A DNA stretch of 64,000 bases from Pseudomonadota bacterium (lineage in GTDB: Bacteria > Pseudomonadota > Gammaproteobacteria > Burkholderiales > Rhodocyclaceae). Shown in pieces: positions 1 to 64,000 of the stretch. The stretch's first letter is position 1. The number at the start of each line of letters is the position of its first letter. The notes below the pieces were generated by a model. It did not search any database and was not told the DNA's origin. It saw only the letters and a program-made list of their open reading frames with translations. The stretch covers positions 1 to 64,000 of the forward strand of contig JAGTRT010000020.1 of NCBI GenBank assembly GCA_018261895.1, in the 5' to 3' direction. A program made the translations under genes and the position numbers.

Positions 1-100
1 TCATCTTGACGTTGGCCAGGTCTACGCCCGATCCGTCCGCCTTCACCCGTACCTTCACGTTGTAATCAATCACCCGCTTCACGGGAACCAGAATCTTCAT
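1..100 (-). CDS. etfB: Electron transfer flavoprotein beta subunit (N-terminal part, truncated by window edge)
   Basis: Reverse-strand translation [33 protein letters not shown] matches the EtfB N-terminus; not in ORF track because it runs off the window. Confidence 0.85.
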
Positions 101-164
101 GGAATTTCCTTTTCGAACACGAATCCCCCTGCCGGCAAAGGCATGACGACAGGGGGGTTGCGGA

Positions 165-1802
165 TTACTCGATGGCGAGTACGGAGTTGGCGTGCTGACG
201 CAGCACGTACTTCTGGATCTTGCCGGTGGAGGTCTTGGGCAGTTCGCCAAACACCACCTGCTTGGGCACCTTGAAGCGCGCCAGGTGGGCACGGCAGTGC
301 TCGATGATCTCGACCTCGCTGCAAGCCGCATCGGCCTTCAGCTCGACGAAGGCCGCCGGCACCTCACCCCACTTCTCGTCGGGCTTGGCCACGACGGCAG
401 CGGCAACCACCGCCGGGTGACGGTAGAGCACATCCTCGACTTCCAGCGACGAGATGTTTTCGCCGCCGGAGATGATGATGTCCTTGGAGCGATCCTTGAT
501 CTTGACGTAGCCGTCGCTATGCACGACCGCCAGGTCGCCGGTGTGGAACCAGCCGCCTTCGAAGGCTTCCGCCGTCGCGTTCGGATTCTTGAGATAACCC
601 TTCATGACCAGATTGCCGCGGAACATGATTTCGCCCATCGTCTCGCCATCCCAGGGCACCGGCTGCATGGAGACCGTATCGCGGACTTCGATGCCTTCCT
701 GCATGTGGTAACGCACGCCCTGGCGGCCATTGCGGGCTGCGCGCAGGTCGATCGGCAGGCGATCCCACTCGGGATGCTTGGCACAGACGGCGGCCGGGCC
801 GTAGGTTTCGGTCAGGCCGTAAACGTGGGTGATGTTGAAGCCCATCTTCTCGCAGCCTTCGATGATGGCAGCGGGAGGGGCAGCACCGGCGATGAGGCCG
901 TTGACCTGATGCTCGATGCCTTCCTTGAGGCTGTCGGGCGAGTTGATCATCATGCCCCAGACAATCGGCGCGCCGCACATGTGCGTGACCTTGTGGGCCT
1001 TGATCAGTTCGAAGATGAGGACCGGGTCGACCTTGCGCAGGCAGACGCTGGTGCCGGCATTGGCCGCCAGCGTCCAGGGGAAGCACCAGCCGTTGCAATG
1101 GAACATCGGCAAGGTCCAGAGGTAGACCGAGTGCGGCGGCATGCCCCAGGAAATGATGTTGGAGGCCGCGTTGAGATAGGCACCACGGTGGTGATAGACC
1201 ACGCCCTTCGGGTTGCCGGTGGTGCCCGAGGTGTAATTGAGCGCGATGGCATCCCATTCGTCGTCAGGCAGGGACCACTTGAAATCGGGCTCGCCTTCTT
1301 TCAGGAAATCTTCGTAGTTCTTTTCGCCAAGCGACTCGCCGCCCGTGAAATCGGGGTCGAGGCTGTCGATGACCAAGGGCTTCGGCCCTTCGAGCAGGGC
1401 GAGGGCGGCCTTGATGACTGGCGAAAACTCGGGATCGGTGATCAGCACCTTGGCCTCGCCGTGGGCCAGCATGAAGGCGATGGCTTCGGCGTCCAGACGG
1501 GTGTTGAGGGTATTCAGCACGGCACCGCACATCGGCACGCCAAAATGGCATTCGAACATCGCTGCGGTGTTGGGCAGCATGGCAGCGACGGTGTCGCCCT
1601 TGCCGATGCCGCGATTCTTCAGGGCCGAGGCCAGCTGACGGCTACGGTCGTAGCTTTCCTTCCAGGTGTACTGGCGGGCGCCCTGAATGACCGAGATCCG
1701 CTTCGGATAGATGAACGCAGAACGCTCGATGAAGCTGAGCGGGGACAGTGCAACAAAATTGGCCGGATTTTGGTCCAGCCCGACGCTATACGGGTTATCC
1801 AA
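165..1802 (-). CDS. AMP-dependent acyl-CoA synthetase/ligase
   Basis: 545 aa; AMP-binding motif [48 protein letters not shown]-terminal [14 protein letters not shown]. Confidence 0.92.
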
Positions 1803-1906
1803 GATTTATCTCCTCACGTTTCTTGCCGAAAGCTGTTCTCGACGGGGCAAGTCTTTTTTATTGGGCGTGAGAATGACAAAACACTCTTGCGCAACTGTTG
1901 GCAGAA

Positions 1907-1923
1907 TGTAACGAATCGTTACA
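1907..1923. promoter_or_regulatory. Perfect palindrome TGTAACGA-A-TCGTTACA, candidate TetR-type operator
   Basis: 17-nt perfect inverted repeat between divergent acyl-CoA ligase and histidine kinase genes. Confidence 0.5.
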
Positions 1924-1962
1924 TGCCAAAATCCCCGTACAGCCCTGCACTAGAATCGTCCG

Positions 1963-3978
1963 ATGCTCATCGAAACGCCGTCGACTTCCTCGCTTCCCCG
2001 CCACGAAATGTTGCAGGCGGGGCTAGACCTGCTCGACCAGGGCATCACGGTTTTCGACGCCCAATTGCGGCTGGTGGCCTGGAACCGCACCTTCCTCCAG
2101 TTGCTCGAATTCCCGGAGGAGCTGGCCTACATCGGCGCGCCCTTCGAGGGTTTCATCCGCTACAACGCGCGCCGGGGCGAATACGGTCCCGGCGACATCG
2201 AGACCCAGGTCGCCGAGCGGGTTTCGGCGGCGCGCAATTTCGCCTCGCACATGACGGAGCGGCAACGCCCGAACGGGCGCGTCCTGCTCCTGCGCGGCGA
2301 GCCGCTGGCCGACAAAGGCTTCGTCACCTTGTACAGCGATGTCACCGAGCAGCGTTACATCGAGAACCTGACCGAACACCAGAACGTCCAGCTCGACGAG
2401 CAGGTCCGCCGCCGGACAGCCCAGCTGGAAAACGCCAACGCCAACCTGCGCCGGGCCAGCGAGGAAAACGAGCGGATTGCCGCCGCCCTCCGGCGCAGCG
2501 AGGAACGCCTGCGCCTGATCAACGACACGATTCCCATCCTGATCGGCTACGTCGACCACAACGAGGTCTATCAGTACGCCAACAAGGGCTATTCCGACTG
2601 GTATGGCCACCCGGAGGACGCGGTGACTGGCCGCGCGGTCATCGACGTCATCGGGCCGCATGTCTACAGCCAGGTACGCGACTCGGTGAAAAAAGCGCTG
2701 GCCGGCCAGCAGGTGACCTACGAGTACCAGATGGAGCGCCAGGGACAAATTGTTTTCGCGCGCAGCACGCTGGTGCCGGAAGTCACGGTCGACGGGAAAA
2801 ATCTCGGCTTTTTCGTGTTTTCGCACGAGATCACGCAACAGAAACGCATGCAGGCGGCGCTCATCCAGGCCCAGAAAATGGAGGCCATCGGCCAGCTGAC
2901 CGGCGGTCTGGCGCACGATTTCAACAACCTGCTCACGGTCATCATCGGCAACCTGGCCGCCTTGCAGGATCACCGCCCGGACGACCCCGGCGTCAATGAA
3001 TTCGTCGAGCCGGCGCTGCAATCGGCACGCCGCGGCGTGCAACTGATCAAGCGCCTGCTGACCTTCTCCCGACAGCAGCCGCTGGAGCCGCAAGCCGTCG
3101 ATATCGGCAACCTGATCGGCAGCCTGGCCAAACTCGTGCGACGCTCCCTGCCCGATTCGATTGCGGTGTCGACCGATCTTGGCGGCAGCAATGTGCATGC
3201 CCTGGCCGACCCCGGGCAACTGGAAAGCGCCCTGCTCAACTTCGCGCTGAATTCACGCGATGCGATGCCGGACGGCGGCCGCCTGCACATCGCCGCCCGC
3301 GCTGTCGAGCTGACCACCGGAGCCACGGCCTTCGACGTGGCGCCCGGCCGTTACGTGCTCATCGAGGTCGCCGACAACGGTTGCGGCATGGACAGCGCGA
3401 CGCTCTCCCGCGCCTGCGAGCCCTTCTTCACCACCAAGCGCCTCGGCCTGGGCAGCGGCCTCGGGCTGGCCATGGCCTACGGCTTCGCCAAGCAGTCGGG
3501 TGGCGGCATCTCGATCCAGAGCCAGCCGGAGCAGGGAACGACGGTGCTCATGGTGCTGCCGCTGGCGACGCGCGAGCCGGATGCCGATGCGCCGGGCGAG
3601 GATGTCGTGCTGCCGGCCGGCGGCGAGCTCGTGCTGCTCGTCGAAGACGATCCGAACGTACGGCGCGTCGTGCGCCAGCAGCTGATCGATCTCGGCTACC
3701 CGGTCATCGAGGCGGAGGATGCGATTCAGGGGCTGGCCATGATCGAGCAGATTCCCGACATCGGCATTCTGGTTAGCGACGTGATCATGCCCGGCGGCAT
3801 GGACGGCCGGCAATTGGCCGATCAGGTCATGACCTTCCGCCCCGACATGCGCATCGTGCTGATGAGCGGCTATACCGACGAGGCCGATGCCGGCAGCGAT
3901 CTGCCAGTGCTGGCCAAACCCTTCGTCCGCCAGGATCTGGCCCGCGCCCTGCGCGCCGCACACAAAGAGACCCCATGA
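1963..3978 (+). CDS. PAS-domain hybrid sensor histidine kinase with C-terminal receiver domain
   Basis: 671 aa; PAS repeats, GGLAHDFNNLLTVIIGNL (H box), ADNGCGMD / GLGSGLGLAMAYGFAKQSGG (ATPase), receiver LVVEDDP-like LVLLVEDDPNVRRV. Confidence 0.93.
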   Translation: MLIETPSTSSLPRHEMLQAGLDLLDQGITVFDAQLRLVAWNRTFLQLLEFPEELAYIGAPFEGFIRYNARRGEYGPGDIETQVAERVSAARNFASHMTERQRPNGRVLLLRGEPLADKGFVTLYSDVTEQRYIENLTEHQNVQLDEQVRRRTAQLENANANLRRASEENERIAAALRRSEERLRLINDTIPILIGYVDHNEVYQYANKGYSDWYGHPEDAVTGRAVIDVIGPHVYSQVRDSVKKALAGQQVTYEYQMERQGQIVFARSTLVPEVTVDGKNLGFFVFSHEITQQKRMQAALIQAQKMEAIGQLTGGLAHDFNNLLTVIIGNLAALQDHRPDDPGVNEFVEPALQSARRGVQLIKRLLTFSRQQPLEPQAVDIGNLIGSLAKLVRRSLPDSIAVSTDLGGSNVHALADPGQLESALLNFALNSRDAMPDGGRLHIAARAVELTTGATAFDVAPGRYVLIEVADNGCGMDSATLSRACEPFFTTKRLGLGSGLGLAMAYGFAKQSGGGISIQSQPEQGTTVLMVLPLATREPDADAPGEDVVLPAGGELVLLVEDDPNVRRVVRQQLIDLGYPVIEAEDAIQGLAMIEQIPDIGILVSDVIMPGGMDGRQLADQVMTFRPDMRIVLMSGYTDEADAGSDLPVLAKPFVRQDLARALRAAHKETP

Positions 3979-4682
3979 AAGACAACGAACCCGCCAAGCT
4001 CATCGCCATCGTCGAGGACGACCCCGACGTCGCCAAGATCATCGAGCAGGTGCTGGCCGATTTCGGTTTTCGCACCGTCTGGTGCCGCAGCGCCGGCGAC
4101 CTGCTGCGCCGCCTGCGGGCGCTGTCGCCCGACCTGTGCATCATCGACCTCGGCCTGCCGGACATGGACGGCATCGAGGCCATGCAGCGCGTCCGGGCGC
4201 AATCGGGCTGCGGCATCCTGATCCTGACCGGCCGCGCCCACGTCAGCGACCGCGTCATGGGCCTCGAACTCGGCGCCGACGATTACGTGCTCAAACCCTT
4301 CGAGCCGCGCGAACTGGTCGCCCGCGTGCGTAGCATCGTTCGCCGTCGGGAAGGCGGCGAGACGACGCAACGCCAGATCGCCGATTTTTCCGGCTGGCGC
4401 TTCAATCTCGGCAACAATTCGCTGACTGCCCCGAACGGCGACGAGCATGCCCTGAGTACGGCCGAGGCCGAACTGCTCAAGGTCTTCGTCAATAATCCGA
4501 ACCGCATCCTGCAACGCGAAAAGCTCATGGGGACGCGCGATCTGGCGCCCAACGACCGCGCCATCGACGTCCGCATCTCGCGCCTGCGCCGCAAGCTCGA
4601 ACCGGACCCGCAAAGCCCGGCCTTCATCAAGACCGTCTATGGCGCCGGCTATCTCTTCCTGGCCACCGTCAACTGGTCCTGA
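3975..4682 (+). CDS. OmpR-family response regulator
   Basis: 235 aa; receiver IAIVEDDPDVAKI...DLGLPDMDG and winged-helix C-terminus; ATGA overlap with the upstream kinase. Confidence 0.93.
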   Translation: MKDNEPAKLIAIVEDDPDVAKIIEQVLADFGFRTVWCRSAGDLLRRLRALSPDLCIIDLGLPDMDGIEAMQRVRAQSGCGILILTGRAHVSDRVMGLELGADDYVLKPFEPRELVARVRSIVRRREGGETTQRQIADFSGWRFNLGNNSLTAPNGDEHALSTAEAELLKVFVNNPNRILQREKLMGTRDLAPNDRAIDVRISRLRRKLEPDPQSPAFIKTVYGAGYLFLATVNWS

Positions 4683-4702
4683 GCACGCTGCGGGGGCAGA
4701 CA

Positions 4703-4730
4703 AAGAAAAAGGGGCTGATCGCCCCTTTTT
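4703..4730. terminator. Bidirectional rho-independent terminator
   Basis: AAAAAGGGGCTGATCGCCCCTTTTT between convergent genes. Confidence 0.75.
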
Positions 4731-4773
4731 CAATTTTGGCCATTTTTTCCGGTTGACCGTGAGATTCCGGAAA
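4729..4773 (-). repeat. Dispersed repeat copy 1
   Basis: TTCAATTTTGGCCATTTTTTCCGGTTGACCGTGAG. Confidence 0.85.
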
Positions 4774-4775
4774 AA

Positions 4776-6845
4776 TCACTCGTCGTCATCGTGCAACTGG
4801 AACTTGCTGGCCAGTTGCTGCTGGACGTTGGGCGGCACCGCCGCATAGCGCGCGAACTCGATGGTGTAGCTGCCCTGGCCGCCGGTCAGCGACTTGAGCC
4901 GCGACTGGTAGTCGTTGAGTTCGGCCAGCGGCACCTCGCCGGAAATCGCCGACAGGCCGTGCCCACGCCCGTCGGTGCCGGTGATGTGGCCACGCCGGCT
5001 GGACAGGTCGCCGGTCAGGTCGCCGATGGCCGTCTCCGGCACGACGATCTCGATGCTGACGATCGGCTCCAGCACGATGGGCTTGGCATTGCGGATGGCT
5101 TCGATGACCGCCTTGCGCCCGGCGATGGTGAACGCCACTTCCTTGCCGTCCACCGCATGGGTCTTGCCGTCGTACACCGTGACCTTGAGGTCTTCGACCG
5201 CGTAACCGGCCACTACGCCGCCTTCCAGACCCTGACGGATGCCCTTCTCGACGGCCGCCATGAAGACGCCCGGGATGACGCCGCCCTTGACCGCATCGAC
5301 GAACTCGAAACCCTCGCCACGGCCCTTGGGCTCGATGCGCAGATGCACTTCGCCGAACTGTCCGGCGCCGCCCGACTGCTTCTTGTGGCGATGCATGGCC
5401 TCGGCCGAGCCGGTGATCGTTTCGCGGTAGGGAATGCGCGGCGGTTTGGTGTCGACTTCCAGCTTGTGCTGGCTGGCCATGCGCCCGAGCTTGGCTTTCA
5501 GGTGGATTTCGCCGAGGCCGCGGATGACCGTTTCGTTGCTCGTCGGATGGCGCTCGACGACAAAGGTCGGGTCTTCCATCGCCAGCTTGGCCAGGATGTC
5601 GAACAAGCGCTGCTCGTCGCCCTTCTTCTTCGTTTCGACGGCCAGCCCGGCCATCGGCTTGGGAAATTCGAGCGGCACGAGGTGGATGTGGTCCTCGTCG
5701 TGTGAATCGTGCAGCACGCAGTCGAAATCGATCTCGTCGATCTTGGCGATGGCGCCGATGTCGCCCGGCAGCAGTTCATCGACCTCGACGCTGTCCTTGC
5801 CCTGCAACTGGTAGAGATGGCCGACCTTGATCGGCCGTTTGCCGTCGCCGACAAAGAGCTGCATGTCCTTGCGAACGGTGCCCTGATGCACGCGGAAGAC
5901 GCCGATCTTGCCCATGTACGGATCAGCGACAACCTTGAAGACGTGGGCCAGCACGTGCTTCGACGCGTCGGGCACAGCCTGGAAGGGTTCGGTCTTGTCG
6001 CCCGGCTCGCCCTTGTAGAACGGCGGCGGGTTGCCTTCGGCCGGATTCGGTGCCAGCGAGGCGAGGACGTGCAGCAATTCCTTGATGCCGGCGCCGGTCT
6101 TGGCCGAGGTGAACAGAATGGGAATCAGGTGACCTTCGCGCAGTGCCTTCTCGAAGGGCGCATGCAGCGCGGCCGTGCTCGGATCGGCACCGTCCTCGAG
6201 GTATTGGGCGAGCAGGTCCTCGTCTTCTTCGACGATCTGGTCGATGAGCGCGCGGTGCGCCGCGGCGATGGATTCGAAATCGGCGTCGCCGGCATCGTGT
6301 TCGAGCACTTCGACGACGTCCGCCGCGCCATGCGCCGGCAAATCGAGCAGCATGCACTGCTTGCCGAAACGCTCGCGAATGTCGGCGACCAGCCCCGGCA
6401 AATCGAGATTGTCGGCGTCGATCTTGTTGATGACGATCATCCGGCACAGCTTGCGCTCGGCAGCGTAGCGCATCATGCGCTCGGTCATCAGTTCGACGCC
6501 GGTCTGGGCATTGACGACGATCAGCGCCGTATCGACGCCGGCCAGCGCGGCAATCGCCTGCCCGGAAAAATCCGGGTAGCCCGGGGTGTCGATGAGATGG
6601 ACATGCGTGTCTTCATGGCCAAAATTGACCACGCTCGACGTCAGGGAATGGCCGGCCTCTTTCTCCTGAGCGTCGAAGTCGGCAACGGTATTGCCTTTTT
6701 CGACACTGCCCTTGGCAGGAATGGCCCCGGTCGCGAACAGCAGGGCCTCGGCTAGACTGGTTTTGCCCGCTGCACCATGACCAACCAGTGCAACGGAACG
6801 GAGCGCCTCGGTAGTGTACTTGGACATCATTTTCTCCCTGAGCAA
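4776..6845 (-). CDS. Elongation factor G-like GTPase (FusA2-type)
   Basis: 689 aa; GHGAAGKTSLAEALL P-loop, DTPGYPDF, NKIDAD; EF-G domain architecture but divergent from canonical fusA. Confidence 0.9.
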   Translation of the reverse strand: MLREKMMSKYTTEALRSVALVGHGAAGKTSLAEALLFATGAIPAKGSVEKGNTVADFDAQEKEAGHSLTSSVVNFGHEDTHVHLIDTPGYPDFSGQAIAALAGVDTALIVVNAQTGVELMTERMMRYAAERKLCRMIVINKIDADNLDLPGLVADIRERFGKQCMLLDLPAHGAADVVEVLEHDAGDADFESIAAAHRALIDQIVEEDEDLLAQYLEDGADPSTAALHAPFEKALREGHLIPILFTSAKTGAGIKELLHVLASLAPNPAEGNPPPFYKGEPGDKTEPFQAVPDASKHVLAHVFKVVADPYMGKIGVFRVHQGTVRKDMQLFVGDGKRPIKVGHLYQLQGKDSVEVDELLPGDIGAIAKIDEIDFDCVLHDSHDEDHIHLVPLEFPKPMAGLAVETKKKGDEQRLFDILAKLAMEDPTFVVERHPTSNETVIRGLGEIHLKAKLGRMASQHKLEVDTKPPRIPYRETITGSAEAMHRHKKQSGGAGQFGEVHLRIEPKGRGEGFEFVDAVKGGVIPGVFMAAVEKGIRQGLEGGVVAGYAVEDLKVTVYDGKTHAVDGKEVAFTIAGRKAVIEAIRNAKPIVLEPIVSIEIVVPETAIGDLTGDLSSRRGHITGTDGRGHGLSAISGEVPLAELNDYQSRLKSLTGGQGSYTIEFARYAAVPPNVQQQLASKFQLHDDDE

Positions 6846-6860
6846 TGAATCAGCAGTGTA

Positions 6861-7214
6861 TCAACGGTTCTTTTCGGCCTCGATCATTTCGGCCACGAAT
6901 TTCTCGGCATACATCGGCGCCACGCCCACGATGAGGGCGGTCGCGATGCCGACCAGGACGAGGCCGACGACCAGTTGGATGGCCGGCCGGCGGAATTCGG
7001 GGCCGCGACTCAGCGCGAACCAGACCGGCCCGATCACGGGCAGCAGGAGCACCGGCAGGCCGGTTTTCCAGCCGAAACTGAAGGCGGCCGGCACGGTCCC
7101 GATGTAGCCCACGAGCAGCAGCAAACCGCCACCCGCCAGCGACAGGGTCGACACGATGGCAAACAGGAAAAAGCCCCAGTCCATCATTTCTTCACCTTCT
7201 TCGGACGCTCCCAA
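6861..7214 (-). CDS. Hypothetical small membrane protein
   Basis: 117 aa with several hydrophobic segments, directly downstream of glmU. Confidence 0.6.
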
Positions 7215-8542
7215 CCGGCCAGCGAAATCTGCTTGGCGCGCGACACGGTCAGCGTATCGGGCGGCGCATTCTTGGTCAGCGTCGTGCCGGCACCGAGTGT
7301 GGCGCCGCGACCGACCGTGACCGGCGCGACGAGTTGCGTGTCGGAACCGATGAACACGTCGTCCTCGATGATGGTCTTGAACTTGTTGGCGCCGTCGTAG
7401 TTGCAGGTGATCGTCCCGGCGCCCACGTTGACGCGCTGGCCGATCTCGGCGTCACCGATGTAGGCCAGATGGTTAGCCTTGGACTGGGCGCCGATGACGC
7501 TCTTCTTGACCTCGACGAAGTTGCCGATATGCACTTCCGGCCCGAGCTCGGTGCCCGGACGCAGGCGGGCATAGGGCCCGAGCACGCCGTCCGGCCCGAT
7601 GATCGCATCCTCGAAATGGCAGAAGGCCGCGATGCGCGTACCGGCGCCGACCTTGACGTTCTTGAGCACGCAATAGGGGCCGACTTCGACGGCATCGGCC
7701 AGCTCGACCTTGCCTTCGAAGACGCAGCCGACGTCGATGGCCACATCGCGACCATGGGTCAGGCTGCCGCGGATGTCGATGCGCGCCGGATCGGCCAGGC
7801 GCACCCCGGCAACCAGCAGCTGGTCGGCCAGGTTGCGCTGGTGCTGGCGCTCCAGTTCGGCCAGTTGCACCTTGCTGTTGACGCCGAGCACCTCCCACTC
7901 GCCCTCCGGCTGGGCTGCGCGCACCGGCAAGCCTTCAGCCACGGCCAGCGCGACGATGTCGGTCAGGTAATACTCGCCCTGCGCGTTGTCATTCTTCAGC
8001 TTGCCCAGCCAGTCGGCGAGGCGTGCCGTTGGAATGGCCATGATGCCGGTGTTGACCTCGCGAATGGCCTTCTCTTCCGGCGTTGCATCCTTTTCCTCGA
8101 CGATGCGCACGAGGTTGCCACCGGCGTCGCGCACCATGCGGCCGTAGCCCGCGGGGTTGGCCAGATCGACGGTGAGGATCGACAGCCCATCCTTGCCGGC
8201 CTGCAACAGGCGCTTGAGCGTCGCCACTGTAGTCAGCGGTACATCACCGTAGAGCACCAGGGTCTGGCTGGCATCGCCGAGTTGTGACACGGCTTGCGCC
8301 ACGGCATGGCCGGTTCCCAGTTGCTGGGCCTGCTCGGCCCACAGGATGTCTTCGGCGGACAGTGTGGCGCGGACAACCTCGCCCCCGTGGCCGTAGACGA
8401 CAATGAGTTTCTCCGGTGAAAGCTGGCGGGCGGTGTCGATGACGTGCTGCGCCAGCGGCTTGCCGGCAATGGGATGCAGCACCTTGGGCAGATTTGAATG
8501 CATGCGTTTGCCCTGGCCGGCTGCAAGAATGACGATATTCAT
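7184..8542 (-). CDS. glmU: Bifunctional UDP-N-acetylglucosamine pyrophosphorylase / glucosamine-1-phosphate N-acetyltransferase
   Basis: [29 protein letters not shown] and left-handed beta-helix hexapeptide repeats; start set at MNIVILAAG rather than the longer ORF start. Confidence 0.96.
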
Positions 8543-8664
8543 TTTGGGAAAAATTCGTTTTTGTTGGTCAGCGCTCATTTTTACATGATCGGCCCGGGCT
8601 GTCGAAGCCGGCATGGGGTTTGACCCGCTCGCCCTTTGATCCAGCGCAAACGGCCGCGAAAAAG

Positions 8665-8699
8665 AAAACCCCGCCGGCTTTTCAGGCGGGCGGGGCGCG
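8665..8699. terminator. Rho-independent terminator-like hairpin
   Basis: AAAACCCCGCCGGCTTTTCAGGCGGGCGGGGC. Confidence 0.6.
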
Positions 8700-8727
8700 A
8701 TGATTCAGCGGACGGAAGCGAAAGGAA

Positions 8728-9456
8728 TCACGCCGTCTTCTTTTGCTCCTGTCCGGCCAGAATGTCGCCGAGCACGGCCTTGCCCTGGGCGGAAACCGAC
8801 CAGTGCAGCACATTCTTGTCGTTGATCCGCGTCTCAATGACGCCCATGGCTTTCATGACAGTCAGGCGCTGGCTGACGAAATCGCGGGCCAGCCCGGTGC
8901 TGTCGCAGATCGCGGCGAGATTGCCATAGACAAAACCGCCATCGGACAGGGCGCGCAGGATTTCGACATCGTTGTAGGAGAGCACATCCTTGGGATCGAG
9001 CTCGGCCGGCTTCCTGGCCTCGGCTTCCGGCTTCGCGGCGATAACCGGCTCTTCGCGCTTCTGCTGCTCCATGCGACCGAGGTCGCGGCGCACCTGATCG
9101 ATTTGCGTCATCAAGCGTTGCACCATGTTCTCGAAGAGGCGGCGCGATGCCACCACGTAAATCAGGCAGAAGCCGGCAAAGACATAGAGATCGATCGGTT
9201 TGGTCCGCGCGCCTTCGAGCAGCGTGCTCGACAGCATGTTCAGGAACAGCGGCACGGTCAGCGCCGCCACCACGCCGAACACCGGATACTTGAGCCAGTC
9301 GCGGCCGCCCGAGTCCCGTCGATCGGAAAGAAAATAGTTCGCCGTGCCACCCAGAATGCCGGCCAGCACCATGATGCTGAGTATCAACAGCATGTGTCCG
9401 TCCAGCGCGCCACTTGGCGCCGTCACCAGCAAGGCCGGCTGCAGATCAGCTGACAT
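8728..9456 (-). CDS. Membrane protein with C-terminal winged-helix-like domain
   Basis: 242 aa; N-terminal TM segments, C-terminal IEILRALSDGG..VSQRLTVMKAMGVIETR helix-turn-helix-like region. Confidence 0.6.
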   Translation of the reverse strand: MSADLQPALLVTAPSGALDGHMLLILSIMVLAGILGGTANYFLSDRRDSGGRDWLKYPVFGVVAALTVPLFLNMLSSTLLEGARTKPIDLYVFAGFCLIYVVASRRLFENMVQRLMTQIDQVRRDLGRMEQQKREEPVIAAKPEAEARKPAELDPKDVLSYNDVEILRALSDGGFVYGNLAAICDSTGLARDFVSQRLTVMKAMGVIETRINDKNVLHWSVSAQGKAVLGDILAGQEQKKTA

Positions 9457-9552
9457 GTTCTCCCCCTGAAGTCATCTCTGATGGTCTTTCAACCGCTAGT
9501 TTGCACGGCAAATGCGCGAACGGGTAGCAAAATTTCATTTCCTGGCACAATG

Positions 9553-9590
9553 TTACGGTCAACCGGAAAAAATGCCCAAATTTGAAATAA
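9553..9590 (+). repeat. Dispersed repeat copy 2
   Basis: TTACGGTCAACCGGAAAAAATGCCCAAATTTGAAAT. Confidence 0.9.
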
Positions 9591-9627
9591 AAAACCCGCC
9601 GGCTTTTCAGGCGGCGGGTTTTTGGGG
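9590..9627 (-). terminator. Rho-independent terminator of gltBD
   Basis: AAAAACCCGCCGGCTTTTCAGGCGGCGGGTTTTT. Confidence 0.8.
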
Positions 9628-9637
9628 TGCGGCTGAC

Positions 9638-11104
9638 TTAGCGCGGCAGCGTCGTCGAGCCCATCAGGAAGGCATCGACTTCACGCGCGGCCTGACGACC
9701 TTCGCGGATCGCCCAGACCACCAGCGACTGACCGCGACGCACGTCGCCGGCAGCAAACACCTTGTCGACATTGGTCCTGTAGCAGCCCTCGCCGTCGGTC
9801 GTCGCCTTGGCGTTCTGACGAGCGTCCTTCTCGACGCCGAAAGCATCGAGCAAGCCGCCGACCGGGTTGGTGAAGCCCATGGCCAGGAAGGCGTTGTCGC
9901 ACGGCAGTTCGAATTCCGAACCGGCGACTTCGCTCATCTTGCCGTCCTTCCAGTCGAGACGAACGGCCTTCAATGCCTTGACGTTGCCCTTGCCGTCATC
10001 GACGAAGCCCTTGGTGGCCACGGCGAAATCACGCGTGCAGCCTTCGTCGTGCGACGACGAGGTGCGCAGCTTGTACGGCCAGTACGGCCAGGTCAGTTCC
10101 TTGTTTTCCTGTTCCGGCGGCATCGGCATCAGTTCGAACTGGGTGACCGAAGCGGCGCCATGACGGTTGGAGGTACCGACGCAGTCAGAGCCGGTGTCGC
10201 CGCCACCGATGACGATGACGTGCTTGCCCTTGACGTTGATCGGATTGGCCTTGCCTTGCTGGACTTCCTTGTTCTGCGGAATCAGGAACTCGAGCGCGGC
10301 GTAGATGCCCTTGAGCTCGCGGCCCGGCACCGGCAGGTCACGCGGCACTTCGGAACCGGCTGCGAGAATGACCGCATCGAAATCCTTCTTCAGGTCGTCA
10401 GCCGAAACGAAGTTGCTCGCATCGTTGTTGATACCGGCCGGCACCGCCTTGTCGCCCACGACGACCTTGGTCTTGAAGACGACGCCTTCGGCTTCCATCT
10501 GGGCGACGCGACGGTCAACCACCGATTTTTCCAGCTTGAAGTCCGGAATACCGTAGGCAAGCAGACCGCCCAAGCGATCGCTCTTCTCGAACACGGTCAC
10601 ATCGTGGCCAACGCGCGCCAGTTGCTGGGCGGCAGCCAGGCCAGCCGGGCCGGAACCCACGACGGCGACCTTCTTGCCGGTCTTGGTCTTGGCCGGTTGC
10701 GGCACAACCCAACCCGACTCCCAGCCCTTGTCGATGATGAAATGCTCGATCGACTTGATGCCCACCGGCGCGGCATTGATGCCGAGCGTACAGGCGGCCT
10801 CGCAAGGCGCCGGGCAAATGCGGCCGGTAAAGTCCGGGAAGTTGTTGGTCGAATGCAGCACTTCCAGCGCCTGCTTCCAGTTACCGCGGTAAACCAGATC
10901 GTTCCAGTCAGGAATGATGTTGTTCACCGGGCAGCCGTTGTTGCAGAACGGGATGCCGCAGTCCATGCAACGCGCGCCCTGGGTCTTGGCATCGTCGTCG
11001 TTCAGGGTATGAACGAATTCCTTGTAGTGCTTCAGGCGCTGTTCAACCGGGTCGTACGACTCGGACAGACGCTCGAATTCCATGAAGCCGGTCGGCTTGC
11101 CCAT
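9638..11104 (-). CDS. gltD: Glutamate synthase small subunit
   Basis: 488 aa; [46 protein letters not shown]. Confidence 0.96.
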
Positions 11105-14100
11105 TATGCAGCCTCCTTCTGTGCAGCAGCGGCCATCTCGGTGAGGGCACGCTTGTATTCATGCGGATAGACTTTGACGAACTTCTCGCGGCTGGTTTCC
11201 CAGTTAGCGAGAAGCGCCTTGGCAGTTGCGCTGCCGGTGTACTCGGCGTGACGGGTGATCAGCTCCTTGAGCTGGGTCTCGTCGGCCTCGCCACGATGCA
11301 GCGGCTCTCCGGCGGCATGGCGGCTGGCCGGCAACACCTTTTCCAGCGCCACTTGCGCCAGGTTGCAGCGGTGCTTGAAGCTGCCATCCTCGTCCAGCAC
11401 GTAGGCGATACCGCCCGACATGCCGGCCGCGAAGTTGCGCCCGGTCATGCCCAGCACCACCACGGTACCGCCGGTCATGTATTCGCAACCATGGTCGCCC
11501 ACACCCTCGACAACGGCCGTTCCGCCGGAGTTGCGCACGCAGAAGCGTTCGCCGCCGACACCGGCGAAGAAGGCTTCGCCTTCGGTCGCGCCGTACATGA
11601 CGGTGTTGCCGCAGATGATGTTGTGCTGGGTGTTGCCACGGAAGTCCGGGCTCGGCTTGATGATGAGACGACCGCCCGACAGGCCCTTGCCCACGTAGTC
11701 GTTACCTTCGCCCGTCAGTTCCAGCGTCACGCCCCGTGCCAGGAAGGCACCAAAGGCCTGGCCGGCGGTGCCGGTCAGCTTGACGTGGATGGTGTCGTCC
11801 GGCAAACCGGCATGACCGTAGCGACGGGCAACTTCGCCCGACAGCATGGTGCCGCAGGTGCGGTTGACGTTGATGATCGTTGTTTCGATCTGGACCTTCT
11901 GGCCCTTTTCGAGCGCCGGCTTGGCTTCGGCAATCAGCTTGTGGTCGAGCGCCTTCTCGAGGCCGTGATCCTGGCCTTCGGTATGCAGGCGCGGCACATC
12001 GGCCGGCACGTTCGGCTGGAAGAAAATCTTGGAGAAATCCAGACCCTTGGCCTTCCAGTGCTCGATACCGGCACGCATGTCGAGCAGGTCGGCACGGCCG
12101 ACCAGATCGTCGAACTTGCGGATACCCAACTGGGCCATGATCTCGCGGACTTCCTCGGCGACGAAGAAGAAGTAATTGACGACATGCTCGGGCTGGCCGG
12201 AGAAGCGCTTGCGCAATTCCGGATCCTGCGTGGCCACACCGACCGGACAGGTATTCAGGTGGCACTTGCGCATCATGATGCAGCCTTCGACCACCAGCGG
12301 CGCGGTCGCAAAGCCGAACTCGTCGGCACCGAGCAGCGCACCGATAACGACGTCGCGACCAGTCTTCATCTGGCCGTCGACTTGAACACGAATGCGCGAA
12401 CGCAGACGGTTCAGCACCAGCGTCTGCTGGGTTTCGGACAAACCGAGTTCCCACGGCGTACCGGCATGCTTGATCGAGGATTGCGGCGAAGCGCCCGTAC
12501 CACCGTCAAAGCCGGCGATCACGACGTGATCGGCCTTGGCCTTGGCAACACCGGCAGCCACCGTGCCAACGCCGACTTCGGAAACGAGCTTGACCGAAAT
12601 CGAGGCCTTCGAGTTGGCATTCTTCAGATCGTGAATGAGCTGAGCCAAGTCTTCGATGGAGTAGATGTCGTGGTGCGGCGGCGGCGAAATCAGGCCGACA
12701 CCCGGCACCGAGTGACGCAGGAAGCCGATGTACTCGGACACCTTGTGACCCGGCAGCTGGCCGCCTTCACCCGGCTTGGCACCTTGCGCCATCTTGATCT
12801 GGATCTGGTCGGCATTGACCAGATATTCGGTCGTCACACCAAAGCGGCCGGAAGCGACCTGCTTGATGGCAGAGCGCAGCGAATCGCCTTCCTTGAACGT
12901 GTAGTCGCGCTCGATACGCGAGGCGCCGACCACTTCGGACAAGGTTTGACCGGCCTTGAGCGGAGCGAAGCGCTTGGCGTCCTCACCACCTTCGCCGGTA
13001 TTCGACTTGCCGCCGATGCGGTTCATGGCGATCGCCAGCGTCGTGTGCGCTTCGGTCGAAATGGAGCCGAGTGACATCGCGCCGGTAGCAAAACGCTTGA
13101 CGATTTCCTTGGCGGATTCGACTTCTTCGAGCGGAATTGCGGTGCCAGTCGGCTTGAATTCGAACAGGCCGCGCAGGGTCAGGTGACGCTTGGTCTGATC
13201 GTTGATCAGCTTGGCGTATTCCTTGTAGGTCTCGTACTTGCCGGAACGGGTCGAGTGCTGCAGCTTGGCGATCGAATCCGGCGTCCACATGTGCTCTTCG
13301 CCACGAACGCGGTAGGCGTATTCGCCGCCGGCATCGAGCATGGTGGCGAGAACCGGGTCGGCGGAGAAGGCTTCGCTGTGCAGGCGAATGGCCTCTTCTG
13401 CCACCTCGAAAACACCGATCCCTTCAACATTCGACGGCGTACCGGTGAAGTATTTCTCGACAAATTCCTTCTGCAAGCCGATGGCTTCGAAAATCTGGGC
13501 GCCGGTATAGGACATGTAGGTCGAGATGCCCATCTTGGACATGACCTTCATGAGACCCTTGCCGATGGCCTTGACGTAGTTCTTGGCGTATTTTTCGGCC
13601 TTCTCGGCGTCGCCCTTGGCGAAGCCGGCGATGGTTTCGAGCGCGACATACGGGTGAACCGCTTCTGCACCGTAGCCACCGAGCAAGGCAAAGTGATGGG
13701 TTTCACGCGCCGAACCGGTCTCGACCACGAGACCCGCACTGGTACGCAAGCCCTTCTTGACGAGATGCTGGTGGATCGCCGAGGTGGCGAGCAACGCCGG
13801 AATGGCGACATGCTCGGCGTCGACCTTGCGGTCGGAAACGATCAGGATGTTGGCACCGGAACGAACCGCATCCTCAGCATCCGCAGCCAGCGAAGCGAGG
13901 CGAGCCTCGATACCGTCCTTGCCCCAGGCAACCGGGTAGCAGATATCCAGTTCGAAGGACTGGAACTTGTTGGACGTGTACTTTTCGATGTTGCGCAGCT
14001 TCTCCATGTCGTCGAAAGACAACACGGGTTGCGACACTTCGAGACGAATCGGCGGGTTGATGTCGTTGGTGTTGAGCAGGTTCGGCTTCGGCCCAATGAA

Positions 14101-15750
14101 GGACACCAGCGACATGACCAGTTCTTCGCGGATCGGGTCGATCGGCGGATTGGTCACTTGTGCAAACAGCTGCTTGAAGTAGGTGTAGAGCGTCTTGTTC
14201 TTGGCCGACAGCACCGGCAGTGCCGAGTCGGTACCCATCGAACCCGTCGCTTCTTCACCGTTCTGAACCATCGGCTCAAGGATGATCTTGACGTCTTCCT
14301 GGGTGTAACCGAAAGCCTGTTGGCGATCGAGCAGCGAAGCAGCGGGGGCAGAGCACTTTTCGTTCGGCGCCGGTACTTCATCGAGCTTGATGCGGATCTT
14401 TTCGATCCACTCGCGATACGGCTTGGCGTTGGCCAGTGAATCCTTGAGCTCCTTGTCGTCGATGATGCGGCCCTGTTCCATGTCGATCAGGAACATCTTG
14501 CCGGGCTGGAGGCGCCACTTCTTGACGATCTTCTTTTCCGGAATCGGCAGCACACCCGATTCGGAGGCCATGACGACGAGGTCGTCATCGGTAACCAGAT
14601 AACGCGCCGGACGCAGACCGTTACGGTCGAGCGTTGCACCGATCTGACGACCATCGGTGAAAGCCACAGCGGCGGGGCCGTCCCATGGCTCCATCATCGC
14701 GGCGTGATATTCATAGAAGGCACGACGATTCTCGTCCATCTGTGAATGCTTTTCCCAGGCCTCCGGAATCATCAGCATGACAGCCTGGGCCAGCGAGTAA
14801 CCGCCACCCATCACCAGCAATTCGAGCGCGTTGTCGAATGACGCGGAGTCGGACTGACCGGGATAATGCAACGGCCAGACCTTCTTCAGATCGTCGCCGA
14901 GAATCGGTGAGGAAATTGCCTGCTCGCGCGCCTTGAACCAGTTAACGTTGCCGCGCACCGTGTTGATTTCGCCGTTGTGGGCAATATAGCGGAACGGATG
15001 CGCCAAATCCCAGGTCGGGAAGGTGTTGGTAGAGAAACGCTGATGCACCAGTGCGAGCGCCGAAACGGTGCGCTTGTCCTGAAGATCGAGGTAGTAAACG
15101 CCGACCTGATCAGCCAGCAGCAAGCCCTTGTAGTTGACCGTGCGCGCCGAGAAGGACGGTACGTAGAACTCCTGGCCAAATTTCAGCTTCAACGACTTGA
15201 TCGCGTTGGCGGCACGGCGGCGGATGATGTACAACTTGCGTTCAAGCGCATCGGTCACAAAAACATCCGGACCGCGTCCGACAAACACCTGACGGATGAC
15301 CGGCTCTTTGGCCCGGACCGTTGGCGACATAGGCATTTCGCGATTGACCGGCACATCGCGCCAGCCAAGCAATACCTGGCCTTCCGCTGCGATTGAACGC
15401 TCAATCTCTTCAATGCAGGCGTAGCGCGACGCGGCTTCCTGCGGCAGGAAAACCATACCGACGCCATACTCACCCGCGGGCGGCAGCTCGACACCCTGGC
15501 GCGCCATTTCCTCGCGATAGAATTGATCCGGTATCTGGATCAGAATGCCCGCGCCATCCCCCTGCAAGGGATCAGCACCCACGGCACCGCGGTGATCGAT
15601 ATTCTTCAGGATCTGCAAACCCTGCTCGACGATGCCATGATTTTTCTGACCCTTAACATGGGCCACAAAGCCTACGCCGCAGGCATCATGTTCGTTGGCT
15701 GGGTCATACAAACCCTGCCGCTCAGGTACTCCCGGTTCCATCACACGCAT
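11104..15750 (-). CDS. gltB: Glutamate synthase large subunit
   Basis: 1548 aa; [11 protein letters not shown]-terminal glutaminase, [22 protein letters not shown]. Confidence 0.97.
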
Positions 15751-15927
15751 TCCTTCGAATAACTTGACCGAAACAGGTCGGCCAATGTTGAAAAAAGCCG
15801 ATCGTCATAATTTCTGCGTCGGCCTATAGGAAAATTAGAGGCAACCATCAAATATACTGGCAAACCCCTGCTAATTCAAGATACTGCAGCGCACCAACTA
15901 CGCGCACCGGAACTCAAAACTCCCCGT

Positions 15928-17022
15928 TCAGGTGCATCTAGCCTCGATCGCTGCAGCAATCTGCTCGGTACTTGCCAGATCAGAAACGACTGCCTTACCA
16001 ATGCTTTCAAGCAGGACCAATCGAAGCCTCCCCTCCTGGACCTTCTTGTCATGGCTCATCAATTCGAGATATTTCGCCACGCCAAGCTTGGGAGCCTTTA
16101 CTGGCAACCCGGCCCGGACAAACAGGTCTTCTATTCGCCCCACGGAAGCTTCATTCAGCCAGCCCAACTTACAGGACAACTCAGCAGCAATTAGCGTGCC
16201 GGCAGCCACCGCTTCACCATGGAGCCACTCCCCATATCCCATACCGGTCTCGATAGCATGGCCAAAGGTATGCCCCAAGTTAAGCAGCGCACGCTCACCC
16301 GTTTCTTTTTCGTCAGCCGCTACCACCTCGGCCTTATTGGCACAGGAACGGCGAATTGCAAACCCCAGGGCATCCGGATCCCGGGCAAGCAAGCTCCCCA
16401 AGTTACCCTCCAGCCACACCAAAAAGTTGACATCCCGGATCAGCCCGTATTTGATGACCTCTGCCAAGCCTGCTTTTAATTCCCTATCGGGCAAGGTGTT
16501 CAGGGTGGAAATATCAGCCAGCACCAACTGAGGCTGGTAAAACGCCCCAATCATGTTCTTGCCCATCGGATGGTTGATCGCAGTCTTCCCACCGACAGAC
16601 GAGTCGACCTGCGACAACAAGGTCGTTGGCACCTGAATAAAGGGCATTCCGCGCTGGTAGCACGCCGCGGCAAAGCCTCCCATGTCACCAACGACCCCGC
16701 CGCCCAGCGCTATCAGCGTCGTGCCACGCTCACAGCGAGCGCCAAGAAGGGCATCAAAGATTAAATTGAGCGTTTCCCAGTTCTTGAACTGCTCACCATC
16801 CGGCAACACTACCGATATAGGCTCAATCCCAGCCTGAATCAGGGCTGCCTCAAGGCTTGCGAGATATAGAGGCGCGACAGTGGTATTGGTAACCACCAAC
16901 GCCTTCTTCTGCTTGATGAATGGCCCGATTAATTCTGACCGTCCCAGCAACTCGGATCCAATGTATATGGGATATGAGCGATCACCTAGCGCTACGCTCA
17001 GTTGTTCTATGGAGTCTGACAT
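15928..17022 (-). CDS. aroB: 3-dehydroquinate synthase
   Basis: 364 aa; [44 protein letters not shown]. Confidence 0.97.
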
Positions 17023-17537
17023 TGCTGGTTGAATTCCTTGAGAAGATGCAAAACGATGCCCGAGGCGACCAAATGCCCACCATCAACAACGATGTGAGCA
17101 GTTTCGCGATAAAGCGGGTCACGAATCGCGTGCAACTCCTCTAACTTGGCCAAAGGATCAGGCACGTGCAGCAAAGGTCGATTGCGATCATGTCGGGTAC
17201 GTTCGTAGAGTAGCAATGGCGGAACGTTGAGATATACAACCCATCCGGTCTCCCGTAAGCGCTGCCGATTTTCAGGTAACAGAACAACCCCACCACCCGT
17301 CGCCATCACAATGTTGCTCATCGCCGTCAGCTCGCGAATGGTCTGAGCCTCCCGACGCCGAAACCCATCTTCGCCCTCAATCTCGAAAATTGTTGGGATG
17401 GGCACACCAGTACGCTCCACTATCTCATGGTCTGAATCAAAAAAAGAACGCGACAAGCGCTTCCCCAACTGCCGACCAACAGTTGTCTTGCCCGCTCCCA
17501 TAAGACCGACGAGATAGAGGTTACGATAATTTTCCAC
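17007..17537 (-). CDS. aroK: Shikimate kinase
   Basis: 176 aa; [20 protein letters not shown]. Confidence 0.96.
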
Positions 17538-17567
17538 GGGCGAATTTTAGCTGACTACTTGTTAGAC

Positions 17568-17600
17568 ACAAAAAAAGGCCGGCAATGCCGGCCTTTTTTG
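17568..17600. terminator. Rho-independent terminator
   Basis: AAAAAAAGGCCGGCAATGCCGGCCTTTTTTT. Confidence 0.85.
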
Positions 17601-17619
17601 AAAACTCAGAGAGCACCGA

Positions 17620-19809
17620 TCAATCAAAACGCATCTTGTCGGATATTACGCGCGGCGTGATAAAGACCAGCAACTCGCGACGTTTCCCGGTGTCGTTCTT
17701 ATATTTGAATAACCAGCCAAGAAATGGAATATCACCGAGCAGTGGAACCTTCTCGATAATATCCTGGCTATCGGTAATAAACACACCGCCAATAACCACA
17801 GTCCCGCCGTTTTCAACTACGACATTCGTTTCGACAATAGAACTCTTGATCGGTGGGTTTCCTGCAATAGCCCTCGTCCAGTCAGGCTCCTCTTTCTTTA
17901 CCAGAAGGGCCATCCGAACTGTCCCCTCAGGTGTAATTTGCGGTGTTGCCTCCAATGACAACTTAGCCGGCTTAAAACTAACGGTACAAGTCCTCCCCGT
18001 CGCACTGTCAGTACATACCACGTAGGGAACCTCTGTTCCATCTTCAATTTTGGCTTTAACGTTGTTTGCTGTTATTACACGCGGACTAGAAATTACTTTG
18101 CCAAGACCATCTGACTCTAATGCGGCTATCTCAACATTTAAAATTCTAGTTAATGCAGAATTAAAAAGTGAAAATGCCATCGTCCCGCCAGTAGAAGCAA
18201 ACGAAGGCAAATTTACACCCAACATCGGAGTTTGCGTGAGCACCGCAGGCGTAACGGTTGTTTTAGCTACGCCATCAGTGATGGTGGTAGTTCCTGTTGC
18301 AGGAGCGTAACTTCCACCGACAAAACCCGCAGTATTTCCGCTTCCAAAGATATTACCAGGCCCATTAGTAATCGATGCTTGTTGCGAATTTATCAGACCC
18401 AATTTAGCACCAATCGCCCGATTGAAACTATCCGTTGCCTCAACTACACGAGCTTCAATTAAGACCTGACGAGCACCTACATCTATAGCCCTGATAAACG
18501 TACGAATCTCGTCTAGCTTAGATGGAATATCATTTACAAAAACAATATTCGATTGAGCATCTGCAACTGCACTACCTCGCTTGCTTAGAATTCGCTGTGC
18601 AGATCCTTGGCCACCACCGCCGCCCGTCACCACTCCCGCCAACAAGCGGGCAACATCAATGGCCTTCTGGTAATTCAACTGAAACTGTTCAAGCTTAATC
18701 GGCTCCAACTCGCTTATCTGCTGTTTCGACTCAAAATCAAGCTTTTCTCGAGTGGATATTTCATCGCGGGGAGCAATCATGATGATGTTGCCCTTCTTGC
18801 GCATATCCAAACCTTTTTGCTGGAAAATGATATCGATCACCTGATCTGCAGGGACATCCTTTAAGACAAGGGTGGTTGTTCCTGTAACCGTCTCACTGAT
18901 AACCGCATTGAGATTGAGCTCTTCTGCCATTAAGCGCAAAAGTGCACGTACATCACCGTTCTGGTAATTGATGCTGACACGAGGCCCTTGGTAACCGATC
19001 TTTGATCCTTGGACCAACTTGTTCGGATCTTCTACGATTTGTTTAACTTCGACTATGAACTGGTTGTCGCTTTGATAGGCGTTGTGCTCCCAAACCCCCT
19101 TTGGCGAGATTATCATGCGCACATTGTCGCCAAATGCCTTGGTTTCAACCGTACTTACCGGCGTGGCAAAGTCATTTACATCAAGCTTCCGCCGCAGGCG
19201 CTCTGGTGCAGTTGTTTTCACAAAGTCAACGATCAGATTTGGGCCTTGCTGCCTAATATCAATTCCTGTTCCTGCGTCGCTAAGGTCTACAACGATCCTA
19301 CCTTCTCCATCTTTTCCTCTTCGGAACATGACGTCGTTAACTGTATGCTTGGCTCCAACCAAACTCTCTTCAGCGAATCTAGTTGCTCGCTGAGCCGCGG
19401 AATCCGCCAGTCTCTCGACTGGTGACAAGGTCACATAGAGTGATTTCCCGTCAATGCGAGTCTTGTAGTTCATATTCTTAACAAGATTCAGCACAACGCG
19501 GGTTCGATCACCAACTTGAACAACATTCATTCCTTTTAAATCACCTTGATTGAAAACTTGGCTGGTTTTCCCCAATCCATTTGCAGTGGACTGAAAATCC
19601 AAGGCGATTTTTGCAGGATTTGCAACGCTAAAGCCAGGTGGTGGCGACGAGAGGGGCTCTTTCAAATCAATTCTGAGGGCGACATCATTTCCTTGCTGAG
19701 CCACATTCACTGACTCAATTACATTGGTCGGCGGAGCCTCCGCTTTTACTTGGGATGCTAACGCAAGGCAGGTCGAGGCGACGGCCATCGCATAGGTGAT
19801 CAATTTCAT
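17620..19809 (-). CDS. pilQ: Type IV pilus secretin
   Basis: 729 aa; AMIN-like N-terminus, STN, secretin domain; last gene of pilMNOPQ order. Confidence 0.95.
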   Translation of the reverse strand: MKLITYAMAVASTCLALASQVKAEAPPTNVIESVNVAQQGNDVALRIDLKEPLSSPPPGFSVANPAKIALDFQSTANGLGKTSQVFNQGDLKGMNVVQVGDRTRVVLNLVKNMNYKTRIDGKSLYVTLSPVERLADSAAQRATRFAEESLVGAKHTVNDVMFRRGKDGEGRIVVDLSDAGTGIDIRQQGPNLIVDFVKTTAPERLRRKLDVNDFATPVSTVETKAFGDNVRMIISPKGVWEHNAYQSDNQFIVEVKQIVEDPNKLVQGSKIGYQGPRVSINYQNGDVRALLRLMAEELNLNAVISETVTGTTTLVLKDVPADQVIDIIFQQKGLDMRKKGNIIMIAPRDEISTREKLDFESKQQISELEPIKLEQFQLNYQKAIDVARLLAGVVTGGGGGQGSAQRILSKRGSAVADAQSNIVFVNDIPSKLDEIRTFIRAIDVGARQVLIEARVVEATDSFNRAIGAKLGLINSQQASITNGPGNIFGSGNTAGFVGGSYAPATGTTTITDGVAKTTVTPAVLTQTPMLGVNLPSFASTGGTMAFSLFNSALTRILNVEIAALESDGLGKVISSPRVITANNVKAKIEDGTEVPYVVCTDSATGRTCTVSFKPAKLSLEATPQITPEGTVRMALLVKKEEPDWTRAIAGNPPIKSSIVETNVVVENGGTVVIGGVFITDSQDIIEKVPLLGDIPFLGWLFKYKNDTGKRRELLVFITPRVISDKMRFD

Positions 19810-20351
19810 TTCTTGCTTCCCTCCTTGCTCTGCAAGTAAAGCGAGCTCTTGCGCTCAGTCCAGTCACCTGCAGAATCTTGAATCAACTCACGCAGTTGAA
19901 CCTCTGTATCTGAAATCTGCGTAACCATACCGAAGTCAAGGCCAATATAATCACCCACCTTGATTTGTTTGACCTTGTCTTCCACTTGAATAACAGCCAT
20001 TGGGCGCTTGTTAACATTCATATATCCAATCATTTTTAAAGATTCGATAGGATATTTCTCCAGAAGGCTATTACGCACCTCCCTAGCCTCGAAGTCAGGC
20101 TGAAACGCTCCGCCTTTCCCTGCAACCTGTTTATATTTAGACTCAGGTTCGATTTTGTTTGGCTTGAACGGATCCAAGAGGCCCTCCGCCTCGTAAGGGA
20201 CAGGCTCATATGGCTTAACTTCGGGCAACTTAGGTATGCTCCCTCGCATGTCCTTAGTGTTTTCCACCATCCATTGTTTTAGGTCGTCGTGGTCTCCTCC
20301 GGCACAGGCACCGAGGCAACCACACAGGGCGATGAGCAGTAGTCGATTCAC
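19806..20351 (-). CDS. pilP: Type IV pilus lipoprotein
   Basis: 181 aa; lipobox LCGCLGAC; position in operon. Confidence 0.93.
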   Translation of the reverse strand: MNRLLLIALCGCLGACAGGDHDDLKQWMVENTKDMRGSIPKLPEVKPYEPVPYEAEGLLDPFKPNKIEPESKYKQVAGKGGAFQPDFEAREVRNSLLEKYPIESLKMIGYMNVNKRPMAVIQVEDKVKQIKVGDYIGLDFGMVTQISDTEVQLRELIQDSAGDWTERKSSLYLQSKEGSKK

Positions 20352-21028
20352 TTCTTCGCTCCTTGTGCCTTCTTTTCCTGCTCGGCTTTTTTCTGCCTCG
20401 CTATCTCTTCTTCATCTAGGTAGCGGAAAGTCTTCGTTGTTGCATCTAGCGATAGCTGACCGCCATCCTTTACCGGAGAGATCGAAATATTGTTCAAGGT
20501 CACTATTCTAGGCAATTTGGCGATATCGGCCGCAAACGCACCAAAATCGTGATAATTCCCGTTGATTTTCACGGTGATCGGCAACTCAGCGTAGAAGTCC
20601 TTGATTTGTTCCTGGCCTGGTTTGAACAATTCGAACTGCAAGCCTCTCCCAAGTCCAGCCTGATTAACCTCTATTAACAACGCCTCAATCTCTGATTTAT
20701 CAGGCAATTGCTTTAGCAAGGCACCAAACGAACGGTCAATTTCAGCCAATTGCTGGATGTAAAGATCAAGATTTACTGCTTGGCGCTTCTTATCAAGGTA
20801 CTGTTGCTTGAGCGTTTCCTCTTCTCGCTGTTTTGTCTCGAGTTCAGTCAGTTGATCGCTCCATACAAACCACCAGCCAGCCAGCAATATTGCAGCAAAC
20901 AAGGCTATTAGAACCGTAATTTTGGGGATTAATGGCCAAGCACCCGGATCATTCGGATTCAAAAGCCGAAAATCATCCGCTATTGACTGAAAATCAATTT
21001 TGGGAAACGAAATACTCTTGGCGTTCAT
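20348..21028 (-). CDS. pilO: Type IV pilus inner-membrane protein
   Basis: 226 aa; one TM plus coiled coil; ATGA-coupled to neighbours. Confidence 0.93.
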   Translation of the reverse strand: MNAKSISFPKIDFQSIADDFRLLNPNDPGAWPLIPKITVLIALFAAILLAGWWFVWSDQLTELETKQREEETLKQQYLDKKRQAVNLDLYIQQLAEIDRSFGALLKQLPDKSEIEALLIEVNQAGLGRGLQFELFKPGQEQIKDFYAELPITVKINGNYHDFGAFAADIAKLPRIVTLNNISISPVKDGGQLSLDATTKTFRYLDEEEIARQKKAEQEKKAQGAKK

Positions 21029-21594
21029 TTTTTCACCTGCCCTTCATCAGGCTTCACCCGAGTGAGAACAAATGTCATGCCAAACTCATTTATCCGGCGT
21101 CCATTGACCACAACAGCCTTACTCTCAATCAACTGCGGATTTTCCAACCAAGGCGATGCCTCGAGATTCCGCATCAATGCAGAGATCCGGGCGTTTGACT
21201 GCGCATGCCCAGTCACATTTACCTTCAATCCATCCTGTTTCAAGGATTTGAGATAAATGCCTTCGGGAACTTGCGTGACCAGTTCGCTCAAGAGGTAAAC
21301 CGTTTCGCCTCGATCCCGCTGCAGGTTTTCGATGACCTGCTTGCGTGCCAGCAAGGCCTGGGTCTGCTCCTTGAGTCGCTTGATCTGGTCAAGTTGCTTA
21401 TCCAGAACGGCTATTTCGCCCTTGAGGAAATTGTTAGAGCTGTCCTGGTTACTAATTGCGCCACCAATCAATGTGTAGACTGCAAACACAATCAGCGCTC
21501 CAAGCACCGAAACCAGACCAGCCAATACATAAAATTGTTCGCGTCGGGCTTTTTTTGCCTCTTCGCGATGAGGGAGGAGGTTGATGCGAATCAT
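21025..21594 (-). CDS. pilN: Type IV pilus inner-membrane protein
   Basis: 189 aa; MIRINLLPHREEAKKARREQFY. Confidence 0.94.
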   Translation of the reverse strand: MIRINLLPHREEAKKARREQFYVLAGLVSVLGALIVFAVYTLIGGAISNQDSSNNFLKGEIAVLDKQLDQIKRLKEQTQALLARKQVIENLQRDRGETVYLLSELVTQVPEGIYLKSLKQDGLKVNVTGHAQSNARISALMRNLEASPWLENPQLIESKAVVVNGRRINEFGMTFVLTRVKPDEGQVKK

Positions 21595-22676
21595 GATGGA
21601 TCGAACCTCCGCAATGCCAAGCCGCAGGCCACCATCAGCGACGAGGCATCTGCAAGCAGGCTTTTTGCCCGAACACGGTCAGAAAGGACCATGTTGGCGA
21701 AGGGATTGGCGATCAGGGTGTTGACCTGCGTCCGGGTAGCCACGACTTCGTCAATACCCGGAATAACTGCACAGCCACCAGCCAGAACAATATGATCGAC
21801 CTGATTGAACTGTGTCGAAGTGAAGAAGAACTGGAGCGCTCTGGATACTTCAAGCGCCAGATTTTCCATGAATGGATTCAGAAGCTCGATTTCGTAGCCT
21901 TCGGGTAAGTTTCCGGCACGCTTTGCGGCTTCGGCATCTTCGTAGTTCATTCCGTAGTGGCGGGCAATATCCTGGGTCAGGAGACCACCGCCGAATGCCT
22001 GTTCGCGAGCATAGACCTGCTGGCCATTTCGCAACACGGTCAGGTTCATTACGTTTGCACCAGCATCCACCAGCGCAACCACCTGATTTTTCCCTGACTC
22101 AGGCAACTGACGCTCGATCAATTCAAAAGCGGCCAGCGCAGCGAAGGACTCGACATCAACCACAATCGCTTTCAGACCCGCGGCATCTGCAACAGCGACG
22201 CGGTCTTCAACCCGCTCTTTTTTGGAGGCTGCAATCAGGACCTCAAGTTCATCCGGCACGGCCGGAGCAGGACCAATGACCTGGTAATCCAGATTGACTT
22301 CATCGATCGCAAACGGGATATATTGATTTGCCTCGGTCTCGACCTGCCCCTCGAGCTCGTCATCGCGAAGCCCGGCCGGCACGATGATTTTTTTCGTAAT
22401 CACGGCGGAACCAGGCAAGGCCATGGCGACATTTCGGGTAGAGGTACCCATTCGCTTCCAGGCTCGCTTGACGCAATCGACCACGCCATCCAGATTCGCG
22501 ATATTGCCATCGGAAACCGCGTCCTTCGGCAACACCTCGATGGTGTAGCGCTCAACGCGATAGCCGTCTTTCCCGTTGGCGGTCAGTTCAACCATTTTGA
22601 CGGCGGACGAACTGATGTCCAAACCGAATAATGAACGCGCCTTGGGATTTAACAACGCTGAGATATCAAAGCCCAC
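21591..22676 (-). CDS. pilM: Type IV pilus assembly actin-like ATPase
   Basis: 361 aa; FGLDISSSAVKMVEL. Confidence 0.95.
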   Translation of the reverse strand: MGFDISALLNPKARSLFGLDISSSAVKMVELTANGKDGYRVERYTIEVLPKDAVSDGNIANLDGVVDCVKRAWKRMGTSTRNVAMALPGSAVITKKIIVPAGLRDDELEGQVETEANQYIPFAIDEVNLDYQVIGPAPAVPDELEVLIAASKKERVEDRVAVADAAGLKAIVVDVESFAALAAFELIERQLPESGKNQVVALVDAGANVMNLTVLRNGQQVYAREQAFGGGLLTQDIARHYGMNYEDAEAAKRAGNLPEGYEIELLNPFMENLALEVSRALQFFFTSTQFNQVDHIVLAGGCAVIPGIDEVVATRTQVNTLIANPFANMVLSDRVRAKSLLADASSLMVACGLALRRFDPS

Positions 22677-22836
22677 CAGACCCCCAAAAAGTCCTTACGG
22701 AATGCGAAGTTAGCAAAATAACCAATAATTCACTTCAGATGCTAACAATAACATCTAGTCATGTAAAGCAATTTCACGGCATAGATTTGGCCCGGCGTAT
22801 AATCCGCGCAACTCCTATTTTGCCGTTCAGACCACC

Positions 22837-25152
22837 GTGCGTTCATTCCCCCTGGCGCTCCGCCTCATATTTTACCCTGTCATATTTTTAGTTGGGATTA
22901 TTGCCATCGGCATAGCGATGGCGCTGATCGTTCTGGTCCTGACCTACCCGAACCTGCCTTCACTTGAGGTGCTGACTGACTATCGCCCGAAGATTCCGCT
23001 GCGCGTCTATACGGCCGACGGATTTTTGATTGGCGAATTTGGCGAGGAGCGCCGAGCCGTCGTGGCGATAGCGGATGTACCAGCGGTCATGAAGCACGCC
23101 ATTCTGGCGGCCGAGGACGACCGCTTCTACCAGCATGGCGGCATCGATTACACCGGGGTGTTGCGCGCCATTGGTGCGAACCTTGTGGGTGGTGGAAAAC
23201 GACAGGGTGCCTCGACCATTACCCAGCAGGTTGCCCGCAATTTCTTTCTGACTGGCGAAAAGACCTATACGCGCAAGCTTTACGAGGCTTTGCTTTCGTT
23301 CAAGATTGAAAGCAACCTCAGCAAGGATCAAATTTTCGAGCTGTACATCAACCAGATTTTCCTGGGGCAACGCGCCTATGGCTTTGCAGCGGCGGCCCAG
23401 ATTTATTTCGGCAAGCCCCTCAAAGATATTTCGATTGCCGAAGCAGCTATGCTGGCCGGCCTGCCCAAGGCGCCCTCGGCCTACAACCCGATCGTCAATC
23501 CCAATCGCGCCCGCCTGCGCCAGCACTATGTCCTGCGTCGCATGCGCGAGTTGGGCCACATCACGGATGCTCAGTATGAAGCCGCCGTGAAGGAACCGCT
23601 GGTGGTCAAACGCGAACTGGCCGAATATGCCGTGCATGCCGAATACGTGGCCGAGATGGCGCGTCAGATTGCGGCCGAACGTTTTCCGGAAGACGTGTAC
23701 TCGCGGGGCATGAAAATTTACACGACCCTGATCAAGGCCGAACAGGAAGCTGCCTACATCAGTCTACGCAAGGGGGTCATGGACTATGACCGGCGACATG
23801 GCTACCGGGGCGCCGAGTCCTATCTCGACATGAAGGACATCAAGTCGGATCAGGACGAAGCAATTGATGAAGCGCTGCAGGACATCCCCGATGCCGGCGA
23901 CCTGATTCCGGCACTGGTTCTGGCGGCAGACACGAAACAGATCAAGGTCTATCGCAAAGGGGGAGAGACGCTCACCCTGACCGGCGACGCCATGAAATTT
24001 GCCGCCAAGATGCTCGATGACAAGGCACCGCCCAACAAGCGACTCCGGCGCAGTGCGATTGTTCGCCTGCAGAAGGACGACAAGGGCGCCTGGCAGATCA
24101 GTCAGCTTCCGGAAGTCGAATCTGCCTTTGTCGCCGTTGATCCGAAAGACGGTTCGATTCGGGCGCTGGTCGGTGGCTTCGATTTCAATCGCAACAAATT
24201 CAACCATGTCACGCAGGCCTGGCGACAACCCGGTTCCAGCTTCAAGCCATTCATCTATTCCGCGTCGCTGGAAAAGGGCTTCGGTCCCAACAGCATCATT
24301 GCGGACGAACCCATCGTCATCCCGGCCAGCCAGACCGGCGCAGCCGCCTGGGAGCCGCACAATTACGACGGCAGGTACGAAGGCCCGATGCGCATGCGCA
24401 CCGCGCTGGCCAAGTCGAAGAACATGGTATCGATCCGCATCCTGCAGACGATCGGCACGCATTACGCGCAAGACTACGCAGCCCGATTCGGCTTTGACGC
24501 CGCCAAACATCCGCCTTACCTGACCATGGCGCTAGGCGCCGGATCGGTCACGCCCTGGCAGATGGTCACGGCGTATTCGGTCTTCGCCAACGGCGGGTTC
24601 CTGATCAATCCGTTTGTCGTTCGCGAGATTCGCGACGGCGCCAATCAGCTCCTGGCCGTTTCGGCTGCGACCGAGGCTGGCAACGAAGCCGCCCGTGTCA
24701 TCGACCCGCGCAATGCCTTCATGATGGATGCCATGCTGCGCGATGTCACGATCTACGGCACCGCCGCCAAGGCCTCGGCCATCCTCAAGCGTCACGATCT
24801 GGCCGGCAAGACGGGCACCACCAATGAGTACGTTGACGCCTGGTTCTGCGGCTACCAGATGACGGTCAGCGGCTGCGCCTGGATCGGCTTCGATCAACCC
24901 AGAAAGCTCGGCGACAAGGAAACGGGCGGCGCCGCCGCACTGCCGATCTGGATTGGCTACATGAACCGGGCGCTCAAGGATGTTCCGATGCTCCTGCCGC
25001 AGGCGCCCGAGGGATTGGTCGCCATTGGCGAGGGCAAGGAACGCAGCTACATCTATGCCGAGAACGCGGCCAAGGAAAAACCGGCCGAGGAAGAGGCCCA
25101 GGAAACCGCGCCCTTGCCGAAGCCGGACCTGAGCGCGCCGCCCGCCGACTGA
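22837..25152 (+). CDS. mrcA: Penicillin-binding protein 1A
   Basis: 771 aa; AILAAEDDRFYQHGGIDYTGVLRA, GASTITQQVARNFFL, GSSFKPFIYSASLEKGF, KTGTTNEY. Confidence 0.95.
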   Translation: MRSFPLALRLIFYPVIFLVGIIAIGIAMALIVLVLTYPNLPSLEVLTDYRPKIPLRVYTADGFLIGEFGEERRAVVAIADVPAVMKHAILAAEDDRFYQHGGIDYTGVLRAIGANLVGGGKRQGASTITQQVARNFFLTGEKTYTRKLYEALLSFKIESNLSKDQIFELYINQIFLGQRAYGFAAAAQIYFGKPLKDISIAEAAMLAGLPKAPSAYNPIVNPNRARLRQHYVLRRMRELGHITDAQYEAAVKEPLVVKRELAEYAVHAEYVAEMARQIAAERFPEDVYSRGMKIYTTLIKAEQEAAYISLRKGVMDYDRRHGYRGAESYLDMKDIKSDQDEAIDEALQDIPDAGDLIPALVLAADTKQIKVYRKGGETLTLTGDAMKFAAKMLDDKAPPNKRLRRSAIVRLQKDDKGAWQISQLPEVESAFVAVDPKDGSIRALVGGFDFNRNKFNHVTQAWRQPGSSFKPFIYSASLEKGFGPNSIIADEPIVIPASQTGAAAWEPHNYDGRYEGPMRMRTALAKSKNMVSIRILQTIGTHYAQDYAARFGFDAAKHPPYLTMALGAGSVTPWQMVTAYSVFANGGFLINPFVVREIRDGANQLLAVSAATEAGNEAARVIDPRNAFMMDAMLRDVTIYGTAAKASAILKRHDLAGKTGTTNEYVDAWFCGYQMTVSGCAWIGFDQPRKLGDKETGGAAALPIWIGYMNRALKDVPMLLPQAPEGLVAIGEGKERSYIYAENAAKEKPAEEEAQETAPLPKPDLSAPPAD

Positions 25153-25470
25153 TCAGCGCAGCACGATGCTTTCGCCGGCCTGCTGGCTGGCGAGCATCGA
25201 CAATTTTTCCATGAGTTCGCGCTCATCGCGCGTGTCGCGCCAGGCTGCGCCATCCCAACGGAAATGAAAGCCGCCTGCACGTGCGGCGACCCAGATTTCA
25301 CGGGCCACGCCGTGGCGATTGACGATGATCTTGCTACCGTCCTCGAACTCGATTTCGAGGACACCGCCGGCCGCCAGCTGGCAGTCGACATCGGCCCCGC
25401 TGGCCTCCAGCGCGGCGTCGATCCTGGCCAGCGCTGCGTCGGCCAGGCTATTGAATTCCTTGTCATCCAT
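25153..25470 (-). CDS. cyaY: Frataxin-like iron donor
   Basis: 105 aa; MDDKEFNSLADAALARID... frataxin fold signature. Confidence 0.9.
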   Translation of the reverse strand: MDDKEFNSLADAALARIDAALEASGADVDCQLAAGGVLEIEFEDGSKIIVNRHGVAREIWVAARAGGFHFRWDGAAWRDTRDERELMEKLSMLASQQAGESIVLR

Positions 25471-25511
25471 CGTGTGCTACCATCCTGCTCTTCGCTGACT
25501 GCGCCCCGAAC

Positions 25512-25673
25512 ATGTCCAGAATCGCCGCCTTGCTGATTATCCTGAGCCTTGCTGCCTGTGGCATGAAAGGCCAGCTTGAACGGCCGCCCGGCCCGGCGCC
25601 GGAACCGCTGCTGGGCAGCGGCAAGGCAGCCGCCAAGGATGTTAGCACGACCTCTAGCCCCAACGCCCAATGA
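25512..25673 (+). CDS. lptM: LPS translocon maturation chaperone-like small lipoprotein (LptM family)
   Basis: MSRIAALLIILSLAACGMKGQLERPPG, lipobox LAAC, immediately upstream of lysA with ATGA overlap; 53 aa so absent from the track. Confidence 0.8.
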   Translation: MSRIAALLIILSLAACGMKGQLERPPGPAPEPLLGSGKAAAKDVSTTSSPNAQ

Positions 25674-26929
25674 CCCAATTTGCCCTGAAGAACGGCGTCC
25701 TGCACGTCGAATCCGTCGCCCTGCCGACGATTGCTGATCAATTTGGCACGCCCGCCTATGTTTATTCCCGCGCTGCGCTGGAAGCCTCGCTGCGCGAATT
25801 CCATGACGTCCTGGGTGCGCACCCGGCCGGCAAGGGCGCGCTGGTTTGCTTCGCCGCCAAGGCCAACTCCAACCTCGCCATCCTGAATGTCTTCGCCCGC
25901 CTCGGTGCCGGCTTCGACATCGTTTCCGGTGGCGAACTGCAGCGCGTGCTGGCCGCTGGCGCCGACCCGAAGAAGGTCGTTTTCTCGGGCGTCGGCAAGA
26001 CGGCAGCCGAGATGAAGCTGGCGCTCGACGCCGGCATTTTCTGTTTCAACATCGAATCGATTCCCGAACTGGAGCGCCTCAACGAAGTGGCCGGCCAGTG
26101 TGGCAAGACGGCGCCGATCAGCCTGCGCGTCAATCCGAACGTCGATCCGAAGACGCATCCCTACATTTCCACCGGCCTCAAGGGCGCCAAGTTCGGCGTG
26201 GCCTACGACGACGCGCTGGCACTTTACCGCCGCGCGGCCGCCCTGCCCCACATCGAAGTCGCCGGCGTTGACTGCCATATCGGCTCGCAATTGCTCGACC
26301 CGTCGCCCTTCGTCGAAGCGCTCGACCGCATCCTGGCCCTCGTCGACCAACTGGCGGCCGAAGGCATCCACATTCGTCACCTCGACCTCGGCGGCGGCCT
26401 GGGCATCAAGTACAACGCCGAGCAGGTGCAGCCGACCGTGGACGCCTACCTGACACCGCTGCTCGACAAGCTGGCCGGCCGTGGCCTGCAGGTCGTCCTC
26501 GAACCGGGTCGCCGGCTGGTCGGCAATGCCGGGCTGCTGCTCACGCGCATCGAATACCTCAAGCAGGGCGAGGCCAAGAACTTCGCCATCATCGACGCCG
26601 CCATGAACGACCTCATGCGCCCGGCGCTCTATGAAGCCTGGCATGACATCCTGCCCGTCGTGCCGCGCGCCGGCGCTGCCACCGAATACGACGTCGTCGG
26701 CCCGGTCTGCGAAACCGGCGATTTCCTCGGCCAGGCGCGTCCGCTGACCGTCGAGGCCGGCGACCTGCTGGCCGTGATGTCGGCCGGCGCCTATGGCATG
26801 GCCATGGCCTCGAACTACAACACCCGGCCGCGCGCCGTCGAAGTCATGGTCGATGGCGACAAGGTCCATGTCATCCGCCAGCGCGAAACGGTCGAACAGC
26901 TTTACTCAGGCGAGTCCATCCTCCCTTAG
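25670..26929 (+). CDS. lysA: Diaminopimelate decarboxylase
   Basis: 419 aa; FAAKANSNLAIL, HIGSQLLD, EPGRRLVGNAG. Confidence 0.96.
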   Translation: MTQFALKNGVLHVESVALPTIADQFGTPAYVYSRAALEASLREFHDVLGAHPAGKGALVCFAAKANSNLAILNVFARLGAGFDIVSGGELQRVLAAGADPKKVVFSGVGKTAAEMKLALDAGIFCFNIESIPELERLNEVAGQCGKTAPISLRVNPNVDPKTHPYISTGLKGAKFGVAYDDALALYRRAAALPHIEVAGVDCHIGSQLLDPSPFVEALDRILALVDQLAAEGIHIRHLDLGGGLGIKYNAEQVQPTVDAYLTPLLDKLAGRGLQVVLEPGRRLVGNAGLLLTRIEYLKQGEAKNFAIIDAAMNDLMRPALYEAWHDILPVVPRAGAATEYDVVGPVCETGDFLGQARPLTVEAGDLLAVMSAGAYGMAMASNYNTRPRAVEVMVDGDKVHVIRQRETVEQLYSGESILP

Positions 26930-27089
26930 TGGCCTGTTTCGCAATTATCGAAACATGAAAGCTGGTCCTTGCGTCCCCGGCGTTGTTGCTCATCCTCGCG
27001 ATAGCTACGGCTATCGCTGCGGCTCGCGCCTAGCCAGGAACACAAATCCGGCGCTTTCATTTTGTTTCGCCAATTACGAAGCAGACCAC
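26929..27089. repeat. ~160-bp imperfect palindrome filling the lysA-hslR intergenic gap (MITE/REP-like)
   Basis: Outer arms GTGGCCTGTTTCGCAATTATCGAAACATGAAAGC / GCTTTCATTTTGTTTCGCCAATTACGAAGCAGACCAC; central perfect palindrome GCGATAGCTACGGCTATCGC at 26998-27017. Confidence 0.75.
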
Positions 27090-27091
27090 CA

Positions 27092-27463
27092 ATGAGCCTG
27101 CGCGTCGACAAATGGTTGTGGGCAGCGCGTTTTTTCAAGACGCGCTCCCTGGCCAGCGACGCCGTCAGCGGCGGCAAGGTCAAGGTCAATGGAACGGCGA
27201 CCAAGCCGGCGCGCGAGATCAAGGTCGGTGACCGGCTCGACATCGCCAACGGCGAAACGCGCTGGGAAGTGAGCGTCAAGGCGCTCTCCGACAAGCGTGG
27301 CCCGGCACCGGAAGCCCGGCTCCTCTACGAGGAAACGCCGGAGAGCATCGCTGCCCGCGAAGCGGCACGGGAGAGACGGCAATTCGTTCAAGACCCGGCC
27401 GCCGACATCCATGGTCGGCCAACCAAGCGCGACCGGCGCCAGATGGACCGATTTGGCCGTTGA
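27092..27463 (+). CDS. hslR: S4-domain RNA-binding heat shock protein 15
   Basis: MSLRVDKWLWAARFFKTRSLASDAVSGGKVKVNG; S4 domain; start set at MSLRVDKW. Confidence 0.9.
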   Translation: MSLRVDKWLWAARFFKTRSLASDAVSGGKVKVNGTATKPAREIKVGDRLDIANGETRWEVSVKALSDKRGPAPEARLLYEETPESIAAREAARERRQFVQDPAADIHGRPTKRDRRQMDRFGR

Positions 27464-27471
27464 ATCGGCAA

Positions 27472-27510
27472 TTTGACGGTCAACCGGAAAAAAAGCCCAA
27501 AATTGAAATC
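27472..27510 (+). repeat. Dispersed repeat copy 3
   Basis: TTGACGGTCAACCGGAAAAAAAGCCCAAAATTGAAAT. Confidence 0.9.
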
Positions 27511-27548
27511 CTGTTGCGCCGTTTTCGGCGGGGCAGGACAGCATCAGA

Positions 27549-28436
27549 TCAAAGCACGTAGGCCAGCGCCAGCGGCAGGAAGAGCAGCGCGGCCAGGTTG
27601 CCGATCAGCACGATGGACGCGACGCGTTGGGGCTCCTGTTTGTAGCGTTCGGCGAACAGGAAATTGAGCACGGCGGGCGGCAGGGCGCCAAAAACGAACA
27701 GCATCGCCGCATCCCGCCCCTGCAGGCCCAGCAACTGGATCACGGCAGCGGCGATGAGCATGCCGGCAATCGGCCGCAGCACGGCGCTACCAACCGCGAC
27801 CTTCCATTCACTGAACGACACATCGGTCATGCGCACGCCGAGCGAGAACAGGAGCAGCGGCACCGACACGTCGCCGAGCATCTTGATGGCGACCACCAGC
27901 GGCGTCCAGATCGGAATCTTGACGAGCGCCACGGTCAGCCCGGCAATAGCCGCTGCAACGACCGGGATGCGCCATAGCGTCAGGATGCGCGTCGTCGGGT
28001 CGAGCAGGCGGGCGCCGAAGGAGAAATGCAGCGTGTTTTCGACCATGAACAGGATGACCGCCGCCGGCAATGCACTTTCGCCCCAGGCCAGCACGGCGAG
28101 GGGCAGGCCGATGTTGCCGGAGTTGTTGAACAACATCGGCGGCACCAGCGTTTTCGGCTGAATGCCGAATAGCCGGGAGATCGGCCAGGCGAGCAGACCG
28201 CAGGTGGCCAGGACGAGAAAACCGCCGAGCGCCAAGGGTGCGTAGGCGGCAAGGTCGAAGGACTTGCCCGCCATCGCGGCAAAGACCAGCGCCGGGATGA
28301 AAATATCCATGTTCAGACGGTTGGCCACCGCCATTTCCGGCTTGTGCTTGCGGGCATAGAAAAAGCCGGCCGCGACGATCCCGAAGATGGGGAACAGAAT
28401 GACCAGCAGACGGAAACTCAGGCTTTGCTCGTCCAC
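27549..28436 (-). CDS. AEC-family auxin-efflux-type permease
   Basis: 295 aa, ~10 TM; NNSGNIGLPLAVLAWGE. Confidence 0.88.
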   Translation of the reverse strand: MDEQSLSFRLLVILFPIFGIVAAGFFYARKHKPEMAVANRLNMDIFIPALVFAAMAGKSFDLAAYAPLALGGFLVLATCGLLAWPISRLFGIQPKTLVPPMLFNNSGNIGLPLAVLAWGESALPAAVILFMVENTLHFSFGARLLDPTTRILTLWRIPVVAAAIAGLTVALVKIPIWTPLVVAIKMLGDVSVPLLLFSLGVRMTDVSFSEWKVAVGSAVLRPIAGMLIAAAVIQLLGLQGRDAAMLFVFGALPPAVLNFLFAERYKQEPQRVASIVLIGNLAALLFLPLALAYVL

Positions 28437-28541
28437 ACGGAACCCCTGGTTGAAAACGACGGAATGGCAGGCATTTTGCCAGGCCGCGGCCGGCGGACAA
28501 TCGGGAATTCCCCTGAGTCCGCCAGCCGGGCAGCGGCGCGA

Positions 28542-29882
28542 TTACAGCACGTAGCGCGAGAGATCCTCGTCGGCAGCGACTTCACCGAGTTTCTCGTTCA
28601 CGTAGGCGGCATCGACCTGGACAGTTTCCAGACCGGCCTTGCCGGCGTCGAAGGACACCTCTTCGAGCAGTTTTTCCATGACCGTATGCAGACGGCGGGC
28701 GCCGATATTTTCGGTCCGCTCATTCACCTGGAAAGCGATTTCCGCCATGCGCCGGATGCCGTCCTCGGCGAAATTCAACGCCACGCCCTCGGTTTCGAGC
28801 AAGGCCTGGTACTGCTTGGTCAGACAGGCATCGGTCTGGGTCAGAATGCACTCGAAGTCGGCCACCGACAGCGAATCGAGTTCGACGCGGATCGGAAAAC
28901 GGCCCTGCAGTTCCGGAATCAGGTCGGACGGCTTGGACAGATGGAAGGCACCGGAGGCAATGAACAGGATGTGGTCGGTCTTGATCATGCCGTACTTGGT
29001 CGACACCGTCGTGCCCTCGACCAGCGGCAGCAGATCCCGCTGGACTCCCTGGCGCGAGACATCGGCGCCCTGCATTTCCGAGCGGCTGGCGATCTTGTCG
29101 AGCTCGTCGAGGAAAACGATGCCGTTCTGCTCGACGGCCTTGACCGCCTCCAGCTTCACGTCCTCGTCATTGACCAGCTTGGCTGCTTCCTCGTCGGTCA
29201 GCAGCTTGAGCGCCTCGGGAATTTTCAGCTTGCGCGACTTCTTCTTGCCCCCGCCCATGTTCTGGAACATGCCCTGAATCTGCTGGGTCAGCTCCTCCAT
29301 GCCCGGCGGCGCGAAGATTTCGGCCTGCATGCCCGGCGCGGCGACTTCGATGTCGATTTCCTTGTCGTCAAGTTCGCCCTCGCGCAGCTTCTTGCGGAAC
29401 TTCTGGCGCGTCGCGCTATCGGTCGCAGACGACTCCGAATTCTCGGCAAAAAAGCCGGGGCTGCGCGCCGGCGGCAACAGCACATCGAGAACACGCTCCT
29501 CGGCGGCATCCTCGGCCCGGGCACGCATCGACTTCATGGCGCGTTCGCGGTGCGACTTGATGGCCATCTCGACCAGATCGCGGATGATCGTTTCGACGTC
29601 GCGGCCGACGTAACCGACTTCCGTAAATTTCGTCGCCTCGATCTTGATGAAGGGCGCGTTGGCCAGGCGAGCCAGACGGCGGGCGATCTCGGTCTTGCCG
29701 ACGCCCGTCGGCCCGATCATCAGGATGTTCTTCGGCGTGATTTCCTGGCGCAGCGGCTCGGCCACCTGCGAACGCCGCCAGCGGTTGCGCAAGGCGATGG
29801 CCACGGCCTTCTTGGCGTTCTTCTGCCCGACGATGTGCTTGTCGAGTTCCGAGACGATTTCCTGCGGCGTCATGGTCGTCAT
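28542..29882 (-). CDS. hslU: HslUV protease ATPase subunit
   Basis: 446 aa; [49 protein letters not shown]. Confidence 0.97.
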
Positions 29883-30415
29883 TCGAGCACCTCGAGCGTG
29901 AAATTCCGGTTGGTGTAGATGCAGATGTCGCCGGCGATTTCGAGCGACTTGGTGACGATCTCGCGCGGTGCCAGATCGGTGTTTTCGAGCAGCGCCCGCG
30001 CCGCGCTCTGGGCATACGAACCACCCGAGCCGATGGCAACAATGCCCTGCTCCGGCTCCAGCACATCGCCATTGCCGGTGATGATCAGCGATACGTCACG
30101 GTCGGCCACCGACAGCATGGCCTCCAGCCGGCGCAGGGCGCGGTCGGAACGCCAGTCCTTGGCAAGTTCGACCGCCGAACGCAGCAGGTTGCCCTGATGC
30201 TTCTCCAGCTTGGCCTCGAAACGCTCGAACAGCGTAAAGGCGTCGGCCGTGCCGCCGGCAAAGCCAGCCAGGATGCGGCCCTGATAGAGGCGGCGGACTT
30301 TCTTCGCGGTAGCTTTGATGACGATATTGCCCAGCGTGACCTGGCCATCGCCGCCCATGGCGACGGAATTGCCCCGGCGCACCGACAGGATCGTCGTGCC
30401 GTGATATTGCTCCAT
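29879..30415 (-). CDS. hslV: HslUV protease peptidase subunit
   Basis: 178 aa; [25 protein letters not shown]. Confidence 0.97.
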
Positions 30416-30427
30416 GTTTTTTCCTGA

Positions 30428-31723
30428 CTAAGACTTGGGAACGAGAATGCGCGCCTGCTTGTTGAGGCCGACCACGGCCATCAGCTCGGCGACCAGATGA
30501 TTCGGGCTGCGAATGACGATCTCGCGCCCGGCCGCCTTGTAAGGCGCGAGGCGGTTGACGAGTTGCCCGGCCGACACGAAATCAAGGCGGCGCACGCCGG
30601 AAAAATCGATGATCGGCTGCTCGGCCGCTTCGATATACGACACCAGGTCGTCAAAGCGACACCCTTTCAGCTCACCGGACAAATAATGTGCACCATCGAC
30701 CGCTGGCGCTGCGCTGACCGCAGCCGCCTTGGGCACCACGGGCGCCTGCCTGACTTCCCATGACGGCGGAGACAGCTCGAAGGTAACGGCGTAGTCGACG
30801 GCGCGCTCTTCGAAGGCCTCCTGCGTGCCATGACGCTGCAGCAGTTCGAGCAACAGACGCCAGGACGGTTCGTGCGCGGTATCGCCGGCCACCATGCGGT
30901 TGTTCAGACGATCGATGAAGACATCGACGCCACCGAGGGTCACCGACAGGCGTTTTTTGCGGGCCGTGCTCAGCATGTCGGCCAACTGCCCGGCCACTTC
31001 GTCGTCGCAGCCGATCAGTTTGGTGCAATCGACCGTGACCTGGGCTTTCTGGTCGATCAGCTTGCCCAGCTCCATGACCGGCAGCGCACCTTCGGTGGTC
31101 AACACGCCTTGCAGGAATATCTTGTGCGGGCCGACGGCAGCCGATGCCTGCTTGCCGGCCGGCGAAGCTTGAGACCACGTCGGCGGGGACATTTCACAGG
31201 CTTCGGCGTAATCGGCGCACAGCTTGTCAAAGCCGGCGCGGTCGCCGATGGCCTGCAGCAGATCGAATAGCAAGAGCCAGAAGCGTCGCCCTTCCCGGCC
31301 ATGATACGAACGGACAAAGGTTTCGAGTAGCGAGCGTGCAGCGGCATCCTGGCCGTTGGCGTAAAGCACAACGACCTGTTCGACGCAGGCTTGCAACGGG
31401 TCTTCGTCGTCATTGACGTCGATCCCCATGACGCTGGACTCGGTAAAGTCGTCGCTGTCGAAATCGTCGATGCTGAAATCGGAATCGACCGCCAGCGGTG
31501 CGGCTGCGGTGGCGGCCTGAGCCGACTTTGCGGCGGCTTGCGGTTTGGTCGGCTTGCCGGGTGTGAATTCGAGGTCGGGCAGCTGCTCGGGTAACGGCCT
31601 GGCATTTTCCGCCGCCGGTGCTTCCGGCGCTTTCACCTCCGGCGCGGAGGCCGGTGCACGTGGACGGGCTGCCGGCCTTTCCGGCATTTTTTTGTCAGGC
31701 TTCTTGAAAAAGGAAAAAACCAT
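30428..31723 (-). CDS. STAS-domain-containing protein
   Basis: 431 aa; Pro/Ala-rich N-terminus followed by two STAS-like segments (GKLIDQKAQVTVDCTKL..., IDFSGVRRLDFVSAGQLVNRL). Confidence 0.75.
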   Translation of the reverse strand: MVFSFFKKPDKKMPERPAARPRAPASAPEVKAPEAPAAENARPLPEQLPDLEFTPGKPTKPQAAAKSAQAATAAAPLAVDSDFSIDDFDSDDFTESSVMGIDVNDDEDPLQACVEQVVVLYANGQDAAARSLLETFVRSYHGREGRRFWLLLFDLLQAIGDRAGFDKLCADYAEACEMSPPTWSQASPAGKQASAAVGPHKIFLQGVLTTEGALPVMELGKLIDQKAQVTVDCTKLIGCDDEVAGQLADMLSTARKKRLSVTLGGVDVFIDRLNNRMVAGDTAHEPSWRLLLELLQRHGTQEAFEERAVDYAVTFELSPPSWEVRQAPVVPKAAAVSAAPAVDGAHYLSGELKGCRFDDLVSYIEAAEQPIIDFSGVRRLDFVSAGQLVNRLAPYKAAGREIVIRSPNHLVAELMAVVGLNKQARILVPKS

Positions 31724-31768
31724 GTCTACTCCGCACGCGGGGGAGTAGTTTTAGCATGCCCTTGGACT

Positions 31769-32533
31769 TCACGCAACGAGCAAGGCGGTCACCACGAGCA
31801 GGAGCGCCAGAACCGGGCCGAATGGCTGGTCGAGCCCCAGCGCCAGGGCAAATGCTGCAACGTAGGCAGCCACGCCGATTCCAAGCGCCCAGCGCAGTCC
31901 GGCCCGCCAGTTTGCGGCCCGCCGGAAGGCCAGCCAGGGCGGGATGAAGACCAGCGCAAAAGCCCCCATGACACCCAGCGTCATGGTCGCCATCGCGAGG
32001 CACAGCGCCGCCATCAGATCGAAGCCCACCTGGGTGGGCCAGGCCGGCAGACCGCGCAGGCGGAACAGGTCGGGATAGACGCGGGCAAGGAGCAGGCGGG
32101 ACGAGATCGCACGCAGGACGAGCAAGGCCAGCGCCACGCCGACGGCAACGGGCCAGAGCTGATCCTTGTCGGCAAAATACAGCTGCCCGTCGAACAGCGC
32201 ATGGCCGAGGCGTTCCGCCATCGGCGCGTTGGCCGCCAGCAGGACGGCGCCGCCCCAGCCGGCAAGCAGCAGCAGGGCATCGGCGGCGCCACCGGACAGG
32301 CGCCGGGCAAACAGCCGGCGGCTGGCCCCGGCCAGCGCGGCTGTGGCCAGACCGCCGAGCACGGGCGGCACGCCGAGCAGCAGGGCGATCAGGGCACCGG
32401 CTGCCGCGACATGCGAATAGGCCAGCGCCGCCAGCCATTCGTCGCGCAGGCGCAAATAGCTGCCGAGCGCGGGCAAGAGGACGGCAAAGGCCAGTCCGGT
32501 CAGAAACGGAATGATGAAAAGATCAGCCGACAT
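31769..32533 (-). CDS. Metal (Zn/Mn-type) ABC transporter permease
   Basis: MSADLFIIPFLTGLAFAVLLPALGSYLRLRDEWLAALAYSHVAAAGALIALL; ABC-3 permease family. Confidence 0.87.
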   Translation of the reverse strand: MSADLFIIPFLTGLAFAVLLPALGSYLRLRDEWLAALAYSHVAAAGALIALLLGVPPVLGGLATAALAGASRRLFARRLSGGAADALLLLAGWGGAVLLAANAPMAERLGHALFDGQLYFADKDQLWPVAVGVALALLVLRAISSRLLLARVYPDLFRLRGLPAWPTQVGFDLMAALCLAMATMTLGVMGAFALVFIPPWLAFRRAANWRAGLRWALGIGVAAYVAAFALALGLDQPFGPVLALLLVVTALLVA

Positions 32534-33101
32534 GGACGCCCTCCAGCGCGATGACCCGGTCGCAGACGGCATCGACGAAGGCGCTGTCGTGGCTGACCAC
32601 GACCATGCCGGCGCCGGCGGCTGCCCGGTCGCGCAGGTGTTCGGTGAGGTGGTCGACGCCCGCGACATCGAGGTTGTTGGTCGGCTCGTCGAGGAGAACC
32701 AGATCGGCCGGCGCCTGCAGAACGGCCCACAGCGTCAGGTAGTGGCGCTGGCCGCCGGAGAGCCGGTCCAGCCGGCTATCGAGGCGGTCGGCCAGCCAGG
32801 CCGGCAGGCCATTTGGCGTCGCCCCGGTCAGCGCCAGCAGTTCGCGGCCGGACAGCGGCATGCCGACGACGGGCGGCACATCCTGCTTCTGCAAGGCCAG
32901 GCGCAGACCCGGCTTTTGCTCGATGCGTCCGGAGAAGACCCTGGCCCGACCGGCAATGGCGGCAAGCAAGGTGCTTTTGCCGACCCCGTTGGGGCCGGTC
33001 AGACCGACGATTTCACCCGCGGCAACAACCAGGTCGAGCGGCTGCGTGGCGGGCTGTTCCCAGCCCGCCACCAGACTGTCGGTACGCAGCAGAAAGCTCA
33101 C
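32523..33101 (-). CDS. Metal (Zn/Mn-type) ABC transporter ATP-binding protein
   Basis: GTG start assumed; GLTGPNGVGKSTLLAAIAGRA Walker A, LSGGQRHYLTLWAVL signature, DLVLLDEPTNNLD Walker B. Confidence 0.87.
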   Translation of the reverse strand: MSFLLRTDSLVAGWEQPATQPLDLVVAAGEIVGLTGPNGVGKSTLLAAIAGRARVFSGRIEQKPGLRLALQKQDVPPVVGMPLSGRELLALTGATPNGLPAWLADRLDSRLDRLSGGQRHYLTLWAVLQAPADLVLLDEPTNNLDVAGVDHLTEHLRDRAAAGAGMVVVSHDSAFVDAVCDRVIALEGVHVG

Positions 33102-33994
33102 TTCAGCGCTTTCAGGAGGCGTTGCAGGGTATCGTCGAAGAGGCTGACAAGATCTTTCGCCTCCGGCGTTCCGCCGACGGTATATGGCAGGAGCACGGCC
33201 GGAATGCCCGTTTTGCCGGCGATCCACTGGCTGGGACCGTCCTGCTGATAGGCCGCGCGCAACACCATCCTGGCCGGCGCCGTTTGCTGGCGCGCCACTA
33301 GGCCGTTGAGATGGCTGCCACTCGGCTCGATGCCCGGCTTGGGTTCGAGCGAGCCAACTTCCTTCATGCCCAGCCAGTTGTTCAGGTAGACGAACGAGGC
33401 GTGATGGACGAGGACCGGCACGCCTTTGAGCGGCGCCGCCTCCTTCTGCCAGCGTGCCATGGCCGTTTGCCATTTGCCGGCGAAGGTCTGGTAGCCGGCC
33501 TGGTAGGCCGCGGCATTGGCCGCATCCAGTTCGACCAGGCGCGCCGTCAGGGCTTCGCCAACCTTGAGGACATTGCGCGGATCGAGATGGGTGTGCGGAT
33601 TGCCGGCGGCATGAACGTCGCCGTGGGCACGGTCGATGGTGGTCGGAACGTCGAGGCGGTTGACCAGGCCGGCCGCCTCGAAATAGCCCGGCCGCCCCGG
33701 CTGGATCGTCGCGTTGCCGGAATCGCGAAGCACCACGGGCAACCAGCCGATTTCGAGATCGGCGCCGGCGGCGATGAGCAGGTTGGCGCGCCGGGCCTGC
33801 GCCAGCAAAGATGGCTTGGCCTCGATGCGGTGGGGGTCCTGGAAGGCGTTGGTCGCCGTGTAGACCTTGACCTTGCTGCCGCCGATTTCCTGGGCCAGCG
33901 CACCCCATTCCGGCACGGTGGCGAAGATGTTGAGGTCAGCCTGGGCCGATCCCACGGTCAACCCGAAAAAAAGCCCAAAAATGAAATGTCTCAT
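33098..33994 (-). CDS. Metal ABC transporter periplasmic substrate-binding protein (ZnuA-like)
   Basis: MRHFIFGLFFGLTVGSAQADLNIFATVPEWGALAQEIGGSKVKVYTAT...NPHTHLDPRN; cluster A-I metal SBP. Confidence 0.88.
   Translation of the reverse strand: MRHFIFGLFFGLTVGSAQADLNIFATVPEWGALAQEIGGSKVKVYTATNAFQDPHRIEAKPSLLAQARRANLLIAAGADLEIGWLPVVLRDSGNATIQPGRPGYFEAAGLVNRLDVPTTIDRAHGDVHAAGNPHTHLDPRNVLKVGEALTARLVELDAANAAAYQAGYQTFAGKWQTAMARWQKEAAPLKGVPVLVHHASFVYLNNWLGMKEVGSLEPKPGIEPSGSHLNGLVARQQTAPARMVLRAAYQQDGPSQWIAGKTGIPAVLLPYTVGGTPEAKDLVSLFDDTLQRLLKALK
33951..33988 (+). repeat. Dispersed repeat copy 4, inside the SBP signal-peptide coding region
   Basis: CCCACGGTCAACCCGAAAAAAAGCCCAAAAATGAAAT (one mismatch in the core). 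Confidence 0.85.
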
Positions 33995-34002
33995 GGCCGC
34001 TC

Positions 34003-35421
34003 CTAGAACTTGTGCGCGCCATGGGCGCCGAGGCTCATGACGTATTGCAGGGTCAGCTGGTTGTCGGTCAGGCCGAGCATCGACTTGTCCTGCGCAATCT
34101 GCAGACGAACACGCGAGAACTCGCTCCAGCTGTAATCGACCATGGCCGAGACCTTCTTCGGCCGATGACTGTCGATGGTCAGATTGGCCGCGTTGGCGCC
34201 AAAATCGCGCGTACCGCTGTCGAGTTGCTCGTAACGCAAACCGGCCCGCCACTGCGGGGCAAACTGGAAAACGCCCTGGGCATACCAGCCGGACTGCCGC
34301 GTCCGGTAGCGACTCGTGACACTGCTCCCATCGGCCAGCGGATCGCAGGCATTGCCCACGCCCTCGTCGTCCGAACAGGTCAGGTCGCCCTTTTCGCGGC
34401 GCTGGAAGTACTCGGTCTGGAACTTGAAGTTCTGGTATTTCGGATTGCCGTTTGGCGCCCATTTCCAGACGAAGTCGGCCAGCCAGGTCGTCGAATCGCC
34501 GGAGAAAGCGCCCGCCGCTTCAACCCCGTTGATATCCTCGAACAGGGCCTGGCGCCCGCTGGCCTTCGTCTTCAGGTACGAGACGCCGGCCCGCCATTCG
34601 TTGGAAGCACCCACATCGCCGCCGAGGTGGACGAACAAGGCCCCGGCGCCAATCCCGTTGCGGTTGCGATCCGTACCCGGGAAATTCGCCCCACGCCCGG
34701 CTTCGGCGCCGAACTCCAGGAACACCGGCGTCGGCGCCAGCCATTTGAACTGCAGCCCATCCTGCGCATAGCTCGCGTGCTCGCCGAACATGGCCTGATA
34801 CATCAACGGCGCATCGGCAAAATCCCACATGTGCGGATGCTGCTCGTTCAGATAACCGATGCCCGAGCGCATCCGCCCGCCCTTGAGGCCGACGCCGTGG
34901 CCGATGGCCAGCGACTGGAACCACGCCTCCTCGACTTCGGCGGTACCGTCGAGCACGGCCAAAATGGCCTGGCCACGCCAATAGGGATCGATGTTGGCGG
35001 CCAGCACCAGTTCGGTGTGCTCCACCGAAAAACCGCGCTTGTTGATCCCCTCGATCGTGCCGGCCGCATGATTGTGGCCGCCGGCCGGAACGAATCCGGA
35101 AATGCTGCGCGCGGCCACGTCCTTCATGTTTTTGTACTGCCCCTGAAGAATCAGCGAGACCTCCGGGTTGAATCCGCTGGCACCGGAGGTCGTGCGCGCT
35201 GCGGGCGGCGCAACGACGTCGGGCACAGCCGGTTTTTCCGGCGCGGCCGCGGCCTGTTTTTCGGCCTGGGCCAGCTTCTGCTCGAGCGCCGCGATGCGCT
35301 GCTCGTAGCTCTTCTTCATCTCGTCGATCTGGGCGCGAATCGCCGCCAGATCGCCATCGGACGCGGCGTTAACGCCGCATGAGGCGGCCAGCAAGACCAC
35401 CATGGCAAGGGATTTCTGCAT
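34003..35421 (-). CDS. Outer-membrane porin-like protein linked to metal ABC importer
   Basis: 472 aa; signal peptide, coiled-coil EQKLAQAEKQAAA, then alternating beta-strand pattern ending in MSLGAHGAHKF. Confidence 0.75.
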   Translation of the reverse strand: MQKSLAMVVLLAASCGVNAASDGDLAAIRAQIDEMKKSYEQRIAALEQKLAQAEKQAAAAPEKPAVPDVVAPPAARTTSGASGFNPEVSLILQGQYKNMKDVAARSISGFVPAGGHNHAAGTIEGINKRGFSVEHTELVLAANIDPYWRGQAILAVLDGTAEVEEAWFQSLAIGHGVGLKGGRMRSGIGYLNEQHPHMWDFADAPLMYQAMFGEHASYAQDGLQFKWLAPTPVFLEFGAEAGRGANFPGTDRNRNGIGAGALFVHLGGDVGASNEWRAGVSYLKTKASGRQALFEDINGVEAAGAFSGDSTTWLADFVWKWAPNGNPKYQNFKFQTEYFQRREKGDLTCSDDEGVGNACDPLADGSSVTSRYRTRQSGWYAQGVFQFAPQWRAGLRYEQLDSGTRDFGANAANLTIDSHRPKKVSAMVDYSWSEFSRVRLQIAQDKSMLGLTDNQLTLQYVMSLGAHGAHKF

Positions 35422-35466
35422 GGGAATTTCCTGAAATTGCGTAACAAGCAGCCGACCGCGGGGATC

Positions 35467-35505
35467 CCACGGTCAACCGGAAAAAACGGGCAATTTCAGA
35501 AAATG
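35467..35505 (+). repeat. Dispersed repeat copy 5
   Basis: CCACGGTCAACCGGAAAAAACGGGCAATTTCAGAAAAT. Confidence 0.85.
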
Positions 35506-35777
35506 GGCGGGCCCTGCTGGGTGGCGACCGGCGCCGGGAAAGTCCGGCGACCATGGGCCGTGAACGAGGCCGGGACAAACTGGACAGCGACCACCGGCGG
35601 CAATGCCGCCAGCGACGGCAGCGCCGAACCGAGATCGTGCGCCGCCAGGCAGAGCTGACAGGCATGCGTCGGCAAGCCCTGCTCATTGCTCGCTGCATGC
35701 TCGACCGCATGCACGCCTGCCGCCAGTTGGGCGAAGACGAGGGCAATAACGAGAAGCAGATGGCGCAGACGCAGCAT
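35496..35777 (-). CDS. Small exported CxxC protein (DUF2946-like)
   Basis: 93 aa; MLRLRHLLLVIALVFAQLAAGVHAVEHAAS...HACQLCLAAHDLG. Confidence 0.6.
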   Translation of the reverse strand: MLRLRHLLLVIALVFAQLAAGVHAVEHAASNEQGLPTHACQLCLAAHDLGSALPSLAALPPVVAVQFVPASFTAHGRRTFPAPVATQQGPPIF

Positions 35778-35821
35778 TCGATCAGTTTATCAGGACAGCA
35801 TGACCTTCCGGTGACAGCGAC

Positions 35822-37012
35822 TCAATCGGCCTGCACCAGCAGGCCTTTGAGATACTCACCTTCGGAGAAGTTCAAGGCCACCGGATGGTCCGCCGCGCCG
35901 GCCAAACGACGAACGATGCGGGCATGGCGTCCGGCATCGAGCGCCGAATCGGCGACGATTTTCTGGAACATTTCCAGACCGACGCCACCCGAGCACGAAT
36001 AGGTCATCAACAACCCGCCCGGCCGCAACAGCCGGAAGCCAAGGATATTGATGTCGCGGTAAGCCTTGGCCGCCCGCTCGGCATGGGCCGCCGAGGGCGC
36101 GAACTTGGGCGGATCGAGGACGATCAGATCGAACTGCCGCCCGGCCTTGCGGAAATCACGCAACGCCTGGAAGACGTCGGCCTCGAGCCATTCGGCCCGC
36201 TCTGCCGGCAATTGCGGATTCAGGGCCAGATTGGCCGCCGCCTGGGCCAGGGCCGGTCCGGACGAATCGATCGACAGTACGCTCGCTGCGCCGCCCGCCA
36301 GCGCCTGCAGCGAAAATCCGCCGGTGTAGCAGAAACAATTGAGCACATCCTTGCCGGCCGACAACTGGCCGAGCAGGGCGCGATTTTCCCGCTGGTCGAG
36401 ATAGAAACCGGTCTTGTGGCCACCAGCGATGTCGATCGCCAGGCGCACGCCGTTTTCGTCGATGGAAAGCGGCGTCGCCGGCGGCTCGCCGTACAGCCAG
36501 CCGGTCGTCGGCCCGAGCCCTTCGAGGCCGCGCACGTCGGAATCGGAACGCTCGTAAATACGCGCGCAACCGGTCGCCTTGACCAGCCCGGCGACGATGG
36601 CATTCCGCCACTTGTCGGCCCCGGCCGAGGTCAGCTGAACGACGACAGTGTCGCCATACTGGTCGGCGATGACGCCCGGCAGGCCGTCGGATTCGGCATG
36701 GATCAGGCGCAAACCCTGCTGCCCGCGCAGCTCCGGCAGCGCCTGGCGCAACGCCACCGCCGCCGCGATACGGCGCTTGAAGAAGGCGTCGTCGATGGAC
36801 TCTTCGGTATCGAAGGTCCAGAAGCGCACACGAATCTGCGATTTCGGGCTGTAGGCCGCGCGCCCGAGCGGACGCAGGTTGTCGGCCAGCACCTCGACCG
36901 TATCGCCTGGCCGCGCCCGGCCCTCGAGCCGGCCGACCGAACCGGCGAACAACCAGGGGTGATGCTTGAACGCCGAACGTTCCTTGCCCGGAAGCAGAAT
37001 CAGCTGAGCCAT
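35822..37012 (-). CDS. rlmI: Class I SAM-dependent rRNA methyltransferase (RlmI-like)
   Basis: MAQLILLPGKERSAFKHHPWLFAGSVGRLEG PUA-like N-terminus; VLNCFCYTGGFSLQAL, LDPPKFA. Confidence 0.87.
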   Translation of the reverse strand: MAQLILLPGKERSAFKHHPWLFAGSVGRLEGRARPGDTVEVLADNLRPLGRAAYSPKSQIRVRFWTFDTEESIDDAFFKRRIAAAVALRQALPELRGQQGLRLIHAESDGLPGVIADQYGDTVVVQLTSAGADKWRNAIVAGLVKATGCARIYERSDSDVRGLEGLGPTTGWLYGEPPATPLSIDENGVRLAIDIAGGHKTGFYLDQRENRALLGQLSAGKDVLNCFCYTGGFSLQALAGGAASVLSIDSSGPALAQAAANLALNPQLPAERAEWLEADVFQALRDFRKAGRQFDLIVLDPPKFAPSAAHAERAAKAYRDINILGFRLLRPGGLLMTYSCSGGVGLEMFQKIVADSALDAGRHARIVRRLAGAADHPVALNFSEGEYLKGLLVQAD

Positions 37013-37035
37013 GTTTTTCCCGAAGTCAAAAATGA

Positions 37036-37071
37036 AGAAGCCCCGGTCACCTTGCGGCAACCGGGGCTCGG
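37036..37071 (-). terminator. Hairpin terminator of the 52-aa ORF
   Basis: AAGCCCCGGTCACCTTGCGGCAACCGGGGCT. Confidence 0.6.
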
Positions 37072-37086
37072 AATACTGGCGAAAAC

Positions 37087-37245
37087 TTAAGCGCCCAGAG
37101 CCTTGCGGTTGCGCTGATGGCACTCAGCACCGTACATGACCTTGAACATGGTCTTGCTCATGCCCTTGAACAGGCGCTTGGTGGACTTGGAAACGCAGCG
37201 GCGCTCCAGCGAAGAACGACGGTTACGATTGATGGTAGCGGCCAT
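37087..37245 (-). CDS. 52-aa highly basic conserved-looking protein (not in ORF track)
   Basis: MAATINRNRRSSLERRCVSKSTKRLFKGMSKTMFKVMYGAECHQRNRKALGA*; followed by a hairpin terminator. Confidence 0.65.
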   Translation of the reverse strand: MAATINRNRRSSLERRCVSKSTKRLFKGMSKTMFKVMYGAECHQRNRKALGA

Positions 37246-37321
37246 GATAACTCCTTGAATCCAGCGTATTTGCGAAACCGTAGAGAATAGCGCCCTGTGG
37301 ATGAATCGTCAACGAAGCCTT

Positions 37322-37374
37322 GATTTTTCGCCAATTTTTACGGTTGTGGCGGAGCAAACCCGGTTGACCGTGAG
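37322..37374 (-). repeat. Dispersed repeat copy 6 (split/degenerate)
   Basis: GATTTTTCGCCAATTTTTACGGTTG (37322-37346) and CCCGGTTGACCGTGAG (37359-37374) separated by 12 bp. Confidence 0.65.
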
Positions 37375-37383
37375 ACTTCAAGC

Positions 37384-38270
37384 TTATTTTGCCTTCGCTC
37401 TCGGGTGCGCGGCATCGTAAACCTTGGCCAGGTGCTGAAAATCCAGGTGCGTATAGACCTGGGTCGACGCGATGCTGGCATGACCGAGCATCTCCTGCAC
37501 CGCGCGCAGATCGCCGGACGACTGCAAAACGTGCGAGGCGAAGGAATGGCGCAGCATGTGCGGATGAACGTGGGCCGGCAAGCCCATCAACACCGCCCGG
37601 CGCGCCAGGCGCGCCTCGACCATGCGCGGACTGATGCGTCGTCCGCGCTGCCCGACAAACAGGGCTTTTTCGTCGGCCAGCGCCAGTTGCGAGCGGACAC
37701 CCGCCCAAGCGGCAAGCGCTTCCCGCGCCTTGCTACCGACCGGTACCACACGCAACTTGCTGCGCTTGCCGAATACGCGGATTTCGCCCTCGTGAGCAAC
37801 GCTGTCGAGCGCGGTGCGACCAGCTCGGCCAGACGCAGGCCGGAGGAATAAAACAGTTCGAACATCGCGAGGTCGCGCGCGCCCTGCACCGGATCATCGT
37901 CCTCGAGCGGCGCCAGAAGGCTGGCCGCTTCGTCCACGGACAGGGCTTTGGGCAACAATCGGGGCGATTTCGGCGGACGGATTCCGTCGCAGGGATTGGC
38001 CTTGATCTGGCCACGCCCACCCAGCCAGCCGAAAAAGCCGCGCCAGGCCGACAGGGTGCGAGCCAGCGAGCGACCAGTCAGACCTTGACCATGCAGCTGC
38101 GCGACAAAGCGGCGAATGTGATGGACCAGCAGTCCATCCAGCGGCGTATCGCCTGCCGCGACCAACAATTTGGCTAAATCACGCCGGTAGTTCGAGACGG
38201 TGTGCTGCGACAGTCGACGCTGATCCGACAGTTCGGCCAGCCAGGCATCGACCGAAGCAGAGGGCGTCAC
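37384..38270 (-). pseudogene. xerC: Tyrosine recombinase XerC, apparently frameshifted
   Basis: N-terminal part through [11 protein letters not shown] in ORF 37587-38270; continuation (E)[21 protein letters not shown]...[12 protein letters not shown]...[16 protein letters not shown] in another frame (ORF 37384-37755). Confidence 0.75.
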
Positions 38271-38938
38271 AGGACGCTCTTGGTCACCCGGGCCAGGGCT
38301 GCCGACACCATTTCGCCAAGGCGTTCGAGATAAAGGGTGCCCATGTCGGCGTAGAAGCGCTGCGCATCCTCACTGCCCAGGGCGATCATCCCAACCGTGC
38401 CGCCGCCGTTGCGCAGCGCGATCAGCGCCTGCGAGCGAATATGCGACGCGGCGTCGCCAAACCACGAGTTCGTGCCAAAACCAGCGGTCGAACCGCAGAA
38501 CGGCCGCGCCAGCGTTTCGGCAAACACCTGCAGTTCCTCGCTGACCGCCGCGAATTCAGGCAGATCATCGATGCCGGCCGGCTTGTCCCACAGACGCAGG
38601 GCAACATGCGGCACCGAAAAATCGTCACGCAGGTGAAAATTGAGGAGATGAATGACAGCCTGGAATGTTTCGGCCGCGATCAGGGCGACGGACAGGCGAT
38701 GCACCTTCTCGCTGATCTGGTCGTTTTCCTCGCCGAAGGAAATCAGCTCGGCCAGCTTGCTTTCAGTCGCCCGGTTCTTGTCGCGCAGCGTCAGCATCTG
38801 GCGCTCAGCCAGCGACACCGTGCGACCGCCATGCGGATGCGGCACGAAAATCTGCGCCATCAGGTCTGCATACTGCTCGAAAAAACCTGGATTGTTTTTC
38901 AGGTAGTCCGCGATTTCATCGGGGAACATGGCGCTCAT
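38267..38938 (-). CDS. DUF484 family protein
   Basis: 223 aa; [40 protein letters not shown], upstream of xerC as is typical. Confidence 0.88.
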
Positions 38939-39780
38939 AATTCGATTTCTCCAGAGAATACAGTCACTGCCGGGCCAGTCATCAGAACACTCCGCTCCGC
39001 GCCACCCCAGGCGATATTCAGCTCGCCACCACGCGTCGTCACACGGACCGGCGAATCCAGCAGACCGCGCCGAATGCCGGCAACAACCGCTGCACAGGCA
39101 CCTGTGCCGCAGGCCATCGTCTCACCGGCACCCCGCTCGTACACGCGCAGCTTGATGGCATGCCGATCAACAATCTGCATAAAACCGGCGTTGACCCGCT
39201 GCGGGAAACGTTCGTGTTTTTCGATCAAAGGACCATGTTCGTCGACCGGCGCCGTGTCGACGCTGTCCACAACCTGCACGGCATGCGGATTCCCCATCGA
39301 CACCACGCTGGTTTCCAGGGTTTCGTCGGCCACATCAAGCATATGCACAATCACGTCGTCGTCCGCGTGAAACGGGATTTCCGCCGGCAGGAAACGCGGG
39401 ACGCCCATGTCGACCGTGACGTTGCCATCCCCTTCCAGACGCGGCGTGATGATGCCCTTCATGGTCTCGACACGAATCTCGCGCTTGTCGGTCAGGCCTT
39501 GCTCATGCACGAAGCGCACGAAACAGCGCGCACCATTGCCGCACTGCTCGACCTCACCGCCGTCGGCATTGAATATCCGATAGCGGAAATCGATGCCGGG
39601 CTGCGTGGCTTTTTCCACCAGCAGAATCTGGTCGCAGCCCACGCCAAAATGCCGGTCAGCCAGATAGCACAACTGCTCCGGGGTCAGCGACAGGGTCTGG
39701 CGAATGCCATCGAGCACCACAAAGTCGTTGCCCAAGCCATGCATTTTCGAAAATTTGAGTTTCACGATCCGACCCACCAA
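38935..39780 (-). CDS. dapF: Diaminopimelate epimerase
   Basis: 281 aa; [39 protein letters not shown]. Confidence 0.96.
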
Positions 39781-39825
39781 GTGATTTAAAAAAGCATAGC
39801 AGAGACAGAGAGTTGGCTCAAAATC

Positions 39826-40329
39826 TTAAAGCTTCTTCTCCATCACGAAATCGTCCATCACGTAGCCGTGACCGATGTCATCCACAATCGCTTCGCGCAC
39901 CACGAAGCCGTATTTTTTGTAGGAATTGATGGCTTTCTCGTTGCGTTTGTTGACCGCCAGGATCACGCACGGATAGCCCTCTTTCTTGGCCCGCGCCGCC
40001 ACATGGGCAATCAACTGGCCGCCAACGCCCTGACGCTGTACGTCGGGATGGATGTACAACTTGTCGAGCTTGAATTCGCCTTTGTAGATTTCACTGAAAG
40101 CAAAGCCAACGCGACGATCGCCCAGAAAAGCTTGATCAAGCCACTTGTGCAATTCCTCGAGATCATCGTACAGACGTTCGTGCCCGTAGCGTTGCTCGAG
40201 CATGAAGTCGATCTGCTCCTGGGTAATGATGCCGGGATAGGTGGCCTGCCAGATTTCGCGGGCCAGCGCCGAGATCGCTGGCACATCGGGGGGGGTCACG
40301 GGACGGATTTCAACGTTCAGGCTGTTCAT
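39826..40329 (-). CDS. GNAT family N-acetyltransferase
   Basis: 167 aa; LDKLYIHPDVQRQGVGGQLIAHV. Confidence 0.9.
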   Translation of the reverse strand: MNSLNVEIRPVTPPDVPAISALAREIWQATYPGIITQEQIDFMLEQRYGHERLYDDLEELHKWLDQAFLGDRRVGFAFSEIYKGEFKLDKLYIHPDVQRQGVGGQLIAHVAARAKKEGYPCVILAVNKRNEKAINSYKKYGFVVREAIVDDIGHGYVMDDFVMEKKL

Positions 40330-41210
40330 GGGTAAATCCTTTGTTCTCCGGGTGGCCGGGTTTTAAAACGTTTGTGCAACCAGAAATACTGCTCCGGCAT
40401 CCGCAGCACCTGGCTTTCGATAAATCGGTTCATGAATTCCGTATCCGCCTCGACGCTTTCGCCCGGGAAATTATCCCAGGGCGGCATTACCTCGACCTCA
40501 TAACCATCGGGTAACTGACGGGTGATGCAGGCGACGACCCGTGCGCCGGTCAGGCGAACCAAGCGCGACAGCGCTGGAATAGTCGCCGCCTGAACCCCGA
40601 AAAAGGGGACGAAAATCGACTCCTTCGGACCGAAATCCATATCCGGCAGATAGTAGAAGCGGTAGCCGTCTTTCATGGCCTTGACGATCTTGCGCATGCC
40701 ATCCTGACGCGACAGCAAAAGCCCGTTCGCAAAGCGCATCCGTCCATCATAGAGAAGTTTGTTGAGCACCGGATTCTTCTGTTTCGAATAAACGCTGCAT
40801 CCCGGCACAAACATGGACATTCGTGTCGCCCCCGCGTCGAGCCCGACGAAATGCGGCGACAACAATATTACTGGCCGGTCTTCCGGATCTGTCAGATGCT
40901 CGACCCCGCGAATACGGATCAGTCGCTCCAGCCTGGCCCTGGGCGCCCACCAGCCCAGTGTCCGATCCAGCACTGCACGGGCGAAGGCGACGAAATGGCG
41001 GCGAGCTAAATCTTCCCGCTCCGAATCACTCAGCCCAGGAAGACACAGCCGCAGATTGGTCAATGCCACATTGCGACGCTCACGGCCCAACGCGTAGAGC
41101 AGTCGTCCCAAACCAAAGCCGAGCGCCCTCAGCGCCGGCAACGGCAGCCAATGGAGGCACCACAGAAACCCGACAAGCAGGTATGTTGCAAACGTCTTCA
41201 CTGCCCGCAT
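40326..41210 (-). CDS. Lipid A biosynthesis acyltransferase
   Basis: Start MRAVKTFATYLLVGFLWCLHWLPLPALRALG; LSPHFVGLDAG HX4D-type motif; YFWLHKRFKTRPPGE. Confidence 0.9.
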   Translation of the reverse strand: MRAVKTFATYLLVGFLWCLHWLPLPALRALGFGLGRLLYALGRERRNVALTNLRLCLPGLSDSEREDLARRHFVAFARAVLDRTLGWWAPRARLERLIRIRGVEHLTDPEDRPVILLSPHFVGLDAGATRMSMFVPGCSVYSKQKNPVLNKLLYDGRMRFANGLLLSRQDGMRKIVKAMKDGYRFYYLPDMDFGPKESIFVPFFGVQAATIPALSRLVRLTGARVVACITRQLPDGYEVEVMPPWDNFPGESVEADTEFMNRFIESQVLRMPEQYFWLHKRFKTRPPGEQRIYP

Positions 41211-42052
41211 CACTCCACCGGCGGCGGCTCGGCACCGGCCGGGCGCTTGTATCGGTTGTAGCCCCACAAGTATTGGCTGGGGCACATGCGTATCAAGGAT
41301 TCGATTTCCAGATTGATCTGTTGCGCCCGGTCGACGGTAGAGCCCGCCAACGGGACGCTGGGCGGCTGAAAGCGCATCCGATAACCCTTCCCGCCAGGCA
41401 GCCGCTCGGCCCAGGTCAAGAGCGAAACCGCACCCGTTTCGGTCAGTCTGGCCGCCAGCGTCATCGTGTAGGCGTAACGACCAAAAAACTTCAGCCACAC
41501 ACCTTCACCGGTTTTCGGTGCCTGATCCGGCAACATGCCTACCATCTGCCCCTTCTTCAATGCCTTGATCAGGGCCCGTACACCGGACAGATCCGCCGGC
41601 GCCAGATGCAAATGCGCCCGTTTGCGGCCTTTGAGAATCAGTTCCTGAACCACCGCGAACTTCGGTGGCCGATAGAGAACCGTAATATCGCCATATGCGG
41701 AGACATATTGCGCCGTAATTTCAAAGCAGCCGAGATGCGGCGTCAGGAAGACGATGCCCTTCCCTTCCCGCTGCGCCGCCTCGACATGCTCCCAACCAAT
41801 AACCTCGGTCACCAGCGGAATCGCTTCTTCGAGCGGACGCATCCAGATGCGGGCCAGCTCCACCATCTGCTTCCCCGTTTCGGCAGCGACCTTGCCCCGC
41901 AACGATGCAGGAAGCCCAGCCTGGGCAATGTTTTCACGCAAGTGACGCCGGTACGTTGGCGAGAGGGCATAGGTCAATAAGCCCAGTACCGCACCGAACA
42001 AATGCAGGGCGCGCAGCGGCAAGCGTGAAAGAAAGCGAAAGATGAAAACCAT
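41210..42052 (-). CDS. Lipid A biosynthesis acyltransferase (paralogue)
   Basis: 280 aa; FLTPHLGCFEI motif; MCPSQYLWGYNRYKRP. Confidence 0.9.
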   Translation of the reverse strand: MVFIFRFLSRLPLRALHLFGAVLGLLTYALSPTYRRHLRENIAQAGLPASLRGKVAAETGKQMVELARIWMRPLEEAIPLVTEVIGWEHVEAAQREGKGIVFLTPHLGCFEITAQYVSAYGDITVLYRPPKFAVVQELILKGRKRAHLHLAPADLSGVRALIKALKKGQMVGMLPDQAPKTGEGVWLKFFGRYAYTMTLAARLTETGAVSLLTWAERLPGGKGYRMRFQPPSVPLAGSTVDRAQQINLEIESLIRMCPSQYLWGYNRYKRPAGAEPPPVE

Positions 42053-42120
42053 GAAGCCCCGGGGGTTGAATCCCCCTGAGAAAAGTTTAATATTATCCGT
42101 TCGCCGAGTTAAACAGACAA

Positions 42121-42205
42121 CTTGCGGGGCGACTAATAAATTCTGCTAAAGCGTCGCCGCTCGTGGTCCGAAGCAGGTAGCGCCGGAACAAAGGACCACT
42201 GGAGC
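42121..42205 (+). promoter_or_regulatory. Candidate structured metK leader (two hairpins)
   Basis: GGCGAC(42128-42133)/GTCGCC(42153-42158) and GTGGTCC(42163-42169)/GGACCAC(42193-42199); second stem ends next to SD GGAG. Confidence 0.5.
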
Positions 42206-42210
42206 ATCAC

Positions 42211-43374
42211 ATGAGCGAATATTTCTTCACTTCCGAATCCGTCGGCGAAGGCCATCCGGACAAGGTTGCCGACCAGATTTCCGACGCCATCCTCGACGCC
42301 ATCCTGGCTCAGGACAAGCATTCCCGCGTCGCTGCGGAAACCCTGTGCAATACCGGCCTCGTCGTGCTGGCTGGTGAAATCACCACCCACGCCAACGTCG
42401 ATTACATCCAGGTTGCCCGCGACACCATCAAGCGTATCGGCTACGACAACACCGAATACGGCATCGACTACAAGGGCTGCGCCGTGCTCGTCGCCTACGA
42501 CAAGCAGAGCCCGGACATCGCCCAGGGCGTGGACAAGGCTTACGACGACAACCTCAACCAGGGTGCCGGCGACCAGGGCCTGATGTTCGGTTATGCCTGC
42601 GACGAAACGCCGTCGCTCATGCCGCTGCCGATCTACCTCTCGCACCGTCTGGTCGAGCGCCAGGCCATGCTGCGCAAGGATGGCCGCCTGCCGTGGGCGC
42701 GCCCGGATGCCAAATCGCAGGTGACCATCAAGTATGTCGACGGCAAACCCTACTGCATCGACACCGTCGTCCTGTCCACCCAGCATTCGCCGGACATCAG
42801 CCTCGAAGACCTGCGCGAAGCCACCATCGAACAGATCATCAAGCCCGTGCTGCCCAAGGAACTGATCAAGGGCAACATCAAGTTCCTGGTCAACCCGACC
42901 GGCCGCTTCGTTGTCGGTGGCCCGCAGGGCGATTGCGGCCTGACCGGCCGCAAGATCATCGTCGACACCTACGGCGGCGCTGCACCACACGGTGGTGGCG
43001 CCTTCTCCGGCAAGGACCCCTCCAAGGTTGACCGTTCTGCCGCCTATGCCGGCCGCTATGTCGCCAAGAACATCGTCGCCGCCGGCCTTGCCTCGCGCTG
43101 CCTGGTCCAGGTTTCCTACGCCATCGGCGTCGCCGAACCGACCTCGGTCATGGTCGACACCTTCGGCACCGGCAAGGTCAGCAACGAAACCCTGACCGCG
43201 CTGATCAAGAAGCACTTCGACCTGCGTCCGAAGGGCATCGTCAACATGCTTGACCTGCTTCGCCCGATCTACCAGAAGACAGCGGCTTACGGTCACTTTG
43301 GCCGCGACGAGCCGGAGTTCTCCTGGGAAGCCACCGACCGCGCCAACCTGCTCAAGTCGGATGCGGGCCTGTAG
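42211..43374 (+). CDS. metK: S-adenosylmethionine synthetase
   Basis: 387 aa; [43 protein letters not shown]. Confidence 0.97.
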
Positions 43375-43397
43375 GAAATAAGTCACACCAAAGGCAA

Positions 43398-43427
43398 AGG
43401 GAAGCCCCACGGCTTCCCTTTTTTTTC
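43398..43427 (+). terminator. Rho-independent terminator of metK
   Basis: GGGAAGCCCCACGGCTTCCCTTTTTTTT. Confidence 0.85.
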
Positions 43428-43443
43428 GCTAGAATTGCGAAAT

Positions 43444-44634
43444 ATGCTCAAACGAATCTCCGTCGACCAACTTTGCCTCGGTATGCATCTTCAGGCATTT
43501 TGCGGTGCATGGATGGATCATCCGTTCTGGCGGACGAAATTCGTCCTGACCGACCCCAACGACATCGCCCTGATTCGTGAGAGCACGATCACCGAAGTCT
43601 GGATTGATATTTCCAAGGGCATTGACGTTGAAAAACCGGGTCCGGAACCCGCCGTTATTGCCGAACAGATTCCCGAGCCCCCTCCGGTCGTTCAGGAGAA
43701 AACTTCATTCAACGACGAGGTCAAGCGCGCAGCCAAAATCTGCGCCAAAGGCAAGGAAGCCGTCGTTTCAATGTTCCAGGAAGCGCGCATGGGCAAGGCC
43801 ATTGAGGCCGAGGCTGCGGCACCGCTGGTCGAGGAAATATCCAACTCCGTTCTGCGCAACCCCGGCGCGCTGATCAGCCTGGCACGCCTGAAAGTCGCCG
43901 ACGATTACACCTACATGCATTCGGTTGCGGTCTGCGCACTGATGATCGCACTGTCCAGACAGCTTGGGCTGGATGAACAGCAAACCCGCGAGGCCGGCAT
44001 GGGTGGCCTGCTGCACGACCTTGGGAAGGCGATGATTCCCATGGAGATCCTGAACAAGCCGGGCAAGCTGACCGACGAAGAATTTGCACTGGTCAAAACC
44101 CACCCGGAAGAAGGTCACAAGCTCCTGCTCGAAGGCAAGGGTATCAGCGACGTCACCAAGGACATCTGCCTGCACCACCACGAAAAAATGGATGGCAGCG
44201 GCTATCCGAAGAAGCTCAATGGTGACGCCATCAGCCTGTTCGCCAAGATGGGGGCCGTTTGCGATGTGTACGACGCCATTACCTCCAATCGTCCCTACAA
44301 GGCAGGCTGGGATCCCGGCGAGTCGATCAAGCGCATGGCGGAATGGCAGGGACATTTCGACCCAATTGTTTTCCAGGCTTTCGTCAAGAGCCTCGGCATT
44401 TACCCCATCGGTTCGCTGGTCAAGCTGGCATCGGGCAAGCTGGGTGTCGTCGTCGAGCAAGGCGAGCAATCCCTGCTCAAGCCCAAGGTCAAGGTCTTCT
44501 TCTCGACCAAGTCCCAAGCCTACATCAAGCCGGAAGTCATCGACCTGGCGAGAAGCGCCGAGAAAATCACCGGACGCGAAGATGCCGCCAAATGGGGCAT
44601 CAAGGACATCGACCGCTTCTGGGCGGCGGAATGA
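43444..44634 (+). CDS. HD-GYP domain phosphodiesterase-like protein
   Basis: MLKRISVDQLCLGMHLQAFCGAW N-terminal DUF3391-like; GGLLHDLGKAMIP, HHHEKMDGSGYPKKL. Confidence 0.92.
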   Translation: MLKRISVDQLCLGMHLQAFCGAWMDHPFWRTKFVLTDPNDIALIRESTITEVWIDISKGIDVEKPGPEPAVIAEQIPEPPPVVQEKTSFNDEVKRAAKICAKGKEAVVSMFQEARMGKAIEAEAAAPLVEEISNSVLRNPGALISLARLKVADDYTYMHSVAVCALMIALSRQLGLDEQQTREAGMGGLLHDLGKAMIPMEILNKPGKLTDEEFALVKTHPEEGHKLLLEGKGISDVTKDICLHHHEKMDGSGYPKKLNGDAISLFAKMGAVCDVYDAITSNRPYKAGWDPGESIKRMAEWQGHFDPIVFQAFVKSLGIYPIGSLVKLASGKLGVVVEQGEQSLLKPKVKVFFSTKSQAYIKPEVIDLARSAEKITGREDAAKWGIKDIDRFWAAE

Positions 44635-44746
44635 TCGAGCCCGGTCGAGCAGGCATCTTCACCCAGCCGACCGAAGAATGTTTCCAGCCCAGACAATCCA
44701 TTCGGCATTCGCACATGAACATGCTTCATTGCTATGATTCGGACAT

Positions 44747-45952
44747 ATGCTGAAGAAAATTCCCGTCGAAAAACTTGGCTTGGGCATGTACCTTCAGGCG
44801 TTCTGTGGCGCCTGGCTGGATCATCCTTTCTGGCGAACCAAATTCCTGCTGGACGATCCGGATGATCTGACACTGATCCGGAAAAGCCCCATTGCCGAAG
44901 TCTGGATCGATATTTCAAAGGGGCGCGATGTCGATCCGGACGATATCGAACCCGGCACGATCCTCCAGACAGCCGAGGAAGTTCCGGCCCAGGCACCGGA
45001 GACAACCCGCCGTGTTGCGCTGAACGACGAGCTTCGCCAGGCGGCCCGCATCATCGCCAAGGCGAAGGAAATGATTGCCTCGGTATTCGAGAACGCCCGC
45101 ATGGGCCAGACCGTCGAAATCGACGCGCTGGTCCCCCTGGTCGACGAGATTCTGAATTCGCTGGCGCGCAATCCAGTTGCCCTGATTTGCCTGGCGCGCC
45201 TGAAGACCGCCGACGATTACACCTTCATGCATTCGATCTCGGTGTGCGGCCTGATGATCTCGCTGGCGCGCCAGCTCGGGCTGACTGACGAGCAGGCCCG
45301 CGAGGCCGGGATGGGTGGATTGCTGCACGACCTGGGCAAGACCACATCGCCGCAACACATGCTCAACAAGCCGGGCAAACTGACCAACGAGGAGTTTGCC
45401 GAAATCAAGCTGCACACCACCGAAGGCTACAAGATCTTGCTGGATGGAAGCGGCTTTACCGAGGTCGTCACGGACATTTGCCTGCACCATCACGAAAAGA
45501 TCGACGGCTCGGGCTATCCCGAAGGGCTGTCCGGCGATCAGATTTCGCTCTACGCCAAGATGAGCGCCGTGTGCGACGTCTACGACGCGATCACCTCGAA
45601 CCGCCCCTACAAATCGGCGTGGGATCCGGCCGAAGCCATTCGCAGCATGGCGGAGTGGAGCGGCCATTTTGACCCGGTGATCTTTCAGGCCTTCGTCAAG
45701 CGCATCGGCATTTACCCCGTTGGTTCGCTGGTCCGCCTGGCCTCGGGCAAACTCGGGGTAGTGATCGAGCAGAACGAACAGACGCTGCTCAAGCCCAAGC
45801 TCCGCGTATTTTTCTCGACCAAGTCGCAGGCCTACATCAAGCCCGAAGTCATCGATCTCGCGCGCAGCCTGGAAACGATTGCCGGGCGCGAGGATGCCGC
45901 GAAATGGGGCATTCAGGACATCAACCGTTTCTGGGCCAGCGACAAACCCTGA
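44747..45952 (+). CDS. HD-GYP domain phosphodiesterase-like protein (tandem paralogue)
   Basis: 401 aa; same architecture as upstream gene; HHHEKIDGSGYPEGL. Confidence 0.92.
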   Translation: MLKKIPVEKLGLGMYLQAFCGAWLDHPFWRTKFLLDDPDDLTLIRKSPIAEVWIDISKGRDVDPDDIEPGTILQTAEEVPAQAPETTRRVALNDELRQAARIIAKAKEMIASVFENARMGQTVEIDALVPLVDEILNSLARNPVALICLARLKTADDYTFMHSISVCGLMISLARQLGLTDEQAREAGMGGLLHDLGKTTSPQHMLNKPGKLTNEEFAEIKLHTTEGYKILLDGSGFTEVVTDICLHHHEKIDGSGYPEGLSGDQISLYAKMSAVCDVYDAITSNRPYKSAWDPAEAIRSMAEWSGHFDPVIFQAFVKRIGIYPVGSLVRLASGKLGVVIEQNEQTLLKPKLRVFFSTKSQAYIKPEVIDLARSLETIAGREDAAKWGIQDINRFWASDKP

Positions 45953-45976
45953 AAAGGGTTTATAATCCGCCACCTA

Positions 45977-46060
45977 CCGAGGGGCGCTGCAGGGGATCAT
46001 TTCTCCCAGGCTCGGTTTAAAACGGCGCTCACTGATCAACCCTGCCGGGCGCAGGGGGCC
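45977..46060 (+). promoter_or_regulatory. S-adenosylhomocysteine (SAH) riboswitch upstream of ahcY
   Basis: CCGAGGGGCGCTGCAGGGGATCATTTCTCCCAGGCTCGGTTTAAAACGGCGCTCACTG: matches remembered SAH riboswitch conserved sequence and location. Confidence 0.88.
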
Positions 46061-46117
46061 GCCGGTGAGCTTACAGCCGTCACTCCCCTCCCCGTCACAG
46101 TTATTTAGGAGCTTACT

Positions 46118-47518
46118 GTGGCTGAATTCAAAGACTGCGTTATCGCTGACATCAACCTTGCCGACTGGGGTCGCAAGGAAATCCGCATTGCCGAAACCGA
46201 AATGCCTGGCCTCATGGCCATCCGCGAGGAATTTGCCAAGAGCCAGCCGCTCAAGGGCGCGCGCATCACCGGTTCGCTGCACATGACCATCCAGACCGCC
46301 GTGCTGATCGAGACGCTGACCGCGCTCGGCGCCGACGTCCGCTGGGCCTCGTGCAACATTTTCTCGACCCAGGACCACGCTGCCGCCGCCATCGCCGCGC
46401 AGAACATCCCGGTGTTTGCCGTCAAGGGCGAAACGCTGGTCGATTACTGGGATTACACCCACCGCATCTTCGAATGGGCTGATGGCGGTTACTCCAACAT
46501 GATCCTCGACGACGGCGGCGATGCCACCCTGCTCCTGCACCTCGGCGCCAAGGCCGAGAAGGACATCTCCGTGCTGGCCAAGCCGGGCTCGGAAGAAGAA
46601 ACCATCCTGTTCGCCGCCATCAAGGCCAAGCTGGCCGTCGATCCGACCTGGTATTCCGTCCGCCTTGCCGCCATCAAGGGCGTCACCGAGGAAACGACGA
46701 CCGGCGTCCATCGCCTGTACCAGATGCACCAGCGCGGCGACCTCAAGTTCCCGGCCATCAACGTCAATGACTCGGTCACCAAGTCCAAGTTCGACAACCT
46801 CTACGGCTGCCGCGAATCGCTGGTCGATGGCATCAAGCGCGCCACCGACGTCATGATCGCCGGCAAGGTTGCCGTCGTTTGCGGCTACGGCGATGTGGGC
46901 AAGGGTTCCGCCCAGGCCCTGCGCGCCCTGTCGGCCCAGGTCTGGGTCACCGAAATCGATCCGATCTGCGCGCTGCAGGCCGCCATGGAAGGCTACCGCG
47001 TCGTCACCATGGAATACGCCGCCGACAAGGCCGACATCTTCGTCACCACGACCGGCAATTTCCACGTCATCACGCACGACCACATGGCCGCCATGAAGGA
47101 TCAGGCCATCGTCTGCAACATCGGCCACTTCGACAACGAAATCGACGTCGCGTCGATCGAGAAGTACCAGTGGGAAGAGATCAAGCCGCAGGTCGACCAC
47201 GTCATCTTCCCGGACGGCAAGCGCATCATCCTGCTCGCCAAGGGCCGCCTGGTTAACCTCGGCTGCGGCACGGGCCATCCGTCCTACGTCATGTCGTCTT
47301 CGTTCGCCAACCAGACCATCGCCCAGATCGAGCTGTACACCCGTACGGCCGAATACCCGGTCGGTGTCTACACGCTACCCAAGCACCTCGACGAGAAGGT
47401 CGCCCGCCTGCAACTGAAGAAGCTCAATGCGCAACTGACGACGCTGCGTCCGGACCAGGCCGCCTACATCGGCGTGCCGATCGAAGGTCCGTACAAGGCC
47501 GAGCACTACCGCTACTAA
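46118..47518 (+). CDS. ahcY: Adenosylhomocysteinase
   Basis: 466 aa; [33 protein letters not shown]-terminal KAEHYRY. Confidence 0.97.
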
Positions 47519-47521
47519 GCC

Positions 47522-47872
47522 ATGCGCCTGCTCGCCACCTGGATCATCAACGCGCTCGCACTGCTGGCCCTGCCCTACGTCGTGCCGTCGATCCACGTGG
47601 CGAGCTTCGGTACGGCGTTGATCGTCGCCCTCGTTCTCGGGCTGATCAATGCCGTGCTGCGGCCATTGCTGATCTTGCTGACCCTGCCGGTGACGCTACT
47701 GACGCTGGGGTTGTTCATCTTCGTCATCAACGCCGTGCTGTTCCAGTTGGCGGGGTATCTCGTCGACGGATTCAACGTCGGCGGCTTCTGGCCGGCTTTG
47801 CTCGGCTCGATTGTGTACAGCGTGATCTCGTGGCTGCTCAGTGGCCTGTTTTCGTCGGTCAAGGGCAAGTAA
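47522..47872 (+). CDS. Phage holin family 4 / YvlD-like membrane protein
   Basis: 116 aa; four TM segments, ALVLGLINAVLRPLLILLTLPVTLLTLGLFIFVINAVLF. Confidence 0.88.
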   Translation: MRLLATWIINALALLALPYVVPSIHVASFGTALIVALVLGLINAVLRPLLILLTLPVTLLTLGLFIFVINAVLFQLAGYLVDGFNVGGFWPALLGSIVYSVISWLLSGLFSSVKGK

Positions 47873-48616
47873 GTGCCGCGCGCTGACCAGCTGCTTGTCG
47901 AATCCGGGCTCGCTGCGTCACGCACGGCGGCGCAGCGCCTGATTGCGGCTGGCCGGGTTCGCTGGTCGGGCGGCACGATTCCCAAACCGGCTTTCGATTT
48001 GCCGCCAGAAACCTCGTTGACCGTCGAAGCCGACCCCGACGACCGTTTCGTCTCGCGCGGCGGCCTCAAACTGGCCGGCGCACTGGCCGAAACCGGCCTT
48101 GCCGTCGCCAGCAAGCGTTGTCTCGATGTCGGGCAATCCACCGGTGGCTTTACCGATTGCCTGCTGCAGGCCGGAGCCCGCCACGTCGTCGGCGTCGATG
48201 TCGGCCACGGGCAGTTGCACCCCCGCCTGGCTGGCGACCCGCGCGTCACCGCCATCGAGGGCATCAACTGCCGGGCGCTGACCCCGGCCGATCTGGGCAC
48301 CGCCTTGCCCGAAGGCGGCTTCGACCTCATCGTCGGCGATGTGTCCTTCATCTCGATGACGCTGATCCTGCCCCAATTGCCCGCCCTGCTGGCGGCTGAC
48401 GGCGACCTGCTGCTGCTCGTCAAACCGCAGTTCGAGGTCGGGCCGGACAATATCGGCAAAGGCGGCATCGTCCGCGACCCCGCGCTCTACCACGAGGTCG
48501 AGCGCAAATATTTCGATTTTGCCCAAAATTTCCGGTTGACCGTGAAAGCCTGGCTGAACAGCCCGATTACCGGCGGTGATGGCAACCGCGAATTTTTCAT
48601 CTGGTTGAAAAAATGA
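47873..48616 (+). CDS. tlyA: TlyA family RNA methyltransferase/hemolysin
   Basis: GTG start; S4 domain N-terminus, LDVGQSTGGFTDCLLQAGA, SPITGGDGNREFFIW. Confidence 0.92.
   Translation: MPRADQLLVESGLAASRTAAQRLIAAGRVRWSGGTIPKPAFDLPPETSLTVEADPDDRFVSRGGLKLAGALAETGLAVASKRCLDVGQSTGGFTDCLLQAGARHVVGVDVGHGQLHPRLAGDPRVTAIEGINCRALTPADLGTALPEGGFDLIVGDVSFISMTLILPQLPALLAADGDLLLLVKPQFEVGPDNIGKGGIVRDPALYHEVERKYFDFAQNFRLTVKAWLNSPITGGDGNREFFIWLKK
48511..48548 (-). repeat. Dispersed repeat copy 7, inside tlyA
   Basis: TTCGATTTTGCCCAAAATTTCCGGTTGACCGTGAAAG; shares 17 bp TTTCCGGTTGACCGTGA exactly. Confidence 0.8.
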
Positions 48617-49443
48617 CTACAGAAATCTCCATCGAATTCTTCCCGCCGCAAACGCCCGAAGGCGTCGACAAGCTGCGCGCCGTCCGTGCCGAGCTGGCGA
48701 AACTCAATCCTGCCTTCTTCTCGGTCACCTTCGGGGCCGGCGGCTCGACCCGCGAACGCACCTTCGCCGTCGTCAAGGAAATCGCCGCCGAAGGCCATGA
48801 CGCCGCACCGCACCTGTCGTGCATCGGCTCGACGCGCGACAACATCCGCGACATCCTCAACGAATACAAGGCAGCCGGCATCAAGCGCACCGTCGCCCTG
48901 CGCGGCGACCTGCCCTCCGGCATGGCCGAAACCGGCGAGTTCCGCTACGCCAACGAACTCGTCGAATTCATCCGCGCCGAAACCGGCGACTGGTTCAGCA
49001 TCGAAGTCGCCGCCTACCCGGAATGGCACCCGCAGGCGCGCAGCCCGAAGGACGACCTCGACGCCTTCGCACGCAAGGTCAAGGCCGGCGCCAATTCGGC
49101 CATCACCCAGTATTTCTACAACGCCGACGCCTATTTCCACTTCGTCGACGAAGCCCGGGCGCTCGGCGTCGATGTTCCCATCGTCCCCGGCATCATGCCC
49201 ATCGTCGGCTTCACCAAGCTGGCGCGCTTCTCGGACGCATGCGGTGCCGAACTGCCGCGCTGGATGCGCAAGAAGTTCGAAAGCTACGGCGACGACAGCG
49301 ATTCCATCCGCGCCTTCGGCCTCGACGTCGTGACCGAACTGTGCGAACGCCTGCTCAAGGGCGGCGCGCCCGGCCTGCACTTCTACGCCATGAACCAGTC
49401 GGCGCTGACCACTGAGATATGTAAACGTCTCAACCTGAAGTAA
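48613..49443 (+). CDS. metF: Methylenetetrahydrofolate reductase; extreme 3' end supplied by inserted island
   Basis: 276 aa; IEFFPPQTPEGVDKL, FSVTFGAGGSTRERT; C-terminus SALTTEICKRLNLK encoded by low-GC, recoded DNA. Confidence 0.95.
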   Translation: MTTEISIEFFPPQTPEGVDKLRAVRAELAKLNPAFFSVTFGAGGSTRERTFAVVKEIAAEGHDAAPHLSCIGSTRDNIRDILNEYKAAGIKRTVALRGDLPSGMAETGEFRYANELVEFIRAETGDWFSIEVAAYPEWHPQARSPKDDLDAFARKVKAGANSAITQYFYNADAYFHFVDEARALGVDVPIVPGIMPIVGFTKLARFSDACGAELPRWMRKKFESYGDDSDSIRAFGLDVVTELCERLLKGGAPGLHFYAMNQSALTTEICKRLNLK

Positions 49444-49624
49444 CTTTCAGTCGCAATTTTGATAGAAGCTGCACAACGGACTTTCGTAAAGGAAACTGCT
49501 TTGTATCGTGCAAATTAGCCTAACGCATAGAAGCCTTCGACTCTTCATTGCTATCTCCTCCATACGAGATGCATAATCTGCACATCTTTCTTCCAACTAG
49601 CCTTAACGCCCCCATCTTTGGATC

Positions 49625-50470
49625 TTGATCTTGTTTGACGCGCCCCATTCTTCGCCTATTTCCGCTACGGATACAAAGGTCATACCGTTTTTGAAGTGGG
49701 CAGGTGGAAAGCGTTGGCTAGCCTCCGATCTGGTAAAAAAAATCGGGCAGCCTGTTGGACGTTATATCGAGCCTTTTTTAGGTGGTGGCGCAATATTCTT
49801 TACTCTCAGGCCAAAAAGTGCACTATTAGGTGACCTCAATACAGAGCTTGTCGACACCTATAGGGCTATTCAGAAAAACTGGCGAGGTATTAAAAGTAGG
49901 TTGGAGCGGCACCAAGAACTACATACTAAAGACTATTATTATACAGTTCGCTCCACTACTCCTAAGAATGCGCTTGATAGAGCTGCGCGGTTTATCTATC
50001 TAAACCGAACTTGCTGGAATGGGCTATACAGAGTAAATCTTAGTGGTGTATTCAACGTACCTATTGGCACCAAAAATACCGTATTGCTGGATACTGATGA
50101 TTTTGAAACCATTTCCCATTTACTTGAATCAGCAAAAATACAAGCAGGTGATTTTGAATCACTAATTGACCAAGCAATTGAAGGGGATGTGGTGTTTGCT
50201 GACCCACCGTACACCGTACGGCATAAATTTAATGGGTTCGTTAAATACAATGAAAGCCTATTCTCTTGGGACGACCAAGTTCGTCTTCGAAATTCACTGC
50301 TGCGTGCGATGAATCGGGGAGCAAAGATTTTCGTAACTAACGCTGACCACGAAAGTATCCGAGTACTTTACGGAGATGAATTTGAGCTAACAGGTATTGA
50401 ACGTTACAGCTCGATTAGTGGAAAATCGAGCACCAGAGGTAAATATCCTGAGCTAGTTATTACAGGGTAG
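49625..50470 (+). CDS. D12-class (Dam-type) N6-adenine DNA methyltransferase
   Basis: 281 aa; FLKWAGGKRWL, EPFLGGGAIFF, VVFADPPYTVRH; TTG start in track. Confidence 0.92.
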   Translation: MILFDAPHSSPISATDTKVIPFLKWAGGKRWLASDLVKKIGQPVGRYIEPFLGGGAIFFTLRPKSALLGDLNTELVDTYRAIQKNWRGIKSRLERHQELHTKDYYYTVRSTTPKNALDRAARFIYLNRTCWNGLYRVNLSGVFNVPIGTKNTVLLDTDDFETISHLLESAKIQAGDFESLIDQAIEGDVVFADPPYTVRHKFNGFVKYNESLFSWDDQVRLRNSLLRAMNRGAKIFVTNADHESIRVLYGDEFELTGIERYSSISGKSSTRGKYPELVITG

Positions 50471-50563
50471 AACCATATTCTGAATAGCGTTAGCACACAA
50501 CTTTGATGCACCCAAAGACTACAATTTGCACGAAGTTAGATTTGTCATATTAATAGGCTGAAT

Positions 50564-51136
50564 ATGCGTGATTGGCTAGGTAGAATCCCAATAATTGGAC
50601 CTGCATTCACATGCACACTCCGTGATCACATTTCTGCTGTTGCAGATTTTTCGATCACTGTGGCATTTTCAAGCATAACATTTTGGCTATCGGTAATTAT
50701 CCTTAGCATCTTTGATGTTAACCGCAGTGTCAGCCTAGGTGATTTACTTGGTAGTACAGTTCAAGGTGGGGAACTATTCATATTTTCACTCGGCATCCTT
50801 GGGCCAATTCTAATTATTGTCATGGACGATGCGCGTAAAGCCAAAAATTTTCCATCTGGAAAATGGTTAATGTTCCTATTGGTAGTTTCCGCGTTGGTAT
50901 GTGGCAGCCTTTTTGCAATTCTTAAGGCCAATAGCCTTCACGGAGCTAGTGGACTGGGCATAGATAAAAATCAAGCGGTAAGCATATCGTTCTGGATGGC
51001 TAGTGTTGCTTGTGCCCTCCGGTATCTAACGATTGCCTACAATAAATCTCTAAGCCGATTCAGCGCGGAAGATCTTCAAGCAGGGGAACAGCAATTCAAG
51101 AATGCCTTCGCCACTAGGCATGGAAAGGGAAATTGA
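50564..51136 (+). CDS. Hypothetical membrane protein (about 4 TM)
   Basis: 190 aa; hydrophobic segments ITFWLSVIILSIF, LFIFSLGILGPILIIVM, WLMFLLVVSALVCGSLFAIL, AVSISFWMASVACAL. Confidence 0.75.
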   Translation: MRDWLGRIPIIGPAFTCTLRDHISAVADFSITVAFSSITFWLSVIILSIFDVNRSVSLGDLLGSTVQGGELFIFSLGILGPILIIVMDDARKAKNFPSGKWLMFLLVVSALVCGSLFAILKANSLHGASGLGIDKNQAVSISFWMASVACALRYLTIAYNKSLSRFSAEDLQAGEQQFKNAFATRHGKGN

Positions 51137-52302
51137 TGCAACAGCGTAGCATTTTGAGAGATCCCTATAAGGTTGAAATCAGGGCACTCCCTGTTGAGCA
51201 GCCACTTGGTACATTTTATATAGCAGCTCTAGACTCAAAGGTGCTGTGTGAAATAACCCACGCAGATGTCCGCAGAATGTATAAAGAGCGGGATATTGAA
51301 ACCTATTTAGGAATTCAACGCCCTTTAAATCCGAATCGCGTACAAGAAATTAAGGAGTTTGTAAAAACGTCCGACGCATGTTTTCCGACTGGCGTTATTC
51401 TTGCGGTTAAGGGTCAGTACGCCAACTTTGACGAGAACACCCTGACGCTAACTCTTCGCAATTACGAGGAGGATAGCAATCAAGAGGCAAATATTGACCG
51501 CATTGAAATTGCTCAGGTTCTAGATGGTCAGCATCGTATCGAAGGACTTCAAGGTTATAACGGAAAGCCTTTTAATGTAAATATTGTTGTCTTCGTAGAC
51601 ATTGACATTGAAGATCAAGCCTATCTATTTTCAACAGTTAATCTCGCGCAAACGAAGGTTAACAAGAGTCTTGTGTATGATCTTTTCGAATATTCAAAGT
51701 CTAGAAGCCCCCAAAAAACTGGCCATAACGTTGCTGTTGCATTAGATCAATTGGCAGATTGTCCCTTCCATCATCGCATCAAACGGCTGGGAGCCTCTAC
51801 GCCAGGAAGAACTAGCGAACGTCTAACTCAAGCAACTTTTGTTGAATCGCTCCTTCCTTACATTACAAAAAACGCCATTCAAGACCGTGATCTCCTGATC
51901 AAAGGAAAACACCCGCACCGGGCGAATGATATGGAATCAAGGGAGCTTATCTTTCGAAATATGTTTCTTGATAACAGAGACTTCGAGATTGCCGACATTA
52001 TTCTTTATTATTTCGAAGCGATCAGGAATCGTTGGGCAAGCGCATGGGACTCTGATGCAAAAGGTGCTGTGCTCGGGAAAACGAACGGTTTTAGAGCACT
52101 AATGAAGCTGTTGCGGCCAGCGTATTTGCGTCTCGGAAAACCCGGCGATGTGGTACCTCGGGAGGACTTCTTGAAGTTGTTTGAAAAAAGCTCTCTTAAG
52201 GATGAGGATTTCAACATCGACAACTTCAAACCAGGCACTAGCGGCGAATCTGCACTATATAGGACACTGATTGAACAACTTGGGTTGTCTACTTTAGCGT
52301 AG
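51136..52302 (+). CDS. DGQHR-domain (DndB/DpdB-like) protein
   Basis: ~388 aa; AQVLDGQHRIEGLQGY and FSTVNLAQTKVNKSLVYDLF; TGATG overlap with upstream membrane gene. Confidence 0.88.
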   Translation: MQQRSILRDPYKVEIRALPVEQPLGTFYIAALDSKVLCEITHADVRRMYKERDIETYLGIQRPLNPNRVQEIKEFVKTSDACFPTGVILAVKGQYANFDENTLTLTLRNYEEDSNQEANIDRIEIAQVLDGQHRIEGLQGYNGKPFNVNIVVFVDIDIEDQAYLFSTVNLAQTKVNKSLVYDLFEYSKSRSPQKTGHNVAVALDQLADCPFHHRIKRLGASTPGRTSERLTQATFVESLLPYITKNAIQDRDLLIKGKHPHRANDMESRELIFRNMFLDNRDFEIADIILYYFEAIRNRWASAWDSDAKGAVLGKTNGFRALMKLLRPAYLRLGKPGDVVPREDFLKLFEKSSLKDEDFNIDNFKPGTSGESALYRTLIEQLGLSTLA

Positions 52303-52458
52303 CCGCAAATCCGATTTCATTAGTGAGGTGTATTTAACCAATTACCCTATTGGAAGGCCCTCGCCTATGAGCGGCAGGGCCAATTTGTCATTCAAAACAG
52401 TTCACCGCGGTCGATTTTGTTCTTTTTAGTAGCACGGGTGCCACCAAGCATTAAATCG

Positions 52459-52788
52459 TCAAACAAGCCTTTTCAAGAACTGGTCAACGATTGCTGCCCG
52501 CACATCGGGTTTTACTGCATCTAACCTGAGTAGCAATTTAGCAATCTGATCATCCTCGCAGTACAAGTATGAGAGCGGTACTGCCAGCACTTCCGCAATC
52601 AGCCTCACCGTCGGCAGGGGTGGCTCATGGACACCAAGCTCATACCGACTGATCCGGGCCCTAGCGCTGGATTCGTCAATCCCAATAGCAACACCCAGTT
52701 TTTCCTGAGGCCAGCCAAGCTCCTCACGCAACGCACGGATTCTGCGTCCTGTGATGTTCTGAGGAGATGGCTGCTTTGTACGAGACAT
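52459..52788 (-). CDS. XRE-family HTH transcriptional regulator
   Basis: 109 aa; ITGRRIRALREELGWPQEKLGVAIGIDESSARARISRYELGVHEPPL. Confidence 0.9.
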   Translation of the reverse strand: MSRTKQPSPQNITGRRIRALREELGWPQEKLGVAIGIDESSARARISRYELGVHEPPLPTVRLIAEVLAVPLSYLYCEDDQIAKLLLRLDAVKPDVRAAIVDQFLKRLV

Positions 52789-52886
52789 GTTGCGAGTCTC
52801 GTGACAAAGGCCGCCTGCGTTGTCACGTTATTCATTACACTCGCACATCTCAGTTGTACTTCATACTAATGAATTTAGGGCAACCT

Positions 52887-53696
52887 ATGCAAAAGTCATT
52901 GCACCTCCTTTGTGTTACTTGCATCACAACCCTCCTTGTTTCATGTGGTTCAGGCAAAGGGATTGATGCCCGACTCGATGCAACAAAAGGCTACGATGCA
53001 AACTTCAATGCATCTGTAATCAAGGCACTTGAATCCGCTTCGCCACAGCAGCGAGAAATCTTCTTGGGTTTGGTAGAAGGGCTTCCACTGGAACACTTTC
53101 TTGCACGTTACGGCAAAGAGCCCACCGTAAAAGAGGTGGCCAATGGGCAACTGGAGCGGTACATCGCACAACTCCAAGAAGAAATAGCCCACCTTGAGTC
53201 TCGCATCAATTCTCCCGCCTCAGAATTACAAAGCATTGTGCAAAAGATCTCGGAAGCCAACCGCAAAATGGAAAGCATCAGTGGCGAGGTAACCGAAATC
53301 AAACAGAAAGACTGGGATTCCAGTCACTGCAATAGTTCGGGCTGCGTCAAGAAGTATGCCATTAATGTAAAAATCAACGCCCCGGCTGGGATCACCTTCT
53401 CAAAACTGCCTTGCACTATAGAAATCAAGCCGCAAGGGGCTACAGCACCATTTACGATTGTAGAGAACTGCGGTGGCCGACCAGGTGGTGACTATACTTT
53501 TGAAATTGCCGATAAAGAGGCAATCTCATTTGTTAATGCCACAAGCAAGATCGAATTTATCCGATCTGAAGCACGTCAAAAAAACGGTGACAGTGAAGAA
53601 TATGTCATCCCTCGACGCCCCAAAGAAATTGAAGAACTAGATCAGGGCAAATCTCGGCTTGCAACTGCCCAAGCTTCAAAGAAACTTTTCAATTAA
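52887..53696 (+). CDS. Hypothetical lipoprotein with coiled coil
   Basis: MQKSLHLLCVTCITTLLVSCGSGKG lipobox LVSC; coiled-coil QLERYIAQLQEEIAHLESRI. Confidence 0.7.
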   Translation: MQKSLHLLCVTCITTLLVSCGSGKGIDARLDATKGYDANFNASVIKALESASPQQREIFLGLVEGLPLEHFLARYGKEPTVKEVANGQLERYIAQLQEEIAHLESRINSPASELQSIVQKISEANRKMESISGEVTEIKQKDWDSSHCNSSGCVKKYAINVKINAPAGITFSKLPCTIEIKPQGATAPFTIVENCGGRPGGDYTFEIADKEAISFVNATSKIEFIRSEARQKNGDSEEYVIPRRPKEIEELDQGKSRLATAQASKKLFN

Positions 53697-53717
53697 CCAA
53701 AACAACTTTCTGTGAAC

Positions 53718-53751
53718 GCCCCCTGGAGAAATCCTCGGGGCGTTTTTTTTT
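53718..53751 (+). terminator. Rho-independent terminator
   Basis: CGCCCCCTGGAGAAATCCTCGGGGCGTTTTTTTTT. Confidence 0.85.
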
Positions 53752-53887
53752 GCCTGTTCATCAAAGGAAACATCAATGCAATTCTGCACCACCGATCAGC
53801 CATCCCCCTTCAATCTTACTTTCAGGAAAACCCGCCGCAGTCACTTACCCAATTACCCACGCAACAATCCATACATGGAGAACAACC

Positions 53888-54292
53888 ATGGTCATCGTTT
53901 CTGACCAGTCTCAGCTACACGGCATCAGCAATCCCGGCATTCATCATCTGGTAGCCATTCGCCTGCAGCAACTAATTGGCGATGCCAGCATTTCCACGGA
54001 ATTGATCATCGTGGAAACAGGAGATGCCGCTTCCGCCATTGAGCACTCAGCAGGGTTTCCAATTCTGACCAGCCTGTTCGATGACCTGCCGTATGACCAC
54101 CCCGACTACACCCCACCTTTTGAAATCATGGAGCAACACCACTATGAGCAATACCGCATCTACGAAATGGTCTTCATTGGCAATGACGATGGGGCTGCTA
54201 CCGCGCTCTTTGTCCCAGACCAAGAAGGCATCGACGCCGATTTGTTGGCTGTGTGTCGATCATGGGCCACGCCAGCCGTGAGTACACCATGA
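53888..54292 (+). CDS. Hypothetical acidic protein
   Basis: MVIVSDQSQLHGISNPGIHHLVAIRLQQLIGDAS...; start chosen downstream of track start. Confidence 0.55.
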   Translation: MVIVSDQSQLHGISNPGIHHLVAIRLQQLIGDASISTELIIVETGDAASAIEHSAGFPILTSLFDDLPYDHPDYTPPFEIMEQHHYEQYRIYEMVFIGNDDGAATALFVPDQEGIDADLLAVCRSWATPAVSTP

Positions 54293-54369
54293 GATTTCGA
54301 AACTTAATCGCCCCCCCACCCGCCCCCGAAAGGTTCTACCTCTGGGGGTTTCTCTTTTATGGAACCTGC

Positions 54370-54567
54370 ATGCCGCAAAACAGTTATCCGCAACACCCAG
54401 TCGTCCTTGAAATGCTATCGGCCCTCGATGAAAGCCAACGCGAACTCTATGAGGAGCGCTCAGCGATTCTTGAATGGGAAGCAGGCCTTGACCGCCCCCT
54501 TGCCGAGGCAGTGGCAATACTAGAGGTCGTCCGACGAATTGGATGGCCCCCAATCCATCAAAAATAG
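54370..54567 (+). CDS. Hypothetical small protein
   Basis: MPQNSYPQHPVVLEMLSALDESQRELYEERSAILEWEAGLDRPLAEAVAILEVVRRIGW, preceded by terminator-like hairpin. Confidence 0.5.
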   Translation: MPQNSYPQHPVVLEMLSALDESQRELYEERSAILEWEAGLDRPLAEAVAILEVVRRIGWPPIHQK

Positions 54568-54611
54568 ATCGCGCCAGCCTGAGCATCTTATTCAATAAGC
54601 ATAACTAAATT

Positions 54612-55115
54612 ATGGAGTTATACATGCCTGAGAAAGACGTTACACCTGTCGCACCTATGCGAATACTGAAGACCAATTGCTGTCCCAGCCTGTCCGGGCG
54701 CTCGGAACTGACGTATCACATTGGCTGCAATGCCGAAGGCGAAGTTCAATTTCGTGTTGTAGGCAATAGCGGTTCCGGCCAGTTCAATAGCGACGCCGTT
54801 TCATTCAGTCAGATACGAAAGCTGCTCTCTGATTGCCCGGCTGACAAGCCTATGACCTCTACCGTCCTTCGCCCTGCTTTCCGTGGCAAAAGCAGCAATA
54901 GCCCGGCATTCCTGTTCGCAGCACTCAAGGCCGAGTTGATCGTATTACCGGGATCAAACAAGGATTCTGGCTACACGATGGGTGACATAGAGGTATTCAG
55001 GCACGAAATGAATGTCCTGATCGCCAGCACCACCTCAATTGCCAATACATCAGTAGATGAGCCGGCCAAGAAGAAACCTGTTGGTCGCAAACCTTCCGGA
55101 AGGCCAATCGAATGA
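54612..55115 (+). CDS. Hypothetical protein
   Basis: 167 aa, MPEKDVTPVAPMRILKTNCCPSLSGRSELTYHIGCNAEGE...KKPVGRKPSGRPIE. Confidence 0.55.
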   Translation: MELYMPEKDVTPVAPMRILKTNCCPSLSGRSELTYHIGCNAEGEVQFRVVGNSGSGQFNSDAVSFSQIRKLLSDCPADKPMTSTVLRPAFRGKSSNSPAFLFAALKAELIVLPGSNKDSGYTMGDIEVFRHEMNVLIASTTSIANTSVDEPAKKKPVGRKPSGRPIE

Positions 55116-55279
55116 CGTTGATGGTTGCAACCCTGCTGTGCTTCATCGTGCTGCTTTGCATCGGCACATTTAAAACGTTACTTGCCATCGTAGCCTTGGC
55201 TGCTTTGGCGCTTATCTCCCCGTTCGTATTCATTGGCCTGCTTGCGGTACTGGCCATCGTATTCATTCTCACCAAGTAA
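55112..55279 (+). CDS. Small hydrophobic membrane protein (55 aa)
   Basis: MTLMVATLLCFIVLLCIGTFKTLLAIVALAALALISPFVFIGLLAVLAIVFILTK*, ATGA overlap with upstream ORF. Confidence 0.55.
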   Translation: MTLMVATLLCFIVLLCIGTFKTLLAIVALAALALISPFVFIGLLAVLAIVFILTK

Positions 55280-56210
55280 GGAGTATCACCATGCAAGACC
55301 TCTATATCTGCCAAGCCATCGATACCATTTCGATGTGGGATCAAGACAGCAGTTTTTCTTGTATCGCATCATTGGCAGCACTGCGTTACCGGGATTGAAA
55401 TCCCAGTTGTACCCCGCTCGGCCATTCACAGCGCCGACACAGAAGCACCTCGCCTGAACATCGCAGGCAAATCCCCTTAGCGGTACTATCCGCAGCCCCA
55501 TCCCTGATTTCGACTGACATCTAACCTGTCGGCCCACTAGCCGAGGTTTTTGCACGTCTGTTGATTCAGGGATAGGCGCTGCCGGAATTTTTTTGGAGTA
55601 TCTCTATGGGTAAGTCATGGCTGCAAGCATATAGCCAACGCACGAATTGTTTCTTAGACATTGGGGAGCCGCTGCCATATTGGCAGCCACCAGCGTATTT
55701 GCCGCCACATCTGCAACGCGGTCGGAATCCGATGTGGCACAAGGCGTTGGATGTTGCGGATTCAGTCCCCCCCACCCCGCCACCGGCGCCAGGGAATCTC
55801 CTCACACCGCATCCGCAACATTGCCGCAACGCCGAAAGCCATGCCAGCCATCAAGGTTGCGGCGTGACGGATCGTGGAGGGTCGATGGTAAATATCAGTC
55901 TTGACCTGACGGAATCAATACCCGTAGAATTTCTGCGCGATGTTCCTGATGTAACCGGGTACTGACTCCCATCCTCCCGGTTGCGAACATCTGTCAATGG
56001 GATGATATTCAGGCAGCAGTCTGAATGTCGTAAGCCTACGTGGAATCTCTCCACTGTACTGAACGCCACCGTCTCGCAGGCAGTGGGGCTGTACCTAGGC
56101 TTAGCTACGTGACACCCCTCTCGATCTGGGTACCCGCGACGGAAAGCCAAGGCTTGTTCGCGACCTCTGCTTGCAATTCCGTAGCGGACACCATACTTTA
56201 ATCGAGAAAG

Positions 56211-57629
56211 GTGGTGCCTATGGCGGCCCCTAATCCAAAGATTTCTCCTCAAGCTGTTGCCGAGGTCAATACCCCACTGTTGCCCAAAGTAATGCCGTCT
56301 CAGGATGCTGTAGATCCTGCCGCCTTGCTAAGCGCAATTCTGGCAACCATTCTCCAACACGTAATCATCGATCTGGCCCAAGCGGTCGCCGTGACATTAT
56401 GGATTGCGATGACATGGTTCATGCCGTGCATCAACGTTGCTCCTTTGCTGGTTATCACCGCACCAGAACGCGCTTGCGGTAAATCGCAACTCTTGTCGAT
56501 CGCCCTGCGCTTAGTGTTCAGGGGAATCTCAGCGTCCAACGCATCTGCGCCTTTTCTATTTCGTGCTCTTGAAGCATGGCAGCCAACCCTCTTGATCGAT
56601 GAGGCTGACACCTTCATTCGTGAGAATGCGGAAATCAAAGGGATGCTCAATGCAGGGCATACCCGCGAAAGCGCTTATGTCGGGCGTGCCACAGCAAAAG
56701 ATGGTGACTTTGAGCCAGTGCTGTTCTGTGTCTGGGGAGCAAAGGTGCTTGCGGGCATTGCCCTCGAAAAGCATCTCCCAGACGCTACGATGAGTCGAAG
56801 CATCATTGCCTCAATGCGTCGCAAGTTGCCCTCCGAAACGATCGTGCGCATTCGTCATGCGGACAAAAGCACGTTTGATGTGCTGGCATCTCAACTGGCA
56901 CGATTTGCTGCGGACTACTCCGAACAAGTCGCCAACGCACGCCCAGTGGTTCCAGATGCGCTTGGTGACCGAGCTCAGGACAACTGGGAGCCTCTGTTGG
57001 CAATTGCAGCATGTGCCGGAGAAGCATGGTTTGAAAAAGCGACCGCTGCAGCACTGGAACTCTCGAAGACGACCGATGAATCCGTAAGTGCCGGTAATGA
57101 ACTACTTACCGATATACATGCTGTCTTTAGCTCGCGCAAAAACCCCAAGATCAGTTCGGCAGATTTAATCGATGCACTTGTTGCCGATACTGAGAGTCCG
57201 TGGGCTACCTACAACCGTGGTCGACCTCTAACACCGCGCCAGTTGAGCAAGATGCTAAGCGGATACGGAATCAAATCTAAGACTGTCCGTATGGGGCCTT
57301 ACGATACGCCCAAGGGGTATGAACAAAATCAGTTTTCCGATGCCTTTGCACGGTATCTAACTCCAGCCAGGCCTGATTCATCTGAAGCAGCACATACCGC
57401 GAAGTCTCCTTCCGCAGCGGATGATGTCTGCAACGCGTCAGTGCCTTCTGAAGATGGATCATCGCATTCGGCAACGCCTGTCGACTCGACGACGGAAGTA
57501 CCCACGCCACCCCCTGCCAAGGTCAGCAGCCCTTCGCCACAAAACACGAAGCTATGGGACGAGGTTAAGGACAGTTGCCAGGAAAAGCCAATTCTGCCGT
57601 TCGATCAACGTCCCGACTCCGACTTCTGA
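56211..57629 (+). CDS. DUF3631-domain AAA+-like ATPase/helicase of mobile elements
   Basis: 472 aa; TAPERACGKSQLLSIALRLVFRG Walker A-like, PTLLIDEADTF Walker B. Confidence 0.8.
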   Translation: MVPMAAPNPKISPQAVAEVNTPLLPKVMPSQDAVDPAALLSAILATILQHVIIDLAQAVAVTLWIAMTWFMPCINVAPLLVITAPERACGKSQLLSIALRLVFRGISASNASAPFLFRALEAWQPTLLIDEADTFIRENAEIKGMLNAGHTRESAYVGRATAKDGDFEPVLFCVWGAKVLAGIALEKHLPDATMSRSIIASMRRKLPSETIVRIRHADKSTFDVLASQLARFAADYSEQVANARPVVPDALGDRAQDNWEPLLAIAACAGEAWFEKATAAALELSKTTDESVSAGNELLTDIHAVFSSRKNPKISSADLIDALVADTESPWATYNRGRPLTPRQLSKMLSGYGIKSKTVRMGPYDTPKGYEQNQFSDAFARYLTPARPDSSEAAHTAKSPSAADDVCNASVPSEDGSSHSATPVDSTTEVPTPPPAKVSSPSPQNTKLWDEVKDSCQEKPILPFDQRPDSDF

Positions 57630-57797
57630 CTATGTCGGTGCGGAGGCACCCCCAACCACTCTGCACCGGCTAACTCGATCAAAACATAGGAAACCCTGCA
57701 ATTGAAATGCAGGTTTGAAATTCGAGGCTGAGCAATCTGGACTTGGCATTACGAGCCCAATGCCAGTTCGGCACAGCCATTTCTAAAGGAATATGAG

Positions 57798-58964
57798 ATG
57801 CCAAAAACCACGCTCGACGCTGCTTTTGTACGTAGCGCGACATGCCCAGAAGGGAAAAACCGAATCGACTTTTTTGACACCAATATTAGGGGCTTCGTAC
57901 TTGAGGTCCGCACAACAGGAGGAAGTACTTACTATCTTCGATACCGCGATGATCATGGTCGCCAACGTCAGCACAAGATCGGTGATGCCCGGTCGATCAG
58001 TTTCGATAAAGCCCGTTCGGCTGCGGAACGACTGCGTTCACAAGTCGTCTTAGGAGAGAACCCGGCCGAAGCAAAGAAGATCAAGCGATCAATTCCAACC
58101 ATCGCTGAGTTCTACAGTGACACCTACCTGCCATTCCTACAAAGCTATCGCCGCAACATGGGGTCTGACTTCAGTTTCCACCATACGCATCTGCTGCCGC
58201 GTTTTGGGAAGAAGCACCTTGATCAATTGACCACGCAAGACGTGATTGATGCTCAACAATCTATGACCAAAGCTGGCTATGCACCTGGAACAGCCAACAA
58301 GTTCATCGTGCAAATTCGCTATATGTACAACGTAGCCAAAAAGCATGGCATTCCGGGGTCTGACTTCAATCCTGCAGCCGGGGTAAAGCAATACCTCGTA
58401 CAAGGTCGTGAGCGCTTTCTGACCCAAGAAGAGATTCAACGCTTACGGACTGCCGTGGAAAAAAGCCAGAACAAGCAACTGAAGTACATTGTGGCGCTAC
58501 TTTTGATGCTGGGTTGCCGAAAATCAGAGCTGTTGAACGCGAAATGGGAGCATGTCGACTTGGAGCGACGTACTTGGAAGATCCCTCTCTCCAAGTCAGG
58601 CAAGATGCGTCATGTGCCTCTTTCCAATGCTGCGGTCGAATTACTGAATGGGCTACCACGTTGGAAAGGCTGCCCCTACGTTCTGCCTAACCCCAAAACC
58701 CGTAAGCCATTCGTGGATTTCCATGAGCCTTGGAGCACGGCATGTCGAAGGGCTGGTTTAAAGGACGTCCGCATTCACGATCTACGCCATACATTTGCCA
58801 GCAATCTCGTCAATGCGGGCCACTCGTTATTCGTGGTCAGTCGTGCGCTTGGTCATGCCAACATTGTTCAGACGGCTCGGTACTCACATCTTGCCGACGA
58901 CACTTTGCTTAAGGCCGCCGATGCTGCTGCCAGTGCTATGGGCAACACCTGGAGCAGTCTGTAA
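57798..58964 (+). CDS. Tyrosine site-specific integrase (P4-like)
   Basis: 388 aa; N-terminal DUF4102-like, LLMLGCRKSELLNAKWEHVDL, IHDLRHTFASNLVNAG, LGHANIVQTARYSHL. Confidence 0.93.
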   Translation: MPKTTLDAAFVRSATCPEGKNRIDFFDTNIRGFVLEVRTTGGSTYYLRYRDDHGRQRQHKIGDARSISFDKARSAAERLRSQVVLGENPAEAKKIKRSIPTIAEFYSDTYLPFLQSYRRNMGSDFSFHHTHLLPRFGKKHLDQLTTQDVIDAQQSMTKAGYAPGTANKFIVQIRYMYNVAKKHGIPGSDFNPAAGVKQYLVQGRERFLTQEEIQRLRTAVEKSQNKQLKYIVALLLMLGCRKSELLNAKWEHVDLERRTWKIPLSKSGKMRHVPLSNAAVELLNGLPRWKGCPYVLPNPKTRKPFVDFHEPWSTACRRAGLKDVRIHDLRHTFASNLVNAGHSLFVVSRALGHANIVQTARYSHLADDTLLKAADAAASAMGNTWSSL

Positions 58965-59290
58965 AAGTCCAGCGCACAACCCTAAAGCTGGGCAAAATCT
59001 AAACCTCTGCCACTACCCTAACATCATTTTTTCATGTTGATGGTTGGGTCAGTGGTGGGGTGAAAATTCGGCCTATTCCTAACGAAAAAAATTTCACTCG
59101 TTCGATGCTGGTAAAGCATACGTTGTGTAGATGGGAAGTCCGTGGGTGACCCAATATAAGCAGTTTGAAATCAGCCAAACCTCTTGTAACACAAGAGAAG
59201 GCAGCACTTTCAAGAAGAAACGCCATGAACCAGAGCGCCCTGACCACCGAAATCTGCCGCCGCCTCGGCTAGGCAAGCCACCAACGGCAA

Positions 59291-59328
59291 TTTCACGGTC
59301 AACCGGAAAAAACAGCCAAAATCGAAAA
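59291..59328 (+). repeat. Dispersed repeat copy 8
   Basis: TTTCACGGTCAACCGGAAAAAACAGCCAAAATCGAAA, 19 bp after displaced metF stop. Confidence 0.9.
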
Positions 59329-59354
59329 GCGCCCGGCCTATCGGGCGCTTTTTT
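59325..59354 (+). terminator. Original metF terminator
   Basis: AAAAGCGCCCGGCCTATCGGGCGCTTTTTT. Confidence 0.8.
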
Positions 59355-59466
59355 CATGCTGCCCCCGGGAATCGCCGCCTGCAGGACTTTCCCGAATTGC
59401 CTGGTTGCCCGGTTTTTCGTTGACGCTCCCTGACCACATCTATATAATGCGCGCTCCCGGTAGGTC

Positions 59467-59542
59467 GGGTCGGTAGCTCAGTCGGTAGAGCAGCGGACTT
59501 TTAATCCGTTGGTCCCGAGTTCGAATCTCGGCCGACCCACCA
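59467..59542 (+). tRNA. tRNA-Lys(TTT)
   Basis: GGGTCGGTAGCTCAGTCGGTAGAGCAGCGGACTTTTAATCCGTTGGTCCCGAGTTCGAATCTCGGCCGACCCACCA. Confidence 0.97.
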
Positions 59543-59558
59543 TTCATATTGGGAACGT

Positions 59559-59634
59559 GGGGCGCTAGCTCAGTTGGTAGAGCAGCGGACTCTTAATCCG
59601 TAGGTCGACAGTTCGAATCTGTCGCGCCCCACCA
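59559..59634 (+). tRNA. tRNA-Lys(CTT)
   Basis: GGGGCGCTAGCTCAGTTGGTAGAGCAGCGGACTCTTAATCCGTAGGTCGACAGTTCGAATCTGTCGCGCCCCACCA. Confidence 0.97.
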
Positions 59635-59726
59635 GAATTCAAAAACACTTAGCTTCGGCCAGGCGTCTAGTTTCAGTAGTTGTTGTCGCTTTACAGGTAG
59701 GTTGGAAAACCAACTATCTGACCGGA

Positions 59727-59802
59727 CGCGGGGTGGAGCAGTTGGCAGCTCGTCGGGCTCATAACCCGAAGGTCGCAGGTTCAAGTCCTGCCCCCGCAAC
59801 CA
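59727..59802 (+). tRNA. Initiator tRNA-fMet(CAT)
   Basis: CGCGGGGTGGAGCAG...CGGGCTCATAACCCG...CCCCCGCAACCA; C1-A72 mismatch and GC-rich anticodon stem typical of initiator. Confidence 0.95.
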
Positions 59803-59816
59803 AAGGATTCCAGCAA

Positions 59817-59846
59817 AAAGGCCAGTCACTCGACTGGCCTTTTTCT
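59817..59846. terminator. Bidirectional rho-independent terminator
   Basis: AAAAAGGCCAGTCACTCGACTGGCCTTTTTC. Confidence 0.85.
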
Positions 59847-59862
59847 TTGTGCGTCCGGCGCC

Positions 59863-60279
59863 TTACTTGCGCCCGAACTTCTCGGCGAGCTGGTTGAGCT
59901 TCTCAACCCGACGCTGCGCTGCCTTGGCTTCCGCCTCGGCGGCCTTGCGCGCCTCGGCCTGCTTCTTGAATCGTTCGCGCAGCAACTCCGCAGCATGCTG
60001 ACGATTTTCGTCGGTGACCGGGTCGGCCGGGCTGCCATCCAGATTCAGACGAACCGTGCCTTTTTCCATTTCCTTGAGATAGCGCGTCGAAATCGTGTGG
60101 CTGCGCATGGCCAGCCGCAGCGATTTCTTGCTCAGCTCCGGCAAGACCGCGAACACCTGCTTGTCGATGCCAATCGCCAGCGGACTGAAATTGCGGAAGA
60201 CATCGAATCTGGTCTGCAGGTCCTTGAGCAGGGCGCGCGTGTCGATGGGCTTGTCGGTGCTTACTTCGGTTGTCGTCAT
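59863..60279 (-). CDS. ProQ/FinO-family RNA chaperone
   Basis: 138 aa; FRNFSPLAIGIDKQVFAVLPELSKKSLRLAMRSHTISTRYLKEMEKGTVRLNLDG. Confidence 0.9.
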   Translation of the reverse strand: MTTTEVSTDKPIDTRALLKDLQTRFDVFRNFSPLAIGIDKQVFAVLPELSKKSLRLAMRSHTISTRYLKEMEKGTVRLNLDGSPADPVTDENRQHAAELLRERFKKQAEARKAAEAEAKAAQRRVEKLNQLAEKFGRK

Positions 60280-60349
60280 GATGGAACAGTATCTTGTCGA
60301 GGCGCGAAGGGTAGCATGAAGACGCCCCGATTTTGTCTCGAATTGGCGT

Positions 60350-61225
60350 TCAGACGCCGTTTTTACGGAACCAGGCCAACATTTTCAGCCAGCCATCCTC
60401 GGCTTCTTCCTTGCGGTAGCTCGGCCGATAATCGGCATGGAAGGCATGCGGCGCATTGTCGTAGATATGAATCTGCGACGCCTTGGCGATCGGACCGCCT
60501 TGCTGCAAGGCCTTCTCCATTGCTTCGACCGTCTCCAGGGGAATGCCCGTGTCCAGGCCACCATAGAGCCCGAGCACCGGGGCCTTCAGCTCGCCAACGA
60601 GTTCGGTCGGGTGTTTCGGCGTGATCGGGCTGACCATGCCGACGAGACGGCCGTACCAGGCCACCCCGGTCTTGACGGCCGGGTTGTGGGTGCAATACAG
60701 CCAGGTAATGCGCCCGCCCCAGCAGAAACCGGTGATACCCAGGCGGCTCGTGTCGGCCCCCTTGGCCTTCGCCCACGCGACACAGGCATCGAGGTCGCTC
60801 AGCACCTGCGCATCGGGCGTCTTGTAGGTGATCTTCTCAAGAATCTGCGGGATTTCAGTGATCTGTCGCGGATCGCCCTGCCGCGCGAAAAGCTCCGGCG
60901 CGATGGCGCAGTAACCGAGCTTGGCGAGGCGACGGCACACGTCCCGGATGTATTCGTGCACACCGAAAATCTCGGAGACGACGAGGATCACCGGCGGCTT
61001 TTCCAGACCGCCGGGAACGGCACGGTAGGCGACCATTTCGCCATCCTTGACCGGCACCTTGATTTCGCCGGCGATGAGTCCGGTTTCGTCGGTCTTGATG
61101 GCGGTCTGCGCCATCACGGGTTGTGTCGCCAGAGCGAAGCCGGCGCCAAGGGTGGTCACGATGAAACTCCTGCGATCAAAGGTTTGGGGTGGAACAAGAC
61201 TGTCGAAATCCGCTGTTGTTTTCAT
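60350..61225 (-). CDS. Dienelactone hydrolase family protein with Tat-like signal
   Basis: [54 protein letters not shown] nucleophile motif. Confidence 0.9.
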
Positions 61226-61248
61226 GCTTTGTCTCCTCGTTGGGATTG

Positions 61249-62712
61249 CTACATCAAAACGATATCGTACTGCTCGGGCGAGTAGCTGGGTTCGGATTGC
61301 AGGGAAACGGATTTGCCGATGAAGTCGGAGAGCATGGCGAGCGCCTGCGACTCTTCGTCGAGGAACAGGTTGACCACGGCCGGGCCGGCCAGGATGCGGT
61401 ATTCGCGGGCATTGAACTGGCGGGCTTCGCGCAGCAGTTCGCGCAGGATTTCGTAGGCGACGGTGCGCGCCGTCTTGACCTCGCCGCGTCCGCCGCAGGT
61501 CGGGCACGGCTGGCACAGGACGTGGGCGAGCGACTCGCGCGTCCGCTTGCGGGTCATCTCGACGAGGCCGAGCTGGGTGAAGCCGTTGACCGTCAGCCGC
61601 GTATGGTCGCGGGCCAGCGCCTTGTTGAATTCGTCGAGCACGGCCTTCTTGTGCTCTTCGTTTTCCATGTCGATGAAGTCGACGATGATGATGCCGCCGA
61701 GGTTGCGCAGGCGCAGCTGGCGGGCGATGGTGACGGCCGCCTCGAGGTTGGTCTTGAAAATGGTGTCGTCGAAATTGCGCACACCGACGAAGCCGCCGGT
61801 ATTGACGTCGATGGTCGTCATCGCCTCGGTCTGATCCATGATCAGGTAGCCGCCGGATTTCAGGTCGACGCGGCGGGCCAGGGCTTTCTGGATTTCATCC
61901 TCGACGCCATGCAGGTCGAAGAGCGGGCGCTGGCCGGTGTAGTGTTCGAGCAGCGGGATCACCGCCGGCGTGTATTCCTGGGCAAAGGCCGTCAGCTTCT
62001 GGAAGTTCTCCCGCGAGTCGATGAAGATGCGCGTCGTTTCCGGATTGACGAAGTCGCGCAGGACGCGCTGACCGAGCGAGAGTTCCTGATAGAGCAGGGT
62101 TGGCGGTGCGGAAATGCGCGACTTCTCGCGAATGTCGGCCCAGGTCTTGCGCAGGTAGGCGATGTCGGTGGCGAACTCTTCGTCGCTGGCATTCTCGGCC
62201 ATGGTCCGGACGATGAAGCCGCCCGGCTCGTCGTCCGGCACCAGGCGGTTGATCTTCTCGCGCAGCGATTCGCGGTCGACTTCGGACTCGATGCGCTGCG
62301 AAATCCCGATGTGCTTTTCCTGCGGCAGATAGACCAGCATGCGGCCGGCGATGGAAACCTGCGTCGACAGGCGGGCGCCCTTGGTGCCGATGGGGTCCTT
62401 GACGACCTGGACGAGGATGCTCTGCCCTTCGTGAAGAATCTTCTCGATCGGCCGCTCGGCGGCCCGATCCTGCGTCGCTTCGCGCGGTTGCCAGATGTCC
62501 GCGACGTGCAGGAAGGCCGTCCGCTCCAGCCCGACATCGACAAACGCCGACTGCATGCCGGGCAGGATGCGGCAGATGCGGCCGAGATAGACGTTGCCGA
62601 CCAGCCCGCGGCTCGCCGTGCGCTCGATATGCAGTTCCTGGACGACGCCCTGTTGCATGACGGCAACGCGGGTTTCCTGCGGTGTGAAATTGATCAGGAT
62701 TTCTTCAGACAT
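61249..62712 (-). CDS. rng: Ribonuclease G
   Basis: 487 aa; [58 protein letters not shown]. Confidence 0.95.
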
Positions 62713-62747
62713 AGTCTCTACAATGCGCGGTTTCGCTGCATTCTACT

Positions 62748-64000
62748 ATGCCCAAAGCTCCTGAACTCCTCGCTCCCGCCGGCTCGCTCGAGATGATGCG
62801 CACCGCCTTCGATTTCGGCGCCGACGCCATCTACGCCGGCCAGCCGCGCTACAGCCTGCGCGTGCGCAACAATGAGTTCGGCAGCCTCGAAAAACTGGGT
62901 GAAGGCATCAACGAGGCGCACGCCCGCGGCAAGGCTTTTTTCGTCGTCAGCAACATCATCCCGCACAACGCCAAGCTGCCGACCTACCTCGACGACATGG
63001 CGCCGGTCATCGCCCTCAAGCCGGACGCGCTGATCATGTCCGACCCCGGCCTCATCGACATGGTGCGCGAAACCTGGCCGGAGCAGGTCATCCACCTGTC
63101 GGTCCAGGCCAACACGGTCAATTGGGCCTCCGTTCGCTTCTGGCAGAAGATGGGCATCGACCGCATCATCCTGTCGCGCGAACTGTCGCTCGACGAGATC
63201 GCGGAAATTCGCCAGCAATGCCCGGACATCGAGCTCGAAGTCTTCGTGCACGGCGCGCTGTGCATCGCCTACTCCGGCCGCTGCCTGCTTTCCGGCTACT
63301 TCAACCACCGCGATCCGAACCAGGGCACCTGCACCAATTCCTGTCGCTGGGACTACAAGTTGAGCACCGCCGACGGGGAATCTCACGGTCAACCGGAAAA
63401 AACGGCCAAAAATAAAATCGAGTACCTGATCGAGGAAAAGCAGCGCCCGGGCGAGCTCATGCCCATCGAGGAAGACGAGCACGGCACCTACATCCTGAAC
63501 TCCAAGGACCTACGCGCCATCGAGCACGTCCAGCGCCTCGTCGAGATCGGCGTCGATTCGCTCAAGATCGAAGGCCGCACCAAGAGCCCGTACTACGTCG
63601 CGCGCACCTCACAGGCCTACCGCCAGGCCATCGACGACGCCGTCGCCGGCAAGCCGCTCGACCCGGCCCTGCTGCGCGAACTCGAAGGCCTGGCCAATCG
63701 CGGCTACACCGACGGATTCCTGCAGCGCCACCACGATGCCGATTACCAGAACTACCTGCGCGGCAGTTCCGAGTCGGACCGCAGCCTTTACGTCGGCGAT
63801 GCCGTGGCTTTCGATGCGGCGCGCGGCCTCATGGAAATCGAGGTCAAGAACCGCTTTTCCGTCGGCGACAAGCTCGAATGCGTGCATCCGTCAGGCAATT
63901 ACGTGCACACCCTGACCCGGATGGAGAACAAAAAGGGTGAAGCGATCACCGTCGCACCGGGCAGCGGCCATCGCGTGTGGATTAATTTGCCCGTCATGTA
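62748..64000 (+). CDS. U32 family peptidase / tRNA hydroxylation protein-like (YegQ/TrhP-like), truncated at window edge
   Basis: MPKAPELLAPAGSLEMMRTAFDFGADAIYAGQPRYSLRVRNNEF...EVFVHGALCIAYSGRCLLSGYFNHRDPNQGTCTNSCRWDYKL...EDEHGTYILNSKDLRAIEHV; open to window end so absent from track. Confidence 0.93.
   Translation, partial: MPKAPELLAPAGSLEMMRTAFDFGADAIYAGQPRYSLRVRNNEFGSLEKLGEGINEAHARGKAFFVVSNIIPHNAKLPTYLDDMAPVIALKPDALIMSDPGLIDMVRETWPEQVIHLSVQANTVNWASVRFWQKMGIDRIILSRELSLDEIAEIRQQCPDIELEVFVHGALCIAYSGRCLLSGYFNHRDPNQGTCTNSCRWDYKLSTADGESHGQPEKTAKNKIEYLIEEKQRPGELMPIEEDEHGTYILNSKDLRAIEHVQRLVEIGVDSLKIEGRTKSPYYVARTSQAYRQAIDDAVAGKPLDPALLRELEGLANRGYTDGFLQRHHDADYQNYLRGSSESDRSLYVGDAVAFDAARGLMEIEVKNRFSVGDKLECVHPSGNYVHTLTRMENKKGEAITVAPGSGHRVWINLPVM
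63381..63419 (+). repeat. Dispersed repeat copy 9, in frame inside U32 peptidase gene
   Basis: TCTCACGGTCAACCGGAAAAAACGGCCAAAAATAAAATC encoding SHGQPEKTAKNKI. Confidence 0.9.

Follow-up and report, generated by a model that had tools for sequence, protein, structure and literature searches.

At positions 49625 to 52302 of the window, by which we mean the whole 64,000-nucleotide stretch of Rhodocyclaceae DNA that was analysed, lie three co-directional genes, all confirmed as real open reading frames. They make up the left cargo of an integrative element of 9.8 kb that has inserted into the 3' end of metF and whose main features are the following:

49625..50470, + strand: Dam-family (D12) adenine-N6 DNA methyltransferase; start codon uncertain (TTG in the ORF)
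50564..51136, + strand: 190-aa four-helix membrane protein, proposed effector; signature GELxxY...(G/A)P
51136..52302, + strand: DGQHR protein (predicted ParB/Srx NTPase fold), proposed sensor; TGATG overlap with the membrane gene
49385..49421, + strand: left att repeat (direct repeat D2), the metF 3' end as restored by the element
59220..59256, + strand: right att repeat (direct repeat D2), the displaced native metF 3' end
57798..58964, + strand: tyrosine integrase of the cassette-carrying element (PF00589, 1.7e-30; Arm-DNA-bind_3, 4.8e-14)

The two att repeats are 81% identical, and the uninterrupted metF end of a relative (G002, L162) matches the right-hand copy. The element rebuilds metF with a divergent tail of its own and displaces the native tail to its right end, the attachment site being protein-coding. 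Other genes on the element include a lipoprotein-like coiled-coil ORF (window 52767-53696; no confident family match) beside a divergent HTH gene and, near the integrase, a DUF3631 protein (56211-57629; 2.8e-48). Scans of the element's proteins against Pfam, NCBIfam and PADLOC families detected neither a restriction nuclease nor Dnd genes. GATC is not avoided in the window, where it is slightly commoner than expected (368 sites versus 335 in shuffled sequences).

The three proteins

The methylase matches PF02086 (2e-47) and TIGR00571 dam (2.9e-66), contains the catalytic DPPY, and has as its closest solved structure the DpnII methylase (2dpm, 4.8e-53), with E. coli Dam at 2.9e-26. Of the 63 Dam members nearly all keep, or change conservatively, five positions that published Dam structures mark as GATC contacts (K9, N120, L122, R124 and P134, numbered as in E. 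coli), and GATC methylation is strongly predicted as the specificity of the Dam-type enzyme. The cassette enzyme is the sole D12 methylase of its 85%-complete host genome; similarly, 23 of 31 cassette hosts have just one D12 methylase, a second one above 100 bits being present in one, and many such taxa lack Dam anyway.

The 190-aa protein, for which a membrane location is predicted, matches no family of Pfam, NCBIfam or PADLOC, and a comparison of 56 members of its family with the same collections returned just single weak matches at chance level. Its AF2 model (mean pLDDT 90) consists of long helices at residues 19-50, 70-91, 99-125 and 135-164 plus a C-terminal helix, and a fold search with this model against the PDB and BFVD gave nothing at E < 0.001. 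The family diverges quickly, with a median identity of 16% (45% for the DGQHR protein), which explains why a tblastn search of plasmids with the membrane protein as query came back empty. What it retains is GELxxY and a later proline, an FP lying between the second and third helices, and small polar residues in the first and fourth; the conserved positions are S36, 39 (P in most), G69, E70, 74 (Y/F), P81, F96-P97 and S142.

The third protein scores 180 bits against TIGR03187 (cut-off 58.85) and 43 bits against PF14072 (cut-off 29.1), and its DGQHR motif is invariant across 74 relatives. Its likely start, ATG at 51136-51138, shares one nucleotide with the membrane-gene stop, TGA at 51134-51136, or four if TTG at 51133 serves as the start. 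The AF2 model (pLDDT 88) has an N-terminal domain of mixed alpha/beta structure and a C-terminal half made of helices, and the best PDB fold matches (Noc, ParB-CDP and sulfiredoxin), all weak but forming a coherent set, point to a ParB/Srx NTPase fold, which we predict for this protein.

A sequence-only reading of this DNA had singled out the same genes as a low-GC run made up of a D12-class adenine methylase, a four-TM protein of 190 aa and a DGQHR protein joined to it by TGATG. The description was accurate: GC content is 0.43-0.44 in the three genes and 0.63 in the host flank, the methylase family is as stated, structure prediction gives the four long helices, and the stop and start codons overlap as described. 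It had also seen no Dnd or restriction nuclease genes, which holds for the element; in the 85%-complete host genome DndC has no match and DndD reaches 22.5 bits against a cut-off of 245.85.

Conservation of the unit and exchange of its partners

An alignment scan of 84,980 species genomes yielded 160 relatives, and the best 80 of them were retained; a single-sequence scan of genome contigs found none. Together with the plasmid loci, the same-genus loci and the window they make up the 86 loci analysed, among which one record is counted twice (L003/L075); genes were modelled as simple ORF calls and TM segments counted from hydropathy. Across this set, with its best 80 of 160 relatives, the membrane gene lies directly upstream of the DGQHR gene in 82 of 86 loci, three of the four exceptions being contig ends. 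In 31 of the 82 the closest in-frame start of the DGQHR gene shares 4 nt with the membrane-gene stop, and in 14 it shares 1 nt. When the set, still built on the best 80 of 160, is restricted to its 65 well-flanked loci, 64 have the membrane gene directly upstream, and an adenine methylase occurs within the fetched flank of about 6 kb in 60 (Dam in 49, MT-A70 or another D12 in 11). For four of the five well-flanked loci with no methylase nearby (L051, L052, L054, L056 and L063), a D12 or MT-A70 methylase is encoded elsewhere in the genome; neither was found in the genome of L051.

The named hosts of the 86 loci span at least 11 phyla, several of them known from metagenome bins alone, and because the same gene order is repeated in dozens of genera the three-gene arrangement is not the product of chance. 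D12 methylases are otherwise uncommon, exceeding the cut-off in 47 of 151 genomes of the same family, so that a D12 gene adjoining the pair in 65 of 86 loci cannot be coincidental either. These observations support a genuine, conserved unit of methylase, membrane protein and DGQHR protein. The sequence-only reading had staked its proposal on finding the membrane and DGQHR genes conserved together in other genomes, and the 64 of 65 well-flanked relatives bear it out.

Close relatives in IMG/VR with a complete DGQHR ORF agree with this, the membrane gene being present in 26 of 27 (the sole exception, L135, starts at a contig end) and the methylase in all 27, while six distant DGQHR genes in the same collection adjoin neither. 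As the neighbours in the IMG/VR loci include tape-measure, CII-like, spanin and integrase proteins, genuine prophages carry the cassette, as do plasmids and the metF element; many other copies are simply inserted in the chromosome between core genes. In a survey of 93 flanking proteins no Pfam family is commoner than integrase, with five, and no further recurrent gene was found; some of these proteins are products of core genes and others match known defence components, such as PbeA, DrmD and type I and IIG enzymes.

The cassette moves as a block. Homology between the window and genome G047 is confined to it (about 49680-52250; 76% DNA identity), and Diaphorobacter aerolatus and Azonexus hydrophilus have in common a 5-kb block that includes it, 90% identical at the DNA level, the result of a recent transfer. 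The G047 copy (L121:5473-8148), from a complete genome and with a DGQHR protein 88% identical to ours, sits directly after dnaA-dnaN-gyrB.

Over the 86 loci, again including the best 80 of 160 relatives, the methylase is of Dam type in 62, MT-A70 in 10 and another D12 in three. Mapped on the DGQHR tree, these labels change at least 14 times, one change being the Dnd branch, so that methylase type has switched about 13 times. The methylase is needed, then, and its type is exchangeable: it has been replaced many times and seldom lost. The membrane and DGQHR proteins co-evolve, with a Mantel r of 0.77 between them; the values for the methylase against either partner are 0.38-0.39.

The partner of the DGQHR domain varies too. 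Three genomes have a Dam gene followed by one for a DGQHR protein of 760-780 aa (L122:4143-7311, L181:1716-4973 and L182:2794-6047), and a domain scan of the first of these alone detected a weak NERD/HSDR_N nuclease-like N-terminus. Dam and a long nuclease-like DGQHR fusion are likely to constitute a two-gene sister system, and three loci (L026, L080 and L085) carry the long fusion type in addition to a membrane/DGQHR pair. Long fusion-type DGQHR proteins are also found on plasmids (L193 and L194, on pNL1 and an Agrobacterium plasmid), where a radical SAM protein, an ATP-binding protein and another DGQHR protein are encoded nearby and no methylase is annotated. The small multi-TM gene is absent beside about a dozen distant genomic DGQHR genes, including those of Dpd-like operons. 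Since DGQHR proteins appear with a membrane or a nuclease partner, and with predicted m6A or phosphorothioate marking, DGQHR behaves as a portable module.

A proposed mechanism and its alternatives

The cassette is most likely an undescribed relative of restriction-modification systems, with a membrane protein in place of the enzyme that cuts DNA. We put at roughly one half the probability that it works as a self-contained, mobile module of methylation-guided immunity (defence) or addiction, a reading built on the observed anatomy, conservation, co-evolution, and exchange of both methylase and effector partner. In such a module the Dam-type enzyme would mark self DNA at GATC, in a host with no other D12 methylase, and the NTP-binding, ParB/Srx-fold DGQHR protein would bind DNA and read its methylation state, letting go of marked self DNA as DndI does with phosphorothioate-marked DNA. 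On meeting unmarked DNA, whether of a phage, a plasmid or the host itself after cassette loss, it would activate its translationally coupled four-helix partner, which, by analogy with RexA/RexB, may compromise the membrane and halt infection. In the sister systems the nuclease fused to DGQHR would substitute for the membrane protein. Sensing of methylation, activation of the membrane protein and protection are all steps that we infer, and the sequence-only reading had likewise suggested a membrane effector governed by a DGQHR protein that senses DNA or its modification status. Because no homologue of known function can be recognised for the membrane protein, any role as a channel is assigned by analogy. 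If the cassette does confer immunity, the pair must hold whatever activity is directed at unmarked DNA, as no other gene is conserved. The five well-flanked DGQHR loci with no methylase nearby count against such a module, as do the six loci that encode a BglII/BstYI endonuclease as well; so does the description of DndB, the relative studied best, as a regulator of transcription. More tentatively, and somewhat short of even odds, the cassette may represent a widespread form of immunity guided by modification, with a ParB-fold NTPase that detects the absence of GATC m6A and opens or disrupts the membrane, the sensor being portable between methylation and phosphorothioation and the effector being a membrane protein or a nuclease.

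A regulatory role is unlikely, though it draws on that same relative, since PMC4507180 and PMC12704722 report DndB as an ATP-dependent repressor of dnd. A DndB-like DGQHR protein would repress or tune methylation with the membrane protein as its anchor or as the sensor of a signal, the benefit being epigenetic control or protection of the element against GATC-cutting hosts; on prophages, plasmids and the metF element a GATC methylase alone would indeed protect against DpnII-type restriction. However, the methylase that would be regulated varies more than the pair, which is retained when the methylase is an unrelated one, and an analogous membrane/DGQHR pair lies beside Dnd. Nor is it easy to see why a repressor should need a membrane partner, and the fusions of nuclease and DGQHR found next to the same kind of methylase suggest attack rather than regulation.

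An endonuclease of the BglII/BstYI family, known for GATC-centred sites, is encoded in six of the 86 loci, all with an MT-A70 or another D12 methylase, and likewise in two IMG/VR loci. Given its presence in six loci, the pair does not simply replace a nuclease. These loci would fit a pair that is accessory to Type II restriction-modification, aiding the endonuclease by, for example, membrane-localised interception of incoming DNA, the loci with no endonuclease being decayed or dependent on one encoded elsewhere. We think this quite unlikely, as no endonuclease was detected in 80 of the 86 loci, the genes are intact across at least 11 phyla, and no nuclease recurs among the 93 flanking proteins. 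Finally, the ParB/Srx resemblance of the DGQHR protein and the position of the G047 copy after dnaA-dnaN-gyrB would suit a SeqA/ParB-like maintenance function, in which GATC methylation and a membrane-held ParB-fold DNA binder control replication or segregation of the element, but this is highly improbable because origin proximity does not recur among the 93 flanking proteins, a recurrent ParA partner is absent and many copies lie between core genes as ordinary chromosomal insertions.

Many genomes contain Dam-type methylases whose partner enzyme is not in sight, and the cassette names the missing partners for a definable subset of them, with the prediction that these act at the membrane. If true, methylation-guided immunity or addiction of this kind would link modification-based self-recognition with abortive membrane effectors.

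Comparison with known systems

The sequence-only reading had called the locus an undescribed defence or modification cassette. It is a conserved unit, neither the membrane gene nor the complete cassette has a model in PADLOC 2023, and a search of a library of 5.4 million papers returned no description of it; a role in defence is the part that we can only propose. The accessible portions of a 2024 survey of Dnd systems (PMC10853773) and a 2025 survey of ParB-fold proteins (PMC12704722) do not mention a membrane partner of DGQHR, and the cassette may possibly be listed in a recent catalogue.

Among Type II restriction-modification systems, the DpnII type has the closest solved relative of the methylase. 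The cassette enzyme has the catalytic motif and GATC-contact residues of a sequence-specific methylase, whereas the cassette locus lacks a cognate endonuclease. In SspE/DndI a DGQQR NTPase reads phosphorothioate marks, gates an effector and releases modified self DNA (PMC11662687), and under our hypothesis the cassette would work along the same lines, its ParB-fold NTPase both reading the modification of DNA and controlling an effector. Its DGQHR protein, of which PF14072 is the sole match, lacks the DUF262 and C-terminal DUF1524 HNH domains of SspE/DndI; the mark is predicted to be m6A instead of phosphorothioate, and the role of effector would fall to a separate membrane protein. Lambda RexAB and Sbash gp30/31, phage-borne defences that pair a four-TM protein with a cytosolic partner (PMC6426596), resemble the cassette as two-gene combinations of sensor and four-TM membrane protein. 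They have no methylase, unlike the cassette, and Pfam revealed no RexA/DUF4747 homologue among the cassette proteins; no sequence relation to either system was found.

DndB and DpdB have in common with the cassette protein the DGQHR domain and the predicted ParB/Srx superfamily, and a DndB-like protein is reported to bind ATP/GTP (PMC12704722). The likeness to DndB noted from the sequence stands at the level of PF14072 and TIGR03187 and goes no further, the scores against TIGR04172 (DGQHR_dnd_1; 191.8 bits, cut-off 450) and DpdB NF041060 (68.5 bits, cut-off 300) falling below the cut-offs. PADLOC matches the protein with just DpdB (2.6e-22) and DndB (0.003), whose partners are absent. By sequence comparison the cassette DGQHR is neither DndB nor DpdB and belongs to a clade of its own, apart from DGQHR protein 1 of Dnd loci. 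A simple Dnd- or Dpd-derived cassette was ruled out by the equivalog cut-offs and the whole-genome DndC and DndD searches.

The nearest parallel in arrangement comes from the Dnd loci themselves, where DGQHR protein 1 (TIGR04172) is a full-length homologue of the cassette protein (1.8e-56) and where, in L013, L014, L015, L117, L118 and L119, a four-TM gene of 157-187 aa lies directly upstream of it. This gene is unnamed and apparently undiscussed in the Dnd papers that could be searched. The two DGQHR proteins occupy separate tree branches, one adjoining dnd genes and the other an adenine methylase, and the hhalign probability that the Dam-type and Dnd-type membrane families are homologous is just 17% (E 0.0014). 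If the proposed mechanism is true, it would also hint at what DGQHR protein 1, so far unexplained, does in Dnd loci.
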